Positions 1-64,000 of a stretch of DNA of 64,000 nucleotides are shown piece after piece. The stretch spans positions 8,415,001-8,479,000 of the forward strand of contig NC_079888.1 in assembly GCF_029227915.1 (NCBI RefSeq), read 5' to 3'. The translations under genes were made by a program, and so were the position numbers. Under the pieces are notes generated by a model, which saw only the letters and a list, made by a program, of their open reading frames with translations, made no database searches and had not been told where the DNA came from. Origin of the DNA: Hydractinia symbiolongicarpus (lineage: Eukaryota > Cnidaria > Hydrozoa > Anthoathecata > Hydractiniidae). The stretch's first letter is position 1. Each line of letters starts with the position of its first letter.

Positions 1-314
1 CCTTTGTGAATAAAATTAATTTAGGGAATTCATGCAATTCTATTTCTTGTGTTGCAAAAGATTCCTTCTCCCTACATCTATACAATCACTAATGTTTTAA
101 CTAACAGAGATGTTTATATTCCTGTTCTGTTTAGCTGAGAACATTTTTAGAAAATTTGAATCACATGTTAAAAACTTGGGAATTTAATATTCATAAATGC
201 TGAATTAAAACGAAAAAACATATGAAATCGCAATTTTTTCTTGACAAGATAGTAAGTATCAGCAATTTCAGCAAACCTTTTTAACTTTCCCTGACTGGTA
301 AATAATTTACTTAC

Positions 315-3300
315 AATGGACGTCCTGCTTCAGCTTGGTCTGTCTGAAGTTTTTCATCTCCCTCAAGCTAAAACATTAGGAGAAACCAATACAACTGTGG
401 AACTTCATTTCTCACCGAATCAAATTTTTATTTGTTAACAGAAATTTTGTTTTTGTACCAGTACTTTGACATCAAACCAATTGTACATACCTCCATAACT
501 ACAAAAACTATTCTGTTATGTGGAAGTGAACCAAGTCCAGATGCTTCCATCACAGTAACCTAAAACATAAGGTGAGAATAGCTGCATGAAAATGATTTGT
601 CTGAAATAAAGCAAAATCAAAATTTTAAGTATATGATACTGATTTCCAGTTCATTATGCTTTAGCAACAGCCGCCTATAAAAATATCTGTATATTGAATT
701 TCTTTCAACATGTTTTTTTTGCTTATGACAAGTTATTTATATAAACACAAGGTTTGAATTCACAATTTGAGAATGTAGTGATCTTTACGAATCAATTTAA
801 AAGCAAGATACCGAAATTTAAAATTGCTACAGGCACTTTATGGCTATACAAAAATGGAGCTGATTTTGGCTTTATAATGCTCCCAAGTACCCGTGCCCTG
901 TCGAAATGAGATTTATTCTTCTACATCCAGGTTGAATTAGTGAGAGATGCTAATAAGATACTTCTGAAAAATTAAAACTAGCCAGACTACATTACCTGTA
1001 GATTGAATGTCAAATTTGCAACAGCTTTACTTAACACAGCATCGTCACCATCATTAACATCCATCACAGAAATTACTGTGTTTGGAGGACTAAATAAAAT
1101 TTTGATGATCTTCAATTGTTATAAAAATAAGATAGAGCCTAAAACTTGTACATAAACAAATTTAACCCTTCGTGTCTATCCATAAGCCCAAAAATGGCAA
1201 CTGCAAGTAGGGACAGGAAAATTACCTTGAATTTAAGGAAGGAAATTACTGTACATTTTTCAATGAGCTCAGGGTTAGTTTCTATAAATTTTGCAAACCA
1301 TGCAGACAACCAAACCATTTCTTTTTTATCATTTTCAAACCAAAAATATATATAGATATAAAAGATTGAAAAAAAAATGCATTAGATAATTGATTATAAT
1401 CCAGCACATAATTATAAATTAATTAAGCCTAAAATCTACTACCTCGAACCAACCTTATCACAAAATGAATAAGACTACGGAAAGTTTTTATATATTTATA
1501 ATTGTATTGCCTGTTTAAAGTAGTTATCCACTGCTTTTTATGGTTAGGCTAATTGTAAATATTGATTGATTTTAGGAGTATGGCAATTGAACGTTGGCTA
1601 GCTAGGATACTATAGCCAACAAACCTTTTACTAAACACCATAATGACCCAAGATATTATTACAGAACGCGTTATTATGCACTTATATTATTTATGAGTAA
1701 AAAATAGAAAAGGCAATTGCAACCAAAGTCTGTGAAGGACAGATAACACTTGAATGATGTAGTTTGTATAGCATGTGTAATACATGCTATCCAAATGCTC
1801 TGATGTGTTGTTTCCCTGATATCTAATAATGTAGATTAGAAAATTAAGGTTCTTATTACTGTTCTTATTATTCTTAAAATTGACAAGCTTGTTTTATTGG
1901 AATAAGACTAGATTAGACTACACCGGACATTCCTCATGTGGCAAACTGAAACTAATGAAATTGTTGTTTTAACCAAAGATTAATAAGTCCTTGTTTATTG
2001 ATAATTCTTAAAAAGATCGCTCAACAGCACATATTATGATAAAACAGGTAAGAAATTAATAAGAAATAAGCCCATGCTGTAACATTTCCTGTTGAATTTT
2101 GCTTTGCTGATCACAAATACTTCAATAAACTAAACGACTTAAACTTGGTTTCCAATTCGCGTTAAGCAGGTGTGCTAATTGGAGTTTACTTTATAGCCCC
2201 TAATGAAAATGTCAAGTGCACTTATTTTAACTCCAAATGGTGAACGGAATAAATATTAGAATGTTTGGATATCTTTATGTGAATAAGCGCAAACACACTT
2301 TTGTGTAAAAAAATTGAGCATATTATATGTGCAAAAGCCATTCCTACAAACATTTTTTTTACAACAACCGACAAAAAATATTAAATATTTATATTTATTA
2401 TATTAATTCTTCCAGAAGATGGTTACATTCTCCATATTGCCCTCATTTTATAAAAAATTAAAGGTCCTAAAATCTTGAATGTTTTCTTTTTTGGTCTTTC
2501 TTTTTCCTTTTAATTGCCTCATGAAAATCCATAATAATGTCCTGTCGCTGTTGTTGGACGTCTTTCATCGACAAAACGAATTAATCAGTGTTAGGATTTA
2601 CTCTGAGGTCAGAAATTAGCCTGAAATAATTAACGCGATTTAACAACGGATGAAAACCGACCTTTAAATAACCAAAAGAGTACCCTGAAAAGTTATTGAA
2701 AATTCAGCTATTTTGTAGAAGGAAAAATATACTATCAGGTTTGCTTTTTTTTACATTAATATTCTTTTTAAGGTATTTTGTTTTCAACAATTGTAAAAGA
2801 CACTAAGAAAGTCAGTCCTGTGGTTACAGGCGGGTAAAAAATTTTAAGAACTTTTTTGGTTTGATAATAAAAATTTTTTCCTGAAATTATTTATTTTTAC
2901 CATTCATTACTTCACCTGTCAAAAGATAACACAACTCAAAAAAACATTCAGGCAAAGACCGTCACCATGCAGATTTATTCACTTTTTTTAAAAAACCTTT
3001 TTTGCATTGTTTGTTTTTATATATGTCTACCTATCAGAGTCCCATGTACAGTACATAGCAATTGCGATGGTAAACCTGTATAATAAAATCTATGTTCTCC
3101 GATTTTAAAGCATTAAATATATCAGGCACACTTTTATTTTCACTCCTTTAAAATTGATTAATTCCCCTATAAGATGAAGGGAGAGGGCGGGAAGTAGGGA
3201 TGTGGTGGAACAGCCTCTTTGAACTGTCATTCTTATTTGCAAATGACACTTATCCATTCATTAGAAACTGAGACCATACACTTTAAAGCTTTACTCACCG

Positions 3301-5108
3301 TTTTATTTTAGGCCAACCTGACTTTCCCTCTGATCCACTTTTTGTTACTGGAAAAGCTTCCAAGTGAATTGACATCAGTTGCTTAATCATAGCTTTTTGT
3401 TCTTCAACATAAATTTCTTCCATATTTTTGTGAATAAATTTCGGCATGTTCTGAAAAATGAGTAGAACAAAAAATCAATATCTTTCTTCAATATCCAAGT
3501 ATTTCAGTTTTAATCATGAAATAAAAGTAGAATGTTTAGTCTTGAATTATAAACATCTGCAAATGTAAATACAGCTATAGTACATATAACAAACAAAAGG
3601 GTAACAGTATTAAAGATACAAAGGATTCACATAACGATTTAAAAGAGAGCTGTTTATATTTCAAAATTTAGTTCAAATTTGTTATGCCCTGGTAAATGCA
3701 GATACACTTATTTTTGTGAATAAATTTCAACATGAGTTTTAAAATATGAAAAAATATTAAATAAAATATCTCTCCCCCATCCAAGCATTTTAAATTTGAG
3801 TCACAATGTAAAAGTAGAATATTTAGCCTTGACTTGTTTTAGAAACATCTGAGAATGCAATCAAAACTGTCAAATTAAGGGAAAGAGAGTATACAGGCAT
3901 ACAATACGCTTACAAAATAATATTTAGAAGGTAAGAGGTTTTATTGCAAAAATTAGTTCTGATAATACAGATACACCTACTTGCTTTGATAATGTTGTCA
4001 GAATTTTTTGTCTTGAATGAAGCTCTCTTCTTATACAAGCTGCTTGTTCATCGGCTGTATCCAACTATTTAATACAAATAAAATAATAACAAGACAGTAC
4101 TTCCGTTCCGTTCCTTTCACCAGTTTTCTCACACGGAAAATGTGCAGGAAAAAGGGACGTGTAATTATCTACTTTATTATACATAAACCCGAAGCAGTGT
4201 ATCCTGGGTAGAAAAATTTAAAATACCTGACATGCATTAAACAAAATCTGATGCTCATATTTTCTAACACCGAGTACAGTTTGAAACATTTCGTATAATT
4301 GTTCTTTGGATAAAATTAATTCTGAAGCAGCAGTAGCAGCCAGTCGTGCAGGAGTCTTTTTTTGGTCCTCATCACCTCTATATATAGCATCAAATTTAGC
4401 CATCCAAGAGCTTAAAACTGTTTCTTTACTTAGTCCCTCAATATCTGGCAAACTCCTGACTCTTTTCTCAATGTTTGCTTTAAATATTTCACGAAAATCA
4501 TTGCTGGAGTAACCCCCTGAGTTAACCATTTTATGAACTCTGTCACAACATAAAAAGCTGTCATAGTATGATTGCACAGCATTACGAAATGCTTCATCAG
4601 CAATAATGTTTGTTTTGCCTTCTAAAAATGACATAAACCGGTCCTTTATTGACATCAGATTTTGTTTTGTAACTTTTGATTGTCTCCGTGCCATGTCTGT
4701 TGGTTGCTTCGCATTAAACGGGTATGCAATGCACCGTGAAACAAACACATATAACTGCAACCTCCGTTTGTGTTCTGTGTCTTCAGGGTATTCCCCATTC
4801 TGGTTGCTCTCTTGCAAGTTTTGTAAAGAAGAAAAACTATTACCAATTTCGTTATTCTTAGGGTTTCTTGCTCTTCCACCCATAACCATACGTGGTAATT
4901 TTGGTGATCCTGAGGATCCAATACTGACATTGTCAAGTGATGGGTTTTTTTGACCTTTAGAATTGCTGGAAATGCTTGAGTTGTACTCTGGTTTAAAGTT
5001 TGATGTAGCTACATTTTGCGTAGAGGAAGAAATTGATGCAGACCCAAGGTCTGGTGTATCCAAATTTGGAACATCTTCTTCATCTGATGAAGAATCTGAT
5101 TCAATCAT
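315..5108 (-). CDS. CADPS: CADPS/CAPS calcium-dependent secretion activator, N-terminal exons (continues beyond window start)
   Basis: CAPS primes dense-core and synaptic vesicles for calcium-triggered exocytosis at the plasma membrane. Six coding exons can be read on the minus strand: 4227-5108, 3981-4064, 3299-3450, 996-1089, 491-559 and 315-367, all with GT-AG borders and compatible phase, giving 444 codons plus two bases. The first exon codes a serine- and acid-rich leader, then the family block around [18 protein letters not shown] and the segments [38 protein letters not shown] and [16 protein letters not shown]. The second codes [19 protein letters not shown], the third [17 protein letters not shown]. 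The last three enter the C2-like region ([19 protein letters not shown], then [14 protein letters not shown]). PH and MUN regions must lie past position 1. The start ATG at 5108 follows a likely splice acceptor near 5134, so an untranslated upstream exon or trans-spliced leader is expected. Exon order and matches to vertebrate CAPS make the identification firm; exact borders are by eye. Confidence 0.93.
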
Positions 5109-7914
5109 ATTTTAATTCTAGTAGCTTTCACCCTAAAATGAAAGGAAGCACTTGATATGCTTATTCTTAGTTATTTATTTCAAATATTTAAAATTGTTTT
5201 ATATATAACATACTAGTCAATAAGCCCATGGAAAAATCCATTTAGGCAGAAAAACAATAGAAAAATATAGGTTGTTTTAGAAGTTTATACAAAAAACTTT
5301 TAGCAAAATTTATTTATCCATTGCCTTTGGCCATGAAACGCTGATTAAAAAAAATGTATGGGATCATGTATTTGTGACAAACAATTACAGAGATTTAAAG
5401 GGGCTTAAAGGTTTTTTTGGTGACGCCATTAACCCATTTAGGCAAGTTTCCTGAACCCTCGTTTGGAAAACTTACCTAATTTAGTCCTATGTTGTGCACA
5501 TATAATTTCAATAAATTCAAAATTTGTAACATTTATATAAAATAGAAAAGGACATTCATAGTGGGTATCCAGTCTTCTACTAGGAGTTTATATACATGTT
5601 AATTACATAAAATACGAGATCTCTTATACTTTTCGGAAACTGCCTTAGCCTGTTAGCTATTCAGACGAAAACCTCACTTGCTCCTTATCCCAGACAAAAA
5701 CGGAAATGAAAAACGAAAAGTTGTTATATAGGTAACTTTAACTTTAACTTATGGCTACAGCAAACCCCAGTCTAAAAAGTTATTATGAAGATTTTACAAT
5801 AAACAACTTTTGTCTCGCTTTTTCAAATTTCAAGTTACTTTATCATAAAGCCTTAATCCTTTATCCTTAATAGCCTCATAAATCTTAATAGCATCATCAA
5901 AAGAAAAGTTACTTTTACAATAAACAACTGTTGTTTCACTTTTCAAATTTCTATCCTTAACAAAAAAGAGAAAAGAAAGTTACTTAATAAGCTGTAGCTA
6001 CAATCTTCATCAATATGTTGAGATAAGACGATAATTTCGAAAGTTTTTCACCACAAGTAAATGCTTAGGCTATTTCTATATTAGATTTACCAATTTTGAA
6101 GTTGTCAAAGTTCATTTTTCAGCAGACTTAGACTTAGGATCTAAGGCTTTTTGATAAAGTACAAACTCCTAAAATGTGCTATTTGTTGCTGACATCACAT
6201 TGCCATTTTTCACAAAATTTGGGTCCTTTGTGGGCATGACGTGGGTTATTTCAGTTTGCAAAAATGCTAGAGAATGTGAATAATACCTTTCTAATGCTGT
6301 AACCTGTTTCAGAAACTAAGGGTTGATATGCATTATCTAAAACATTTAAATACCAATATTTCTTTAACTGTTTGTGCCACAGGCACATGATCCTATACAT
6401 TTCCTTGATCAGTGTTTCCAGTTCTACAGAGCCAACGATAAAAATATTTCTAAAAAAAAATTGTGATCATTGGCTCATTGCTAACATCATCAAAATATAA
6501 ATGACAGATCTTTGCCATTGTTCTTTAAGTGGATTTCTCCACAGGTTTATTGCATTGTTATTTATAGTTTTTATTTATTATGAATATATATTGTAGTTTT
6601 CTCTAGTAAGGAAGACAACCATTAAAAATTAAAAGATTTTTAAAAACTATTTTACTTTCTTGTTCTTATTTAAAATTTAGGGGGTAATTAAAACATAACT
6701 CGCATTTCACAAACAAAGGTAAATATTATGCTAAAATATTGAGAACAAGGTGTTATATAAAATAAGAATGTAATAAATATGTTACTAATAACCTTGACCA
6801 CAATCACATACTGTATTTTACTCTATTATTCCTGCCTCTCTAACATTCCTGCCTCTCTCTAGTAAATCTGCCTTGGCATGGGGTAAAAAAAATTAAAAAA
6901 TAAATACTGGCATGCATGATTTGATGTATAGTTCTATTATTTTTGTACTGTAGCTATCTACATTTTACGTGACGACAAAATATTGTTGGTATTTTGAAAA
7001 TAAATATTTGTCTCACCCTTCCAACGCACACATTTAAGATATACACAGGCAGAATATCATTAAATTATTACATTCTGATCTTGATTTTAGTAGCACTAAA
7101 TGCAGAAATGTAATTTTATACAAGTAAAATTTTTTTGTTCTGATGCATGATGTTTCTGGTGGCCTATTAAAATGAACATCCCCTTTATTACTCAGACTTG
7201 TTTTTAACCAGCTATTGTCTTCATGTTGGTATAATACTTTCAGAAAATTCTTTTATTTTTCTGTTAATATGTTAAACAAAAAATGTTTTTTCAAAATTTT
7301 AAATTCCTGTTTTGAAATTTTCTTGTAACATAATTTTGCCTTTAATATAACTCATTGGACACCTCTTAATTAGTCCAGTTTTTAGGACCAATCAAATTCC
7401 TTGTGACCAACCGGGGCCAGGGTCTTGTTCAGACCGTCCATATATAAAAGCCTAACAAGACCTGGGGACAAAGTTGGCTAGGAGGTAGATTTGAATATTA
7501 GGGATTCACTTTGACATTTCGTTGTGTCAAGCTTTTGTTTTAGACAAACTGGATTTAATATTATTAAAGGAAGCTTAGTTAACTAAGCTTTTTACATAGT
7601 GCACTTTCATCAACAACAAGAAGAAAAACATTTAATAGTCATATTAGATAAGGGTGTTTGACAAGCGTATTATGCCTTATTTTTCTATATTATTTTCTTA
7701 TACAGCTGACTAATAGCAATAGTGTTGTAGTATTACATTTTAGCTAGCATATTTTAATCATCATATATACATAAAAATCATACAAAGGAGGGTGTTATGA
7801 CAATAATGTTACTATGTAATTAAGATTTAGGCAGTTTTAAAAAAATAAATTTTGCACAAGCAATTTTGACCAATTTTGATCAATTAGAACCTGAAAACTA
7901 CATGTCCAACTTAG

Positions 7915-8056
7915 TTTCAGGCGTGTGGAGGGGTGTGTGATTATAATCGCACGCACTTGATTGGAAGAGGGTCATTAATATACCCCGTCCAACCAATGCC
8001 AGCATGGTAAAATAGACGTTAAGCCGAGTATGATGAATGATGATGATGATGATGTG
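7915..8056 (+). repeat. Probable SINE/LINE 3' tail ending in GATGAT repeats
   Basis: A run that includes ACCAATGCCAGCATGG and AGACGTTAAGCCGA ends in a (GATGAT)n simple tail. Such tails, a short conserved block followed by ATGATG repeats, are common at the 3' ends of invertebrate SINEs and their partner LINEs. No tRNA-like head was identified upstream, so the class is uncertain. Confidence 0.35.
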
Positions 8057-9534
8057 CCAGAATAACAAGTCTTAAAGACTGATCAGGCTCTTTCTCAAAA
8101 GCCAAATCTGCACTATGGCAAATAGCTCAGTCAGCAAAAAAAATCTATGGAAATTTATTAGTTTTTCTCCATATTAGGTGCAAATAATCCTGTGGGAACA
8201 ACTGGTTTATTGTCAAATAAAATTGGCACATCATTTCAGGAGTTTTTCCAACACGGCTAGATAAGGAAGTGTATATTTGTAAGCACTTTATTATGGTGCA
8301 TACGTCTATGTTCATCCGCTATTTGTACGTAAAGTGCCTATTAATAGTGCGTAGCGCTATTCATACGCAATGTATGACATATTTACGCAGGAAAAAAAAG
8401 AAAACAGAACACACACACCCTAACCTTAAACCTAACCCTAACGCATCTTCCGACAAATAGCAGATGAACATATACGTACGCAAAAGTGCATACGAAAATA
8501 CACTACGGCTAGAGAAATGGTGTTTCTTGTTGTTCAATAGTTTTTCTCTAGCTAATTCAGCGAATTTGGCCTGGTCAAGATTCATGTTATTATATTATTT
8601 ATTACCCTGTTATTGCTGGATCTATGGAGTAAATTAAATGGTAAACCCCTGGAAAATTAGCTATTGTTTGACTGACTTTTATGGGGAATACATTCAATAA
8701 CGTATCCACTTGGTTTCCTTTTACATTATTATCTCCATTTCTGCGCACGCATTGGGCATCACGTAATCACTTAGATGTGTGGCAAGTAAATATTGGGACT
8801 GTGATTTCATGTATTTTTTGTAGCTAGCTATAGTTATCGATGGATTCCAGCGTGACGTTATTTACTTACTTTTCAGTGATAAGCTCTTTGGCTCTGTGCA
8901 TTTGCGTGGCAGAAAAAAAGATGCTAGGATTTGATGAAGAGAGACCTTTTACTGTGAATTTCTTCTTAGGGAAATATCATTGAGGTTATAAACTATTATT
9001 AAGTGTAGATTGATATCTTCTTTTTTAATTTGAATTCATTAAAATGCCTTTATGTGAAGAAATGAACTGATAATTACTTTGCTTCACAGCAGCCTTATCC
9101 AGTTTCCTGCCTCGCAAATGCCAAAGCCAAAAGAGTTTACTGCTTAAAATGTTAACAACGAAATTCATCTATATAGCAAGTGCCAAGTAAGTAGTCAGGC
9201 TGCCTAAAAAACCTAGCTAGCTAGCTAAAGTGATAGCTAATCAAGGGGAATTCAAAAACCCTTCGAGTTACTGGGACCTCAGGTTATATAAAAAAAACTC
9301 CAAACAAAGGTAATAAAGTATTACATGATATTAAAAAAAAAATAAAATCAAGAAAGATCAATGATCACTGCGGATGTGTGATTGTTGTTGATCAAAACCA
9401 AAGCCTTCGAAACCTCGTCTTGTTTACTTTCTGTCATAAACAAGGTCTCTGTTAGCCCTGCCGTCTGTGTTCATTTAGCGCCCCCTTTTTTCTACATTAA
9501 ACCACCCCTGTGGCCCATGATAAAAGGTGGGTGC

Positions 9535-9614
9535 CAACCTTGTCCCAGGACCTCTTTTTGCTTTTTTTAGTCCCCAGTATAAAAAAGCGAAGAGTGGTCC
9601 TGGGGACAGGGTTA
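9535..9614. repeat. CCCC-box palindromic repeat copy
   Basis: Left end CAACCTTGTCCCAGGACC and right end CCTGGGGACAGGGTTA are imperfect inverted copies around a T-rich core, the pattern shared by many short elements in this window. Confidence 0.6.
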
Positions 9615-10177
9615 AAAGGGTACACAAATTTTGTTATTGTGTTTGTTATCTTGAAAGAGGTTTCATGAGGTACAGAAAAGTGACGAAATCAAAATTGTAC
9701 CCGGTAATCTCGGACGGCGACGTCCGATGTTAGAAAAGATAAAAGATGCCCTGAGACGAGTTTGTTTTTAAACATAAGTTTTTTACACTAAAAAACAATT
9801 CCTTGTAGCGACGCGTTTTTACCATGTATGGCAGTCGGAAAATGCCGTACAGTTTTCTCTGTATTTTCTTTACAAAAAAGCGTCCAAAATGGAGTGTTCG
9901 CAAAATTGAATTGGGCTGGTGAGAGGGAATCTGTTTAGAGTATCCTTTGATCAGAAAGTTTTGCGTTGGATTTCAAAGGATATTGGTTTGCTTAATTAAG
10001 TCCACATGGATTTTTGCCTTTTTGATATGGGAAAAGATATCAAAAGGGCAAAAATACTTGGGAACGAGAGTAAATAAAGACAATTGCGAATTTGCTTTAA
10101 AAATGGTTGATTTCGAAAAAATGAAAACTTGTCCTTCTAGTACTTTTCCTCAATGCCTAACACAGTCGTAGAAAATC

Positions 10178-10289
10178 CCTGGGGACGAGTTTAAAAGGGA
10201 TGTATTAGTTAAAGAAGTGTGGAACAAAAAACGCTGAAGTGTGTGTTTTGGAAAGAAATGTAATTAACCCACACACTCGTCCCCAGGGG
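10178..10289. repeat. CCCC-box palindromic repeat ends in outward orientation
   Basis: CCCTGGGGACGAGT at 10178 and ACTCGTCCCCAGGGG ending at 10289 are the same terminal motif as elsewhere but face outward. They could be the facing ends of two neighbouring copies or one rearranged copy. Confidence 0.45.
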
Positions 10290-11603
10290 TAGTTATGTTT
10301 TACGCTAATGTGAAAACCTAGCAATCCATATGGACTAATAATAGTAGTATATATTCGCCAATAACAGTATATACAAAAAATATAGTCATATAAGTGTTAA
10401 CAATATGGCAGGAGCAAGCAGAAGACATATTTTGTCTTATCATCGAGCCCCCTAAAGCGAACAAAATTTATTTACATCTATGGTCTATGTTAACAAAGCC
10501 ATTTTGAATTAGCAGAAATCTTTGATGTCTTGATTTAGAAGAAATTGATTTAAAGGAGTCAACAGTTTTAGTCTTTGTAAATAAGGTATCGTTACGGATA
10601 ATGTAACCGGCATGTCATATGGTTCCACATATGAGGACCACGAAAATGTGTCCGGAAAACTTTGAACATGAGAATTTAAAGGGGCTCTCCAGTGGTGTAA
10701 CTTTTGGCATTGAGAATAATTCTTACAGCATGTTTCTGTTGAGAATATATTTGTTTACATTCATTTCTACTCGTTGATGCCCATGCTATATTCCCATATG
10801 TGATGTAACTATGTATGAATAAAAAATACAATGATTTTAGACAATAAACATTCAAGTACGGTTTAGTTTATACAATAATCCAATATTTTTTTAAACTTTA
10901 TTCTCAACTTCATGAATGTTATTTTTCCAGATAAGATTTTCGTCAAGTCTTATACCAAGGAATTTTATGGAGCTTTCACGTTGAATTTGGATATTATTAA
11001 AGATAAGTTTAGGAAGTTCGATCATACAAGGTTTATGGACTATATTTCAGTAAAATACATTGTGGCATTAATAATTATCAACTTAAGTACAAACTATATA
11101 CATCTCTACATACATCTCTACAGTAAAATACATATAAAAGCTAAAGAAAAGTTAATGACAATGTTGTGGACATTGAAAATGTTTCACGCTCTTGTGTTTT
11201 TAAATATTTCTTTAGGCATTTTTCGTCAGGCGAATATTGTACTGTTCTTGACCAAATTTATAATAATAGGGTATCGTATTTTCCCGAGTTAATTTAAATT
11301 TAAAAACTTTGAGACACGGCGTTAATTGTAGGATGGCTTCTATGAGAAGAAATACGGCAATCCGGCTTTTCTGTCATCTTTTTTCTGACTTCCATATCCC
11401 TCATAAATATGGAACAAAACAAGATATAGTGATTCTAAAACTTTCTATCACGGTGCCAAGTCGTGGTTCATAACCACAAATTTTCAAAATGATAATAACA
11501 TTTAAAAGTTTAAAATTGGAAATTTTTTTACTATAAATGGATGCAGCACTTTTTTGGTTAGCTAACCAAAGCGCACGTGGCACAAAAGCGTATTAGGCAT
11601 GCG

Positions 11604-11697
11604 CAACCTCGTCCCCAGGACTCTTCTACTTCTATGACAATTAAACGAAACAGTCGTCAAACTATGATAGGCGTAAAAGAGTTATGGGGACGAGTTT
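11604..11697. repeat. CCCC-box palindromic repeat copy
   Basis: Starts CAACCTCGTCCCCAGGACTC and ends TGGGGACGAGTTTG, with about 60 bp between the arms. The size fits the roughly 75-120 bp shared by this family. Confidence 0.6.
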
Positions 11698-12466
11698 GAG
11701 TCATATGGCACGAGTTTCTCTTTTTTCACGAGCTCTCTTTGTTTTTGCTAATATAGAAATTATCATAAGTGGAAACCGATTTACCGGCGAGACAAATATA
11801 TAGTCAATGCGCACTTATAGTCAAAAATAACTTGTCTAACCGCTTCCTGCATCATCAGAAAACCGCAGGCGCTTATGTTGCACAATAGACACGTGAGCTT
11901 TAAAAACAATTGGAGAAGTTTTTTATCGCCTTTTTTACCAAACAAAAAAAAACGGTTGCCAGGAACTAGAAGTTGTTGAAACATCGCACGGTTTTTTTTT
12001 TGTTTTTTTTTGTGCTTTAACAAAACTGTTTTGATCGAAATTTTAAATTTCAAATTTGATTGCAAAAGGCGACAATTAGATAACAGATTACGCGCTAATT
12101 GGTTGATACGTTATGTAGTTCAAGCCTGCCCCCTGTCTGTTGCTGGAAGTGGGGATGGGGGGAGGGTTGGATGCGTTTTTGCGTTTGGTTCTTTTGTACT
12201 TTATTGCACTTTTTATGAAACAAAAATAACAAAAATCTAGTTTAAAAATAAAAATATAGTTTTTACAGTTTTTAGACCTAGCTGCTTGATTATATGAAAC
12301 CGCGCTAAAAATGAAGTTTGGCCATATCAAAGAATTTAAGCAATGAATCTTGGTGGGAAACGTGTCTTTCTATGTCGTAACCTATCCTGCCTCTATGATA
12401 AATCTTGTTGCCATAGAATAACAGAGATGAAAAAGTATTTACCTCGACTCTAGGGTCTGTAGCGTT

Positions 12467-12507
12467 TTTTGATATGAGGATGTACGCGTTTCATCCTCAT
12501 ATCAAAA
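12467..12507. repeat. Perfect 16-bp hairpin
   Basis: TTTTGATATGAGGATG at 12467-12482 is followed after 9 bases by its exact reverse complement at 12492-12507. CTGTAG outside the left arm also recurs in inverted form (CTACAG) outside the right arm, so this may be the core of a small palindromic element. No coding sequence is involved. Confidence 0.6.
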
Positions 12508-13095
12508 TCCTACAGGCCGTGAACTCGATAAATTTTTGCGAGAATTGGAGAAAGTTTTGCAGTCATAATAAATTAAAAGTTAACGTGGATAAATAAGGAT
12601 GCTAAATATCAGAATAACTCAATTCTGTGCATCTTCTTGTTTATAATCATTTTTTCACATCTTATTTATTAATACATGAAACTCAAATACGCTAGCAAAA
12701 ACCTTACGAGACATCAAGACAAACCGGTTCTTAATTTTTTAAGCTTAGTTATTGTGCCCGTGTGTCTGTTAAATCGTTGCAGACTTTCATGAATTTTCAA
12801 TCAGCACCCAATGCCACAACGATTCGCTCCTCCTTTAATAAAATATGGTATCCGCAAGATATCATTTACACCCTGTCCACATTAGACGCACGGCTTATGG
12901 ACTTGTGAAAGTTCACCAGTTAATGTTTACAGATGGACTTACGACTTAGGATTATAAATTATTTGGTTAAATCCTCGAGATCTTAAGCAATACTTATATT
13001 TGCTGACGTCAGCTTGGTTCCGGCCTTCAAGGAACGACGCTTTCATTGTTCTATGGTGCAGACAATCGAAACACGACTAGCGTATTTTCAATATA

Positions 13096-13198
13096 CAGTA
13101 TTCTCTTCAATTAACGGACACTCTAAAAAGCGGACACCTCTAATTAGTGCACACTTTGTTCATGCACCAACGGTGTCCGCTAATTAGAAAGAATACTG
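13096..13198. mobile_element. Short Tigger/pogo-like MITE
   Basis: A 103-bp element begins CAGTATTCTCTTCAATTA and ends TAATTAGAAAGAATACTG, with the inner inverted motif CGGACAC / GTGTCCG. TA dinucleotides flank both ends, as expected for a Tc/mariner-type target duplication, and CAGTA-type ends are typical of Tigger/pogo. It has no coding capacity. Related GCGGACAC fragments lie near 30880. Confidence 0.6.
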
Positions 13199-14464
13199 TA
13201 TATCTGCGCAAGTAGATATTCCCAGTCTAGTGGTTGTGAAATTTTGGTCAGGCGATGCTGTTTAACAGTCGTAAAACTTGGCTATATCACGTTCTTACTG
13301 CTCGATCAATCTAATTAATTGTTAAGATCACATTCTTTAAAAAATAGCTTACATTGATTTTAGAAGCCCTAAATTCAGATTTGCAACATGGTCTTCTGGG
13401 CTCAAGTGTTCAACCTAGCGTTCAGCCACGGGTCACCCATCTAGTCTCTATAGTAATAGCCGTATTCTATTTAAACGCAGCTTTATTACGAAATTTTGAT
13501 GCGTGAAAACCCAACGACTTTAAGTAGTTATATATGACAGACAAACGACTGGTCTGTGTGTGGGGGCGCATGAAAAAGGTCGTGCAACGGACACACAAAC
13601 CAGCATGGAATTAATAGTACGGGTGATCCCGTGGATTTCTTCACGGGTTAACGTCTAGTTTCTGTAATAATAACCGCATTTTGTGTGTTCAAGATGGTTA
13701 CGACGCAGCTTTGTTTCGGATCCCTCGCAGAGTAATTTATTCCTTCATGTGAACATGGGTGGATGAAATTCTGATGTGGAGACTATGTATAGTGAGTGAA
13801 TTATCGTGAATGCTGCCTTTTTGTCGCGTGTTCAAGAAGCTCCGAAATGATGAAATAATTGGATTTACGGCTCAAATGAAAGTTTTCTTGTTTACCGTTA
13901 TGTTACACTCTTACTTGATTGGAATTTGCAATTATGAAAGATCACATCAAATATATATAATGTGGAAAAGCGCATAACAAAATAAAATTGAGTTTACCCT
14001 TTTGGAATAATGACATCAAAATAAACAACAAATCGATTATAACTGATCATATGACATTTTGTTTGTTTTCTCCAACAACACATTCTATTTTTAAAACTCG
14101 TGTTACAAAACAATAAGCGAGGCAAATCTATTCTCAAAACAGTGAATGATAAGAAACTCTAATTAAAAACATTTTACAACCCTTTTGTCTTTTCTACTGA
14201 ATCAAAACAAAATGTTATGTCACGGCCAATGTTTTAAAAATAGAAATATTCGGCCGTCTCTAGCTATATCCGGTCTAGGTTGACATATATAATTAGTATA
14301 AAAACAATCCGGTTGAAAGGGCTGTATAAATAGACTACACAATCTGCTTTTTATTATCCATTTCCCGATATTTTGATGACTGATACGTAATCGGATATCA
14401 GAAGAATTCGGTTAAAGATTAGATTTATCATCAAAGAGGAAAGTTCAGCTTGGTTGTTCGCTGA
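13199..14464. other. Intergenic region upstream of the GAREM-like gene
   Basis: Apart from the Helitron-like end at 13628-13658 and a related degenerate stretch near 13400-13480, nothing beyond AT-rich sequence was recognised. The promoter and 5' UTR of the GAREM-like gene must lie in the right part; no clear TATA element or acceptor was chosen. Confidence 0.4.
13628..13658 (+). mobile_element. Helitron-like 3' terminus
   Basis: A small hairpin (CCCGTG at 13628-13633 pairing with CACGGG at 13642-13647) is followed 7 bp later by CTAG and then a T. A hairpin before a terminal CTRR and a T target base is the hallmark of Helitron 3' ends. The same hairpin sequence recurs at 48654-48673 and in its tandem copy. 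The 5' end of this copy was not located. Confidence 0.45.
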
Positions 14465-16579
14465 ATGTTAGAACGGCGAGAAGTTGTGAAAGGGTTTACA
14501 AAGATGGGAAGAGTAGAAAGGATGATAACAGGTTTTAAGTTAAACAAGCAGAAAAGTTTTTCTAGCTTCCAGCCCATCGGTAACATTTCTAAATATCTTA
14601 ATTTTCCAGTCACAGTTCAGTTGCAGTCACGAGGCAGTAAATTCTATGAAGTTGAAGGATTTAAGGGGATGTTTACACTGCAATATAAAGAACAACTGAC
14701 TCGATTGAAATGCATCGCTCGCGATGGCCGAGAGGTATATGTTACTGCGAATTCACCAAAGCCTGTTTTGTTCTTATCTATTGATAACACGAATATATTC
14801 AACAGCGTTGAAGAGTTAAGAGCTAACAAGAAGGAGAACAATATTTTATGGTTCGTATCGACGAAAGATTTCCGTGTAAATCACACTTCATTTTATAGAG
14901 GCCAGATATTCACATTTGCCGCTTCTACAATTTTAAATAGATCTTTTCGAAGGGAGCGACAACGAGGAATATATGTGGAACAATACCCTAGTATGAAGAG
15001 ATGTTTCCTTCCAATGACAGCTACAGGAGGGTTTAAAAAATGCGACCCACCCTCAGTTTGTCAAGAGTTTTCGATCAACGAGATTGCAAAAACAGATAAC
15101 CTGCCGTACTTTATAATTCAGGACACGACAAAATCCTTTCTACACGACACAGCAGAGTTGTGCAATGAACGTTTGTTCGTGGTGGAAAAAGAAACAACAG
15201 AATTTATTTTTGCTTCAAAGAAAGAAGATGGATGCTTAAAAATGTACGTTTTCTCCTCGTCTCTACCGCTTGAAGGAAAAGTTGTCCACGATTCGAAACC
15301 TGTTGACACACTTGATCATACTGAACTGAAAACGGTAACCAGTTCTTTTAATTTTCCATCTGATAAGGACACGCACAAACATTATTTTCAAGTTTATACT
15401 TACAAAGAATTAGGCATATCGCGTCTCCTTGAAGAAATATTTATCGAACTAAACCAAAAACTTAAAAGTATCAACAATCACGCGCCATCTTTGATAAGCC
15501 CTGTTGATTTTCAAAACAAATCAGAGAGTAATTCATGCATGCCGTCGGATTTTACGTACGAAACAATACCGCAAACTGTCCAACATCTTCCAAACCACAT
15601 TGGAAAACACAAAACAAAACTTCCGCAAACCGAAACGTCATCATCCTACCTGTCAAGTATTGACAACTTGTCAAAAGACGCTGACAACGTGCTCGTCAGC
15701 CAGAATACCCGTCATGTATATATAAATGAATGTTCACTAAGTGACATGATGCCTTCAAAGAATGATACCGAGAGAAAATTAGTCGTTCAATTTGATGACG
15801 GGGGTTATGTAGTGATACCATTCACTGGAAATTCTCCGCGCATAACTTTAGATCGGAAGAACGTTACTTATAAAAGCACAGACAATACCTGTTACGGGTA
15901 TAATTACGTAAAACCTAATCCAATCAGTTCTGAAGACCCTATATACTCTTACATTAGCATGGAAGCTCTGGATTTTGAATTAAAACGCTTAGACTGCAAA
16001 CAACATTTAATGAAACCGAAAGAAGAAGTTCGGTACAGTTTCAGCTATGACTACCCCCATATTGGACATTTTCGAATTCCACGTGATTTGAGCAAACTCC
16101 ATATCGTGAATCTTTGTGTGGAAGAAGTGAGTGATATTCTCAAGTTGAATTTAATGAAAACGCATGTTGATTTGTTTCAAAAAAATCTCATCGATGGTGA
16201 GAAATTATCGAAACTCACTGAACCTGAGCTAACAAAAATGGGGTTAACAAAATTTGAATCTCGTAAGTTAAGATGCTTTATTGATGGATGGAGGCCACTT
16301 AAAGATGGCTCTCATGACGACTTATGGCTTGGTAAAATGCCATGTGATTGGAGCGTGTTTGACCTCTCGCGCTACTTGCTCCACATAAACATGCGTTCAC
16401 TGCAACGATTCACAACACGAAACGACGTTGATGGTTTCTTGTTGAAAAAAATTTTAAAAGATGACGTCCTCGAGAGTTTAAAAGACGAACATGGTGTAGC
16501 TTTTCGTGATAAAGAATTGGACAGACTTAGAAAATACGTTGACGAGGATGACAAACCAAAATTTAAATATGTTCGATAG
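14465..16579 (+). CDS. GAREM-like adaptor with N-terminal CABIT-like region and two C-terminal SAM-like domains (704 aa, intronless)
   Basis: GAREM proteins are cytoplasmic adaptors that link receptor tyrosine kinases to ERK signalling through Grb2 and SHP2. This single open frame codes 704 residues. The N-terminal half (about 30-330) resembles a CABIT region only loosely; it is rich in basic and aromatic residues. The middle (about 340-530) is polar and probably disordered. Residues 539-611 are the strongest match: IPRDLSKLHIVNLCVEEVSD leads into a SAM fold ending FIDGWRP, closely like the end of vertebrate GAREM (INGWRP). There the protein stops, but here a second SAM-like segment follows (about 617-692, SVFDLSRYLLHINMRSLQRF to LDRLRKYV). 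Tyr419 lies in YINE, a Y-x-N motif of the kind bound by the Grb2 SH2 domain. The absence of introns beside intron-rich neighbours could reflect retrocopying or an ancestral state. The first ATG overlaps an upstream TGA; Met14 is an alternative start. Confidence 0.75.
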   Translation: MLERREVVKGFTKMGRVERMITGFKLNKQKSFSSFQPIGNISKYLNFPVTVQLQSRGSKFYEVEGFKGMFTLQYKEQLTRLKCIARDGREVYVTANSPKPVLFLSIDNTNIFNSVEELRANKKENNILWFVSTKDFRVNHTSFYRGQIFTFAASTILNRSFRRERQRGIYVEQYPSMKRCFLPMTATGGFKKCDPPSVCQEFSINEIAKTDNLPYFIIQDTTKSFLHDTAELCNERLFVVEKETTEFIFASKKEDGCLKMYVFSSSLPLEGKVVHDSKPVDTLDHTELKTVTSSFNFPSDKDTHKHYFQVYTYKELGISRLLEEIFIELNQKLKSINNHAPSLISPVDFQNKSESNSCMPSDFTYETIPQTVQHLPNHIGKHKTKLPQTETSSSYLSSIDNLSKDADNVLVSQNTRHVYINECSLSDMMPSKNDTERKLVVQFDDGGYVVIPFTGNSPRITLDRKNVTYKSTDNTCYGYNYVKPNPISSEDPIYSYISMEALDFELKRLDCKQHLMKPKEEVRYSFSYDYPHIGHFRIPRDLSKLHIVNLCVEEVSDILKLNLMKTHVDLFQKNLIDGEKLSKLTEPELTKMGLTKFESRKLRCFIDGWRPLKDGSHDDLWLGKMPCDWSVFDLSRYLLHINMRSLQRFTTRNDVDGFLLKKILKDDVLESLKDEHGVAFRDKELDRLRKYVDEDDKPKFKYVR

Positions 16580-16752
16580 AGACTGGAAACTAAGTTGCAT
16601 TAAAGTGAACATGCACCAAGAAAAATTCTGGCTTGAAGAATATAAAAACACAAATTTGACAAAATTATGTATTATATGTAGAATTGTTTATAAAGATTAT
16701 CTTAAACTTTTTTTTGGTTTCTATTTTGTTGGTGTTGTTGTTTCAAATTATA

Positions 16753-16758
16753 AATAAA
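16753..16758 (+). terminator. Polyadenylation signal of the GAREM-like gene
   Basis: AATAAA lies about 175 bases after the stop codon and directly before a CCCC-box repeat. It is the first canonical signal seen downstream. Confidence 0.5.
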
Positions 16759-16760
16759 AC

Positions 16761-16875
16761 CATCCTCGTCCCCGGGGTCATTGGTCCCTAAGCCGTTATT
16801 ACAGAGACCATTAACGTACCTTTTAACTAATTTAACTCATACCCACTACCTTTCAATGCCCTGGGAACAAGTTTG
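16761..16875. repeat. CCCC-box palindromic repeat copy
   Basis: Begins CATCCTCGTCCCCGGGGTC and ends CCCTGGGAACAAGTTTG. It abuts the polyadenylation signal of the gene to its left. Confidence 0.55.
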
Positions 16876-16947
16876 TTAAATAACAACATGGAAGAGAGGC
16901 TGTTTTTTTTACTTTACGCTTCGTTTGTTCATTTCATAGTAGGGGTC

Positions 16948-18784
16948 TAGGAGCGGAAAAGACACGTGTTGTTTATTACTTACGTTGAAAGTATTGTCGA
17001 GCATATAATTTCCATTTTATAACATTTTCTCATTACCGTGCGAAATATTTGGCAATGCGTTTTTACTCTTACGTAAATTGCCAAGACCGTTATTTTTAAA
17101 TGTGCTAAAAATTTCGGATTCTCTATAAAAACATAAATCTCTTTAAAAGATAATTGTATGAACTCGCCGAATGTTTTGTTAAATCTGTTTCAGGTTAGAT
17201 AAGATCCACCTTGTCCGTAGGGCTTGTTCGGTTTTTCTGGTGGGACGGAACTGATTAAACCTAACAAGCCTTTGGCACGAGGTTGCGATGATATCTACGC
17301 CTACTTTGATATCAAATGTATTGTGCATTGTGAAGCGGTAAAAACGTTCAGGTGTTACTTTAACATAACAATTGAAAGAAAAATAAATAAATAAACGAAA
17401 TATCGGAAACAAAAAACAGCGGTGTATAAATGATGAGTCAGCAGATCAACGCAAGCGCGCGTAGATTTACTTATTTATTTATGTTTAATACGGAAGAAAC
17501 ATGCAGATGGTATTGTATATCGGATTAGGAGTTAATATATCAATAAAATGCCGATGATTTGAAACATGTTAATAATTTGACAGACGTGTTTAAAGCGTGT
17601 TGGGAGGGAGGTCCATATTTCACAAGAAAAGTCATCTGTCCCACAGCAACCACAACAATGAAATGCCTTCGCGGAGAGTAAAGATTTAAAGATCACAGGA
17701 ATCAAATATAAAATTGTATTTATGAATTTGATATAACTTTGTGTGCTTCATGGTAATTTGCTCACCGACGATTGTTATTTCCTTCGAAAGAGATTTTTGT
17801 TTAAAGCGGCATTTTTAGGTGTCAGGGTGCCTCTACTTGGGATGTGCAAAATTAGATCGCGCGAATATATAAGGAAGAGCCTGGGTAAGTACGAATTGGA
17901 GCTTAATTTCGCGATCCGTTGGATTTCTTTGCTAAACGCAACTAGAAAACTTGGCTTAAATGGACCCTGGTCTCCAAAATAATAACTTACAACCATAACA
18001 AGATAACAGATAAAAGTTCTACATATGTAAGTACAAGCACAAATTCCTACAATGGTATATATATGTATATGTATCAGAAACAGAAAAAAATGGCAGGTGT
18101 AAGTAGCAGACTATGCATGAGTCTTATCATCTTAGATCTGGCTTTAGCTTACTGGAACCGATTTTTTCAGGCCTTCGAGGGTCCTAGTTATCGCGAGTAT
18201 GCTGTATTACTTCAGTCTAACTAAAGGTACTCAGAAACAAGGGAACTTCCAATGACGAAGGAATTTTCCTTTTTTGAGTAACACAGCAGCGTATCTTTGA
18301 CGCACGATGAAGCGCCATATTGTTTTGTCCAGCCTACAAAATAAAAAGAATGCTAATTAATTAATGACGCATCTGATGATGATGAAGGCCAATTAATCTT
18401 GCATTCGTAAACAAACAACAATTGTTAACATAAAATAGAAATTAATTTTCTTAAAGGAGCTACGCAACGGTTGTTGGTTTTCAACGTTAGTGACTTACAC
18501 GAAAGTCGAGCTAATAGCGGTAGAAAAGTTTATGGTCACTGAGGACAAAAACAACAACCTATATCATAAGCCCGTTGAATAATCCACTTCGATAGAAAAG
18601 CAAAGGAAAATAAAGGAACAAAGTTGGAATTCAGCCCCTTTTTGTTCTTATTCATGGGATATTTTATTTAAAATATCTAAAATTCATGCGAAAATGTGTT
18701 GTTTTTGTTGCTGATGCAGCTCTATAACCATCCTCGTTAATAATCGCGCCCATATGAATATTATTTCTCAGTGTAGAAATAAAA
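16948..18784. repeat. Tandem duplication, copy 1 of an 1837-bp unit
   Basis: The unit starts TAGGAGCGGAAAAGAC and recurs 1837 bp later with no difference seen in the stretches compared. Homology starts exactly at 16948; the bases just before differ (C here, A before copy 2). The unit has no recognisable gene: its frames of 73-79 codons have no domain signature and overlap each other on opposite strands. Confidence 0.95.
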
Positions 18785-20626
18785 TAGGAGCGGAAAAGAC
18801 ACGTGTTGTTTATTACTTACGTTGAAAGTATTGTCGAGCATATAATTTCCATTTTATAACATTTTCTCATTACCGTGCGAAATATTTGGCAATGCGTTTT
18901 TACTCTTACGTAAATTGCCAAGACCGTTATTTTTAAATGTGCTAAAAATTTCGGATTCTCTATAAAAACATAAATCTCTTTAAAAGATAATTGTATGAAC
19001 TCGCCGAATGTTTTGTTAAATCTGTTTCAGGTTAGATAAGATCCACCTTGTCCGTAGGGCTTGTTCGGTTTTTCTGGTGGGACGGAACTGATTAAACCTA
19101 ACAAGCCTTTGGCACGAGGTTGCGATGATATCTACGCCTACTTTGATATCAAATGTATTGTGCATTGTGAAGCGGTAAAAACGTTCAGGTGTTACTTTAA
19201 CATAACAATTGAAAGAAAAATAAATAAATAAACGAAATATCGGAAACAAAAAACAGCGGTGTATAAATGATGAGTCAGCAGATCAACGCAAGCGCGCGTA
19301 GATTTACTTATTTATTTATGTTTAATACGGAAGAAACATGCAGATGGTATTGTATATCGGATTAGGAGTTAATATATCAATAAAATGCCGATGATTTGAA
19401 ACATGTTAATAATTTGACAGACGTGTTTAAAGCGTGTTGGGAGGGAGGTCCATATTTCACAAGAAAAGTCATCTGTCCCACAGCAACCACAACAATGAAA
19501 TGCCTTCGCGGAGAGTAAAGATTTAAAGATCACAGGAATCAAATATAAAATTGTATTTATGAATTTGATATAACTTTGTGTGCTTCATGGTAATTTGCTC
19601 ACCGACGATTGTTATTTCCTTCGAAAGAGATTTTTGTTTAAAGCGGCATTTTTAGGTGTCAGGGTGCCTCTACTTGGGATGTGCAAAATTAGATCGCGCG
19701 AATATATAAGGAAGAGCCTGGGTAAGTACGAATTGGAGCTTAATTTCGCGATCCGTTGGATTTCTTTGCTAAACGCAACTAGAAAACTTGGCTTAAATGG
19801 ACCCTGGTCTCCAAAATAATAACTTACAACCATAACAAGATAACAGATAAAAGTTCTACATATGTAAGTACAAGCACAAATTCCTACAATGGTATATATA
19901 TGTATATGTATCAGAAACAGAAAAAAATGGCAGGTGTAAGTAGCAGACTATGCATGAGTCTTATCATCTTAGATCTGGCTTTAGCTTACTGGAACCGATT
20001 TTTTCAGGCCTTCGAGGGTCCTAGTTATCGCGAGTATGCTGTATTACTTCAGTCTAACTAAAGGTACTCAGAAACAAGGGAACTTCCAATGACGAAGGAA
20101 TTTTCCTTTTTTGAGTAACACAGCAGCGTATCTTTGACGCACGATGAAGCGCCATATTGTTTTGTCCAGCCTACAAAATAAAAAGAATGCTAATTAATTA
20201 ATGACGCATCTGATGATGATGAAGGCCAATTAATCTTGCATTCGTAAACAAACAACAATTGTTAACATAAAATAGAAATTAATTTTCTTAAAGGAGCTAC
20301 GCAACGGTTGTTGGTTTTCAACGTTAGTGACTTACACGAAAGTCGAGCTAATAGCGGTAGAAAAGTTTATGGTCACTGAGGACAAAAACAACAACCTATA
20401 TCATAAGCCCGTTGAATAATCCACTTCGATAGAAAAGCAAAGGAAAATAAAGGAACAAAGTTGGAATTCAGCCCCTTTTTGTTCTTATTCATGGGATATT
20501 TTATTTAAAATATCTAAAATTCATGCGAAAATGTGTTGTTTTTGTTGCTGATGCAGCTCTATAACCATCCTCGTTAATAATCGCGCCCATATGAATATTA
20601 TTTCTCAGTGTAGAAATAAAATAGGA
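18785..20626. repeat. Tandem duplication, copy 2 of the 1837-bp unit
   Basis: Repeats 16948-18784 head to tail and ends with five extra bases (TAGGA, 20622-20626) that match the start of the unit, after which similarity stops. The array is therefore two full units bounded by a 5-bp direct repeat. The identity suggests a very recent duplication or an assembly duplication. Confidence 0.95.
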
Positions 20627-21030
20627 CAGACGATAAAAATTATAGCAATTTCAAATGGATTATCAATACTAAAAACTTGGGTTCACTAGAAAGGCAGGGA
20701 TAAACACAATACCTATATTGTTATTATAAAATTAACACAAGAAATATTGCTCCAAGGAGGACGACTCTAATAACCGCTTCTTTTTGATACAAATCGTTTA
20801 TTGCAGAAACGGGGAGAGGTGCTTATGTAAGGAGGTTTACAAAACTGAATTTGAAAACAATGCAGCAACCTGCAAATCGTCAACGGATGGTTTCAATAGA
20901 AACTACTGAGATGTATCTCTTTGTCTCTCTAAACCTCCTTGGTTTAGATACGGTTGTTTAATACAGTCTTAACTGCGTCATTGGTGGAAAAAAACATCGC
21001 AAACAAAAAGCAATTATCCATAATTTCTTT

Positions 21031-21130
21031 AACTTCGTTCCCAGGGCTTTTTCTCTCTCATTGGCGCTGTACTTATTAATAGGTCTGTCTGATATGCAAA
21101 AAGGGACAACTTGTCTTGGGATCGAGGTTG
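21031..21130. repeat. CCCC-box palindromic repeat copy
   Basis: Starts AACTTCGTTCCCAGGGCTTT and ends with a degenerate right arm, CTTGTCTTGGGATCGAGGTTG. This copy is more diverged than most. Confidence 0.45.
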
Positions 21131-22056
21131 AATTTTTTTATTTTTTTATTTCCCCAATCTGTTCTTGTTTTCTTATTATTTTTAGGCAAAATCTGAGTCT
21201 CGTATTCATAACATTTTTCTTATGCTTTTTAGACTTTGCAAAAAGAAACTTTCTTAAGAAATAGAGTAACTTTTAGATTTCATAAAAAAAACTTTTAAAC
21301 AGTTTAAAAAACACAAAATGGGGAATCAATTGAGCAAATTTTATTAAAATTTTCATCGGTTCTCCGGATAAAGAACTAATTTAGTTTTTTTTTCTCGAAA
21401 AAACATAGGTTTCCCTCCAGGACAATTAAGCTTACTTCTCTTAACAACAAATTCTAGAATAAGTAATAAGGATAAATTTAAATGCCACGCACCGAAGACC
21501 ATGCGTTACTTAAAATACGCCGGATAGGCGGTAAGATAATGTTTAAAGTTAAAAATCCAATTCAATGCTCTCACCCGTTCAAGGCGCACGCGTCAAAGTG
21601 CTGAATATTGCGCAAAATGAAAGAACGCTTTTGCCCGCGCTGTTTGTCAAAAGAGTTAAAAAATCGTTTTGATAAATGCTGAATGCGTTGCAGTGAATTA
21701 TTCACTTAATTTCATGACTTTGACCAATAAGTTTTGTTAAATCGCCGTTATTTTGAGTTTGTGAACGTATTTCTGTTTCCATTGTGCAGTTCAGACGCAG
21801 GACCAAGCAGTAATTATGTTCCAGCCCGAATACGGTATACTCACCTTTACTCTCATCCATTGTTCCTTTGAATGTCCATTAGGTACGCTACTGTCGCTGT
21901 ATAGCCTGAATTGCGGTTTGCGCTCCTTCTTTAGGAATAATTTAATTATAAATTATTAACAAATTCAAAGCAAGTCTTTTTTGTTGGGGGAATTTGTTTC
22001 ATAATTTTTTTTGATCATAACCGCTGTGTTTTTTTTCCCACTAAATGTTTTTAAAC

Positions 22057-22225
22057 ATGTGGTGAGAAGTTACACGATGAAATCAAAGCTTTAAATTCGA
22101 TCGCTTCAAGTGCGTGGCAAGAAGTTACACGATGAAAACAAAGCTTTAAATTTCGATTGCCTTTAGCGCGTGGCAATTTACACGATGAAAACAAAGCTTT
22201 AAATTTTGATCGCTTTTAGTGCAAG
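22057..22225 (+). repeat. Minisatellite, three units of about 51-55 bp
   Basis: The phrase TTACACGATGAAAACAAAGC, followed by TTTAAAT and a cgatcgcttt-like tail, occurs three times in a row with small differences in spacing and sequence. It is non-coding. Confidence 0.75.
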
Positions 22226-25010
22226 TGCAAAAGTGAGTTTAGTGCAAAAGTTTAGTGCAAAAAACAGGGTTTGAGTCATAATGTCAAAACAAAAACAATC
22301 AATCTAACAGTTCCTTTTATGTCATTTTTTTTGGCAAAATGTTTACCATAAATTTCTAAAACCCACCATCTGCAACACAAAAAATACATACTAACCAAAT
22401 TCTGTTATTTCACTCTATTGCATACCGTCTCTCACAAAAGTTTAATCGAAATGTAAAAAATGAGATACTTAAAATAAAAGTTCAAAATTTAATTATTTTA
22501 GTGTATATATTCATATAACATATGTACTAAGTACTTTAAGTTCTTTTTCATTGAAGAGTCCTTAATATCTTACACAAAAAGTACTGAAGGATGGTCGTAT
22601 AGAGTAATTCAGATTCGGTAAGTCGGACACAGTCCTCCCCCGGTAAGAGTTTAAACAAAATATAAAAAAAACACGGCTTGTAAAGTATAAAATCTAATTC
22701 TTCTTTTGTTTATGATCCATTCTTGAAAAATTTACTGTGTAAAATGTCAAAAAAAGTTTTAAAACAACAAGAAACATTTTTTCAGTACATTTCTTGTCAC
22801 TGTCAAACAAAACTTTTCCCTGAAAGTTTCAGAAACCAAAACCTGTAAGATTAGGTATTTCAATCTATTACATACCATCCTGTCCCAAAGTCGTTTAATA
22901 AAATGCAAAAAGTATCTATTTTGGTATATTGCATGGTGTGTTCTAACACAATAGTAATGTCAGAAAGAAAAAAAGCAGCTTGCAAAAAGTATAAAATCAA
23001 AACCGTTAAAGCATCTTTTTGGGTGTGTTGAATAAGGCTAAACGCACAAATGTTTTCCAATTAAGGATATTATTCAACTGAAGTTTCACAGGTAAAAATT
23101 TTATAATAAATCCTGCAAACCTAAACATAAATCCAATCTAAAATACAACAAATAAGACATAAAACATTTTTTTTACACAATTAGGTTATACAATCCATAA
23201 ATGCTAAAAAAAACAAAATACACGTATGTAACATGTCGTGTTTCTTCTTTTAAGTGACTTCTTAAATTCAAAATTTTAACTGTCCCTCACGAAAAAAATG
23301 CCTTTGGAAGTTATTACAGGGGCCACATTCATTATATTTAAAAATAAGCGTTCAGGCGGTTATTGGAAAATAAAAGAATGTACTGTTATGTAAAGTTAGA
23401 TATTTTAAATACATGGATAACATATCTAAAAAACTTTAAGTTTCACGTACTATGCGATCATCACAAGATTGTTCTTCTTTCGTTATTAACTATTTCATAC
23501 TAAAAATGAAAAATATATACTGTTATATGTATATTTATCTGGTCAATACATCAATGTTTTATTTATCTTTCAACTTTACTGTACAAGTCGTAACAGAAAA
23601 GTTTAAAATGAGTTTGGTCTTTACACTTTTTGCAATTTATAGTGCTTTTAAAGTGATTCTATAATACACCCTTTTACAGTTGAGTAAAAATAAGATACGC
23701 TTATTTTATTCAACTCAAGTTATCTAAACAACTAGTTGCACCATACTAATCATCTTAACCCTATTAGGACCGGGGTGTGTGTATTTTACAGACCAGAATA
23801 TATAATTTACGGACCCAAATTGATATTGGTCCGTACTTACCCTTTGTCTTTGATGACGTCACTACAGGTGGTAATGGCGTCATAACACTAAAATTAAAAG
23901 TCAATCGTATTCCTATTGTGTTGAATTATAAGTGTGCCAAGTTTAATAGCAAAATGATTTGTAATTCATGAGTAATTTTTAAAAAAACTTCAATATTAAA
24001 ATTGAAACCGACCTTTCCTTTTTACCAAAAATACTCACTGCTGCGGGCTGGCAAACGTGTTTGTTGTTGTTTTCTTCAGTTTCTGCGCAGTAACCTTCGC
24101 GCAGATTTTTCTCATAGCCGCACGGCATTGTCTTTTAAAACGACTTCTTCGTGTATTACTACATATAATAATAAATGCGAAAACGTGCGTCGCCTTCTCT
24201 TATTATTGTTTTCTTAAACTTGAAACAATTATTAAGTGCCCGGATTAAAGGAGGAAATACGGTGCGAATTAAGGAACAAAGATGTGTCTACACACATATG
24301 CTTTGAACAAAATGTTTTATAAAACTGTGCCGTATCAGGTCGGATTTTTTCCCTATACAGTGGGTTCCTTCTTTATTTCGATGAATAAAAGGCCAACCAC
24401 CTGTTTGTTAGAGATGGGGAGAAATTCAGGGGAATGTTTATTCTAGACGGAAATAATTCACTAAATGTAATATTGTGCTTTTAAAATGGAGCAACTGTGA
24501 TAATTGATCTTAAATCTGAACAAAATTGAAGCAACTTCAGTGTTGAATTTGTTTTACAAGCAACACGATTCGAAAAATTGGAGTTTGGATGCCGTAGAAA
24601 TGCAGGCCGACACAAGTTTGTTATGACTGATGGTAATAAAACTCTTACAGAAATTGATGTTTTGCACCATTAGATAAGAGATGGTCGGCAGGCAAAGTCG
24701 CATTCGAGTTTCGAAACTCTAAAGGCATTGTTCGATTTGGTGATAATGCTTTAAGTAAGACGAAAGATATGGATGTTTCGACCAACAGAGTACATGACAA
24801 CTATTATATTCGGGCATATTAGATATGCATTAAAAGAAAGTGATAAAAAATGAGTTAAAAAGGAAATAGAATAAGAATATCTGATCATTTTATTGTTCTT
24901 GTTTTACGTTTTATGACTTGTAGGTCCAAGAATTTTCCAGCAGCCTTGTTACAATACTGCTAAAAAATGTGATTAATGTGCTTTCATTCAGCGTTCGATC
25001 AAAAATGACG

Positions 25011-25114
25011 CAACCTTGTCCCCAGGGGTTTTTGCCTTTTTGAAGTAAGCGTCAAGCGTTTTCGTCAAGTAAGCGCTAGCGGCCCTTAGGTAACAAACTC
25101 TGGGGACGAGGATG
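25011..25114. repeat. CCCC-box palindromic repeat copy (well preserved)
   Basis: CAACCTTGTCCCCAGGGGTT at the left pairs with CTCTGGGGACGAGGATG at the right, around a short core of about 70 bp. One of the clearest copies for defining the family ends. Confidence 0.65.
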
Positions 25115-26381
25115 AGATGACGCTAATGAATTAAACTGACGCCAATGCGATAAATAAGATTAATGAAGCCATTGGATTGCAGTTATATCAGTCATCTAAA
25201 TATAACTGAAAATGAAAGAATAGTTCTCTACATATCCATGATTTTGAAATTTTTCATCCGCAAAAATAAATTTCGTACAATTTTCTTCCGTAAATAGTTT
25301 CTTTCCCTAAGGTAGCAATTTTTAACAAATATAGCACCTCATGTTGTATCTCTTTCTTTTGTCAAAACCTTGACCGTTTGAGTGGTCTGTTTATTATACG
25401 CTTCGGAAATTGCGAGCATTGAGCTTAATGAATCGTAGCCCCTTTAATAATAAGCTAGGTTTTTTGTGCAATGTTCCTTTATTCACTTTCCAAAACGGTT
25501 TGCTCAAAACTATACTGTTTCCCGCGTTAAAATAGCACCTATTTTTTTCGTCATCGAATCATGCTGAGACTATAAATGCGTGAAAAGATCCTTTCTACTT
25601 AGCGCTCAGGATGAGAACAAAAATCATACTTTAGCCAGTTGTCTAGTTAAGCTATTGCTGTACTTGCACGACTTTTGTAACAAAAATGGAATCTTTAAAT
25701 GCGCCAAGACCCCTTCGAAGTACCCTCGCTGATAGCAGTACCAATAGGAACCAAAAAGAGGGTATCCCGGTATATAATTTCAAATAATAATAATAATAAT
25801 AATTTGAATAATACGCGCCTTGACTGTGTCATGTTCTATTTGCTTTTGGTCGTTGTATGTAAGAAAGATGATCTTTACCCGGATAAGAGGGTTATAAACT
25901 TTTTATGTAATCTTACACCACGGAGGACAATACTACTGACTTTTCTCTGCTTCTATAGCAACTCTGTTTAAAGTGTAAATATTTTCTTAAATAGTTATCA
26001 TAGGCTAGTAGTAGGTACAAATAAAAATTACATACACCACAAACAGGCTAGCAGGGATTTTAGCTTGCGTTCGTCCTTTGCAGATTTTTTGACTTCCATA
26101 TGGTTAATCTTTGGTAGGCTCGCGTTTTTGCAGTATGTGTAGGAGGAGGGCCAGAGTCTCTGAGTACATTTACTTGATTTTTAGCCTATCATGTCTAGTA
26201 CTTATCCTTGTACATGCTATAGACTATTTGCTGTCAACGCACGCTAGCCCTGGTGTCAAACTAATTTTAGATTAAACGAATTCCTCCTACGTACATGTTC
26301 GACGTCTTTACCACAACTTCACCGCCTTGTTTGATATTCTACTCACAAGCAAACAAGCAATCTTATTATTTCAGGTAAAAT

Positions 26382-26414
26382 TCAACTATCAATTATTTTA
26401 TAATTGATAGTTGA
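26382..26414. repeat. Perfect 15-bp hairpin
   Basis: TCAACTATCAATTAT and its exact reverse complement are separated by three T bases. AT-rich; no function assigned. Confidence 0.6.
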
Positions 26415-27588
26415 CTTAGTCTTCTTTAGGATAAAAGAACATGGTTTCCCTTTCCTAATTAAATCCGCTACAGTTACTGCGTGTTAATCTGTTAAAACAA
26501 AATCCGTTAAAATATGGTCAACAAACAAATTGGAAGAGAGTTATATAGAGGTAATCTATTTGCCATAAACAGACCAATAATAATGACCAATCGACTGTCA
26601 ATACCAGGTCGGGTAGCTGTGGTTTTATTACGGCTCAATATCAATACCCGAGCAGAAAACGGTATAAGAAACAAGGCCTGCGCGTCTGATGAAGCCCTCG
26701 TTTTTTAGGTCATTCCTTTACCCTCATAACAGCCTTTCTCCACGTGTAATAATCTAAATCCTTCACGCAGTCTATATAAACTCTTTATTCGTGTAGTGAA
26801 TTTAACCACTTTATTGACCAATGACCATTTAACAATCTGCTGAGTTCTCCATGCGCTGTTGTCTGTGTTTAAACCCCACCATTAGCCACATTTTTTGTCT
26901 TTAAATCCGAAATATTTTGCATTCAAGTCGTTTGATAGTACAAATTAAATCAGAACAATAAATAAAAAAACAGAATAGTGAGTACTAGCCGTATGACTCG
27001 ACGGTCAAAGCCAGGTTGAGTGTTTAACGACGGTTGCCACACACCTGGGTGGAGTGCTTTGCGTAAGTTGGAAAACACGGGACACAGGCACAACCAATAC
27101 ACTTATACACTTATAAGGAATAAACACCTTATTATAAAAGTTTGAGGAAAGAGAAGAGTCCAAAGGAGACGTTCTCCAAACTTTGCCACTACAAAGTCAA
27201 AAATAAAATCGCATTTGCTTTTTTGTGCAATTAGAAAGATTTTTGTGTTTCTGTGACACTTCCATGCGAACACACAGACACTAACCCGAGAAGGCATAAC
27301 ATCGTTTTTAGAGAGTAAAAATTAGCAAAGTTGTTTGATTTTTTGACGTCATAAAATACGCGGCAACATACAAAATGTGTCGTCTAAAAAAGGAAAAGTA
27401 CTAAATGACGTCACTATGGAATAAGCCATGATATCTGACGTCAAATTAACCTTGGATGACGTTAAATTGAGATCACGAATTGACAATTCTTTGGTTTTTA
27501 ATAGACCTTGCTATTGCAAAGACGCTTTTAAGTAATCAGAAACTACCGAGAAGAATTTAACTTGTGGTTTTTGTAAAAAAAAGCGAAA

Positions 27589-28504
27589 ATGCAACTTGAT
27601 ATTGCTAAAGCGATGTTTAAAAAACGTTCTTACGAACATAAATACCTGATGCAGATAGAATGCAGCGTGCAGATGTTCTTTGGCAGCAACTGCAACGATG
27701 CTAAAGATGCAGATGATGATACTGCTTCTGTGATCAGCTTCGGCAGCATTGATGCACCATTGTTTGATAACAGTGCGAATGATTTGATTGGTGAATTGTT
27801 TCCAACACGAAGATATGGTGATGGCGACTCTGTAAGCGTTGGGAGCAGTCAGTTTGGAAGTGTGGAAAGTTTAGTTGATGAAGAAAAGTTTATTGATGCT
27901 GTGTTGGGCATATACAACAAAGACAATCAAGTCAATTATGACAGTCAAGGTACGTGTAAAGAATCAAGTATGTCTTGGTTATAACTAATTTGCTTTTTAT
28001 AATCGTGATTCTAGTTACAACAAAGATCGTACCCAGGTTTTCTTGCTTTTTTTTATGTAAGCTCAATGCAAAGATGCAGCATTAAAAAGTACATAGACAA
28101 GCTGGGAACAAGGTTGTTTCACATTTAATATTTTGGCATTTATTTGTTATCGTTTAGATATTTACGACTCACTGCAACAGCTTCACGATTCTCTTGAATC
28201 GATATATCTTGATTTCGAACCTCTACCATTTTCAAAGAAAATTCGATTTCGTGAACCGTTAGTTGATGTAAACTTATACGAGTGTAATGAAGACAATGCT
28301 TCTGCCATGGAAAGCGAAATTGAAGACTCTATGTTGGACAGTGCAGTTGAACTGCCAGTAAAGACACGTGTTAACGTGTTTAAAAGATTTTTTAGATGGT
28401 GTCGAAAAAAATTAAAAGCATCTAAAAATTATGTAGTTCTCTCTGAAGTCAATTATTTTGAAGACCAATTGATAAAAATCATTCGTGTTTCTTTTTTTTT
28501 TTGA
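27589..28504 (+). CDS. Unrecognised acidic/serine-rich protein, two exons (235 aa)
   Basis: Two exons join in phase: 27589-27949 (donor after CAAG, GTACGT) and 28158-28504 (acceptor CGTTTAG). The 235-residue product is not recognised. The first half is acidic with repeated short S/G-rich motifs (ASVISFGSID, SVSVGSSQFGSVESLVDEE); the second half has an acidic stretch (CNEDNASAMESEIEDSMLD) followed by a basic, aromatic patch (VFKRFFRWCRKKLKASKN). No signal peptide, membrane segment or enzyme motif is visible. The last codons fall in a run of T before TGA, so the exact C-terminus is uncertain. The intron carries a CCCC-box repeat (28021-28116). Codon-like structure, intron phase and composition support a real, possibly lineage-restricted gene. 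Confidence 0.6.
28021..28116. repeat. CCCC-box palindromic repeat copy within an intron
   Basis: A diverged copy with a degraded left arm (GATCGTACCCAGG) and a clear right arm (GCTGGGAACAAGGTTG), lying wholly inside the intron of the 235-residue protein gene. Confidence 0.5.
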
Positions 28505-28607
28505 GTTTCTATTTCATTTTGAAATGCTGTTTTACTTTGATTACTGGGTCGTATTTGAATGACAATCTTAGGAAGCTTTGAACGAGATTATATATCTCCA
28601 TTTCTAA

Positions 28608-29318
28608 AGGCCGGGGCGAATCGAGGCAACTTTTTGAGGAACATTACCCGTCAACATTTGTTGATGAACATGTTGACTCAATTTGCTATGGGTATTAACA
28701 TGTTGACGAAGAAATAAAACCACTAAAAATGTTGATCAACATTTTGTAACTTTTTTATAAATGTTGATCAACATTGTTGATGAGTTTTGTATATGCTCCG
28801 ATTTGCTATAGCCATCAACATTTCTGCCAACATTTTTCAGTATTTTCGAATCATTGAATTGCTAGCTCGAATGTTCTAACACGAATTCGAATGTTTTTGT
28901 TCGAGTGTATACACGACTTGCATGAAAATAAGGTCAGAACATAGAGATATATTCATTTTGAAAATGGCGGAAGTCACTGCTTCAACTGATCCTGCAACTA
29001 CCACTGCTGGTAAACAAAATTTTAAATGGAAAGATGAATTAGTGGAGAAACTTATTGACCTTCTTCCTCTTCCCTTCTTCGAATCCATTTTCTGGTTGGA
29101 CCTTGCTTTTTTTTTCATCGTCATCTATTACCAATGCCAGCAATAAACATGCTGCAGCTTCCTTTTCCGTCATTTTGAAAAAAAGAGAATGAATGGCCAT
29201 GTTTCAGAAGAATGTAGTCGCTCGAAATGTTGACGAGAGTATAGCAAATTGTATCAACATGTTGCTTAAAATATTGACGAGAATGTTGACCGAGAATGTT
29301 GATCGACTTTCCCCGGCT
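28608..29318 (+). mobile_element. PIF/Harbinger-type non-autonomous element
   Basis: The element starts AGGCCGGGG and ends CCCCGGCT, with TAA immediately outside each end (28605-28607 and 29319-29321), the 3-bp target duplication typical of Harbinger. Inside both arms are inverted, repeated TGTTGAC/GTCAACA phrases and CAATTTGCTAT copies. It retains a short Myb-like frame (28961-29143) but no DDE nuclease gene. Confidence 0.7.
28961..29143 (+). pseudogene. Remnant of a transposon Myb/SANT-like protein
   Basis: Within the Harbinger-type element an open frame starting MAEVTASTDPATTTAGKQ contains FKWKDELVEKLIDLLP, which resembles the first helix of the Myb/SANT protein that Harbinger elements encode beside their nuclease. 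The frame then turns hydrophobic and ends, so only the beginning of the domain is left. Confidence 0.45.
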
Positions 29319-30537
29319 TAATGGTTAAGTTAGCAACGCAAAGGCTAGTTTTACTGCTAGTGTTACTAAAATAGAGTAGGTTGAGATGACTTTAATCAAA
29401 GATCTAGCTTTAAAACTAGACTTAGAAAGTTTTGAAGAGACGCTCTACACCAATGAATAAAATAGTGATAACTGGATTATTTTTGTTACAGATTCACTAA
29501 ACAAGCTGGAACTGATTCGGCTTAAACAAATATCTTTGTATCGGTTTTGCAACAGTTTTTAAACATTTTGGAGGATAAAAACATCCGGTTATCTCAAACC
29601 AAAGGGGATTGACTTCGTCTGATTTTCCAGAAGAAACTGTAGGTATAATATTCACATACGGGCACAAGACCCTGGAGACGAGCTTGACAAAAAAGTCAGT
29701 CTACAGTTAACTTAGTCATCATGATAGGTTTTTTGGGAAGCGAAACGTAGATGCAAACAATCGTTGTCGTAAGTTACCAGGATTTAAACACAAAAGAAGG
29801 ATATTTGCCAGTGGTTTTCAGGTTCCGTCCTAATGTAAAAAAAACCTGGGGACAAGGTTGCACATTTCTTACAAGTAAATTTTGACAAGTTTCAAATACC
29901 CTTATTACATCGAAAGCGTGTTCTAGTTCAGACGATCTTTGAAATTTGCCTGTCTATCTAAGAAAATTTTGTCTTTGTCCAGTAATTAAGACCACATCCA
30001 CCAGTCGTTCTAACCTTTGTCTGTTTCTTTATAAGTACACAAACTTCATAATACTAGCAATGTTTGTCATAATAAGAACCATTATGTTAGTAGCATTTCC
30101 TTAGTTGGGAACATCCATTGTGATGCAAGTTTTTTATCTAGATCAAAAACGAAGTTCAACATAGATACAGTATCAACTCGATCTATACAAACACTAACTT
30201 TATCATTGAATGCACGAATGAAACATTTATCTTACATAAGTCATAAGGAATCGTATCTCTTTCATTCACTTCTAAGTTTTTTCTTGGGTTATATATATAT
30301 TAAGTATGTTGAAACAGAGGATGCCATTTCTGTCGTTAATAAAATGTTTATGCCAAAGTTAGTGTCAATTTTTTTCGTGCTTTAATGTTCTATGATACCT
30401 TCCCCTCCTTTTTGTATTGTTTATATCATCCGTTTGTGGTTAACATATTCCTAATTACTCGGTTTTGACGACATAATAGAGTTGTTTAAAAAACACATTC
30501 ACCATACCACGTTGTTGTATTATTATCATCAGTGAAG

Positions 30538-30563
30538 ATGAGTTTCAGCCAAAGTATGGAGAT
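30538..30563 (+). other. Candidate alternative first coding exon for the centrosomin-type gene
   Basis: ATG followed by eight codons and two bases (MSFSQSME plus AT) ends at a strong donor GTAAGT. The end phase equals that of the first exon at 34003-34037, so both could splice to the exon at 35459. The leader AGTGAAGATG also resembles CGGTGAAGATG at the other start. This is inference only; no transcript evidence. Confidence 0.3.
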
Positions 30564-33500
30564 GTAAGTCAAAACATTTTTATCGAGTATTAACTTTATT
30601 TTGATAAGTTATTTACTACAAAGAAATTGTTTTACATTTTTCAACAAACTTCAGAGTGACTTTACATGTTAACTACATTCTAAAAATGTGATGGAGCAAA
30701 TATTAAAAAAAATTAATTTTTGATGATTGAAGCCTTAAAACAAATTTCAATTTTTTTTTAACTTTGTCTATTTTGCTAATGCTTTCATTGTACTGGAAGG
30801 CTAGTTCAATGCTACAACCTGTGTATTAAAGTTTCCCTATTGGCTTTTATCTTAAACTTGGGTTGTTTTGTTTACCTCTAAAGCGGACACACCTAAATAA
30901 TGGTCACCCTACGCCCTGCTCCTAAAGTGGCCTAAACAGTGGACACCCTACATCCTGCCTCAAAGGGACCTAAACAGTGGTCACCCTATATAGCACACAA
31001 ACGTCATAAGACAGATAGTAAGATCGATTGTGGATTGTTTAGCAGTTCACAATCAAATACCTGTCTAACATGACGTTAAGGTAGACAGTTCTTTTCTTTT
31101 CATAGACAATTAAATTTTCCCTAAAAAGCCATTAAAAACCATTTTTATCCGCACTCAAAAGACAGGGGGACATTGTCAAGAATACGCCGGTAACTTCCGA
31201 GACCTTTGTTCACTATGCATCATGGCGGCCCATGCCTTTACTCTACGCTGTGACCAACTTTGGAAATATTTCTGTGATCAACTAACCTTTACTGCCTTAG
31301 TTTGTTTCTCCTGTTTTATATTATAACTTTGAATTACGGTGTGTTGTAGTACAGCAAAATGGTCACGTGTTTTACTTGAGCTCTTTGGATAATAATCCAC
31401 TTGTGACATTATCCTTCTTTCTTTACGTAACGAATAATCGCCTCATCTCGGTTGGTAATATCTAAATCCCCTCTTCTCTGTACTTATTTTAACCATGCTC
31501 CAATACAACTATTTATCAATTTGATTAGGTGAGCAAAGTATTCAACTCATTTTAAACCATCAGATATATCCGTCATTTTAACTAAAGCAGCATATATATT
31601 AATGAGGCTACAGAAAGGAACAATGTTGCAGAGTAGTGCTCCCATATTTGTGTGGCTTGCGTAGTGTGCTATCGCAAAGCTATAGGTCTTGGTCACAAAG
31701 AACGCATGAACAATACGTAGCTGATTAGAAATGACTACTTAACTCAAGATGCTTGCTGAAGAGCAAACGTATTACTTTAGAGAGGGTGTTTTTATTCAAT
31801 TTTTTTTTCTGTAAAAAAATATCACTTCCCTCATTTCCCTTGCACCTTGTCTGTGACAATCCTGAAATCTCATCACGGTAGAAGTACTGCTCTGTTAAAC
31901 GAAGATGAATCAGCGAATACTTACACTGAAGAAAACTTAAGAATTTGTTTCTAGGACTTCTTTGTTACTCGTGCAAAAAATGTTTTATGCCCTTCCCAGC
32001 ATATAAGCTTATGCTGTATGTAAGCCAAATATGGTAGCTGCAAGCTGCGACGGGAAAGTTCCAATTGATTGGACTAACGACTAGTTGACTAAAAATGTTT
32101 TACCACCCCAGCAATTATTTGCACAAAATGTTGGTCTGTTTTTTTGATAACCTTTTCTGAACACCTGTCACAGTTACGGTTATGGTCTGAAATTAAAAAC
32201 AAAAATGCTAGACCGAGAAATTTCTGCCGGCCATCAACAGTTTTATTATTAATGACTTTAAACAGAGGGCTCTTCACAATACGGCGTACAGGATAGGTTA
32301 CCAAAGTAAGAGTTTTTGTTATATATAATCTGTTCGCTTAAGATTAAATTCAACTGGTGAATGCAAAAAAAAGAGAGCCAAACAAAGATAAAAACAAAGA
32401 TAACTTAATTAAAATGTTTAACTGGTCATAGTGAATGCAGTTTTGGTGGCATAAAGGCTGCTTAAGCAAGCCTCTGTATTTCACACGCTCAAATGGTTGC
32501 ATGACTTTTAACTTGGAAAGACCAAATTCATCTATCTGTTTGATTTGTACAGCATCAATCGAAATAAAACTTTAGTATTAAATTATTCATTTTTCGACTT
32601 TGAACACTATATTTAAATAAAAAAAGAAATACATCTATTACAATAAATTAATTTGTTGGGCCTGTTTCTATAGCAAAAGGTCGCGGCTCCACGAAAAGAC
32701 TTCTGGTGATGTCGAAATATCTATGATATATAAAGATACTGTAACTAACGTCGCAAAAAATGCGGGAAGTAGTTTTGCTAACTTTAGGATCCACTGCCAT
32801 AGATGCGACAAGGTTAAAAAAAAAGACCGAACGACTACCTCGAACACACATGCATATAGACTTATATATAATATATACATAGAATTAATCTTGTTTGTAA
32901 TATAAAACTTGCTAGACTTTTAGAGCGAGAAAATGTTGAAAACATCGCAGTTGTTGCGTATTGTAGTTTCATAAATAAACCCACAAGATTATCACCATAC
33001 TGTTGTTCTAAGCTTCAATGCCTTTCCGTGTAGGCTGTGCATTATAAGGGGGTCGTTTTTTACAACACTTTACTGACCAGAGCAAAAATTTAGAGAGAGG
33101 TGGAGTTTATAGGAAGTTAACTTTTAGAAAAGGGCTGTGCCTGGTTTTCTAAAGTAACCAATTAATGAAATTATTACAGATCAAAGTTCGTGTTTAATTT
33201 CGAGTTGACAATATCTTATTATCACCATCAATCCACGTTGAAGCTACGAACTGAAAAATTCAAATTAAACTCTTCCTTTTTCATGTCTTCGTTCTATCTT
33301 TTCTTTGTTTGTACAGTTTGTTTATCTTCACTTGATGTTTAAAAAAGATTTTTAATAAATAAATAAATATAATCATTTGTCATGCATCCGTGAAAAAGAA
33401 AGCGTATGTATTGTTGGCAACGAAGATTTGTTTGACTCATAAAACATACGATTTTTGTAGATTTGTTATGGGAAAAATATAACGCATCTCCTGTTTTGTA

Positions 33501-33697
33501 TATTTTATATCAGCAGCTATGGCGTTATTAGTTAGTAGAATATTGTAGAAAACAAAGTTGTGAATAAGAGTGATTCTGTTGAGTCATTAACAAACTTCGT
33601 GAATGCAATAAATATTCGACTAAATCTGCAACTGTATTTACCATTCTAAGAAGATGGATGATGTTGAATTTACTTTTCGGCTAAGGCTGTATATATA

Positions 33698-33746
33698 CAT
33701 GTATACATATTTACGCCCTCCTAAGGGGCGTAAATATGTATACATG
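33698..33746. repeat. Perfect 21-bp hairpin with 7-nt loop
   Basis: A 21-base arm starting CATGTATACATATTTACG (33698-33718) and its exact reverse complement (33726-33746) flank the loop TCCTAAG. Just downstream, two copies of a phrase containing TCAATGTGCATGTGGTGCATA or its near match occur (about 33808-33870). Confidence 0.7.
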
Positions 33747-34002
33747 GATGGCGTTTTAAAGAGCTGTTTGCTGTCTAGAGGGTGTTTGACGACCGCGAAT
33801 TTATCGTCAATGTGCATGTGGTGCATATATCGTCATATGGTGAAAATATCGTCAATATGCATGTGGTGCATAAAAAAACCTGTTAGTTAGTACTAAAAAA
33901 AACATTTCCTTCCGAAATAAAATATACCTTTTGTGTTATTTTTAATTAGCTCATAATACTAACAGTAATAATAATAATAATAATAAAATCGAAACGGTGA
34001 AG

Positions 34003-37000
34003 ATGCAGCGCCAAAACGCTTACATGTCTAAACGCAGGTGAGTTCCCTTCTGTATACACGCTACTTTACTTGTACTTTCTTTGCAGGTTTTTTACCAAAA
34101 ATTATCTTATTAACCTAGTTCTTTAAAGCTTGTTAGAAGGTTTATTTATTTATTTATGATACAAAACTATAAAGAAAACTTTGATTATAAAATCAATCCT
34201 TTCGGGATTTTTGGGATTTTAGCAACAAGCTTTTGGTAGAATATTTCGCGAGCAGATTTTCGTGATTTTCGACTTTTGCTTGAACTCTCCTTTCTCTCTC
34301 ATTTTTTGTCTCTGTCGAACAGGCATCCCTATTCTAATTTCCCGCAACACCATTTATTCAAAGAACTCCAAAAGTTAATTGTTTTTCTGCGAAATTCTGT
34401 CCACTTTAAGCCGAATTTCTAGCCACCTCTCAACAACTTGAGCACTGCCTAATGAAAAATTTAATTCTCTTTCATATAGGCCATCTTGATACCATATGTA
34501 GGCTATCTGGATTTTATATAGGCCGTCTTGATGTCTCAGTTTATGCATGTCAATATTTCGGGGTTGCTGAGACGTACCTTGACCTTGGAGTCTAACGGTT
34601 AAAGCGTGATAAATTTAGTAAATGCCGCCCCCGCTCTCTCCCTACCCACTTTCTCACACGAACGTCTGAATCACGATAAAGATTACAACGATTGTGAAGA
34701 AGTTTCAAAAAGAGATGATGATTGATGCATCACATTTGAGTTTCTTTTCCCACATTCTTTGTACTCACGAAAATTTGCCCACGCGACAATAAAAATATTG
34801 CTTACTACGAAAGATTTTTTTTCCAAAAAAAATTTACAAAACATGGTCTCGAATTTTTTCGCGCGAATTTCTCTGTCCGCGAAACTTTTTGTCCTTGACC
34901 CTGTTTATACAATTTAAAAAAACATTTGAATAGCTCAAGCTGTAAGTTGACAGTTGACAGGAATATAGTAATAATAGCGGGAAAACATAAGGCGATGGTA
35001 ATTTGTTACTTGTGTCCTCTTGACCTACCAGGCTGCACAAAACAGTGTGAAAACGATTCCATTCACAGGACTTTTGTTTTGCTTTCTTCAAAAAAACAAC
35101 CAGAGCGCCATTCAGAAGCAAAAAAAAGCCTTGGGTGCGAAATTCGGTGCCCATAGTCTTTTCCGTATATTGGAGGGTCACGAGAATGCAGAATTAACAC
35201 CAGAAATGTAAACAAACTTCACGTGCGGATAGTATTTCGAAACTGAACAGCAAACCACTCTCAGCACAGTCGCAACAAACAAAAGCGAAATAAATTATTT
35301 GTCATAACAGGACAATTATATAGGCAATTAAAATATTTTCAACATTTCTAAACGTCATACTGCCCATCACATCACATCAAAGAAATAAGCTTTTTTGAGA
35401 ATATAGTAAGAAGTTCCCTAGTAGTTATATTTTAATTCGAAACTAAACTTTTTATTAGGCAACGGTTTAGCATCGGAGACTTGTTTTACAAAGGAAGTAG
35501 AAAAAACAGCAAACTTCAACAAGATTTGGAGGGAGAAGAAGACATGGTGGATCCTCGTCAACAACAACAAAGAATGAGTCAAATAAGTATGGATGAAGAT
35601 TTTGAACCAGAACAAAATGGTAATCAAACAGGTATAGATAGCTATATATGTTATTGATTTTTTTTCTTTTTCTTCAAATACTGGGCTGTATCTTAAAAGC
35701 TAGATAGATGTACATATTTTACATGGCTAGTGTCACAAATATTGAGGGATATACCCTGTCTATTATTTCCAGGAGGGGTCATGGCTTAGATCAGGGTTCC
35801 TAGAGTATTTAATGCTTATTTTGAGCCACATCCAATCATTCACTCGCTATATTGAATCATTGCCAATGGCAATTGAACCCAGGTCTTCCGCATAGAGTGC
35901 AAGAGTTATAACCACTAAACTTTATCATATATTTAGCTAGCTAACTATGTATAGTTATATATAAAAAGTTGCACTTTGACATCAGAAATGAACATACTTT
36001 CATTGAGTATAACTAAAGGAATTTAAGAATCTTTCAAAACAACATTAAAATTTATGCCTAAAATTTAATTTCCTTTTGAAAAACTCAGCTTTCTGTTTTC
36101 GCAAAGATTGTTTCTTCAACTCCTATTACTTAAAAAAACCTGCATTAAATTAAAAACAACAACACACATTTTGGTTGTAGTGTAAAACACCATGTATTAT
36201 CTTTAAACCCTATATGAACTGTTACTAGGTCAGAAAAACAAAACATAACAGTCTTTCCAATGTGCCTGCACACATATTGTTATGGAATGATTCTCACCGT
36301 AACGATATTTATCTGTAACATGTGAACATGTCTTCTATCAAAAGTCCTGCATATTTGATGAGAAAGATAACCACAGACATATATACTGCTAAATATATCA
36401 AAAAGAAACTTTTGTCAAAAGTTTTGTGTGTCATTTAACCTTCTGTGTCCTTCTCCACTTCGTTCTTCTTTGCCATGTTGACATGGTTTTACATTTAAAC
36501 ATTTTTCTGATTTACGTTATTACGCTACTTGTATGAAAGAAACAAACTATATGGGTTTTAGAAATGCTATATATATACCCTCTTTTGTGTTTTCCCAATC
36601 ACTTAATTTTGGATAAGCAATAAACAACATCAAAATCTTGAATTTCAATGACATTAATACAAAAAACTTGATTTGCTTCATTGATTTGCTGATCAGCAAA
36701 TGCCACTGACATTAAAGTTATTTTGGTGTTTTCCACTTCATTCGTGAGCTCCCATTTAAGATGCCCAACAGATTTGCATTGAAGTAGCTTGTTTAACCTT
36801 GTTTGATACTTATGTTACATGAGTGTTTTGAGATTAAATTGTTTTAAAGTGGAAGATAAGCTTTAAATACAGACTTTGGGTTCGTCTTTAGGTTGTCTTT
36901 TTGGTTTAATTTGAGGGCTAATATTAATAAGAATTTTTGTATGTATAAATAAGCACCACAAATGTCATTGTAAGTACAACTTTCAAAGTACAAAGTATAC

Positions 37001-40000
37001 AATACTGGCTAAAACTGAATATATATAATAAAGAAAACAAAAGTTCCTTTAGTTTCGTTTAAAAACGTATTAACTTTCAATAAAGCTATAATCAATTTCT
37101 TTATGTTGTATTTTTAAGTATTTGTAATGACATATGACTGCATTATAATAAAAATTGATAAGCAGTATAACTTAAACCAAAAAAAGCTACACAAAAATAT
37201 GTCATTTTTAAAGCTAAAAATTTATATATAATCATTTTCACACAGCGAAAGAGAAAAAATATTTAGCTCAAATGTGCCAAAGTTGTATATTTTTGTCTAA
37301 AAGTTATGCCTAAAAATGAAAGAAAATTTAAAGAAAAGGTAGCTTCAAGCTGTACAATTACTTATAATGCTAGTTACCCCCAATGCTGGTTTTGACGTCA
37401 GTTTTCCACCCATTGTCATGTAATTGCCCTTAGAAATATATAACACTCTGTATCGATTGAGATTATTCAATAGTGCCAAAAAATAATATGACACACTATT
37501 TTAAAGACATTCACATATAGTAAAGAACTGATAAGTTAAAGTCACTCATGCATATATTAAGGTGGTAATTTCTTTGAATATTTGATTACCAATTTGTATG
37601 TTGTCTGCTTTTTTACTAACTGATAAAATATATTACATGTAGTTAGTCTACAATGTGTTTACCAGAACTTCTCATCATCAAGTTGTAAGTAAACCTCTTA
37701 CCAGTTTGTTAACTTTCAAAATTCTAAACAACGAGCATGTTTCAAGGATTTATTTTTTCTTTTGCATGGTTAGACAAATTTCCAGTGTACTCTTAGGCAC
37801 TTCCTCCTGTTTGCAAATAGTTAATGCACATTTTTTTATTTTGACATGGATGTTTTACCATGTATTCCCATCCTTACTCACATCTATTAACAAGAGAATG
37901 AAAATAAGAGCTAGGATATGTACCCTCTTGAAAACCCCACCCTTCTGAAAACCTATTAAAAATCTTACTTTTAAAAACTGTCTCTGCTTTTCTTACTCAA
38001 ATATTCACAGCATGTAGATATTCTTGGTGTAGAAGCTACGATTAGTGGTACCTGGTAATACAGTACTAATGAAACCATAAAATACATACTTAAATAAATA
38101 ATTCTCAATATATGACTCAGCTCAATATATGATTTGCTAACTTATGCACAATTTTTGTGTTAATATTATAATAGTGTGTACAGAGGTATATACCTAGAAA
38201 TATGGAGTTTTTCCTGCGTAGGTAATCCCCTGCTACCATCCTTCCATCAAAGCCCTAGAAGTCAAATTATGTTAAAAAAATATAAATTTATCAAAAAAAG
38301 GACATTATAGTTCTTAAAAATTAATCTAAAATATTACTCCAAAGCTTGATGAAGGCAAAGACAGGTTGTGCTAACAGTCCTAAAAAAAGCTTTTCCAACG
38401 ACTCAAATCCCTTGACTGTAGAGGAGGGATACACACCGTTCTTATAATGTAGTATTTTCTTTATCATCACTAACATTTATTGTTACAGTATACATAACAC
38501 TGTCTTGTGATTTAGTTTAATTGAGTCAGTAATTTTTATTTTTATACTGTCTTCCTCTCCTTTCTTTTATTTCTGTATTTACATGTAGAACAATAAGGTA
38601 AAGAAAATATAACCATAATGAATTTCATTAAATTTGGAAGCCAACATTTAAGAGAATTGTTATTTTTGGTAGGTGTCTGAATGACAAGCTTTTGTTCTTT
38701 TGTGTTTTTACTCTTATGTTGTTGTTTTCATTTCTTTGACTGATGTCATCAAGTCATAAGTTGTGTTTTTATCCAAAAGATCACTTTGTTGTCAGCAGTA
38801 ATATATGTAACAAATGAGAAGAAAGGTTAAAGTTATGCTTGTTAAGGTTTAATGATATTAAATTGATCTCCTTAAAGCTTTTATTGTTTTTTTATAACTT
38901 ATAATGTAACCTCTGGAGATACTTTGCTTCCACTTTGTTTGAGATATGGTTCATGAATGGCTGTTCTTCAAATATTTTTTTAACTAGAAAATCAAAAAAA
39001 AATTGATTTTAGACTGTGGAAAACCTAAACTTTTTTCCAGTGTTTAAATGTTTCAAAAGAAAGTTACCTCATTCCTTTTCAATTTCTTCCTTCCATTTTT
39101 CTTTTTTGTTTTTTTTTTGTTCATTTTTTTATATATCTTTATAATTATATTACTATTAGTATTTTGTTGAAGATAATTTTTCAAAGATTATTTTTAAAGG
39201 AAACTCCACATATTTATAATTAAAGAAATTTATTTGATACTGTGTATATGTGTTAATATGGCGCACAAGTTGGCAAGGTATCCTTCTCGAAGGTCGTATA
39301 TTGAAGCCATTGAGGGATATATATTTCTGGAAAACGAAGGTAACCATTTTGGCAGAAGTCATATTTAATGCAGTATTTCAAATGATGCGGTGTATAAATA
39401 AATGGCGGTGTGTATTTGCACATTTAAGGCCTTAAAATTTTAATTATTCACAAAAACAATATTTCGTTTTCATTAATTATTACAAACGTAACGAACTGTT
39501 TCCGACTGTGATGAACAAATAGGTTCAGTACATTTAGTTACTGGTAACGATTGTTGCTGATATCACAACCAGTGTACATTAATATATACAATAATATATT
39601 TAACAATTGTTACTATCACTGTTACCTTTATTGTTACATTATCTTTGGATTGGCAAAACAAGTGAAAGATAGGGTGACGTTTTTCATTTTTTTCCCTCAT
39701 TTGCAAGGATATTTACCAGATAAACAGTGATGTGATAATGGAACAATCATTACTACTAGATTTTGATTCTGTTATCTAACACAGATAAAAATTATAAAAT
39801 ATGTGTAGTATGTTCTTACCCATTGGGAAATTTGGTTCAATTTCATGTTGTTATAGTATATGGTTTGGGATACTAGAGAATGTTTCATGTATTATTCATA
39901 AGAGGATTTGTTGTAACTGTGAAACAATTGGTGATTTTTTATTTCTGTTTTACTTTAATTTGACTTCATCAGATGTAATTCTAGGGAAAATAATTTTGTA

Positions 40001-43000
40001 TGTATCTATACCAAGCTTTTACTTATATTGCACAAAGTCATAAGTTAGTACTCCTTATGGTGTAACAAAAATTATTAAAATTTATTTCTGTGCCAAAATA
40101 TATGCAGAATCAATATACAAGAGTCTAAATGCATACTCTTGGATATGCAAATATAAAATTTGTGATTTTAGGAGGAGATTCTTTGTTTCTAAACACCTCA
40201 TTGAAAGTTGCTGACACCAGGAGTCGAAATTGTGAAATAAGATTGAAAAGTCCTTTTGCACAAATGCTTTTGTTTTATACTTTTTAACCCTCTTACTTTT
40301 TGTTGGACATTTTTTTTACACCTAAGAAAACATATTTGAATGCCACAAAAATGCTATATACCAGTGATACTAGTTATAAGGAAAATTTTGCCATGATTGT
40401 CCATTGATTTCTTGCATCTTATGTACAAAGCTTTAACAGTATGGAATTCCTAATGAAGTAAATGTATAGAAATTTTATGAGAATTTTTAAATCTTTATGA
40501 GAAAAATTTATGCTTATTGTTTTAAGCATACAAAACTGGTCATTTGGTTGTTTCTGTATAAAATAATTTCTATACTTTCTTTGTTTCTATGTATGTGTTT
40601 TGGCAGGAATTTTGGTAGTTAATAGATCTTTAAGTTGTTTCAGCCTGCAAATCATTCATCTCTTGTGCTGCTAGAAATGACACAAGGTGTTAAGTGTTAA
40701 GAATGTAAAATAGTTTAATAGGAATTATCTAAAAAAACAAAAGATCTTCGCATTTAACCATATATCTATCAACTAATGAAAAAAGAATATATACATCTAT
40801 TAACAGTTAGAACACCTTTGTTCTCTTGCATCACCTGGATGAAACTTTACTTTTTTTGAAAAAAAATACTTCGTTAATTATTCATATACAAATATTTTTA
40901 AAAGAAAAAAAGAAGAATATTTTGATCAGTTCTGTAAAAGAGAAATAAAATAATAAGGTGTGGGAATTCTTTCTGCTGTTCGATATAATTTTATGTTTTA
41001 ATTTTAATGTATCCACGGAATATATCTTATCCAAATAAACACACTTAATGATATCAAAAAAGCTGATTAAATGTCCATTGCATTATTTTTTAAAATGGTA
41101 CGCATAGGATTTACATTTCAAGGAAAAAACATGTTTACATAATTTGTTCTTCTTGTTTTAGATGGACCTCAACAACCATTGAGCATGAAGGATCAGGAGC
41201 AGGTATGATTTTAAACAATGTTTCACTATGTTATGTAGAGTAGGGACAAGAAGTTATTATTATAATTTTTTTTTTGAGTTCTGATATCTCACAGGAAAAA
41301 TGTCACACAAATGTCATATTCTGATTAAGAATCACTGTCACGTTTTTTTTCGCCAACATGGAAGGGATAAATTTCAAAAAGTACATGACTATTGTTTTAC
41401 TTAATTCTTTGTTTTGTCTTTTAAAATGTGTGATCTTTCTTTCAATGGAAAGCAAATACCAGATATTGTGTATATTTGGATGAGTGTATCTGCGTTTTTT
41501 GTATGTGAGATGATCAGATTAAGCTCTAAACAGGGTCGTAGCAGATTAGGGGGTGGGGACCATGGGGTCACGCCCCTCCCAAACTGTTTGTCAGTTATAG
41601 TTTAAATGGGTAAGACTTGCCTTTATTACCCAATTTAGGATGCTAATAAAATCTTAAATTATCCCCTGGCTCTTCAGCCCAACCTGCCCTCCCTTTTCTG
41701 CAAAGTTTTGGTGCCAGCTACATTCCAGCTAAATCAAAAGAAGTACAATGCTTATAATCAAACTTAATATTATGACTCAAGCTTCTGCTGCTATAGTAAC
41801 TTGTTGCTGTAACAGACAAATTCAAAACGTGAGAAGATTAATAATGTTTCAGTCAAACACTTGAAACATATTTGATTATTATTACTGGTTAAAACAGCTG
41901 AATAGGGGAAACTATGTTTTCGAAGTTTTTATATTTTATTTATTATACAAAATAAAACTCGTATATGTTTTAGAGATTTGATAATAGCCTGTTTTTTTTT
42001 ACACTCTTTTTGTGTCGGAACTTAAAACGTTAAGTCAGTCTACAATCTTCTTCATTACACATTTTACAAGCCATTATAGTTTTCGAATGTTTTCGTTTTT
42101 TGTCTTCTTTTTTCGTCAAAGTAATTTATGAGAAATTGACTTTTGATTGGCTTTGGTTATGGTTCGAAAATATAAAATCGAAATTAATTTGTTTGAAATA
42201 TAAGTGTGTTGTTTTTCAGTTTGAGACAGTGGAGCAACAGAAATATTGGAATTTTGGGTGTTTTCTGACATATATACTGGAGATAGAACAAGTCAGATCT
42301 GATACTTGATAAAAAATTATGATATTAGATACATGTCTGATACATACAGTATATTGCGTTCTAATACCAACTGAAGCGGTTTCCATAGTTCTCTTAAACT
42401 GTTCTTTTATCGCGGACATGCTTATTTTCCTTTAATCTCATATAAACATTTCTCCAGATTACCTTGGTAATTAATTCAATTAGTATGCCAATTAAGAAAT
42501 AGCCTGTAATTATCTTGTGTTTGACATTAAATTTGGAAAATAGATTAGTATAGATGACTTGCTATCTTGGTAAATTTTTTGGTTTTATTTTTTGGCAGAC
42601 AAAATAAAGTAATTTAATTAGCTAATAATTCTTTTTAGAAGATCTGATTGGTTAAAAAACTATTTGCTTGCCGAAATAAAATGTAAACAATGCTTCTAGC
42701 AAGCCACCTTCAAAAAATTGACTTTTATTCGTTATTTTTAAGAATTTTTTTCACACATGCTTCCCATCAATCAATGACTTTCAAATGACACCCAGGTATT
42801 ATTACCTGGTATAACAAGAAATTAGGCAAATATCGGGTAGATTATTCTGACTACTTGAAAATTTACGATTTTAACAAAAAGGTATAATTTTACACGATGA
42901 ATAAAAAGCGAAATGGAAAACCCCTCTTATAAACCCCATCAAAACTAAGAAACTTTTGTAAAATGACCTTAGAATTTATAAAACTTTTTCTAGTTGACGT

Positions 43001-46000
43001 TCGCTTGGTTTCTTTTAAAAAAACGTGTACATCTAGTGATCCTTATAAAATGTTAAAAAACGCATATATATATATCACGCTAAAAATTTCAATGATGGAT
43101 AAAATGTTCTTATACAGCTTGTAACTGCATTTCTGTTTGTGTTGAAACATGACAAGAATTTTATCAGAACTGCTATTCCTTTATTAATCAAACCAATTAC
43201 AAGTCGTTCACGAAACAATCTACGCACGTGAAATCTGTGGAATGCTAATGAGAGATTAATTAAAATGTTGATTAGCCCCATGAACGTTTTAGTGCTTCTC
43301 TTTTGCGGCTTTTTAACGAACAGAGAACAAACTTTTAACTCGTTCTTGCACGTCACATTTTTTATTGTGGTTTTAACTAAAAATTAATTTTTTACCATTG
43401 CCTGAAGGATCCTTGTTTTAGTTAAAACTGTTGAAGTCGATTGTAAAAAATGGCGTTTATTTTAGGGAGCTCCCTCCCAGCAACTTTTTTTAAAAAGACT
43501 CGTCATTACCTAATGACCTTCAGCGTAATTTGATTTTTTTCTTTGTGTTTTATTTTAATAGCTTGATTATTATTTAATTGCGGAATGAATAGAATAGGAT
43601 GAAATGTAATTGCGTATTTTTGAAATTTGTTTGATGTGTATTGTACAATAAAAATAGATAAGGATTTGATATAAAAAAACGCATCTGGTAAGATTGATAC
43701 AGCAAGAAAAAGAGTTTAAAGCGAAGTTTGATCAAGCACAGATTGCGGAAAGTTATTGGGAGGAGTAAATTTTATATCATTACTGCTTTGCCAGAAATTG
43801 TGTTCACACGCTGAGCGATTTTTTCAAGAAGTCTGAGAGGAACATGTAATTTGGGTGTAGTAAAGCAAATATATAATGGCGCTCCTTGTGACGACAGAAA
43901 GTTTAGTTGAACACAACGAGATGGGCGTACAGCAAGCCCGTACTCAACAGGTAGCAAAATAGGCCCATTTTTTTTTAACCAATCACTTCTTATGAGGGTA
44001 CTATACCTGTCAAAGTAGTTCAAGATGGTTTTTATGATGGATGTTTTACTGAGTATATAAAAGTCATTCTCAATACACAAGGGAATATAGACCACTGCAT
44101 TTCAATTCCTATACAAGTGTTTTAGTTCCAAGCTAATTATTCTACTACGCCTCGTTTTCAAACCGAGGTAGAATGGGACATTGCTAGCAATTTCTATCCT
44201 AGCAATATAGCGTAATTTATTAAAAAAAAGTTTCACCGGGTGTACAAAAGTTTTTTTTGAATAAACAAGGGATGTTAGGCCACTGTATTTCATTCCATAC
44301 ACAATTTTCATTTTTCTTAACTAAATGACAAACCACGTTTCCCGCCACACTTTTTTCCCAAATTTCTTCCGGTGTTTTAAAATCAATGCTACGATTCTGT
44401 CAGTTTAGCATGATTCAGTTTTACTCTGTGTGAACATTTGATCAAAAAACTAATGTTGTATTGGTTTTCCGAAATCAAAGTATGTCTTCATTTATCCTAC
44501 GACACCTCGTTTTCAAACCGAGGTCGAATTGGTTTGTAATGTGGTATTAAGTTTCTAATTCGACAGTTTCTTTCAAACGAGGGTTTTAAATTTCAATTTA
44601 AAGTCCTTCAAGTATGTAACAAAAAACAATTTTCAAAAAGATTGATTATTACTTTGTGTTTTTTAGTTTTGTATTTTACGAACGTCGTTCTGTGTTTTCT
44701 AGATGTTGCAAGAACTAAAGAAAGAAAATTTCGATTTGAAGTTACGTTTGTACATGACGCAGAAAAACAGCGAGGTATGTTTGCTTCGATAACCCAGCCT
44801 TAATTCACCGCTACTTGTCCATTGTTTTGTTTCTTTTTTTTTTGTCTTATTAATATCTGTATCAAAAAATTGCTTTTTTAAAAACCATTGAATGAAATTG
44901 TCACTTCTAATTTTTTAATCCGGATTTAATTACAAACCGGTAATTCCATCCGGTGTGGCTATTAAAGAACAGCAATACAGTAGACGCTTTAAATTGTAAG
45001 TAAATCATACATTAAGAAAACTGAGCTGTGTGGATAGTTATTTCTACCGGGCTATTATCTATTATATATATTTTTCATCGTAAATCAGAAAAAAAAATTG
45101 TAAAACAATAACGAGTTTCCCAATAATTATCGCGGAAACTAATATTTTCGAAATTGATATAAAAGTAGCAAAAAAATGGCGAAAATTGAGCTCTGCAAAA
45201 ATTAATTTCCCTTATATAAATAAGTCCGTATAGACTCATCTGATTGAATGGTTTTGTATCTGCGATATATACTAATCGTTGAAGCCGAAAGCTGACAGAA
45301 ATGTTTCTGTTGTTTAGACAGCTGAAGAGAAAGCGTCAGAGTATGAACAACAACTCGCTGCTTTGCTGAACAATTTGGAGGATCAGCAACAACTTTCCGA
45401 ACAGCAGACACGCGAGTTGAACGAGTCAAAAGCTCGCGAGAAACGATTGCAATCAGAGAAAAACAAATTACAAGTCACGTGTCAACAACAGGATGAAAAA
45501 ATTCACAACTTATCACTAAGTTTATCCAAATTATCATCCAGCATGCACGACGTGTCGTCGCCAAAATACAGTACTCCAATGCGTACTGCAACGTCGGCGT
45601 ATTTTCCCGATGACGAGGACCATGATGATTCAGATGTACGTCCTCTTTCGCCGACGCGACCGAATGTCTCCCACGTTGCTCCGATGAGACGAGGTGTGAT
45701 TTCGACGTCGAGTTTTAACGATGAAAGCACGTCGGCAGGTTTAATGTCGCACGACAGAGGTGTCCACCATAGCGTGTCGGAGAGTACTAACTACCACACG
45801 TCGACTCCTGTAACTAAGAACTACTACAACACGAGCCTTGACAACCGACATAACCAAGGCTTTGACAACGTCGGCATTGTCCGACCGAATAACACCAGAA
45901 CTGTTGTTGACGTGGAAATTCCCGATTCGCCGACAGCCACTGACACACCGAAAAAGAAGAAGAAAGGCATTATGAAGGTTTTCAAGTTATGCACCGGAAA

Positions 46001-46085
46001 GTCCGGAGAAAACCGTGCCCGTCAAGAAAGCATGTATCACAAGAAAGAGCCTGCTAAAATTACCATGACTACGTACAATGAATAA
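34003..46085 (+). CDS. Centrosomin N-terminal motif protein, CDK5RAP2/myomegalin-related (362 aa, five exons)
   Basis: Five exons join in phase: 34003-34037, 35459-35631, 41162-41202, 44703-44774 and 45318-46085, all GT-AG, giving 362 residues. Residues about 78-140 match the Centrosomin N-terminal motif 1 (MLQELKKENFDLKLRLYMTQ), which recruits gamma-tubulin complexes in centrosomin, CDK5RAP2 and myomegalin. A coiled coil continues through EYEQQLAALLNNLEDQQQ to about residue 165. The remainder is low-complexity and serine-rich (many S/T-P sites), ending with a lysine run (PKKKKKGIMKVFKLCTGKS) that may bind membrane or nucleic acid. Family members are usually over 1000 residues with a C-terminal centrosome motif; this one is short and lacks it. 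The introns are long (about 1.4, 5.5, 3.5 and 0.5 kb). Alternative first exons are possible. The role at microtubule-organising centres is inferred from the motif alone. Confidence 0.8.
35760..35930 (-). repeat. tRNA-derived SINE, minus strand
   Basis: On the minus strand a tRNA-like head shows an A-box-like TAGTGGTTATAACTC (35902-35916) and a B-box-like GGGTTCAATTG (35870-35880), followed by a non-tRNA body. It lies in the second intron of the centrosomin-type gene. The 3' end was not defined. Confidence 0.55.
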
Positions 46086-46409
46086 GAACGTCATCGTTCT
46101 ATTTTTAGAATCAAATATTTTTAAAGTTTTATTTTTTAAAAGAGAATTTTATAAATAGAATTAACATTTCATGTTATTTGATAGTGCAATATGCTTCCGT
46201 TTTATCGTTAGGTGGTGCTTGGTATAAACTCAGGACCAGCCCCTTTTTGTTAGCGTAGCATATAGAAAGAAGTTGCTCACGATCTTTAAAAATTTCCATA
46301 GAAAACAGAGGAGGCTTTTAAACTAAAACCGTTTTATTAAAAGAACTGCATTTGTTATGTATTTTTTGGGTAGTTATAACAATTTCAAGGTACAAAACAA
46401 AATCTAGGG

Positions 46410-46415
46410 AATAAA
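46410..46415 (+). terminator. Possible polyadenylation signal of the centrosomin-type gene
   Basis: AATAAA about 325 bases after the stop codon, the first canonical hexamer seen downstream on this strand. Confidence 0.4.
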
Positions 46416-47548
46416 ATTTTGCCTAACTTTTGACGACAACGTGCCCACGTATATGTTCATATAGGATGTTTTCATTTCCAAATTTACGTCTAGTGTAACA
46501 TTTCTAACTATGCACATTTTTAAGGCGTCGTCGAACTAAAGTGTAAGGGTTATCGCTTGGTTGAAAGTAAGGCTCATTGAGTGGTTGAAAGTGAGGCGGA
46601 TTGTATCTAATTGAATATTTTAAAAACGATTGATAATCTTATGTTAATATTATATTTACATAATATAGGTAATTATGCATTATATAGTAAAATTATGCAT
46701 GTTAATGTTAATTATGCAGTGCTGAAAACAGAGTATTTTTAAGTGATATTCTTTGATGTTCTCATTACATAAAGTCATTGTTATTTTTAGCTCCAATGAG
46801 GGAGCGTTTTCTCACAACTAACTCTCCTGGATAATAATATTTATAATTGGTGTGTGAATATTTTCGTAAACGAAGCACATAGTTCGATTTCAATTGGTTC
46901 TTAACAAATCAGATTGTTTTGTTTCGATTTTGATTGGCTTTTAACTCAACGTCCTCTTTTGATTTTGATTGGTTCTCCATATATCTGTTAGTTTGTTTAA
47001 ACTTTATGACTGTACATGAAAACATTTCTTTCTCCAAATCACTTGAAGTGAAAACTAGGCTTTGTTACTTGGTAACTACGCTTTTCTTACACTAAACATT
47101 TTATAATTTTATTTTAGCTATTAATTACGGGGTATGTATATTATATAATTTTTAATGTTTTATAACCACGGGTTTTACTCATTCAAATTTATGCGCTGCA
47201 TTTCTTTGTACTTTCTGAAAAATTAACTTTTTCGGCTGAGCTGAAAAAAATCCTGAAAACGAGGCTTTAAATTTTACAGGTCAACTACAGGTTTTAAACT
47301 TTGAACATTTTCCTATTCTCTAGGTTTACACAATCTATTTTTTTACATATGTATATGATATATTATTTTGATTATTTATTATTACAAATCTAATTTTCGT
47401 TTACGAGCCAACATGGTTCGACATGGATATATATAGTAATTCTTCCTCATTCAAGTAATGTACATATTTTGTATCATCATGTAAAAAAATCTAGCCAAGT
47501 TGGTCTTTTGTTTTTCTCTCACCTCTTAGCTTTCATTTTGCTCGATCT
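46416..47548. other. AT-rich intergenic region
   Basis: No gene or clear repeat was recognised apart from a few repeated short phrases (for example GATTTTGATTGG around 46900-46980). Confidence 0.4.
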
Positions 47549-47983
47549 AAAGGCCGGTTTCCACACAGCTGCATTTTGCGCCCAGTCAGAATCAGCGCCG
47601 CGACTTTCATCGGATGTATCGAAACCATTTCCGTTCAGCTATTTTTTGCTGACATGCTTTTGCAAAACATGGCTGCCGTACACAGACGATATTTGTTGTT
47701 GCAAAATTTGATACGATCCGATGTCGTTGCCGGCCATCTTGAAAATAATCTAATTAAAAATTCTCTGGTAATTTATTTACAATTCTTCGTTTTAATTGGC
47801 TGTTTAAGTTGGGGCACAAAATGTAGCGCGCAAAAAGTGCGCATGCAGAAGCGCGAGGTCAGGGGCATTATTCTGATAATGCGCATGCGTAGATCAAAAG
47901 TTGCGGCTCATTTTACGACTGGGCGCAAAATAGAGTTGTATGGAAAACGTATTTAAAAATGCTCGCTCTCACATTGCGCCTTT
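47549..47983. mobile_element. Probable Harbinger-like MITE
   Basis: The left end CTAAAGGCCGGTTTCCACAC and the right end GCGCCTTTAGGG form short inverted ends, and an inner 15-bp inverted pair (ATTTTGCGCCCAGTC at 47573-47587, its complement at 47917-47931) supports one palindromic element. The GGCCGGTTTCCACAC start is of the style seen in Harbinger elements. A frame in the middle begins MAAVHRRYLLLQNL but is not convincing as a protein. The target duplication could not be settled. Confidence 0.4.
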
Positions 47984-48438
47984 AGGGTTTTAAAGTTACT
48001 TCTAGGTTACTTCAATAGAAGAGCTTGAAGGTTTTAATTTGGGGGGAAGAGTGTGTAATAATCTTAAGTAATCTTACTTCCCTAAAATGTCATAAATAAT
48101 AAATTTCAGACCAAAAATATTTATGCCACCTAAAATCTTATGAAATTGATTATACTGGGATCCATTCTTTTTTCCTTCCAAGCAGATACTTTTTTCTATT
48201 GTTACATTTTGAAGAAAGATTATTTAGAATGTATATTAGGAAAGTCGTGGTTATCAGTAACTGCTTATTTCCTTTTTCTGAGATTTTTTGACTCTAAATT
48301 GCCCCAAAAAATTTTAAATTGTAAAATGTCAGAAAATTTAAAACAGTTACCACTATGTTTTAAATTTCATACTTCATCCATTTATGTAAACTACCTTAAC
48401 GAAACTAAGGATTTGATGACATTTTGTTTGTAAATTTA

Positions 48439-48684
48439 TCTATATTATAATGCCCGTATACGTCTGTCCGTCCGTCCGTCCGTCCGTCCGTCCGTCCGTC
48501 CGTCCGTCCGTCCGTCCGTCCGTCCGTCCGTCCGTCCGTCCGTCCGTCCGTCCGTCCGTCCGTCCGTCCGTCCGTCCGTCCGTCCGTCCGTCCGTCCGTC
48601 CGTCCGTCCGTCCGTCTGTCACGCAAAATGGTCGCTTAGCTGCGACGGGCGAACCCGTGGATTTTTCCACGGGCTAACGAGTAG
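48439..48684 (+). mobile_element. Helitron-like non-autonomous element carrying a CCGT microsatellite
   Basis: It begins TCTATATTATAATGCCCG directly after an A and ends with the hairpin CCCGTGGATTTTTCCACGGG (48654-48673) plus CTAACGAGTAG before a T. A 5'-TC start, a hairpin about ten bases before the 3' end and an A/T insertion site fit the Helitron plan, although the final bases read GTAG rather than CTAG. The middle is a CCGT array of about 155 bp. Confidence 0.45.
48462..48616 (+). repeat. CCGT tetranucleotide microsatellite
   Basis: An almost uninterrupted TCCG/CCGT array of about 38 units. It creates artefactual open frames on both strands (SVRP or DGRT repeats). Confidence 0.97.
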
Positions 48685-48833
48685 TACTTTAAGTAATGAT
48701 AATAAGTTTAAATAGTCGTGCCAACTGCGTAGTCAGTGACAAACAGGAGAGGAAAATAGAAATTCGACGTGTAAGAAATGCATTAATCGCAAATGGATAC
48801 AGTCATAAAGTCATCACGTAAGTAGAAAATAAA

Positions 48834-49356
48834 ATGAAGAGAAGATGCAACGGAGACAACAAGGAAACAACAGAGGAATTTATCGCATCAGCATTCCTAC
48901 CCTTTGTACCAGGTACCAGCGAGATCTTTCGTCGAGTTTTAAGGCAACACAAGATCAAATGCATTCTTAACTCTAAAGACACTCTAAGAAGCACTTTGTC
49001 TAAACTAAAAGACAAAATAAACCTAGAAGAACAAAGCAATTTTGTTTACCAAATCCCGTGTAAAGATTGTGATGCAGTGTTTATAGGCGAAACAAAAAGA
49101 AAATTTAAGAAACGAGTACAAGATCATATGCGCGCAGTGAGAAACGGAGACGTGCAGAAAAACGAAATTGCGGACCACAGGTGGAGCAGAAGTCATCAGT
49201 TTAAATTTGAATGAGAAGAAAATCATTGACAGAGAATCCAGAACAACGGCCAGGAAGATTAAAGAAACCATCAACAGTGTAGAACGTAACAAACACATAA
49301 ACACCATCTCGTATCAACTTCCTGAGATTTGGTTACCAGCCCTACAGAAGAAGTAG
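48834..49356 (+). pseudogene. Penelope-like element GIY-YIG endonuclease remnant, copy 1
   Basis: The first frame (48834-49214) contains FLPFVPGTSEIFRRVLRQHK and QSNFVYQIPCKDCDAVFIGE, the linker and GIY-YIG start typical of the C-terminal endonuclease of Penelope-like retroelements. It then reads out of frame. The rest of the domain, ending LPEIWLPALQKK, continues in another frame (49168-49356). The frame change near 49190 and the lack of any reverse transcriptase upstream show a dead 5'-truncated copy. Confidence 0.75.
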
Positions 49357-49484
49357 TTACCTACATCTAGGTCCGAAAATGTTATTTACCGTAATTAACT
49401 GTAATTATCAGCTCGTTTCTGATTGGTTAATTTTTATGAATTTTGATCCTCTGCAATTATATAAATACATGCGCAATATCATTT

Positions 49485-49530
49485 TACTTTGCCCGATGAT
49501 GGGAGGAGGATCTCCCGAAACGTCGCCTAC
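49485..49530 (+). ncRNA. Hammerhead-ribozyme-like motif, copy 1
   Basis: CCGATGA (49493-49499) is followed by a 5-bp stem GGGAG/CTCCC with a 6-base loop and then GAAACGTC (49517-49524). This matches the minimal type I hammerhead plan reported in Penelope-like elements (CUGAUGA, stem II, GAAAC, GUC), and it lies 3' of the GIY-YIG remnant. Departures are C for U in the core and an extra T before stem II; stem I is weak. Probably an inactive descendant. Confidence 0.35.
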
Positions 49531-49663
49531 TAAACTATCATGTTCAAGAAATGATAAACTTTCCACAGTAAAATTTTTGTATTGTTTGTACATTTTTTCT
49601 GACTATTCATACCCCCTTCACCGTTTGGGATTGACAGTATCATGCATTGCGGTTGGTTCTAAT

Positions 49664-49708
49664 CAACCTTGTTCCCAGGGCTCTTTTTCTCTTTCTGACA
49701 AGGTTGGA
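49664..49708. repeat. Short CCCC-box repeat copy
   Basis: CAACCTTGTTCCCAGGGCTC followed by a T-rich run and TGACAAGGTTGG; an internally shortened copy. It is repeated at 51891-51935 in the second tandem unit. Confidence 0.5.
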
Positions 49709-50702
49709 TTCCAATGTCTGTACATTTCATCTTGTTCTTTTTTGTATCATTGACATTTTACTTTCTGAAAATTTTCGAACACTTGTTTCACGATGTTTCA
49801 TCTAGTTCTTTTTTTAACACGTGGTGAAGTGAAGATAAGAAGTCCAAAGGCTTGAACATTTCCGCCAGTAGAAATCCATATAGCTACACGTTCTTTAAGC
49901 AAAATTATTTCAGACTTACAAGGTTTTTGTTTGGCATAGAGCTGTTTAGCTCTAATGTTTCTCCAACACAGTAGTGACATCGTAAATCCTATCGAAAATC
50001 TTAGGATCATGTTCGTTACGTTCATATCAACTTATTGCACGCACGAAAATAAGATATACACCATAGTGTTGCTATATATCTTCAGAGACTTAATTTTTCA
50101 CGGAAATTAATCTTCGCGAATTTCTGTCAATTTCGTTTAAAAAAGTAATACCCTGCATAATACACCACCGCAACACAATTCATCGTAAATCTTTTAAAAG
50201 GATACTAAAATTATGGCATCCCGAAAGGTGGTTAAAGTTAAAGAGTCATTGTGCAAACTCCTATCATCAAACACAATCTGAATGCAGCACTGTCTGGGCG
50301 TGTGCAGGGGTAAATGTATGTGAATAATCGGGATTTTGAAAAGCGTATTTTCAAAACACACTTTTCGCTAAAAATTGTACGTACTAGGAAATCTATAGTT
50401 AGCGCTAGCACTTAAAGTCAGCAAGGACATCAGTGCAGCAAAAGCATACTTTCCTCACTGTTATCAATTTGGCTAGCCATAGTATAAAAAACACCACAGT
50501 TTTTATTTAACGAATCTCGGTAATCAAGCAACAAATATATAATTTTCTTTCATTGGACTTCATTGAGTAAATGACTAGCTAGCTAGTCAAGGTCTTGCAA
50601 ATTTCGTTCACGTACAAAGAGACGTTCTGAATAACAGAGAAACGTAATAAATACAAAAAAAATGTTCTGGCTACTAAAATAAAGTGTCTATATCCTGGGG
50701 AT

Positions 50703-50841
50703 CCGTCCGTCCGTCCGTCCGTCCGTCCGTCCGTCCGTCCGTCCGTCCGTCCGTCCGTCCGTCCGTCCGTCCGTCCGTCCGTCCGTCCGTCCGTCCGTCC
50801 GTCCGTCCGTCCGTCCGTCCGTCCGTCCGTCCGTCCGTCCG
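50703..50841 (+). repeat. CCGT tetranucleotide microsatellite in second unit
   Basis: About 35 CCGT units, shorter than the array in the first unit because the duplication breakpoint falls inside it. Confidence 0.97.
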
Positions 50842-51060
50842 TCTGTCACGCAAAATGGTCGCTTAGCTGCGACGGGCGAACCCGTGGATTTTTCCACGGG
50901 CTAACGAGTAGTACTTTAAGTAATGATAATAAGTTTAAATAGTCGTGCCAACTGCGTAGTCAGTGACAAACAGGAGAGGAAAATAGAAATTCGACGTGTA
51001 AGAAATGCATTAATCGCAAATGGATACAGTCATAAAGTCATCACGTAAGTAGAAAATAAA

Positions 51061-51583
51061 ATGAAGAGAAGATGCAACGGAGACAACAAGGAAACAACAG
51101 AGGAATTTATCGCATCAGCATTCCTACCCTTTGTACCAGGTACCAGCGAGATCTTTCGTCGAGTTTTAAGGCAACACAAGATCAAATGCATTCTTAACTC
51201 TAAAGACACTCTAAGAAGCACTTTGTCTAAACTAAAAGACAAAATAAACCTAGAAGAACAAAGCAATTTTGTTTACCAAATCCCGTGTAAAGATTGTGAT
51301 GCAGTGTTTATAGGCGAAACAAAAAGAAAATTTAAGAAACGAGTACAAGATCATATGCGCGCAGTGAGAAACGGAGACGTGCAGAAAAACGAAATTGCGG
51401 ACCACAGGTGGAGCAGAAGTCATCAGTTTAAATTTGAATGAGAAGAAAATCATTGACAGAGAATCCAGAACAACGGCCAGGAAGATTAAAGAAACCATCA
51501 ACAGTGTAGAACGTAACAAACACATAAACACCATCTCGTATCAACTTCCTGAGATTTGGTTACCAGCCCTACAGAAGAAGTAG
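51061..51583 (+). pseudogene. Penelope-like element GIY-YIG endonuclease remnant, copy 2
   Basis: Identical to the remnant at 48834-49356, with the same frame break, so it was duplicated after it decayed. Confidence 0.75.
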
Positions 51584-51711
51584 TTACCTACATCTAGGTC
51601 CGAAAATGTTATTTACCGTAATTAACTGTAATTATCAGCTCGTTTCTGATTGGTTAATTTTTATGAATTTTGATCCTCTGCAATTATATAAATACATGCG
51701 CAATATCATTT

Positions 51712-51757
51712 TACTTTGCCCGATGATGGGAGGAGGATCTCCCGAAACGTCGCCTAC
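51712..51757 (+). ncRNA. Hammerhead-ribozyme-like motif, copy 2
   Basis: Same sequence as the motif at 49485-49530, carried by the second tandem unit. Confidence 0.35.
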
Positions 51758-53282
51758 TAAACTATCATGTTCAAGAAATGATAAACTTTCCACAGTAAAA
51801 TTTTTGTATTGTTTGTACATTTTTTCTGACTATTCATACCCCCTTCACCGTTTGGGATTGACAGTATCATGCATTGCGGTTGGTTCTAATCAACCTTGTT
51901 CCCAGGGCTCTTTTTCTCTTTCTGACAAGGTTGGATTCCAATGTCTGTACATTTCATCTTGTTCTTTTTTGTATCATTGACATTTTACTTTCTGAAAATT
52001 TTCGAACACTTGTTTCACGATGTTTCATCTAGTTCTTTTTTTAACACGTGGTGAAGTGAAGATAAGAAGTCCAAAGGCTTGAACATTTCCGCCAGTAGAA
52101 ATCCATATAGCTACACGTTCTTTAAGCAAAATTATTTCAGACTTACAAGGTTTTTGTTTGGCATAGAGCTGTTTAGCTCTAATGTTTCTCCAACACAGTA
52201 GTGACATCGTAAATCCTATCGAAAATCTTAGGATCATGTTCGTTACGTTCATATCAACTTATTGCACGCACGAAAATAAGATATACACCATAGTGTTGCT
52301 ATATATCTTCAGAGACTTAATTTTTCACGGAAATTAATCTTCGCGAATTTCTGTCAATTTCGTTTAAAAAAGTAATACCCTGCATAATACACCACCGCAA
52401 CACAATTCATCGTAAATCTTTTAAAAGGATACTAAAATTATGGCATCCCGAAAGGTGGTTAAAGTTAAAGAGTCATTGTGCAAACTCCTATCATCAAACA
52501 CAATCTGAATGCAGCACTGTCTGGGCGTGTGCAGGGGTAAATGTATGTGAATAATCGGGATTTTGAAAAGCGTATTTTCAAAACACACTTTTCGCTAAAA
52601 ATTGTACGTACTAGGAAATCTATAGTTAGCGCTAGCACTTAAAGTCAGCAAGGACATCAGTGCAGCAAAAGCATACTTTCCTCACTGTTATCAATTTGGC
52701 TAGCCATAGTATAAAAAACACCACAGTTTTTATTTAACGAATCTCGGTAATCAAGCAACAAATATATAATTTTCTTTCATTGGACTTCATTGAGTAAATG
52801 ACTAGCTAGCTAGTCAAGGTCTTGCAAATTTCGTTCACGTACAAAGAGACGTTCTGAATAACAGAGAAACGTAATAAATACAAAAAAAATGTTCTGGCTA
52901 CTAAAATAAAGTGTCTATATCCTGGGGATGGGAAGTGCATTTTCATTGGTTTAGATATTCACAGACTTCGTGTGGTCTATCCCTACCTGAGCGCGATTCT
53001 ACAGATTCCGCATCTGCGGGCGGAAAAAAAAATCTGCTAACATTTAAAACAACAAAAAGAGGTCTTCAAAACATGTCAGCGTGTCAAAACTGTAAAAATT
53101 TATGATTGATTTTTCATAATAAATCAGTACTCGTGATTGGTTTACTACGCGAACAACAGAGTCGGTTAAAATAACGCATTTATTTGTAGCTTTAAGACTT
53201 CGTGCGTGGTTTGCACGACCCGCTTTTGGCCGACAGACAAAATAGCGTCTTTAGTGATTCTGTAACATAACGTTTTTTTTGC

Positions 53283-53339
53283 GGACAGACAGACAGACAG
53301 ACAGACAGACAGGCAGAATACCACTATTATTAATATAGA
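53283..53339 (-). mobile_element. Fragment of a Helitron-like element, minus strand, with GACA array
   Basis: On the minus strand the sequence reads TCTATATTAATAATAGTGG, then GTATTCTGCC and a run of CTGT units, the same order (TCTATATTA start, then a CTGT/CCGT array) as the element at 48439. The 3' hairpin end was not found. Confidence 0.35.
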
Positions 53340-53579
53340 CTAATCAGTTACCGGCCGACATATCTGCGGTTCGCCCGTCTTTTATATACTGCATTTCGTG
53401 TGTATCACTACTGTGATACCATTTTGCACAGACAGATGACTGCTATATTATAGAGGTAAAGGTGGGTATAGAGAAGAGATTGAGGAAGTGAAAGTCAGAT
53501 GTTTCATGCAACAACTTTGTGAAAAACCCATGCTAAAATCTGCACAGTTCCGATGTGTATTGCTTTTTAAGAGACATCC

Positions 53580-53614
53580 TTTGGTCACATGAAGATGCGC
53601 TTCATGTGACCAAA
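53580..53614. repeat. Perfect 15-bp hairpin
   Basis: TTTGGTCACATGAAG and its exact reverse complement enclose the loop ATGCG. No function assigned. Confidence 0.65.
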
Positions 53615-53881
53615 GAGGAAAAACATGGACAATTTTCACCACAACAAATTTTCAACAAAATTTGAAAACATACAATAACGTGCAAAATGCTATGTGCAAA
53701 ACTAGGTAACATATTATTTCATCGAACCTCATCTGTCCTCATTATGGCCCTAAGTAGGTGTATTCTACCTTAACGCCGCCCTTTACTTTCATTATTTTTC
53801 AAAAAATGCACGGTTAAACTCCCTCAGAGTAACATCTTACGACCGCCTATTTAACACCGCCACATAAAAATTAAAAACGGC

Positions 53882-53887
53882 AACAAG
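53882..53887 (+). repeat. Left 6-bp target-site duplication (AACAAG)
   Basis: AACAAG abuts the left terminal inverted repeat; the same six bases in the same orientation abut the right end at 60414-60419. Confidence 0.85.
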
Positions 53888-54135
53888 TATGGAGTCATGT
53901 ACTGGACAAAAGTCACGCTATAGAGTGTCGTGTTGCGTAGTAGAGTGTCGAGGTGCAATATAGATCCCAAGGTCGCGAGGCGTAGTATAGGTGGACGCGA
54001 GGCGAAATAGAGAGTCGCGAGGCGTAATAGTGAGACGCGTATGTAATAATAGAGAGATGCGAGGCGTAATAGAAGGACGCGATGCGTAACAGAAGGACGC
54101 GTTGCGTGATGGAAAGACGCGCAAACAAGGGCGAC
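53888..54135 (+). repeat. Left terminal inverted repeat with subterminal 20-bp repeats
   Basis: After the conserved terminus, units of the form GCGAGGCGTAATAGNNNGAC recur about eight times with drift (for example GATGCGTAACAG, GTTGCGTGATGG), becoming less regular inward. Compared with the right end this arm carries an extra unit near 54001 and has more diverged inner units. Open frames read through it are artefacts. Confidence 0.85.
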
Positions 54136-55077
54136 GCGGCGTGTAGGAAGAGGGGACGCGTACTTTCGCGCCATTTGCCTTGGTTACCCGTGAATAAATT
54201 TCGAATTTTTTCAATTGACTGGCAAATTAATCAAGACAAAACACGAAAGAAAAAGTAAGTTTTTGTAGCAGCTGGGCTGACCGTTCTCTCTGATTTTTTC
54301 TCTCCTGTTTTTTTAATTTCTGCTGTATTATAGTTATATTCTGATAAATTGTGAGAAGTTGCTAATTCATAAGTATGTGTAGTAGTGAAGGGAAGCAATG
54401 TAGGGCAACGACGACATTTGTCAACACAGGTATAGCTGGCACCCCCCCCCCCCCTCCTCATATATATTTTCTCATTAAAATTTGTAATGGGCTAGCTATA
54501 CTATTGCTATAAATAATGGATTATATTATTTGCCCTAGCAACTTTTACTTCCTTTTTTCCTTCCCTTGTATACACCACCAATCAACCCCCCTCCCCCTGC
54601 AACGAGGAGGGTGCCGATAAGCCGAAAAATGTTATTACACTGCTTGCATGCTATTCTGTTATAAGCAATGTGCTGTTTTTGTATTAATATTGTGTTTTGT
54701 ATCACCATGTGATTACAATGTTTTGATAGGTAAACAGGGCAGCTTATAAAACAGAACGTAGGACTACGACTGGTAGTTAAATGGAACTGTGCGGTGCATA
54801 TGCATGTGTACAACAACACTGTCAACAGGTGTATTGTAATGATGGCAAATTTCTCAAGTTTTGGTTTTCTTCAAGTGACACTGCACCCATTTTCAAGAAT
54901 TTTAAATAATGCAGCAAATATGTACAATGTTCTTATTCGATTTTCCTTTAAGGATATTCTTAAGACATTTTTAAATTTTTGTCTTACTATCGTGAATATT
55001 TATCGGCATGGTTGTAATTTTCAAAACTTTCAAGCTAAATTGTATGTGATGTTTTAGGAATTAAAAATTGATTCAGC
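54136..55077 (+). other. Transposon region upstream of the HECT gene
   Basis: No coding exon was recognised. It holds a run of 14 C bases (54441-54454) and ends with a splice acceptor (GTTTTAG at 55051-55057) 20 bases before the HECT start codon, so it must contain an untranslated exon, or the mRNA is trans-spliced. The promoter is probably near the inverted repeat. Confidence 0.45.
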
Positions 55078-57440
55078 ATGCAGAAAGTGAAAGACGCTAT
55101 AGACAGACTGAATAATGCATTGGATGGTCTGTCATCATCAACAACAAGTACTCAAAATAATCCAAATCAGAACATCTTCCAGAGTCCAAACTCACATCCA
55201 AGTCCAAACTTACATCCAAGTCCACAACATCAGAGAATTCTACAAGATTTCAAGTAGGTTGATATTTTTAAGAGTTGTGAATTTCTGCTCCCAGCATGAT
55301 CATTGCCTCCTTTGTATCTTTTCGATAAGTTTCAATAATCATCTCTCCAGGAGTACTGCTCACAGGCATTATGCTGATTGTGACTATTGAATTTTTTCGT
55401 GCCTTTGTACCTTTTTATAACATTTTTCATTTTTTTGATTTTGTTCAACTTTAATTTTTTTCTGTATACACTGAGTAGAAAGATTATTATGTTTGAGACA
55501 GATTTTTATTTTAATTCTTGTTCTGTTTCAGTAAGCAATTTCCAGCGTTGAATGCTGGTGGTAGCCGATATCGCCCACAAGCAAAGAAACCACGTCTCTC
55601 TAATAACTTCATTAAGGACACATGGACCCATAAATTCTGTGCACTGAGCTACAAAGATACATCAGTTTCACCTAATACACGTGAATTAATGGAGCTAAAC
55701 CAAGTTGGTCTCGGAATTGAAAAAGTTGTTTTTCCTTCCAAAACTGGAACACATGCTATGCTTCTGGAAGAGTTAACAAAAGCTTATCCAAAATTATCAT
55801 CACAGAGTGGTGGCATTGAACTTCTGAGGGCTGAGAGTGGTGGAATAAACCGACCATTGGTGTTGATACCACCAAGAAAAGATGGTTATTCTATCAGCTA
55901 TTTAAAAAATTTAGTACCCGGTCACGCTGTAATATACATCAGACCAGTGCAGAGCGACTTACCAATGGAGGAACCAACTATGGATTCAGGTATTGAAGTT
56001 AACTGTGTACGATGTAATCAGAAATATCCGTTAAATGATTTAAGATTCCATCAAGCTTATTGTCAACTTGATGATGACATTTTTCCAGAGATGATAGACG
56101 ATGAAGCTGGGCCATCGAATGAAAAAGAAGTAGGAAGTACTTCTCCCCATATCGATACTTTGTCGGCAATGTTTCCTCGAATCTCTAAAGCCACAATTCA
56201 GGACATTTTACGGAATACCAAATCTATCGATGTGGCAGCCAATATTTTGAGTGAGAAAAGTGCAAGTGAAAATATGTCTGACATGCTGCAAATTAAATGT
56301 GTAGATAAGGACATGTCTTTAAAAGAAATTCTCAATCAAATTACATCTCTTGCTTCAGAAAATGATACAATCACTTTGGAAATTGAACGTGACAATCTTT
56401 GGATGGAATCCTTGAGATTTTACAAAAGGAACCTTGTGAATTCTCAAGTTATGACCAAAAAATTGATCATTGAGTTTAAAGGAGAGGACGGCCTTGATGG
56501 TGGGGCAATGAAAACCGAATATTTCAACCTTTTGTTAGAAGAAGTTAAAAATCGTCTATTTGAAGGTGAAAATAACAGTTTGTTGCCTGTGAAAGACATC
56601 ACAAAAGCTGTGCTTTTCAAAGTTGCTGGTATGATTATCGTACATTCATTGATTGCTGGTGTTGACACCGGCTTCCCAGTATTAGCAAAACCATACTTTT
56701 TACACATGTGTGGTAGAGATACCGACAGTTTGATTGAAAGTTTGAATAAAAGCCACATACCAGCAAATGCAACAACTGAAAATTTGATTGAATTGATTGA
56801 ATCACTTGATCAATGTAAAACAAAGGACGATATAGACAAACTGCTTTACAAGGACAATCAGAAGCAAGATGTGTTTTGGTCACTTATTAATTCTGCGCAT
56901 TGGCCTGCCGACAAGAATATTAACAAAGAAAATGTCCCATTACTGGTTCAACAACTCATTTTGAATGATGTGATATTGTCACGCCGAAACTCTTCAGACA
57001 TGTTATTCGAAGGTTTGAGCTCGTGCAATTTCTTGAATACGATTCGGTGTCATTGGAAAGTTATGGATCAAATATTTTGTGCTGGTTATCGCATGATTGA
57101 GAGTAAAGAATTTATCAAATGTTTTAGTTTTGACGAACCAACTTCCTTCGTGGAGACACAGGCAAAGAAATTTTTTCTGTCGTTTATTGAAAAAAGTGAC
57201 AGTATGACATTGAGTAAAGTACTTGCCTTCTGTACTAGTCATACAGTTGTTCCACTGGATGGTATGAAAAATGAAATCAGAGTGAAATACATGTCGGATG
57301 ATGAAAAAAACAGTATGTGCAAATCCTCTGCATGTTTAAAAATAATCTACCTACCTACAGTTCATTCTGTAGAAAAGGCGTTTCACAATATGTTGGCAAC
57401 AGCTTTAGCATGTGAATCAAAGGGATTCGCAAATCCATGA
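55078..57440 (+). CDS. Transposon-encoded HECT E3 ubiquitin ligase with UBZ-like zinc finger and CUE domain (694 aa, two exons)
   Basis: Exons 55078-55253 and 55532-57440 join in phase (AA|T, Asn59), giving 694 residues. The N-terminus is polar with a repeated HPSPN-type motif. Residues 217-236 hold C-x2-C-x11-H-x3-C, the spacing of a Rad18-type UBZ ubiquitin-binding finger. Residues about 265-301 look like a CUE domain (LSAMFP, then ATIQDILRN and AANIL). From about 350 to the end is a HECT domain: EFKGEDGLDGGAMKTEYFNL matches the N-lobe start, and the C-lobe ends with SSACLKIIYLPTVHS, where Cys660 is the likely catalytic thioester cysteine. The architecture resembles G2E3-like HECT proteins that are expanded in fish and invertebrates. 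Such ligases take ubiquitin from an E2 onto cysteine and pass it to substrates; the role in transposition is unknown. The frame is uninterrupted, arguing for selection. Confidence 0.85.
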
Positions 57441-58154
57441 TAATTGTAAATTTTTAGGGGCACTAACGAGTTTATTTTTTTCCTTCAAGGTGATCGATTT
57501 TTAGCTTATGTTGTCATTGTTCTTATTATGTTGTCATTGAGAAAAAATGCCGATTTTTTTTCTTTTTCTTCCAAAATATGCCTCACTTCTATAAAACTGA
57601 TTTTTTTTCTGGTGGGGGGGAATATAAAAATCCTGTCAGTCCTATGCAAGAATTCTTCCAGTGATATACATACTTTTAATGATCAGATTGATTATGATTA
57701 GTCTCGAATTTATGACTGACTTGTACGCTCCTTGAAGTCTATATATACTGCACATGCATTTATAAGTTCGTCTTTTTGTTGTTCTATTTTGTTTGTTTTC
57801 TAACTTTTATATGGAAAAGATGTATGGTTATAGTCGTGATCAAGTTACGCATTGCATTATCATTCAGCTGTGCTAACCAAGAAGATATTTTTCTTTTCTT
57901 TTTATTTCACAAGGGTTATGTTTGTTATTTTGTTCTTTATGTGAAAAAATGTTCTACTTATATACGGTCGACTCACTCAGAGAAAGTTATTTAAAAACAG
58001 AACTGTTATCGTTAAGTAACTTTTAAACATATTTCGAACATTTTGGAGGGAATTTCGTCTGGCATTTTTAGGATTTATTGTATGATTAAACAAACAAGTG
58101 GTTTTGTTGACATTTCGTGTACTTATGCAGTACTTTTATTTTTCAGAATATAAC
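57441..58154 (+). other. Spacer between the HECT and integrase genes
   Basis: AT-rich sequence without a recognised exon or a clear AATAAA signal for the HECT gene. It ends in a pyrimidine-rich tract and acceptor (TTATTTTTCAG, ending 58146) nine bases before the integrase start codon. Confidence 0.5.
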
Positions 58155-59597
58155 ATGAATATACAACAATTGAGTCCAGTTGATTTTATTAAGAATTCTG
58201 TTGTTGATACATTGAAACTAATCCAGTCGTTATTGTCATCCTTTGTTGACGCGAATACAGCAGATTTGGATTATCCTGTCTATAGACTTGATGAACTTTA
58301 CAGCTTCTGCTCTAGAGCAGCTTTAGAGTATCCAGATGTTATAACCGAAAATGTACTGAGTAGTATTCATCAAGCATCAGTGATAATTCAATCAGTGAAC
58401 AAAACTAGTAACGCGGAAACTGTACGGCACAAGATAGGCAGGCCTTCTTTCGATATACCTGAGGAAACTCTAAAAACTTTAGTGAGGTTGAATTTTTCGC
58501 AGACGGCAATAGCTGAAATGTTCGGAGTAAGTGCAAAAACTATTCAAAGAAGATTTAAAGAGTTTGATATTGAACCTAAATCGCACACTATGATTGGTGA
58601 CGAGGAACTTGATGAACATGTCAAAAAAATTATTTCAGATTTTCCTAACTGTGGCATACGTAGAATGAAAGGTTTTTTACTGTCTCATGGTTATCACATT
58701 CCTTGGAAAGTTGTTCGTGATAGTATGTGGCGGGTTGATCCATCAGGGCTATTGATGCGCTCGTTGCAACGTAATGTAGTTCGAAGAAGAAAATATAGTG
58801 TTGCAGCGCCAAGGTCATTGTGGCATATAGACGGCAATCACAAATTGATAAGATGGTCGATAGTCATTCATGGCGGCATAGATGGGTATTCTAGGCGTCT
58901 AATGTTTCTGTCGTGCGGATCAAGTAACAAGGCTACTGTAGTACTCGATTTATTTCTGACCGCAGTACAAAATTTTGGCTTGCCGTCGCGTGTAAGAGGA
59001 GATCATGGGGTGGAAAATGTAGACGTTGCTTGGTTTATGATATCAAGACGAGGAAGTAATCGTGGTAGCTTTATCGCTGGGAAAAGTTGCCATAACCAAA
59101 GGATAGAGAGGTTCTGGAGAGATCTATTCCACGGCTGCACATACATATACCACAACATATTCACTTACTTGGAAGAGATAGGAGCCTTGGATATATCGAA
59201 TGAGTTGCATTTGTTTTGCCTTCATTATGTTTTTATTCCAAGAATAAATGCACATTTTCAAAGATTTATCCTGGGCTATGATCACCATCCTATCCGAACA
59301 GAGAGAAACCTTTCTCCTCTTCAATTATGGGAAAGAGGTTTGTTGTTGCAAAGGAGACCGTCAGAAGATGATATTGTCGATGACTGCGATTCATATGGTA
59401 TAGATTGGAGTGTACCGAGTCATTATATCGAAACCCGTGACGATGCTATTGTGGTTCCCGAGATAAATCATCCATTTCAAAGTAATGACTTATACCTGGA
59501 ATTTTGTAGATCTAACGATCCAATGGCAAATTGCGATAACTTCGGTATCGAAGTGTTTCTTCGAACTGTTCAGGTCGTAGAAAGTACATTGTTATGA
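58155..59597 (+). CDS. Integrase-like DDE transposase with helix-turn-helix (480 aa)
   Basis: This is the presumed recombinase that cuts and joins the ends of the element. The ATG at 58155 is preferred over an upstream in-frame ATG at 58098 because a strong splice acceptor lies between them. Residues about 114-140 form a helix-turn-helix ([20 protein letters not shown]) after a GRPSFDIP hinge, then a segment like the IS3/integrase HTH_21 region ([19 protein letters not shown]). The integrase core begins at WHIDGNHKL: Asp226, Asp283 (RGDHGVENV) and Glu318 ([11 protein letters not shown]) make a DDE triad, with Asp283 and Glu318 35 positions apart as in retroviral-type integrases. The last 110 residues are a conserved-looking tail without a known fold. 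No reverse transcriptase, gag or protease is present, so this is a DNA transposon and not a retroelement. All three catalytic residues and the full frame are intact. Confidence 0.88.
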
Positions 59598-59731
59598 ACA
59601 CCACTATTAGTTCACTCACAGAACTTTTGATTGAATTGCTTAACTTGACATTAGTTACATTAGATACATTACAAAGAAGAAATTCAAACATTTTGTTCAC
59701 TATATACGTACTAGATATTATGCTTAGGTAA

Positions 59732-59737
59732 AATAAA
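59732..59737 (+). terminator. Polyadenylation signal of the integrase gene
   Basis: AATAAA 135 bases after the integrase stop codon, inside the element. Confidence 0.5.
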
Positions 59738-60105
59738 GCTCCTTCAGTTCTTCTAACCACGCGAAAAAATAGCCACAGCAGTAGTCATTTAATAAGTTCT
59801 TCCCGTGCCTAATTATAGAGCGCGCTCTTTTTTGTTTCCCCGTCCCAACGTCGAAAAGTTGTATTATGCCCTGATCGAGGTTGTTATTCTGCTTATCATA
59901 ACTCCCCTCTAATAGGCATATAATATACACGAGAGGTTATGATGAACTAGTAGCCCTTGTACACCAAGTATGGAATCTTTTTTTTTCATTTTTTCCTTTT
60001 AAAGTATTCATGACAAGAAAAAAGTGAAGATGTATGTAAGCGTAGTTCTTTCTCTGACACGGATCCTCCCATCACACATCTTATTACGCTCCGACTTTAC
60101 ACGTA

Positions 60106-60413
60106 TTTCTATTACGCCTCGCGTCCTTCTATTACGCCTCGCGTCTCTCTATTACGCCTCGCGTCTCTCTATTACGCCTCGCGTCCTTCTATTACGCCTC
60201 GCGTCTCTCTATTACGCCTTGCGTCTCTCTATTACGCCTCGCGTCCTTCTATTACGCCTCGCGTCTCTCTATTATTACATACGCGTCTCACTATTACGCC
60301 TCGCGTCCACCTATACTACGCCTCGCGACCTTGGGATCTATATTGAACCTCGACACTCTACTACGCAACACGACACTCTATAGCGTGACTTTTGTCCAGT
60401 ACATGACTCCATA
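60106..60413 (-). repeat. Right terminal inverted repeat with subterminal 20-bp array
   Basis: Eight consecutive 20-bp units (ATTACGCCTCGCGTCYYTCT) are followed by two degenerate ones and the conserved terminus ending GACTCCATA. The units here are much more uniform than at the left end, which suggests recent array turnover. Arrays of this kind are common transposase-binding regions. Confidence 0.88.
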
Positions 60414-60419
60414 AACAAG
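60414..60419 (+). repeat. Right 6-bp target-site duplication (AACAAG)
   Basis: Same six bases as at 53882-53887, directly outside the right terminus. Confidence 0.85.
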
Positions 60420-60532
60420 AAACAGCATGGAGGCATAGGATTAAGATTATCAGTGGTCATACGTGCGAAAGTACAAAAATAGCTGCGATATAAAAATAAA
60501 CCAGCACGACTAAAATGAAATTCAACCTGGCA

Positions 60533-63500
60533 TTAAACTTGTACAGCGTGTTGTTGTTTAAACGCTTCGCATGCAAACTGACATTTACATTTCGATGTAC
60601 AGACCGGCTGTACGTACGGTAACCGAAATTTTTTCCACGCCTCGTCTAGTCCTTCGACCAAACGATCCATCATTTCTTCTGTGTGGAACGGTGTAGGCGC
60701 AACACGAAGTTTTTCATCTCCGACAGCTACAGTGGGGTAGTTGATCGATTGAATGTAAATTCCATGTTCGTTTTGCAAATGATGAGACACACTGGTACAC
60801 TTCTCCGCGTTGCCCGCCGTCTAAGGTGGAGAACATAATACACATTAAACAATGTACTTTAATGGGTAGAATATGTAATTAATATCACGTGACTTACCAG
60901 GATTGGTACAATATGACTTGGAGCGTACTCAACCGGAAAGCCACGTTGAACAAGCTTTGTTCTTAACTGCTTGACATTCGCCTGATGTTGTTTTCGCAGT
61001 GCTTGGCCTTCTTCACCACGGAGAATGTTGATTGAAGTCACAGCCGCGTATGCCTTGTCTGGCGGAAGAGCGGTAGTGAAGATAAAGCCAGAGCCGTAAC
61101 TGAAAAATTTAAAATGAGAAAAATCAGAAATTATTCATTTAATAAGTGAGTAATATTATTATACAAAGCTAGTTTTACTTTGGTTTATATGACGAATGTT
61201 TTACAAGGATCAGCATTTTAGATAAGTCTGCATGGCTTCTAGTAACAACGTAAAAATGCATACCAACCTTCGCAGAGTGTCAATAAGTGACGCGCTTCCC
61301 ACCAAATATCCACCAACACAGCCGACAGCCTTTCCCAGAGTACCACTAATGATGTCCATTTTATGCAAGCAGTTGTCACGTTCGCCAATGCCAGCACCAT
61401 GGCGACCATACAAACCAACAGCATGCACCTATTTATAAAAGCATGTATTCGGTGAAAACCATGCTGAGTAACAATGGCAGGACACGTGGCATTAAAAAAT
61501 AGAAACATATGGACTCTTTTAAAAATCGTGAATACAACTCCCTTTTCCTTCTAACCCTTCAGATCGAAGTTTGATAATTGAGTTGAACTTTTATTAGCGA
61601 GTGCATGCTTTTTATGGATGCAAAATGACTAGAGGAACATATACTGATCATATAATTGATGATCCTGTTACATTTTGTACATCATCATATCCACCCCGTT
61701 TCCAAAACTATCCACTCCTAAGAGTCTATTCAAAGAATTGAAGAACAACAAGACTAAGAACAACAAGACTAAGATCAACAAAAATATTTTTGTTGAGAAA
61801 AAAGAGTAAGTATATGATGAGTTGGTAATAAAATTACCTCGTCTATGAAGGTAAGTGCACCATACTTATGAGCTATGTCACATAAAACTTCCAGTGGACA
61901 CACTGCCCCAGACATTGAATGCACTGTTTCAAATGCAACAATTTTGGGTACGTTAGGATCAGCTTTCATTAACACCTCTTCAAGATGTTGCGGGTCGTTA
62001 TGACGAAATACGACTTTGTTCGCTCCGCTCGTTCGCACACCTGTCACGTAGAAAATATTTAATTAATTTTAACAACAGCAACAACAAAAACAACAACAAA
62101 ACAACAATAATAACAACAATAATAACAATATATAAAATAATTACCATGTATCATAGAAGCATGGTTTCCAGCATCAGAAAAAATAATACAGCCAGGTAGT
62201 TTCGAGCCTAACGTATACAATGCCGTATCGTTGGCAACAAAACAGGATGTGAAAAGAAGACCAGCCTCCTTTTCATGCCACTGCGCAAGCGTCTCTTCGA
62301 GCAAGCCATGGTAATAACTAGTGCCTGATATGTTGCGTGTGCCACCAGCACCTACACCGTTTTCCTCGATGATCGATCTAAATAAACATGATATACATAA
62401 GCAATAGTTTGGGTAAGAAAGGATCTAATTAAAAAAATTACCTGAATTTCCGTAGTTTAAGGGGAAGAACTTTTGCGGGAAGAAAATTTCGCGTAAAAAA
62501 AACTTTCTTCCTTTAAAATACTTCTTTTATTTACATCTATTTGTTTTATTTGCATTTCCACCCATCTTACATCAAGCGTGTACGCCACGAAAGGTTGATG
62601 ACGCAACAAGGGCATGATGCAAGCCTATTATAAAATCCAAATATAAAACAACATACTTTGCAGCCTCGACCACAGACGGATGCCGGCTCATTCCAAGGTA
62701 ATCATTGCTGCACCACACCGTGATGTCCCGTGGAATGTTCGAGAAGGAAAAGTCTTCAGCCATGGGGAAGCTTTGCGCCTTGCGATTAACTTTACGAAAC
62801 ACTCTGTAGCTGTGATCATCTTTCTTCTTCTGAATCATGTTTTCGAAAAAAGAATCATAATTAAACGGCTTTTTCTCGTTGTCTAGGTAGAAAATAAACT
62901 ATGAGCAGAAGGTTACAGTGACAGTGGGTAATGAATGTTTGCATAAGGAGGATTGTACCCTTAGGGAAAAAATTCGCGAGCTTTAATTTCGTGATTTAAA
63001 ATATTAACATTCAGTAAGGCTCCAAGATGTAAATAAATATAGCATTAAATATCTGCCATTTTTATTAAAGTATAAATTTTATACGTTGCTATGCAACCTT
63101 ATTCAAAACGACTATTAGACAAAGACTGACCATCGCTTCTTTTTTTTTCAGTTTGATTAGCTTTTTCAGCTGAATGCTCCGCACTTTGTTTGGCAGCCGT
63201 ATGAATAGCTTTGTTGACAACTTTTGATAACATCTGCATTACACTTCCTGAGCTGAAAGGACATGTTCCTGAAACAAGAAGAAAACCTTAAAACTTAGTT
63301 TACACAATGTATGAAACATTTAGCAATTTAAAACAGAGTGTTAATTACACTAAAACTTTCATCGTCATCCCAAGCCTTTCGAATTTACGTCAGCACTCGA
63401 AAATTGCATACGTGTTAACAAAAATTTTTAATTTACGTTGGCAAAAAATTTTTTGATATGTTTTTTTGAATGTAACCAGGGCTTGCACAACTTTTATTCT

Positions 63501-63919
63501 TAATTTATAAACTGCGACGTAAAATAAAAATTCGCCGACGTGACGTGACGTGAAGCAACTAACAGAATATAAAATTGCCGACTTAAAATAAATTGAATAA
63601 GAAAGCCTTCTCTTTAACGAACAACAACAACAATTTATTTGGAAAAACTGTCGGAGTTTTGGCTTCAAGATGAATACTATATTTACACCCAAAATTTTTA
63701 AAACTTTAAAAAATTTCAATAAATTATTTTTTCTCTTCCCTCCTTAGAACTTAAAAGCATGTACATACCTAATGTCGATTTTTTGTCATTTTTCGTCAAC
63801 ACATGTGTCATGACAGGACATTTTAATGTGTAGTCGACGAAAAGACTTCTTTTTGACTGTGCAAGCATCAGCGTTTCAAGAGGCTTCTTCATGAAAACAC
63901 ATTTCGTAGGAAGCGCCAT
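60533..63919 (-). CDS. ALAS: 5-aminolevulinate synthase, mitochondrial (533 aa, eight exons)
   Basis: ALAS condenses glycine and succinyl-CoA to 5-aminolevulinate, the first step of haem synthesis, in the mitochondrial matrix using pyridoxal phosphate. Eight minus-strand exons join in phase: 63769-63919, 63131-63268, 62657-62882, 62145-62377, 61838-62040, 61268-61428, 60898-61099 and 60533-60820. The core is complete: [12 protein letters not shown] and [76 protein letters not shown], the lysine motif [14 protein letters not shown] (Lys350 binds the cofactor), and [22 protein letters not shown]. The N-terminal presequence carries two Cys-Pro haem regulatory motifs (Cys34 in LKCPVMT, Cys53 in GTCPFSS), which in other animals allow haem to limit import or stability. 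The length is shorter than vertebrate ALAS1 because of a shorter leader. The window covers all coding exons; further 5' UTR may lie to the right. Confidence 0.95.
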
Positions 63920-64000
63920 CTCATTTGAAGCTAGACTTCAAACTGAACTGAACTTTGAAGGCTTCAGTCTTTTTAATGTTCTCTAGAAGGAAATTGCTTT

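What the first reader, a model, noticed from the sequence alone, without database searches (positions are those of the whole stretch)
53882..60419. Intact DNA transposon pairing a DDE integrase with a HECT ubiquitin ligase
The sequence shows matching terminal inverted repeats, a perfect 6-bp target duplication and two uninterrupted genes between them. The pairing of an integrase-type transposase with a zinc finger-CUE-HECT E3 ligase in one mobile unit is unusual: it suggests an element that manipulates host ubiquitination, for example to control transposase stability, evade silencing or act on repair at the donor site. Similar HECT and integrase genes are known as scattered annotations in fish and invertebrates; whether they have been recognised as one element is not known to me.
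Basis: partly seen in the sequence, partly recalled or inferred. Interest (0 to 1): 0.92.

Follow-up and report, generated by a model that had tools for sequence, protein, structure and literature searches.

The report
Jumping gene with own ubiquitin ligase
In the genome of a small marine animal there is a recently active mobile DNA element that carries, beside the enzyme that moves it, a gene for an enzyme that tags proteins with ubiquitin, and diverged relatives in the same genome carry the same pair, so the tagging enzyme is probably part of how these elements live rather than an accidental passenger.

Summary
Window 53888-60413 (6526 bp) is a complete DNA transposon flanked by AACAAG, in Hydractinia symbiolongicarpus. 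It encodes an rva_4 DDE integrase and a C2HC-CUE-HECT protein. The genome holds at least 20 left ends at 99-100% identity. All 17 two-ended copies analysed have perfect 6-bp (14) or 7-bp (3) duplications and, indels aside, at most 6 mismatches to the window copy. Eight keep both genes, five only the integrase, four neither, none HECT alone. The pairing is not accidental: two other families with their own TATGG ends and 6-bp duplications hold both genes in other arrangements, and 16 of 26 further HECT-homologue loci have an integrase within 2 kb. Ends and duplications fit IS3EU (PMC10045372, passages). HECT is not universal: 44 of 64 further integrase loci show none within 5 kb. Function is inferred: most likely a transposon-encoded E3 that serves the element. 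My searches found no report of HECT in such elements; Repbase could not be consulted. New variant of a known kind.

The parts
53882..53887 (.). target-site duplication AACAAG, left copy
   Evidence: read directly; identical to 60414-60419; 17 of 17 two-ended copies analysed have perfect 6- or 7-bp duplications
53888..54121 (+). left terminal inverted repeat (234 bp, 87% to the right end), starting TATGGAGTCATGTACTGGACAAAA; its inner part holds about 20-bp subterminal repeats
   Evidence: inverted match of element 1-234 with 6293-6526; subterminal repeats
55078..55253 (+). predicted first exon of the HECT gene (MQKVKDAIDRLNNALDG...)
   Evidence: three GT-AG joins keep the frame open; CAA|GTAGGT...GTTTCAG|TAA is the one with good consensus sites by my judgement; no transcript seen
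55532..57440 (+). HECT E3 ligase gene, main exon: N-terminal conserved region, C2HC zinc finger (C163 C166 H178 C182 of the 640-aa ORF), CUE, HECT with catalytic Cys codon at 57333
   Evidence: PF00632 5.6e-14, PF02845 1e-5, both above cut-off; ligands and Cys; model matches solved HECT domains, best E 1.4e-13
58125..59597 (+). integrase-type DDE transposase gene (490 aa), N-terminal HTH-like stretch and rva_4 integrase core; codons of the triad start at 58830 (D), 59001 (D), 59106 (E)
   Evidence: PF24764 2.9e-78; HTH matches below cut-off; D 19 of 19, D 19 of 19, E 18 of 19 in alignment A2
60107..60413 (-). right end: about 20-bp subterminal repeats (60107-60332) and right terminal inverted repeat (60180-60413) ending CCATA
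   Evidence: the array is 60 bp shorter in L020 and 40 bp longer in L023 and L024
60414..60419 (.). target-site duplication AACAAG, right copy

Best explanation
An autonomous cut-and-paste DNA transposon of the IS3EU/GingerRoot type with two genes: an integrase-like DDE transposase that cuts at the TATGG...CCATA ends and inserts with mostly 6-bp target duplications, and a HECT ubiquitin ligase that recurs in several diverged families of these elements. Shown: the element structure, recent mobility, both open genes with conserved catalytic residues, recurrence of the pair. Inferred: the pair is old, the HECT protein is made, works as an E3, and helps the element in trans. The mechanism I think most likely is that the E3 is brought to the transposase-bound element and ubiquitylates the transpososome or host proteins bound there, so that the product complex is taken apart and handed to repair, or local silencing or repair factors are removed. 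Split of confidence: identity as an IS3EU-like element with a recurrent HECT gene about 0.95; the E3 serving the element at all about 0.65; the specific recruitment model about 0.3.
For: Copies and duplications; two more families with own ends and duplications holding both genes (L059; L061); 16 of 26 HECT-homologue loci outside the window family with an integrase within 2 kb, 10 convergent and 6 integrase-then-HECT; the best non-self HECT homologue P0122 (42%) and the integrase homologue P0003 (51%) both list a longest contig of 10225 bases, so probably lie on one contig of another organism; catalytic Cys in 15 of 16 sequences that reach that column, zinc ligands in 25, 25, 25 and 24 of 25; the Cys motif also reads in families B and E; in family E both proteins begin with a SAM-like domain (HECT E 1e-4, at cut-off; integrase 0.0037, below cut-off), a hint that they meet; precedent: Ginger1 transposons carry OTU or Ulp1 proteases, and their authors proposed that the ubiquitin pathway takes part in transposition (PMC2836005, passages).
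Against: HECT is dispensable in cis: 5 of 17 two-ended copies keep only the integrase and 4 keep neither intact. 44 of 64 integrase loci outside the window family show no HECT within 5 kb (detection is limited, one search scored 89 of 619 candidates), and 0 of 3 sponge integrase contigs show one (contigs of 3.4-4.2 kb). The SAM pair is seen in family E only. No transcript, protein or activity data. dN/dS within family B was inconclusive (HECT 0.35-1.7, 14 to 20 changes per pair).
Confidence: 0.55

Rival explanations
1. The HECT ligase counters host control away from the element: it marks host silencing or restriction proteins for degradation, much as transposon-borne TET/JBP genes in fungi are thought to counter methylation.
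For: Fungal IS3EU elements carry TET/JBP and alpha-kinase genes, the former thought to help escape methylation-based silencing (PMC12730594, passages). Loss of HECT from single copies while others keep it fits a factor supplied in trans.
Against: No target known; nothing was tested here on silencing in Hydractinia. The SAM pair of family E points rather to contact with the transposase.
Confidence: 0.25
2. The HECT ligase limits the element itself by turning over the transposase (self-regulation that keeps copy number low).
For: Copy number is modest: 20 left ends at 99-100% identity found (a lower bound). The SAM pair in family E would allow contact.
Against: Copies should gain by losing a self-limiting gene, yet 8 of 17 two-ended copies still hold both genes and the pair recurs across families.
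Confidence: 0.15
3. The HECT gene is a passenger captured once, with no part in transposition or defence, present only because copies are young.
For: Integrase-only copies exist (5 of 17) and many integrase loci lack a detected HECT (44 of 64).
Against: Related HECT proteins stand beside the integrase in families whose aligned HECT pieces share only about 23-40% and integrases about 37-46% identity with the window's (one 26-residue integrase piece 65%), and probably in another organism at 42 and 51%; a useless gene would not stay open that long (inference).
Confidence: 0.1
4. The pairing is accidental: an integrase element inserted beside a host HECT gene, or two elements side by side.
For: Hydractinia has many other HECT stretches (83 merged loci outside the window family from the Pfam scan).
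Against: Both genes lie inside the same pair of ends in 8 independent insertions of the window family and in two further families.
Confidence: 0.01

Closest known systems
[quoted passage not shown]
   Same: TA..TA termini of the TAYGG..CCRTA form, 6-bp target duplications, DDE integrase-like transposase without an HHCC finger (features as given in PMC10045372 and PMC12730594, passages; element features)
   Different: Carries a HECT E3 ligase; the word HECT occurs 0 times in the main text of either paper. Relation to named Repbase families not tested.
Fungal IS3EU elements with alpha-kinase and TET/JBP genes
   Same: An IS3EU-type transposase accompanied by accessory enzyme genes; transposase and alpha-kinase lie in opposite orientations there, as integrase and HECT do in families B and D here (PMC12730594, passages)
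   Different: Accessory enzymes are a kinase and a dioxygenase, not a ubiquitin ligase; fungi, not an animal
Ginger1 transposons with OTU or Ulp1 protease domains
   Same: Integrase-type transposons that encode a ubiquitin or SUMO pathway enzyme (PMC2836005, passages)
   Different: There the enzyme hydrolyses ubiquitin or SUMO links and is a C-terminal domain of the transposase; here it would attach ubiquitin and is a separate gene. Different ends and duplications.
Fish proteins named HECT domain-containing protein or G2/M phase-specific E3 ubiquitin-protein ligase
   Same: Related by sequence: P0141-P0146 directly (E 2e-20 to 2e-7); P0147-P0149, one of them named G2/M phase-specific E3, only through a profile that already held P0141-P0146
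   Different: Whether those fish genes sit in transposons was not tested; no genome context was available

Membership tests
IS3EU/GingerRoot | TA..TA termini (TAYGG..CCRTA) | tested here: met
   window family TATGG...CCATA; family B TATGGGG; family E TATGGAA
IS3EU/GingerRoot | usually 6-bp target-site duplications | tested here: met
   14 of 17 two-ended copies 6 bp, 3 of 17 7 bp (L017, L021, L025); 6 bp in the one copy each of families B and E examined
IS3EU/GingerRoot | integrase-like DDE core without an upstream HHCC zinc finger | tested here: met
   PF24764 rva_4 and below-cut-off HTH matches, no integrase zinc-binding family listed at E up to 1; D-D-E conserved
IS3EU/GingerRoot | transposase groups phylogenetically with Repbase IS3EU proteins | not testable with these tools
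   Repbase sequences are not held; no tree was made
Ginger1 | Gypsy-like ends, CCGG targets, YPYY motif, zinc finger and GPY/F motif | tested here: not met
   ends TATGG and varied targets, no such finger in the Pfam scan; definition from the abstract passage of PMC2836005; YPYY and GPY/F were not searched for
HECT E3 ligases | HECT domain with catalytic Cys near the C-terminus | tested here: met
   PF00632 above cut-off; Cys606 of 640; model's best matches are solved HECT domains; sequence match to SMURF2 4.1e-6
HECT E3 ligases | thioester formation and ubiquitin transfer | not testable with these tools
   needs biochemistry

The most novel reading that the evidence does not exclude
A long-lived lineage of animal IS3EU-type transposons has its own HECT ubiquitin ligase as a functional partner of the transposase, physically coupled to it in some families through matching SAM domains, so that the element itself directs ubiquitylation at its transposition complex.
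Probability: 0.3. Interest if true: 0.82.

Novelty: new variant of a known kind. Interest (0 to 1): 0.63.

Why it matters
Transposons were proposed in 2010 to use the ubiquitin pathway because some carry enzymes that remove ubiquitin or SUMO (PMC2836005, passages). An element that carries the opposite enzyme, a ligase, as a separate and recurrent gene, in eight near-identical two-ended, two-gene copies in one animal genome, makes that proposal testable. It also raises the question whether some HECT genes annotated in fish and cnidarians are transposon genes rather than host genes (not tested here).

Tried and rejected
Accidental neighbourhood: rejected, because both genes lie within the same ends at 8 independent insertions and in two further families.

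Relatives in other collections: no relatives in viral contigs for HECT or integrase nor for the exact 24-base end; three sponge contigs in a symbiont record hold integrase pieces but no HECT in 3.4-4.2 kb.

Selection within family B: HECT dN/dS 0.35-1.7 on 14 to 20 changes per pair is inconclusive; the integrase half of that script was read out of frame and is discarded.

Integrase model: mean pLDDT 71; the top solved matches are IstA and retroviral intasomes but none reaches E 0.001; by sequence no solved structure matches well (best E 0.047). It only agrees with the Pfam result. No Rfam family at gathering score in 53000-61500.

Not achieved: a genome-wide scan with the integrase family PF24764 (16 requests, never answered) and with alpha-kinase PF02816 (not completed). 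Not tried: an empty-site search, a tree of the integrases, reading the neighbours of the 44 integrase loci without a detected HECT.

Literature: listings; passages only of PMC10045372, PMC12730594, PMC2836005, PMC9926710 and PMC8195603 (116, not relevant). Of 35 papers with IS3EU 20 were listed and two opened; of 41 15 were listed and none opened; of 4 two were opened. No paper seen describes a HECT gene in an IS3EU element. The GingerRoot paper was not held (its DOI was recalled), and Repbase was not available.
Full report
What is there. The finding's coordinates are exact. AACAAG stands at 53882-53887 and 60414-60419; between them lies 6526 bp that begins TATGGAGTCATGTACTGGAC and ends with its reverse complement. 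The terminal 234 bp at each side are inverted repeats at 87% identity, with arrays of about 20-bp subterminal repeats inside them. Two coding stretches lie on the + strand: 55518-57440 and 58098-59597. The first gives HECT (5.6e-14) and CUE (1e-5) in Pfam, both above cut-off; the second gives the integrase core rva_4 (2.9e-78), with rve and HTH matches below cut-off. A join CAA|GTAGGT...TTTCAG|TAA would add an upstream exon (55078-55253) and make the HECT protein 694 aa; this is a prediction.

Host. The protein with 100% identity is named for Hydractinia symbiolongicarpus (LOC130635548) on a contig of 37015953 bases, which is the length of contig C3 of the window's genome. That model probably belongs to a HECT-less copy: its last residue (Ser) fits the T-to-C change at element position 5706 of copies L023 and L024 on C3.

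The element moves. A 219-base query (the 6-base duplication plus the terminus) matches 20 places at 99-100% identity; 62 matches in all, right ends and subterminal pieces included, with 40 of 64 candidates scored, so counts are lower bounds. I fetched 20 regions. Seventeen copies have both ends; 17 of 17 have a perfect direct duplication, 6 bp in 14 and 7 bp in 3 (L017, L021, L025). L023 and L024 share one duplication and are a duplicated locus, so these are 16 independent insertions. Apart from insertions and deletions, copies differ from the window copy at 0 to 6 positions (several sit at deletion joints and may be alignment effects). Such sameness means recent, perhaps present, activity (inference). 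Of the other three regions, two (L011, L012) cover a cluster on C10, whose two inverted copies have both ends but no matching duplication, and one (L026) a copy without a right end.

Do the genes travel together? Of the 17 two-ended copies, 8 keep both genes open (L009, L010, L015, L020, L021, L022, L025, L028; L028 lacks 21 bp in frame near the start of the integrase), 5 keep the integrase and have lost all or part of HECT (L017, L018, L019, L023, L024), 4 have lost both in whole or part (L013, L014, L016, L027), and none keeps HECT with the integrase lost. L026 keeps HECT but matches only to element position 4536 and has no right end. In the C10 cluster HECT is mostly gone and the integrase has a gap. 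Eight deletions checked have 1-4 bp of sequence shared at the joint, partly at chance level; the pattern fits broken gap repair after excision (inference). So HECT-less copies exist, but they are deletion products of the two-gene element; whether they moved after losing HECT is not known.

Is the pairing conserved beyond this family? Family B at C11:17041921-17047615 (5695 bp) has its own ends TATGGGGTTAGATAGCGGAC (30 of 30 bases matching) and CACCCC on both sides, with integrase and HECT facing each other. Family E on C4 (6050 bp within L061) has ends TATGGAACGCCAAGG and TCAACG on both sides, with integrase upstream of HECT on the same strand. The window family has HECT upstream of integrase. 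Thus three arrangements of the same pair. In the genome, the HECT search gave 26 merged loci outside the window family (69 of 104 candidates scored; window-family rows were dropped before the count); 16 of 26 have an integrase within 2 kb, where random placement would put one within 5 kb of 0.16% of loci. The loci are not independent families: five are copies of family B, 96-98% identical, six are by their identical or near-identical match values copies of family E (two of them compared, 99.4%), one is family D (L057), four are unassigned. At least four families are distinct (window, B, D, E); the ends of D were not determined. With the Pfam HECT hits added, which include host HECT genes, 20 of 97 loci have an integrase within 5 kb. 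The other way round, 20 of 64 integrase loci have a HECT within 5 kb and 44 do not; the integrase search scored only 89 of 619 candidates and diverged HECT genes can be missed, so both numbers are rough. In another organism, the HECT homologue P0122 (42%) and the integrase homologue P0003 (51%) both list a longest contig of exactly 10225 bases, very likely the same contig, which I could not open. Three sponge contigs with integrase pieces show no HECT, but are only 3.4-4.2 kb long.

Are the proteins likely to work? In 19 aligned integrases, the window's included, the triad is D 19 of 19, D 19 of 19, E 18 of 19, with 34 residues between the second D and the E here; 108 of the 120 listed homologues fit a simple triad pattern, spacing 34 in 15 and 36 in 93, and 12 fail at least one part of it. 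The HECT catalytic Cys is present in 15 of 16 sequences that reach the column (one has G), and the zinc ligands in 25, 25, 25 and 24 of 25. The AlphaFold2 model (mean pLDDT 79) finds solved HECT domains first, SMURF2 at 1.4e-13. The N-terminal region (about residues 33-150) aligns in most of these HECT proteins but matched no Pfam family. In family E both proteins start with a SAM-like domain, HECT at its cut-off (E 1e-4) and integrase below it (E 0.0037): SAM domains often pair with one another (established knowledge), so this suggests contact between the two proteins in that family.

How it most likely works. Shown: structure, movement, two conserved genes. From knowledge of DDE enzymes: the transposase cuts at the ends and joins them to staggered target positions, leaving the duplications. 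Inferred: the HECT protein acts in trans, since single copies can lose it. I think it most likely that it ubiquitylates proteins at the transposase-DNA complex, the transposase itself or bound host factors, easing disassembly and repair; a general attack on host silencing is the next best; control of transposase amount and a mere passenger are less likely. None of these was tested.

What is known. IS3EU elements have TA..TA ends and usually 6-bp duplications (PMC10045372, passages); TET-bearing fungal ones end TAYGG..CCRTA and also carry alpha-kinase genes (PMC12730594, passages). Ginger1 transposons carry OTU or Ulp1 domains and their authors proposed that the ubiquitin pathway takes part in transposition (PMC2836005, passages). 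The word HECT occurs in none of the three main texts. Searches for HECT with IS3EU, with transposase, integrase and terminal inverted repeats, and with Hydractinia and transposable elements returned no paper; with transposase and cnidarian four papers, two opened, none of these two on this. One of them, on Hydractinia, lists a HECT-domain gene and a likely KDZ transposase among genes of the sex locus without linking HECT to a transposon in the passages seen (PMC9926710).

Verdict. A real, intact and recently active IS3EU-type transposon whose HECT ligase is a recurrent component of several families. New variant of a known kind; the ligase as a separate, conserved transposon gene is the surprising part; its role is open.

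Noticed in passing
L060:2055-5417 and L061 (family E): Both the integrase and the HECT protein of family E begin with a SAM-like domain (scanned in L060), which suggests that the two proteins bind each other.
   Followed up: partly
L011 and L012 (G000 C10:7937900-7954829): Right ends spaced exactly 3744 bp apart in L012 suggest a tandem array of a deletion derivative, right ends lying against internal position 496 of the next unit; beside it a second, inverted copy is separated by 67 bp whose border sequences match the outer flanks only if the 67 bp are inverted, so probably two insertions followed by an inversion.
   Followed up: partly
L017, L021, L025: Three of 17 two-ended copies have 7-bp instead of 6-bp target duplications.
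   Followed up: no
G000 C9:26494705-26495503 (right of L028): The right end of copy L028 stops about 28 bp from an integrase stretch of another family (281-aa open frame), so one element appears to have landed beside or inside another.
   Followed up: no
G000, integrase loci with open frames of about 278 and about 398 aa: Multi-copy integrase families without a detected HECT neighbour in most listed copies; their second gene, if any, is unknown.
   Followed up: no
window 53888-54121 and 60107-60413: About 20-bp subterminal repeats in inverted orientation at the two ends, perhaps transposase binding sites; the right array differs in length between copies. Family E has a different subterminal repeat.
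   Followed up: partly
window 60533-60790, minus strand: The element lies about 120 bp past the stop of an aminotransferase class I/II gene end (PF00155) that looks to me like 5-aminolevulinate synthase (recalled).
   Followed up: partly
window 53580-53614: A 15-bp perfect inverted repeat with a 5-bp loop (TTTGGTCACATGAAG) left of the element, seen by eye.
   Followed up: no
window 14465-16579: 704-aa open frame with a SAM domain (PF00536 1.1e-6), otherwise unidentified.
   Followed up: no
L062, L063, L064: Contigs filed under a bacterial symbiont genome (Cycloclasticus of a sponge) hold integrase pieces of this eukaryotic type and, in L063, frames that look to me like a reverse transcriptase polyprotein; probably sponge contamination.
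   Followed up: partly
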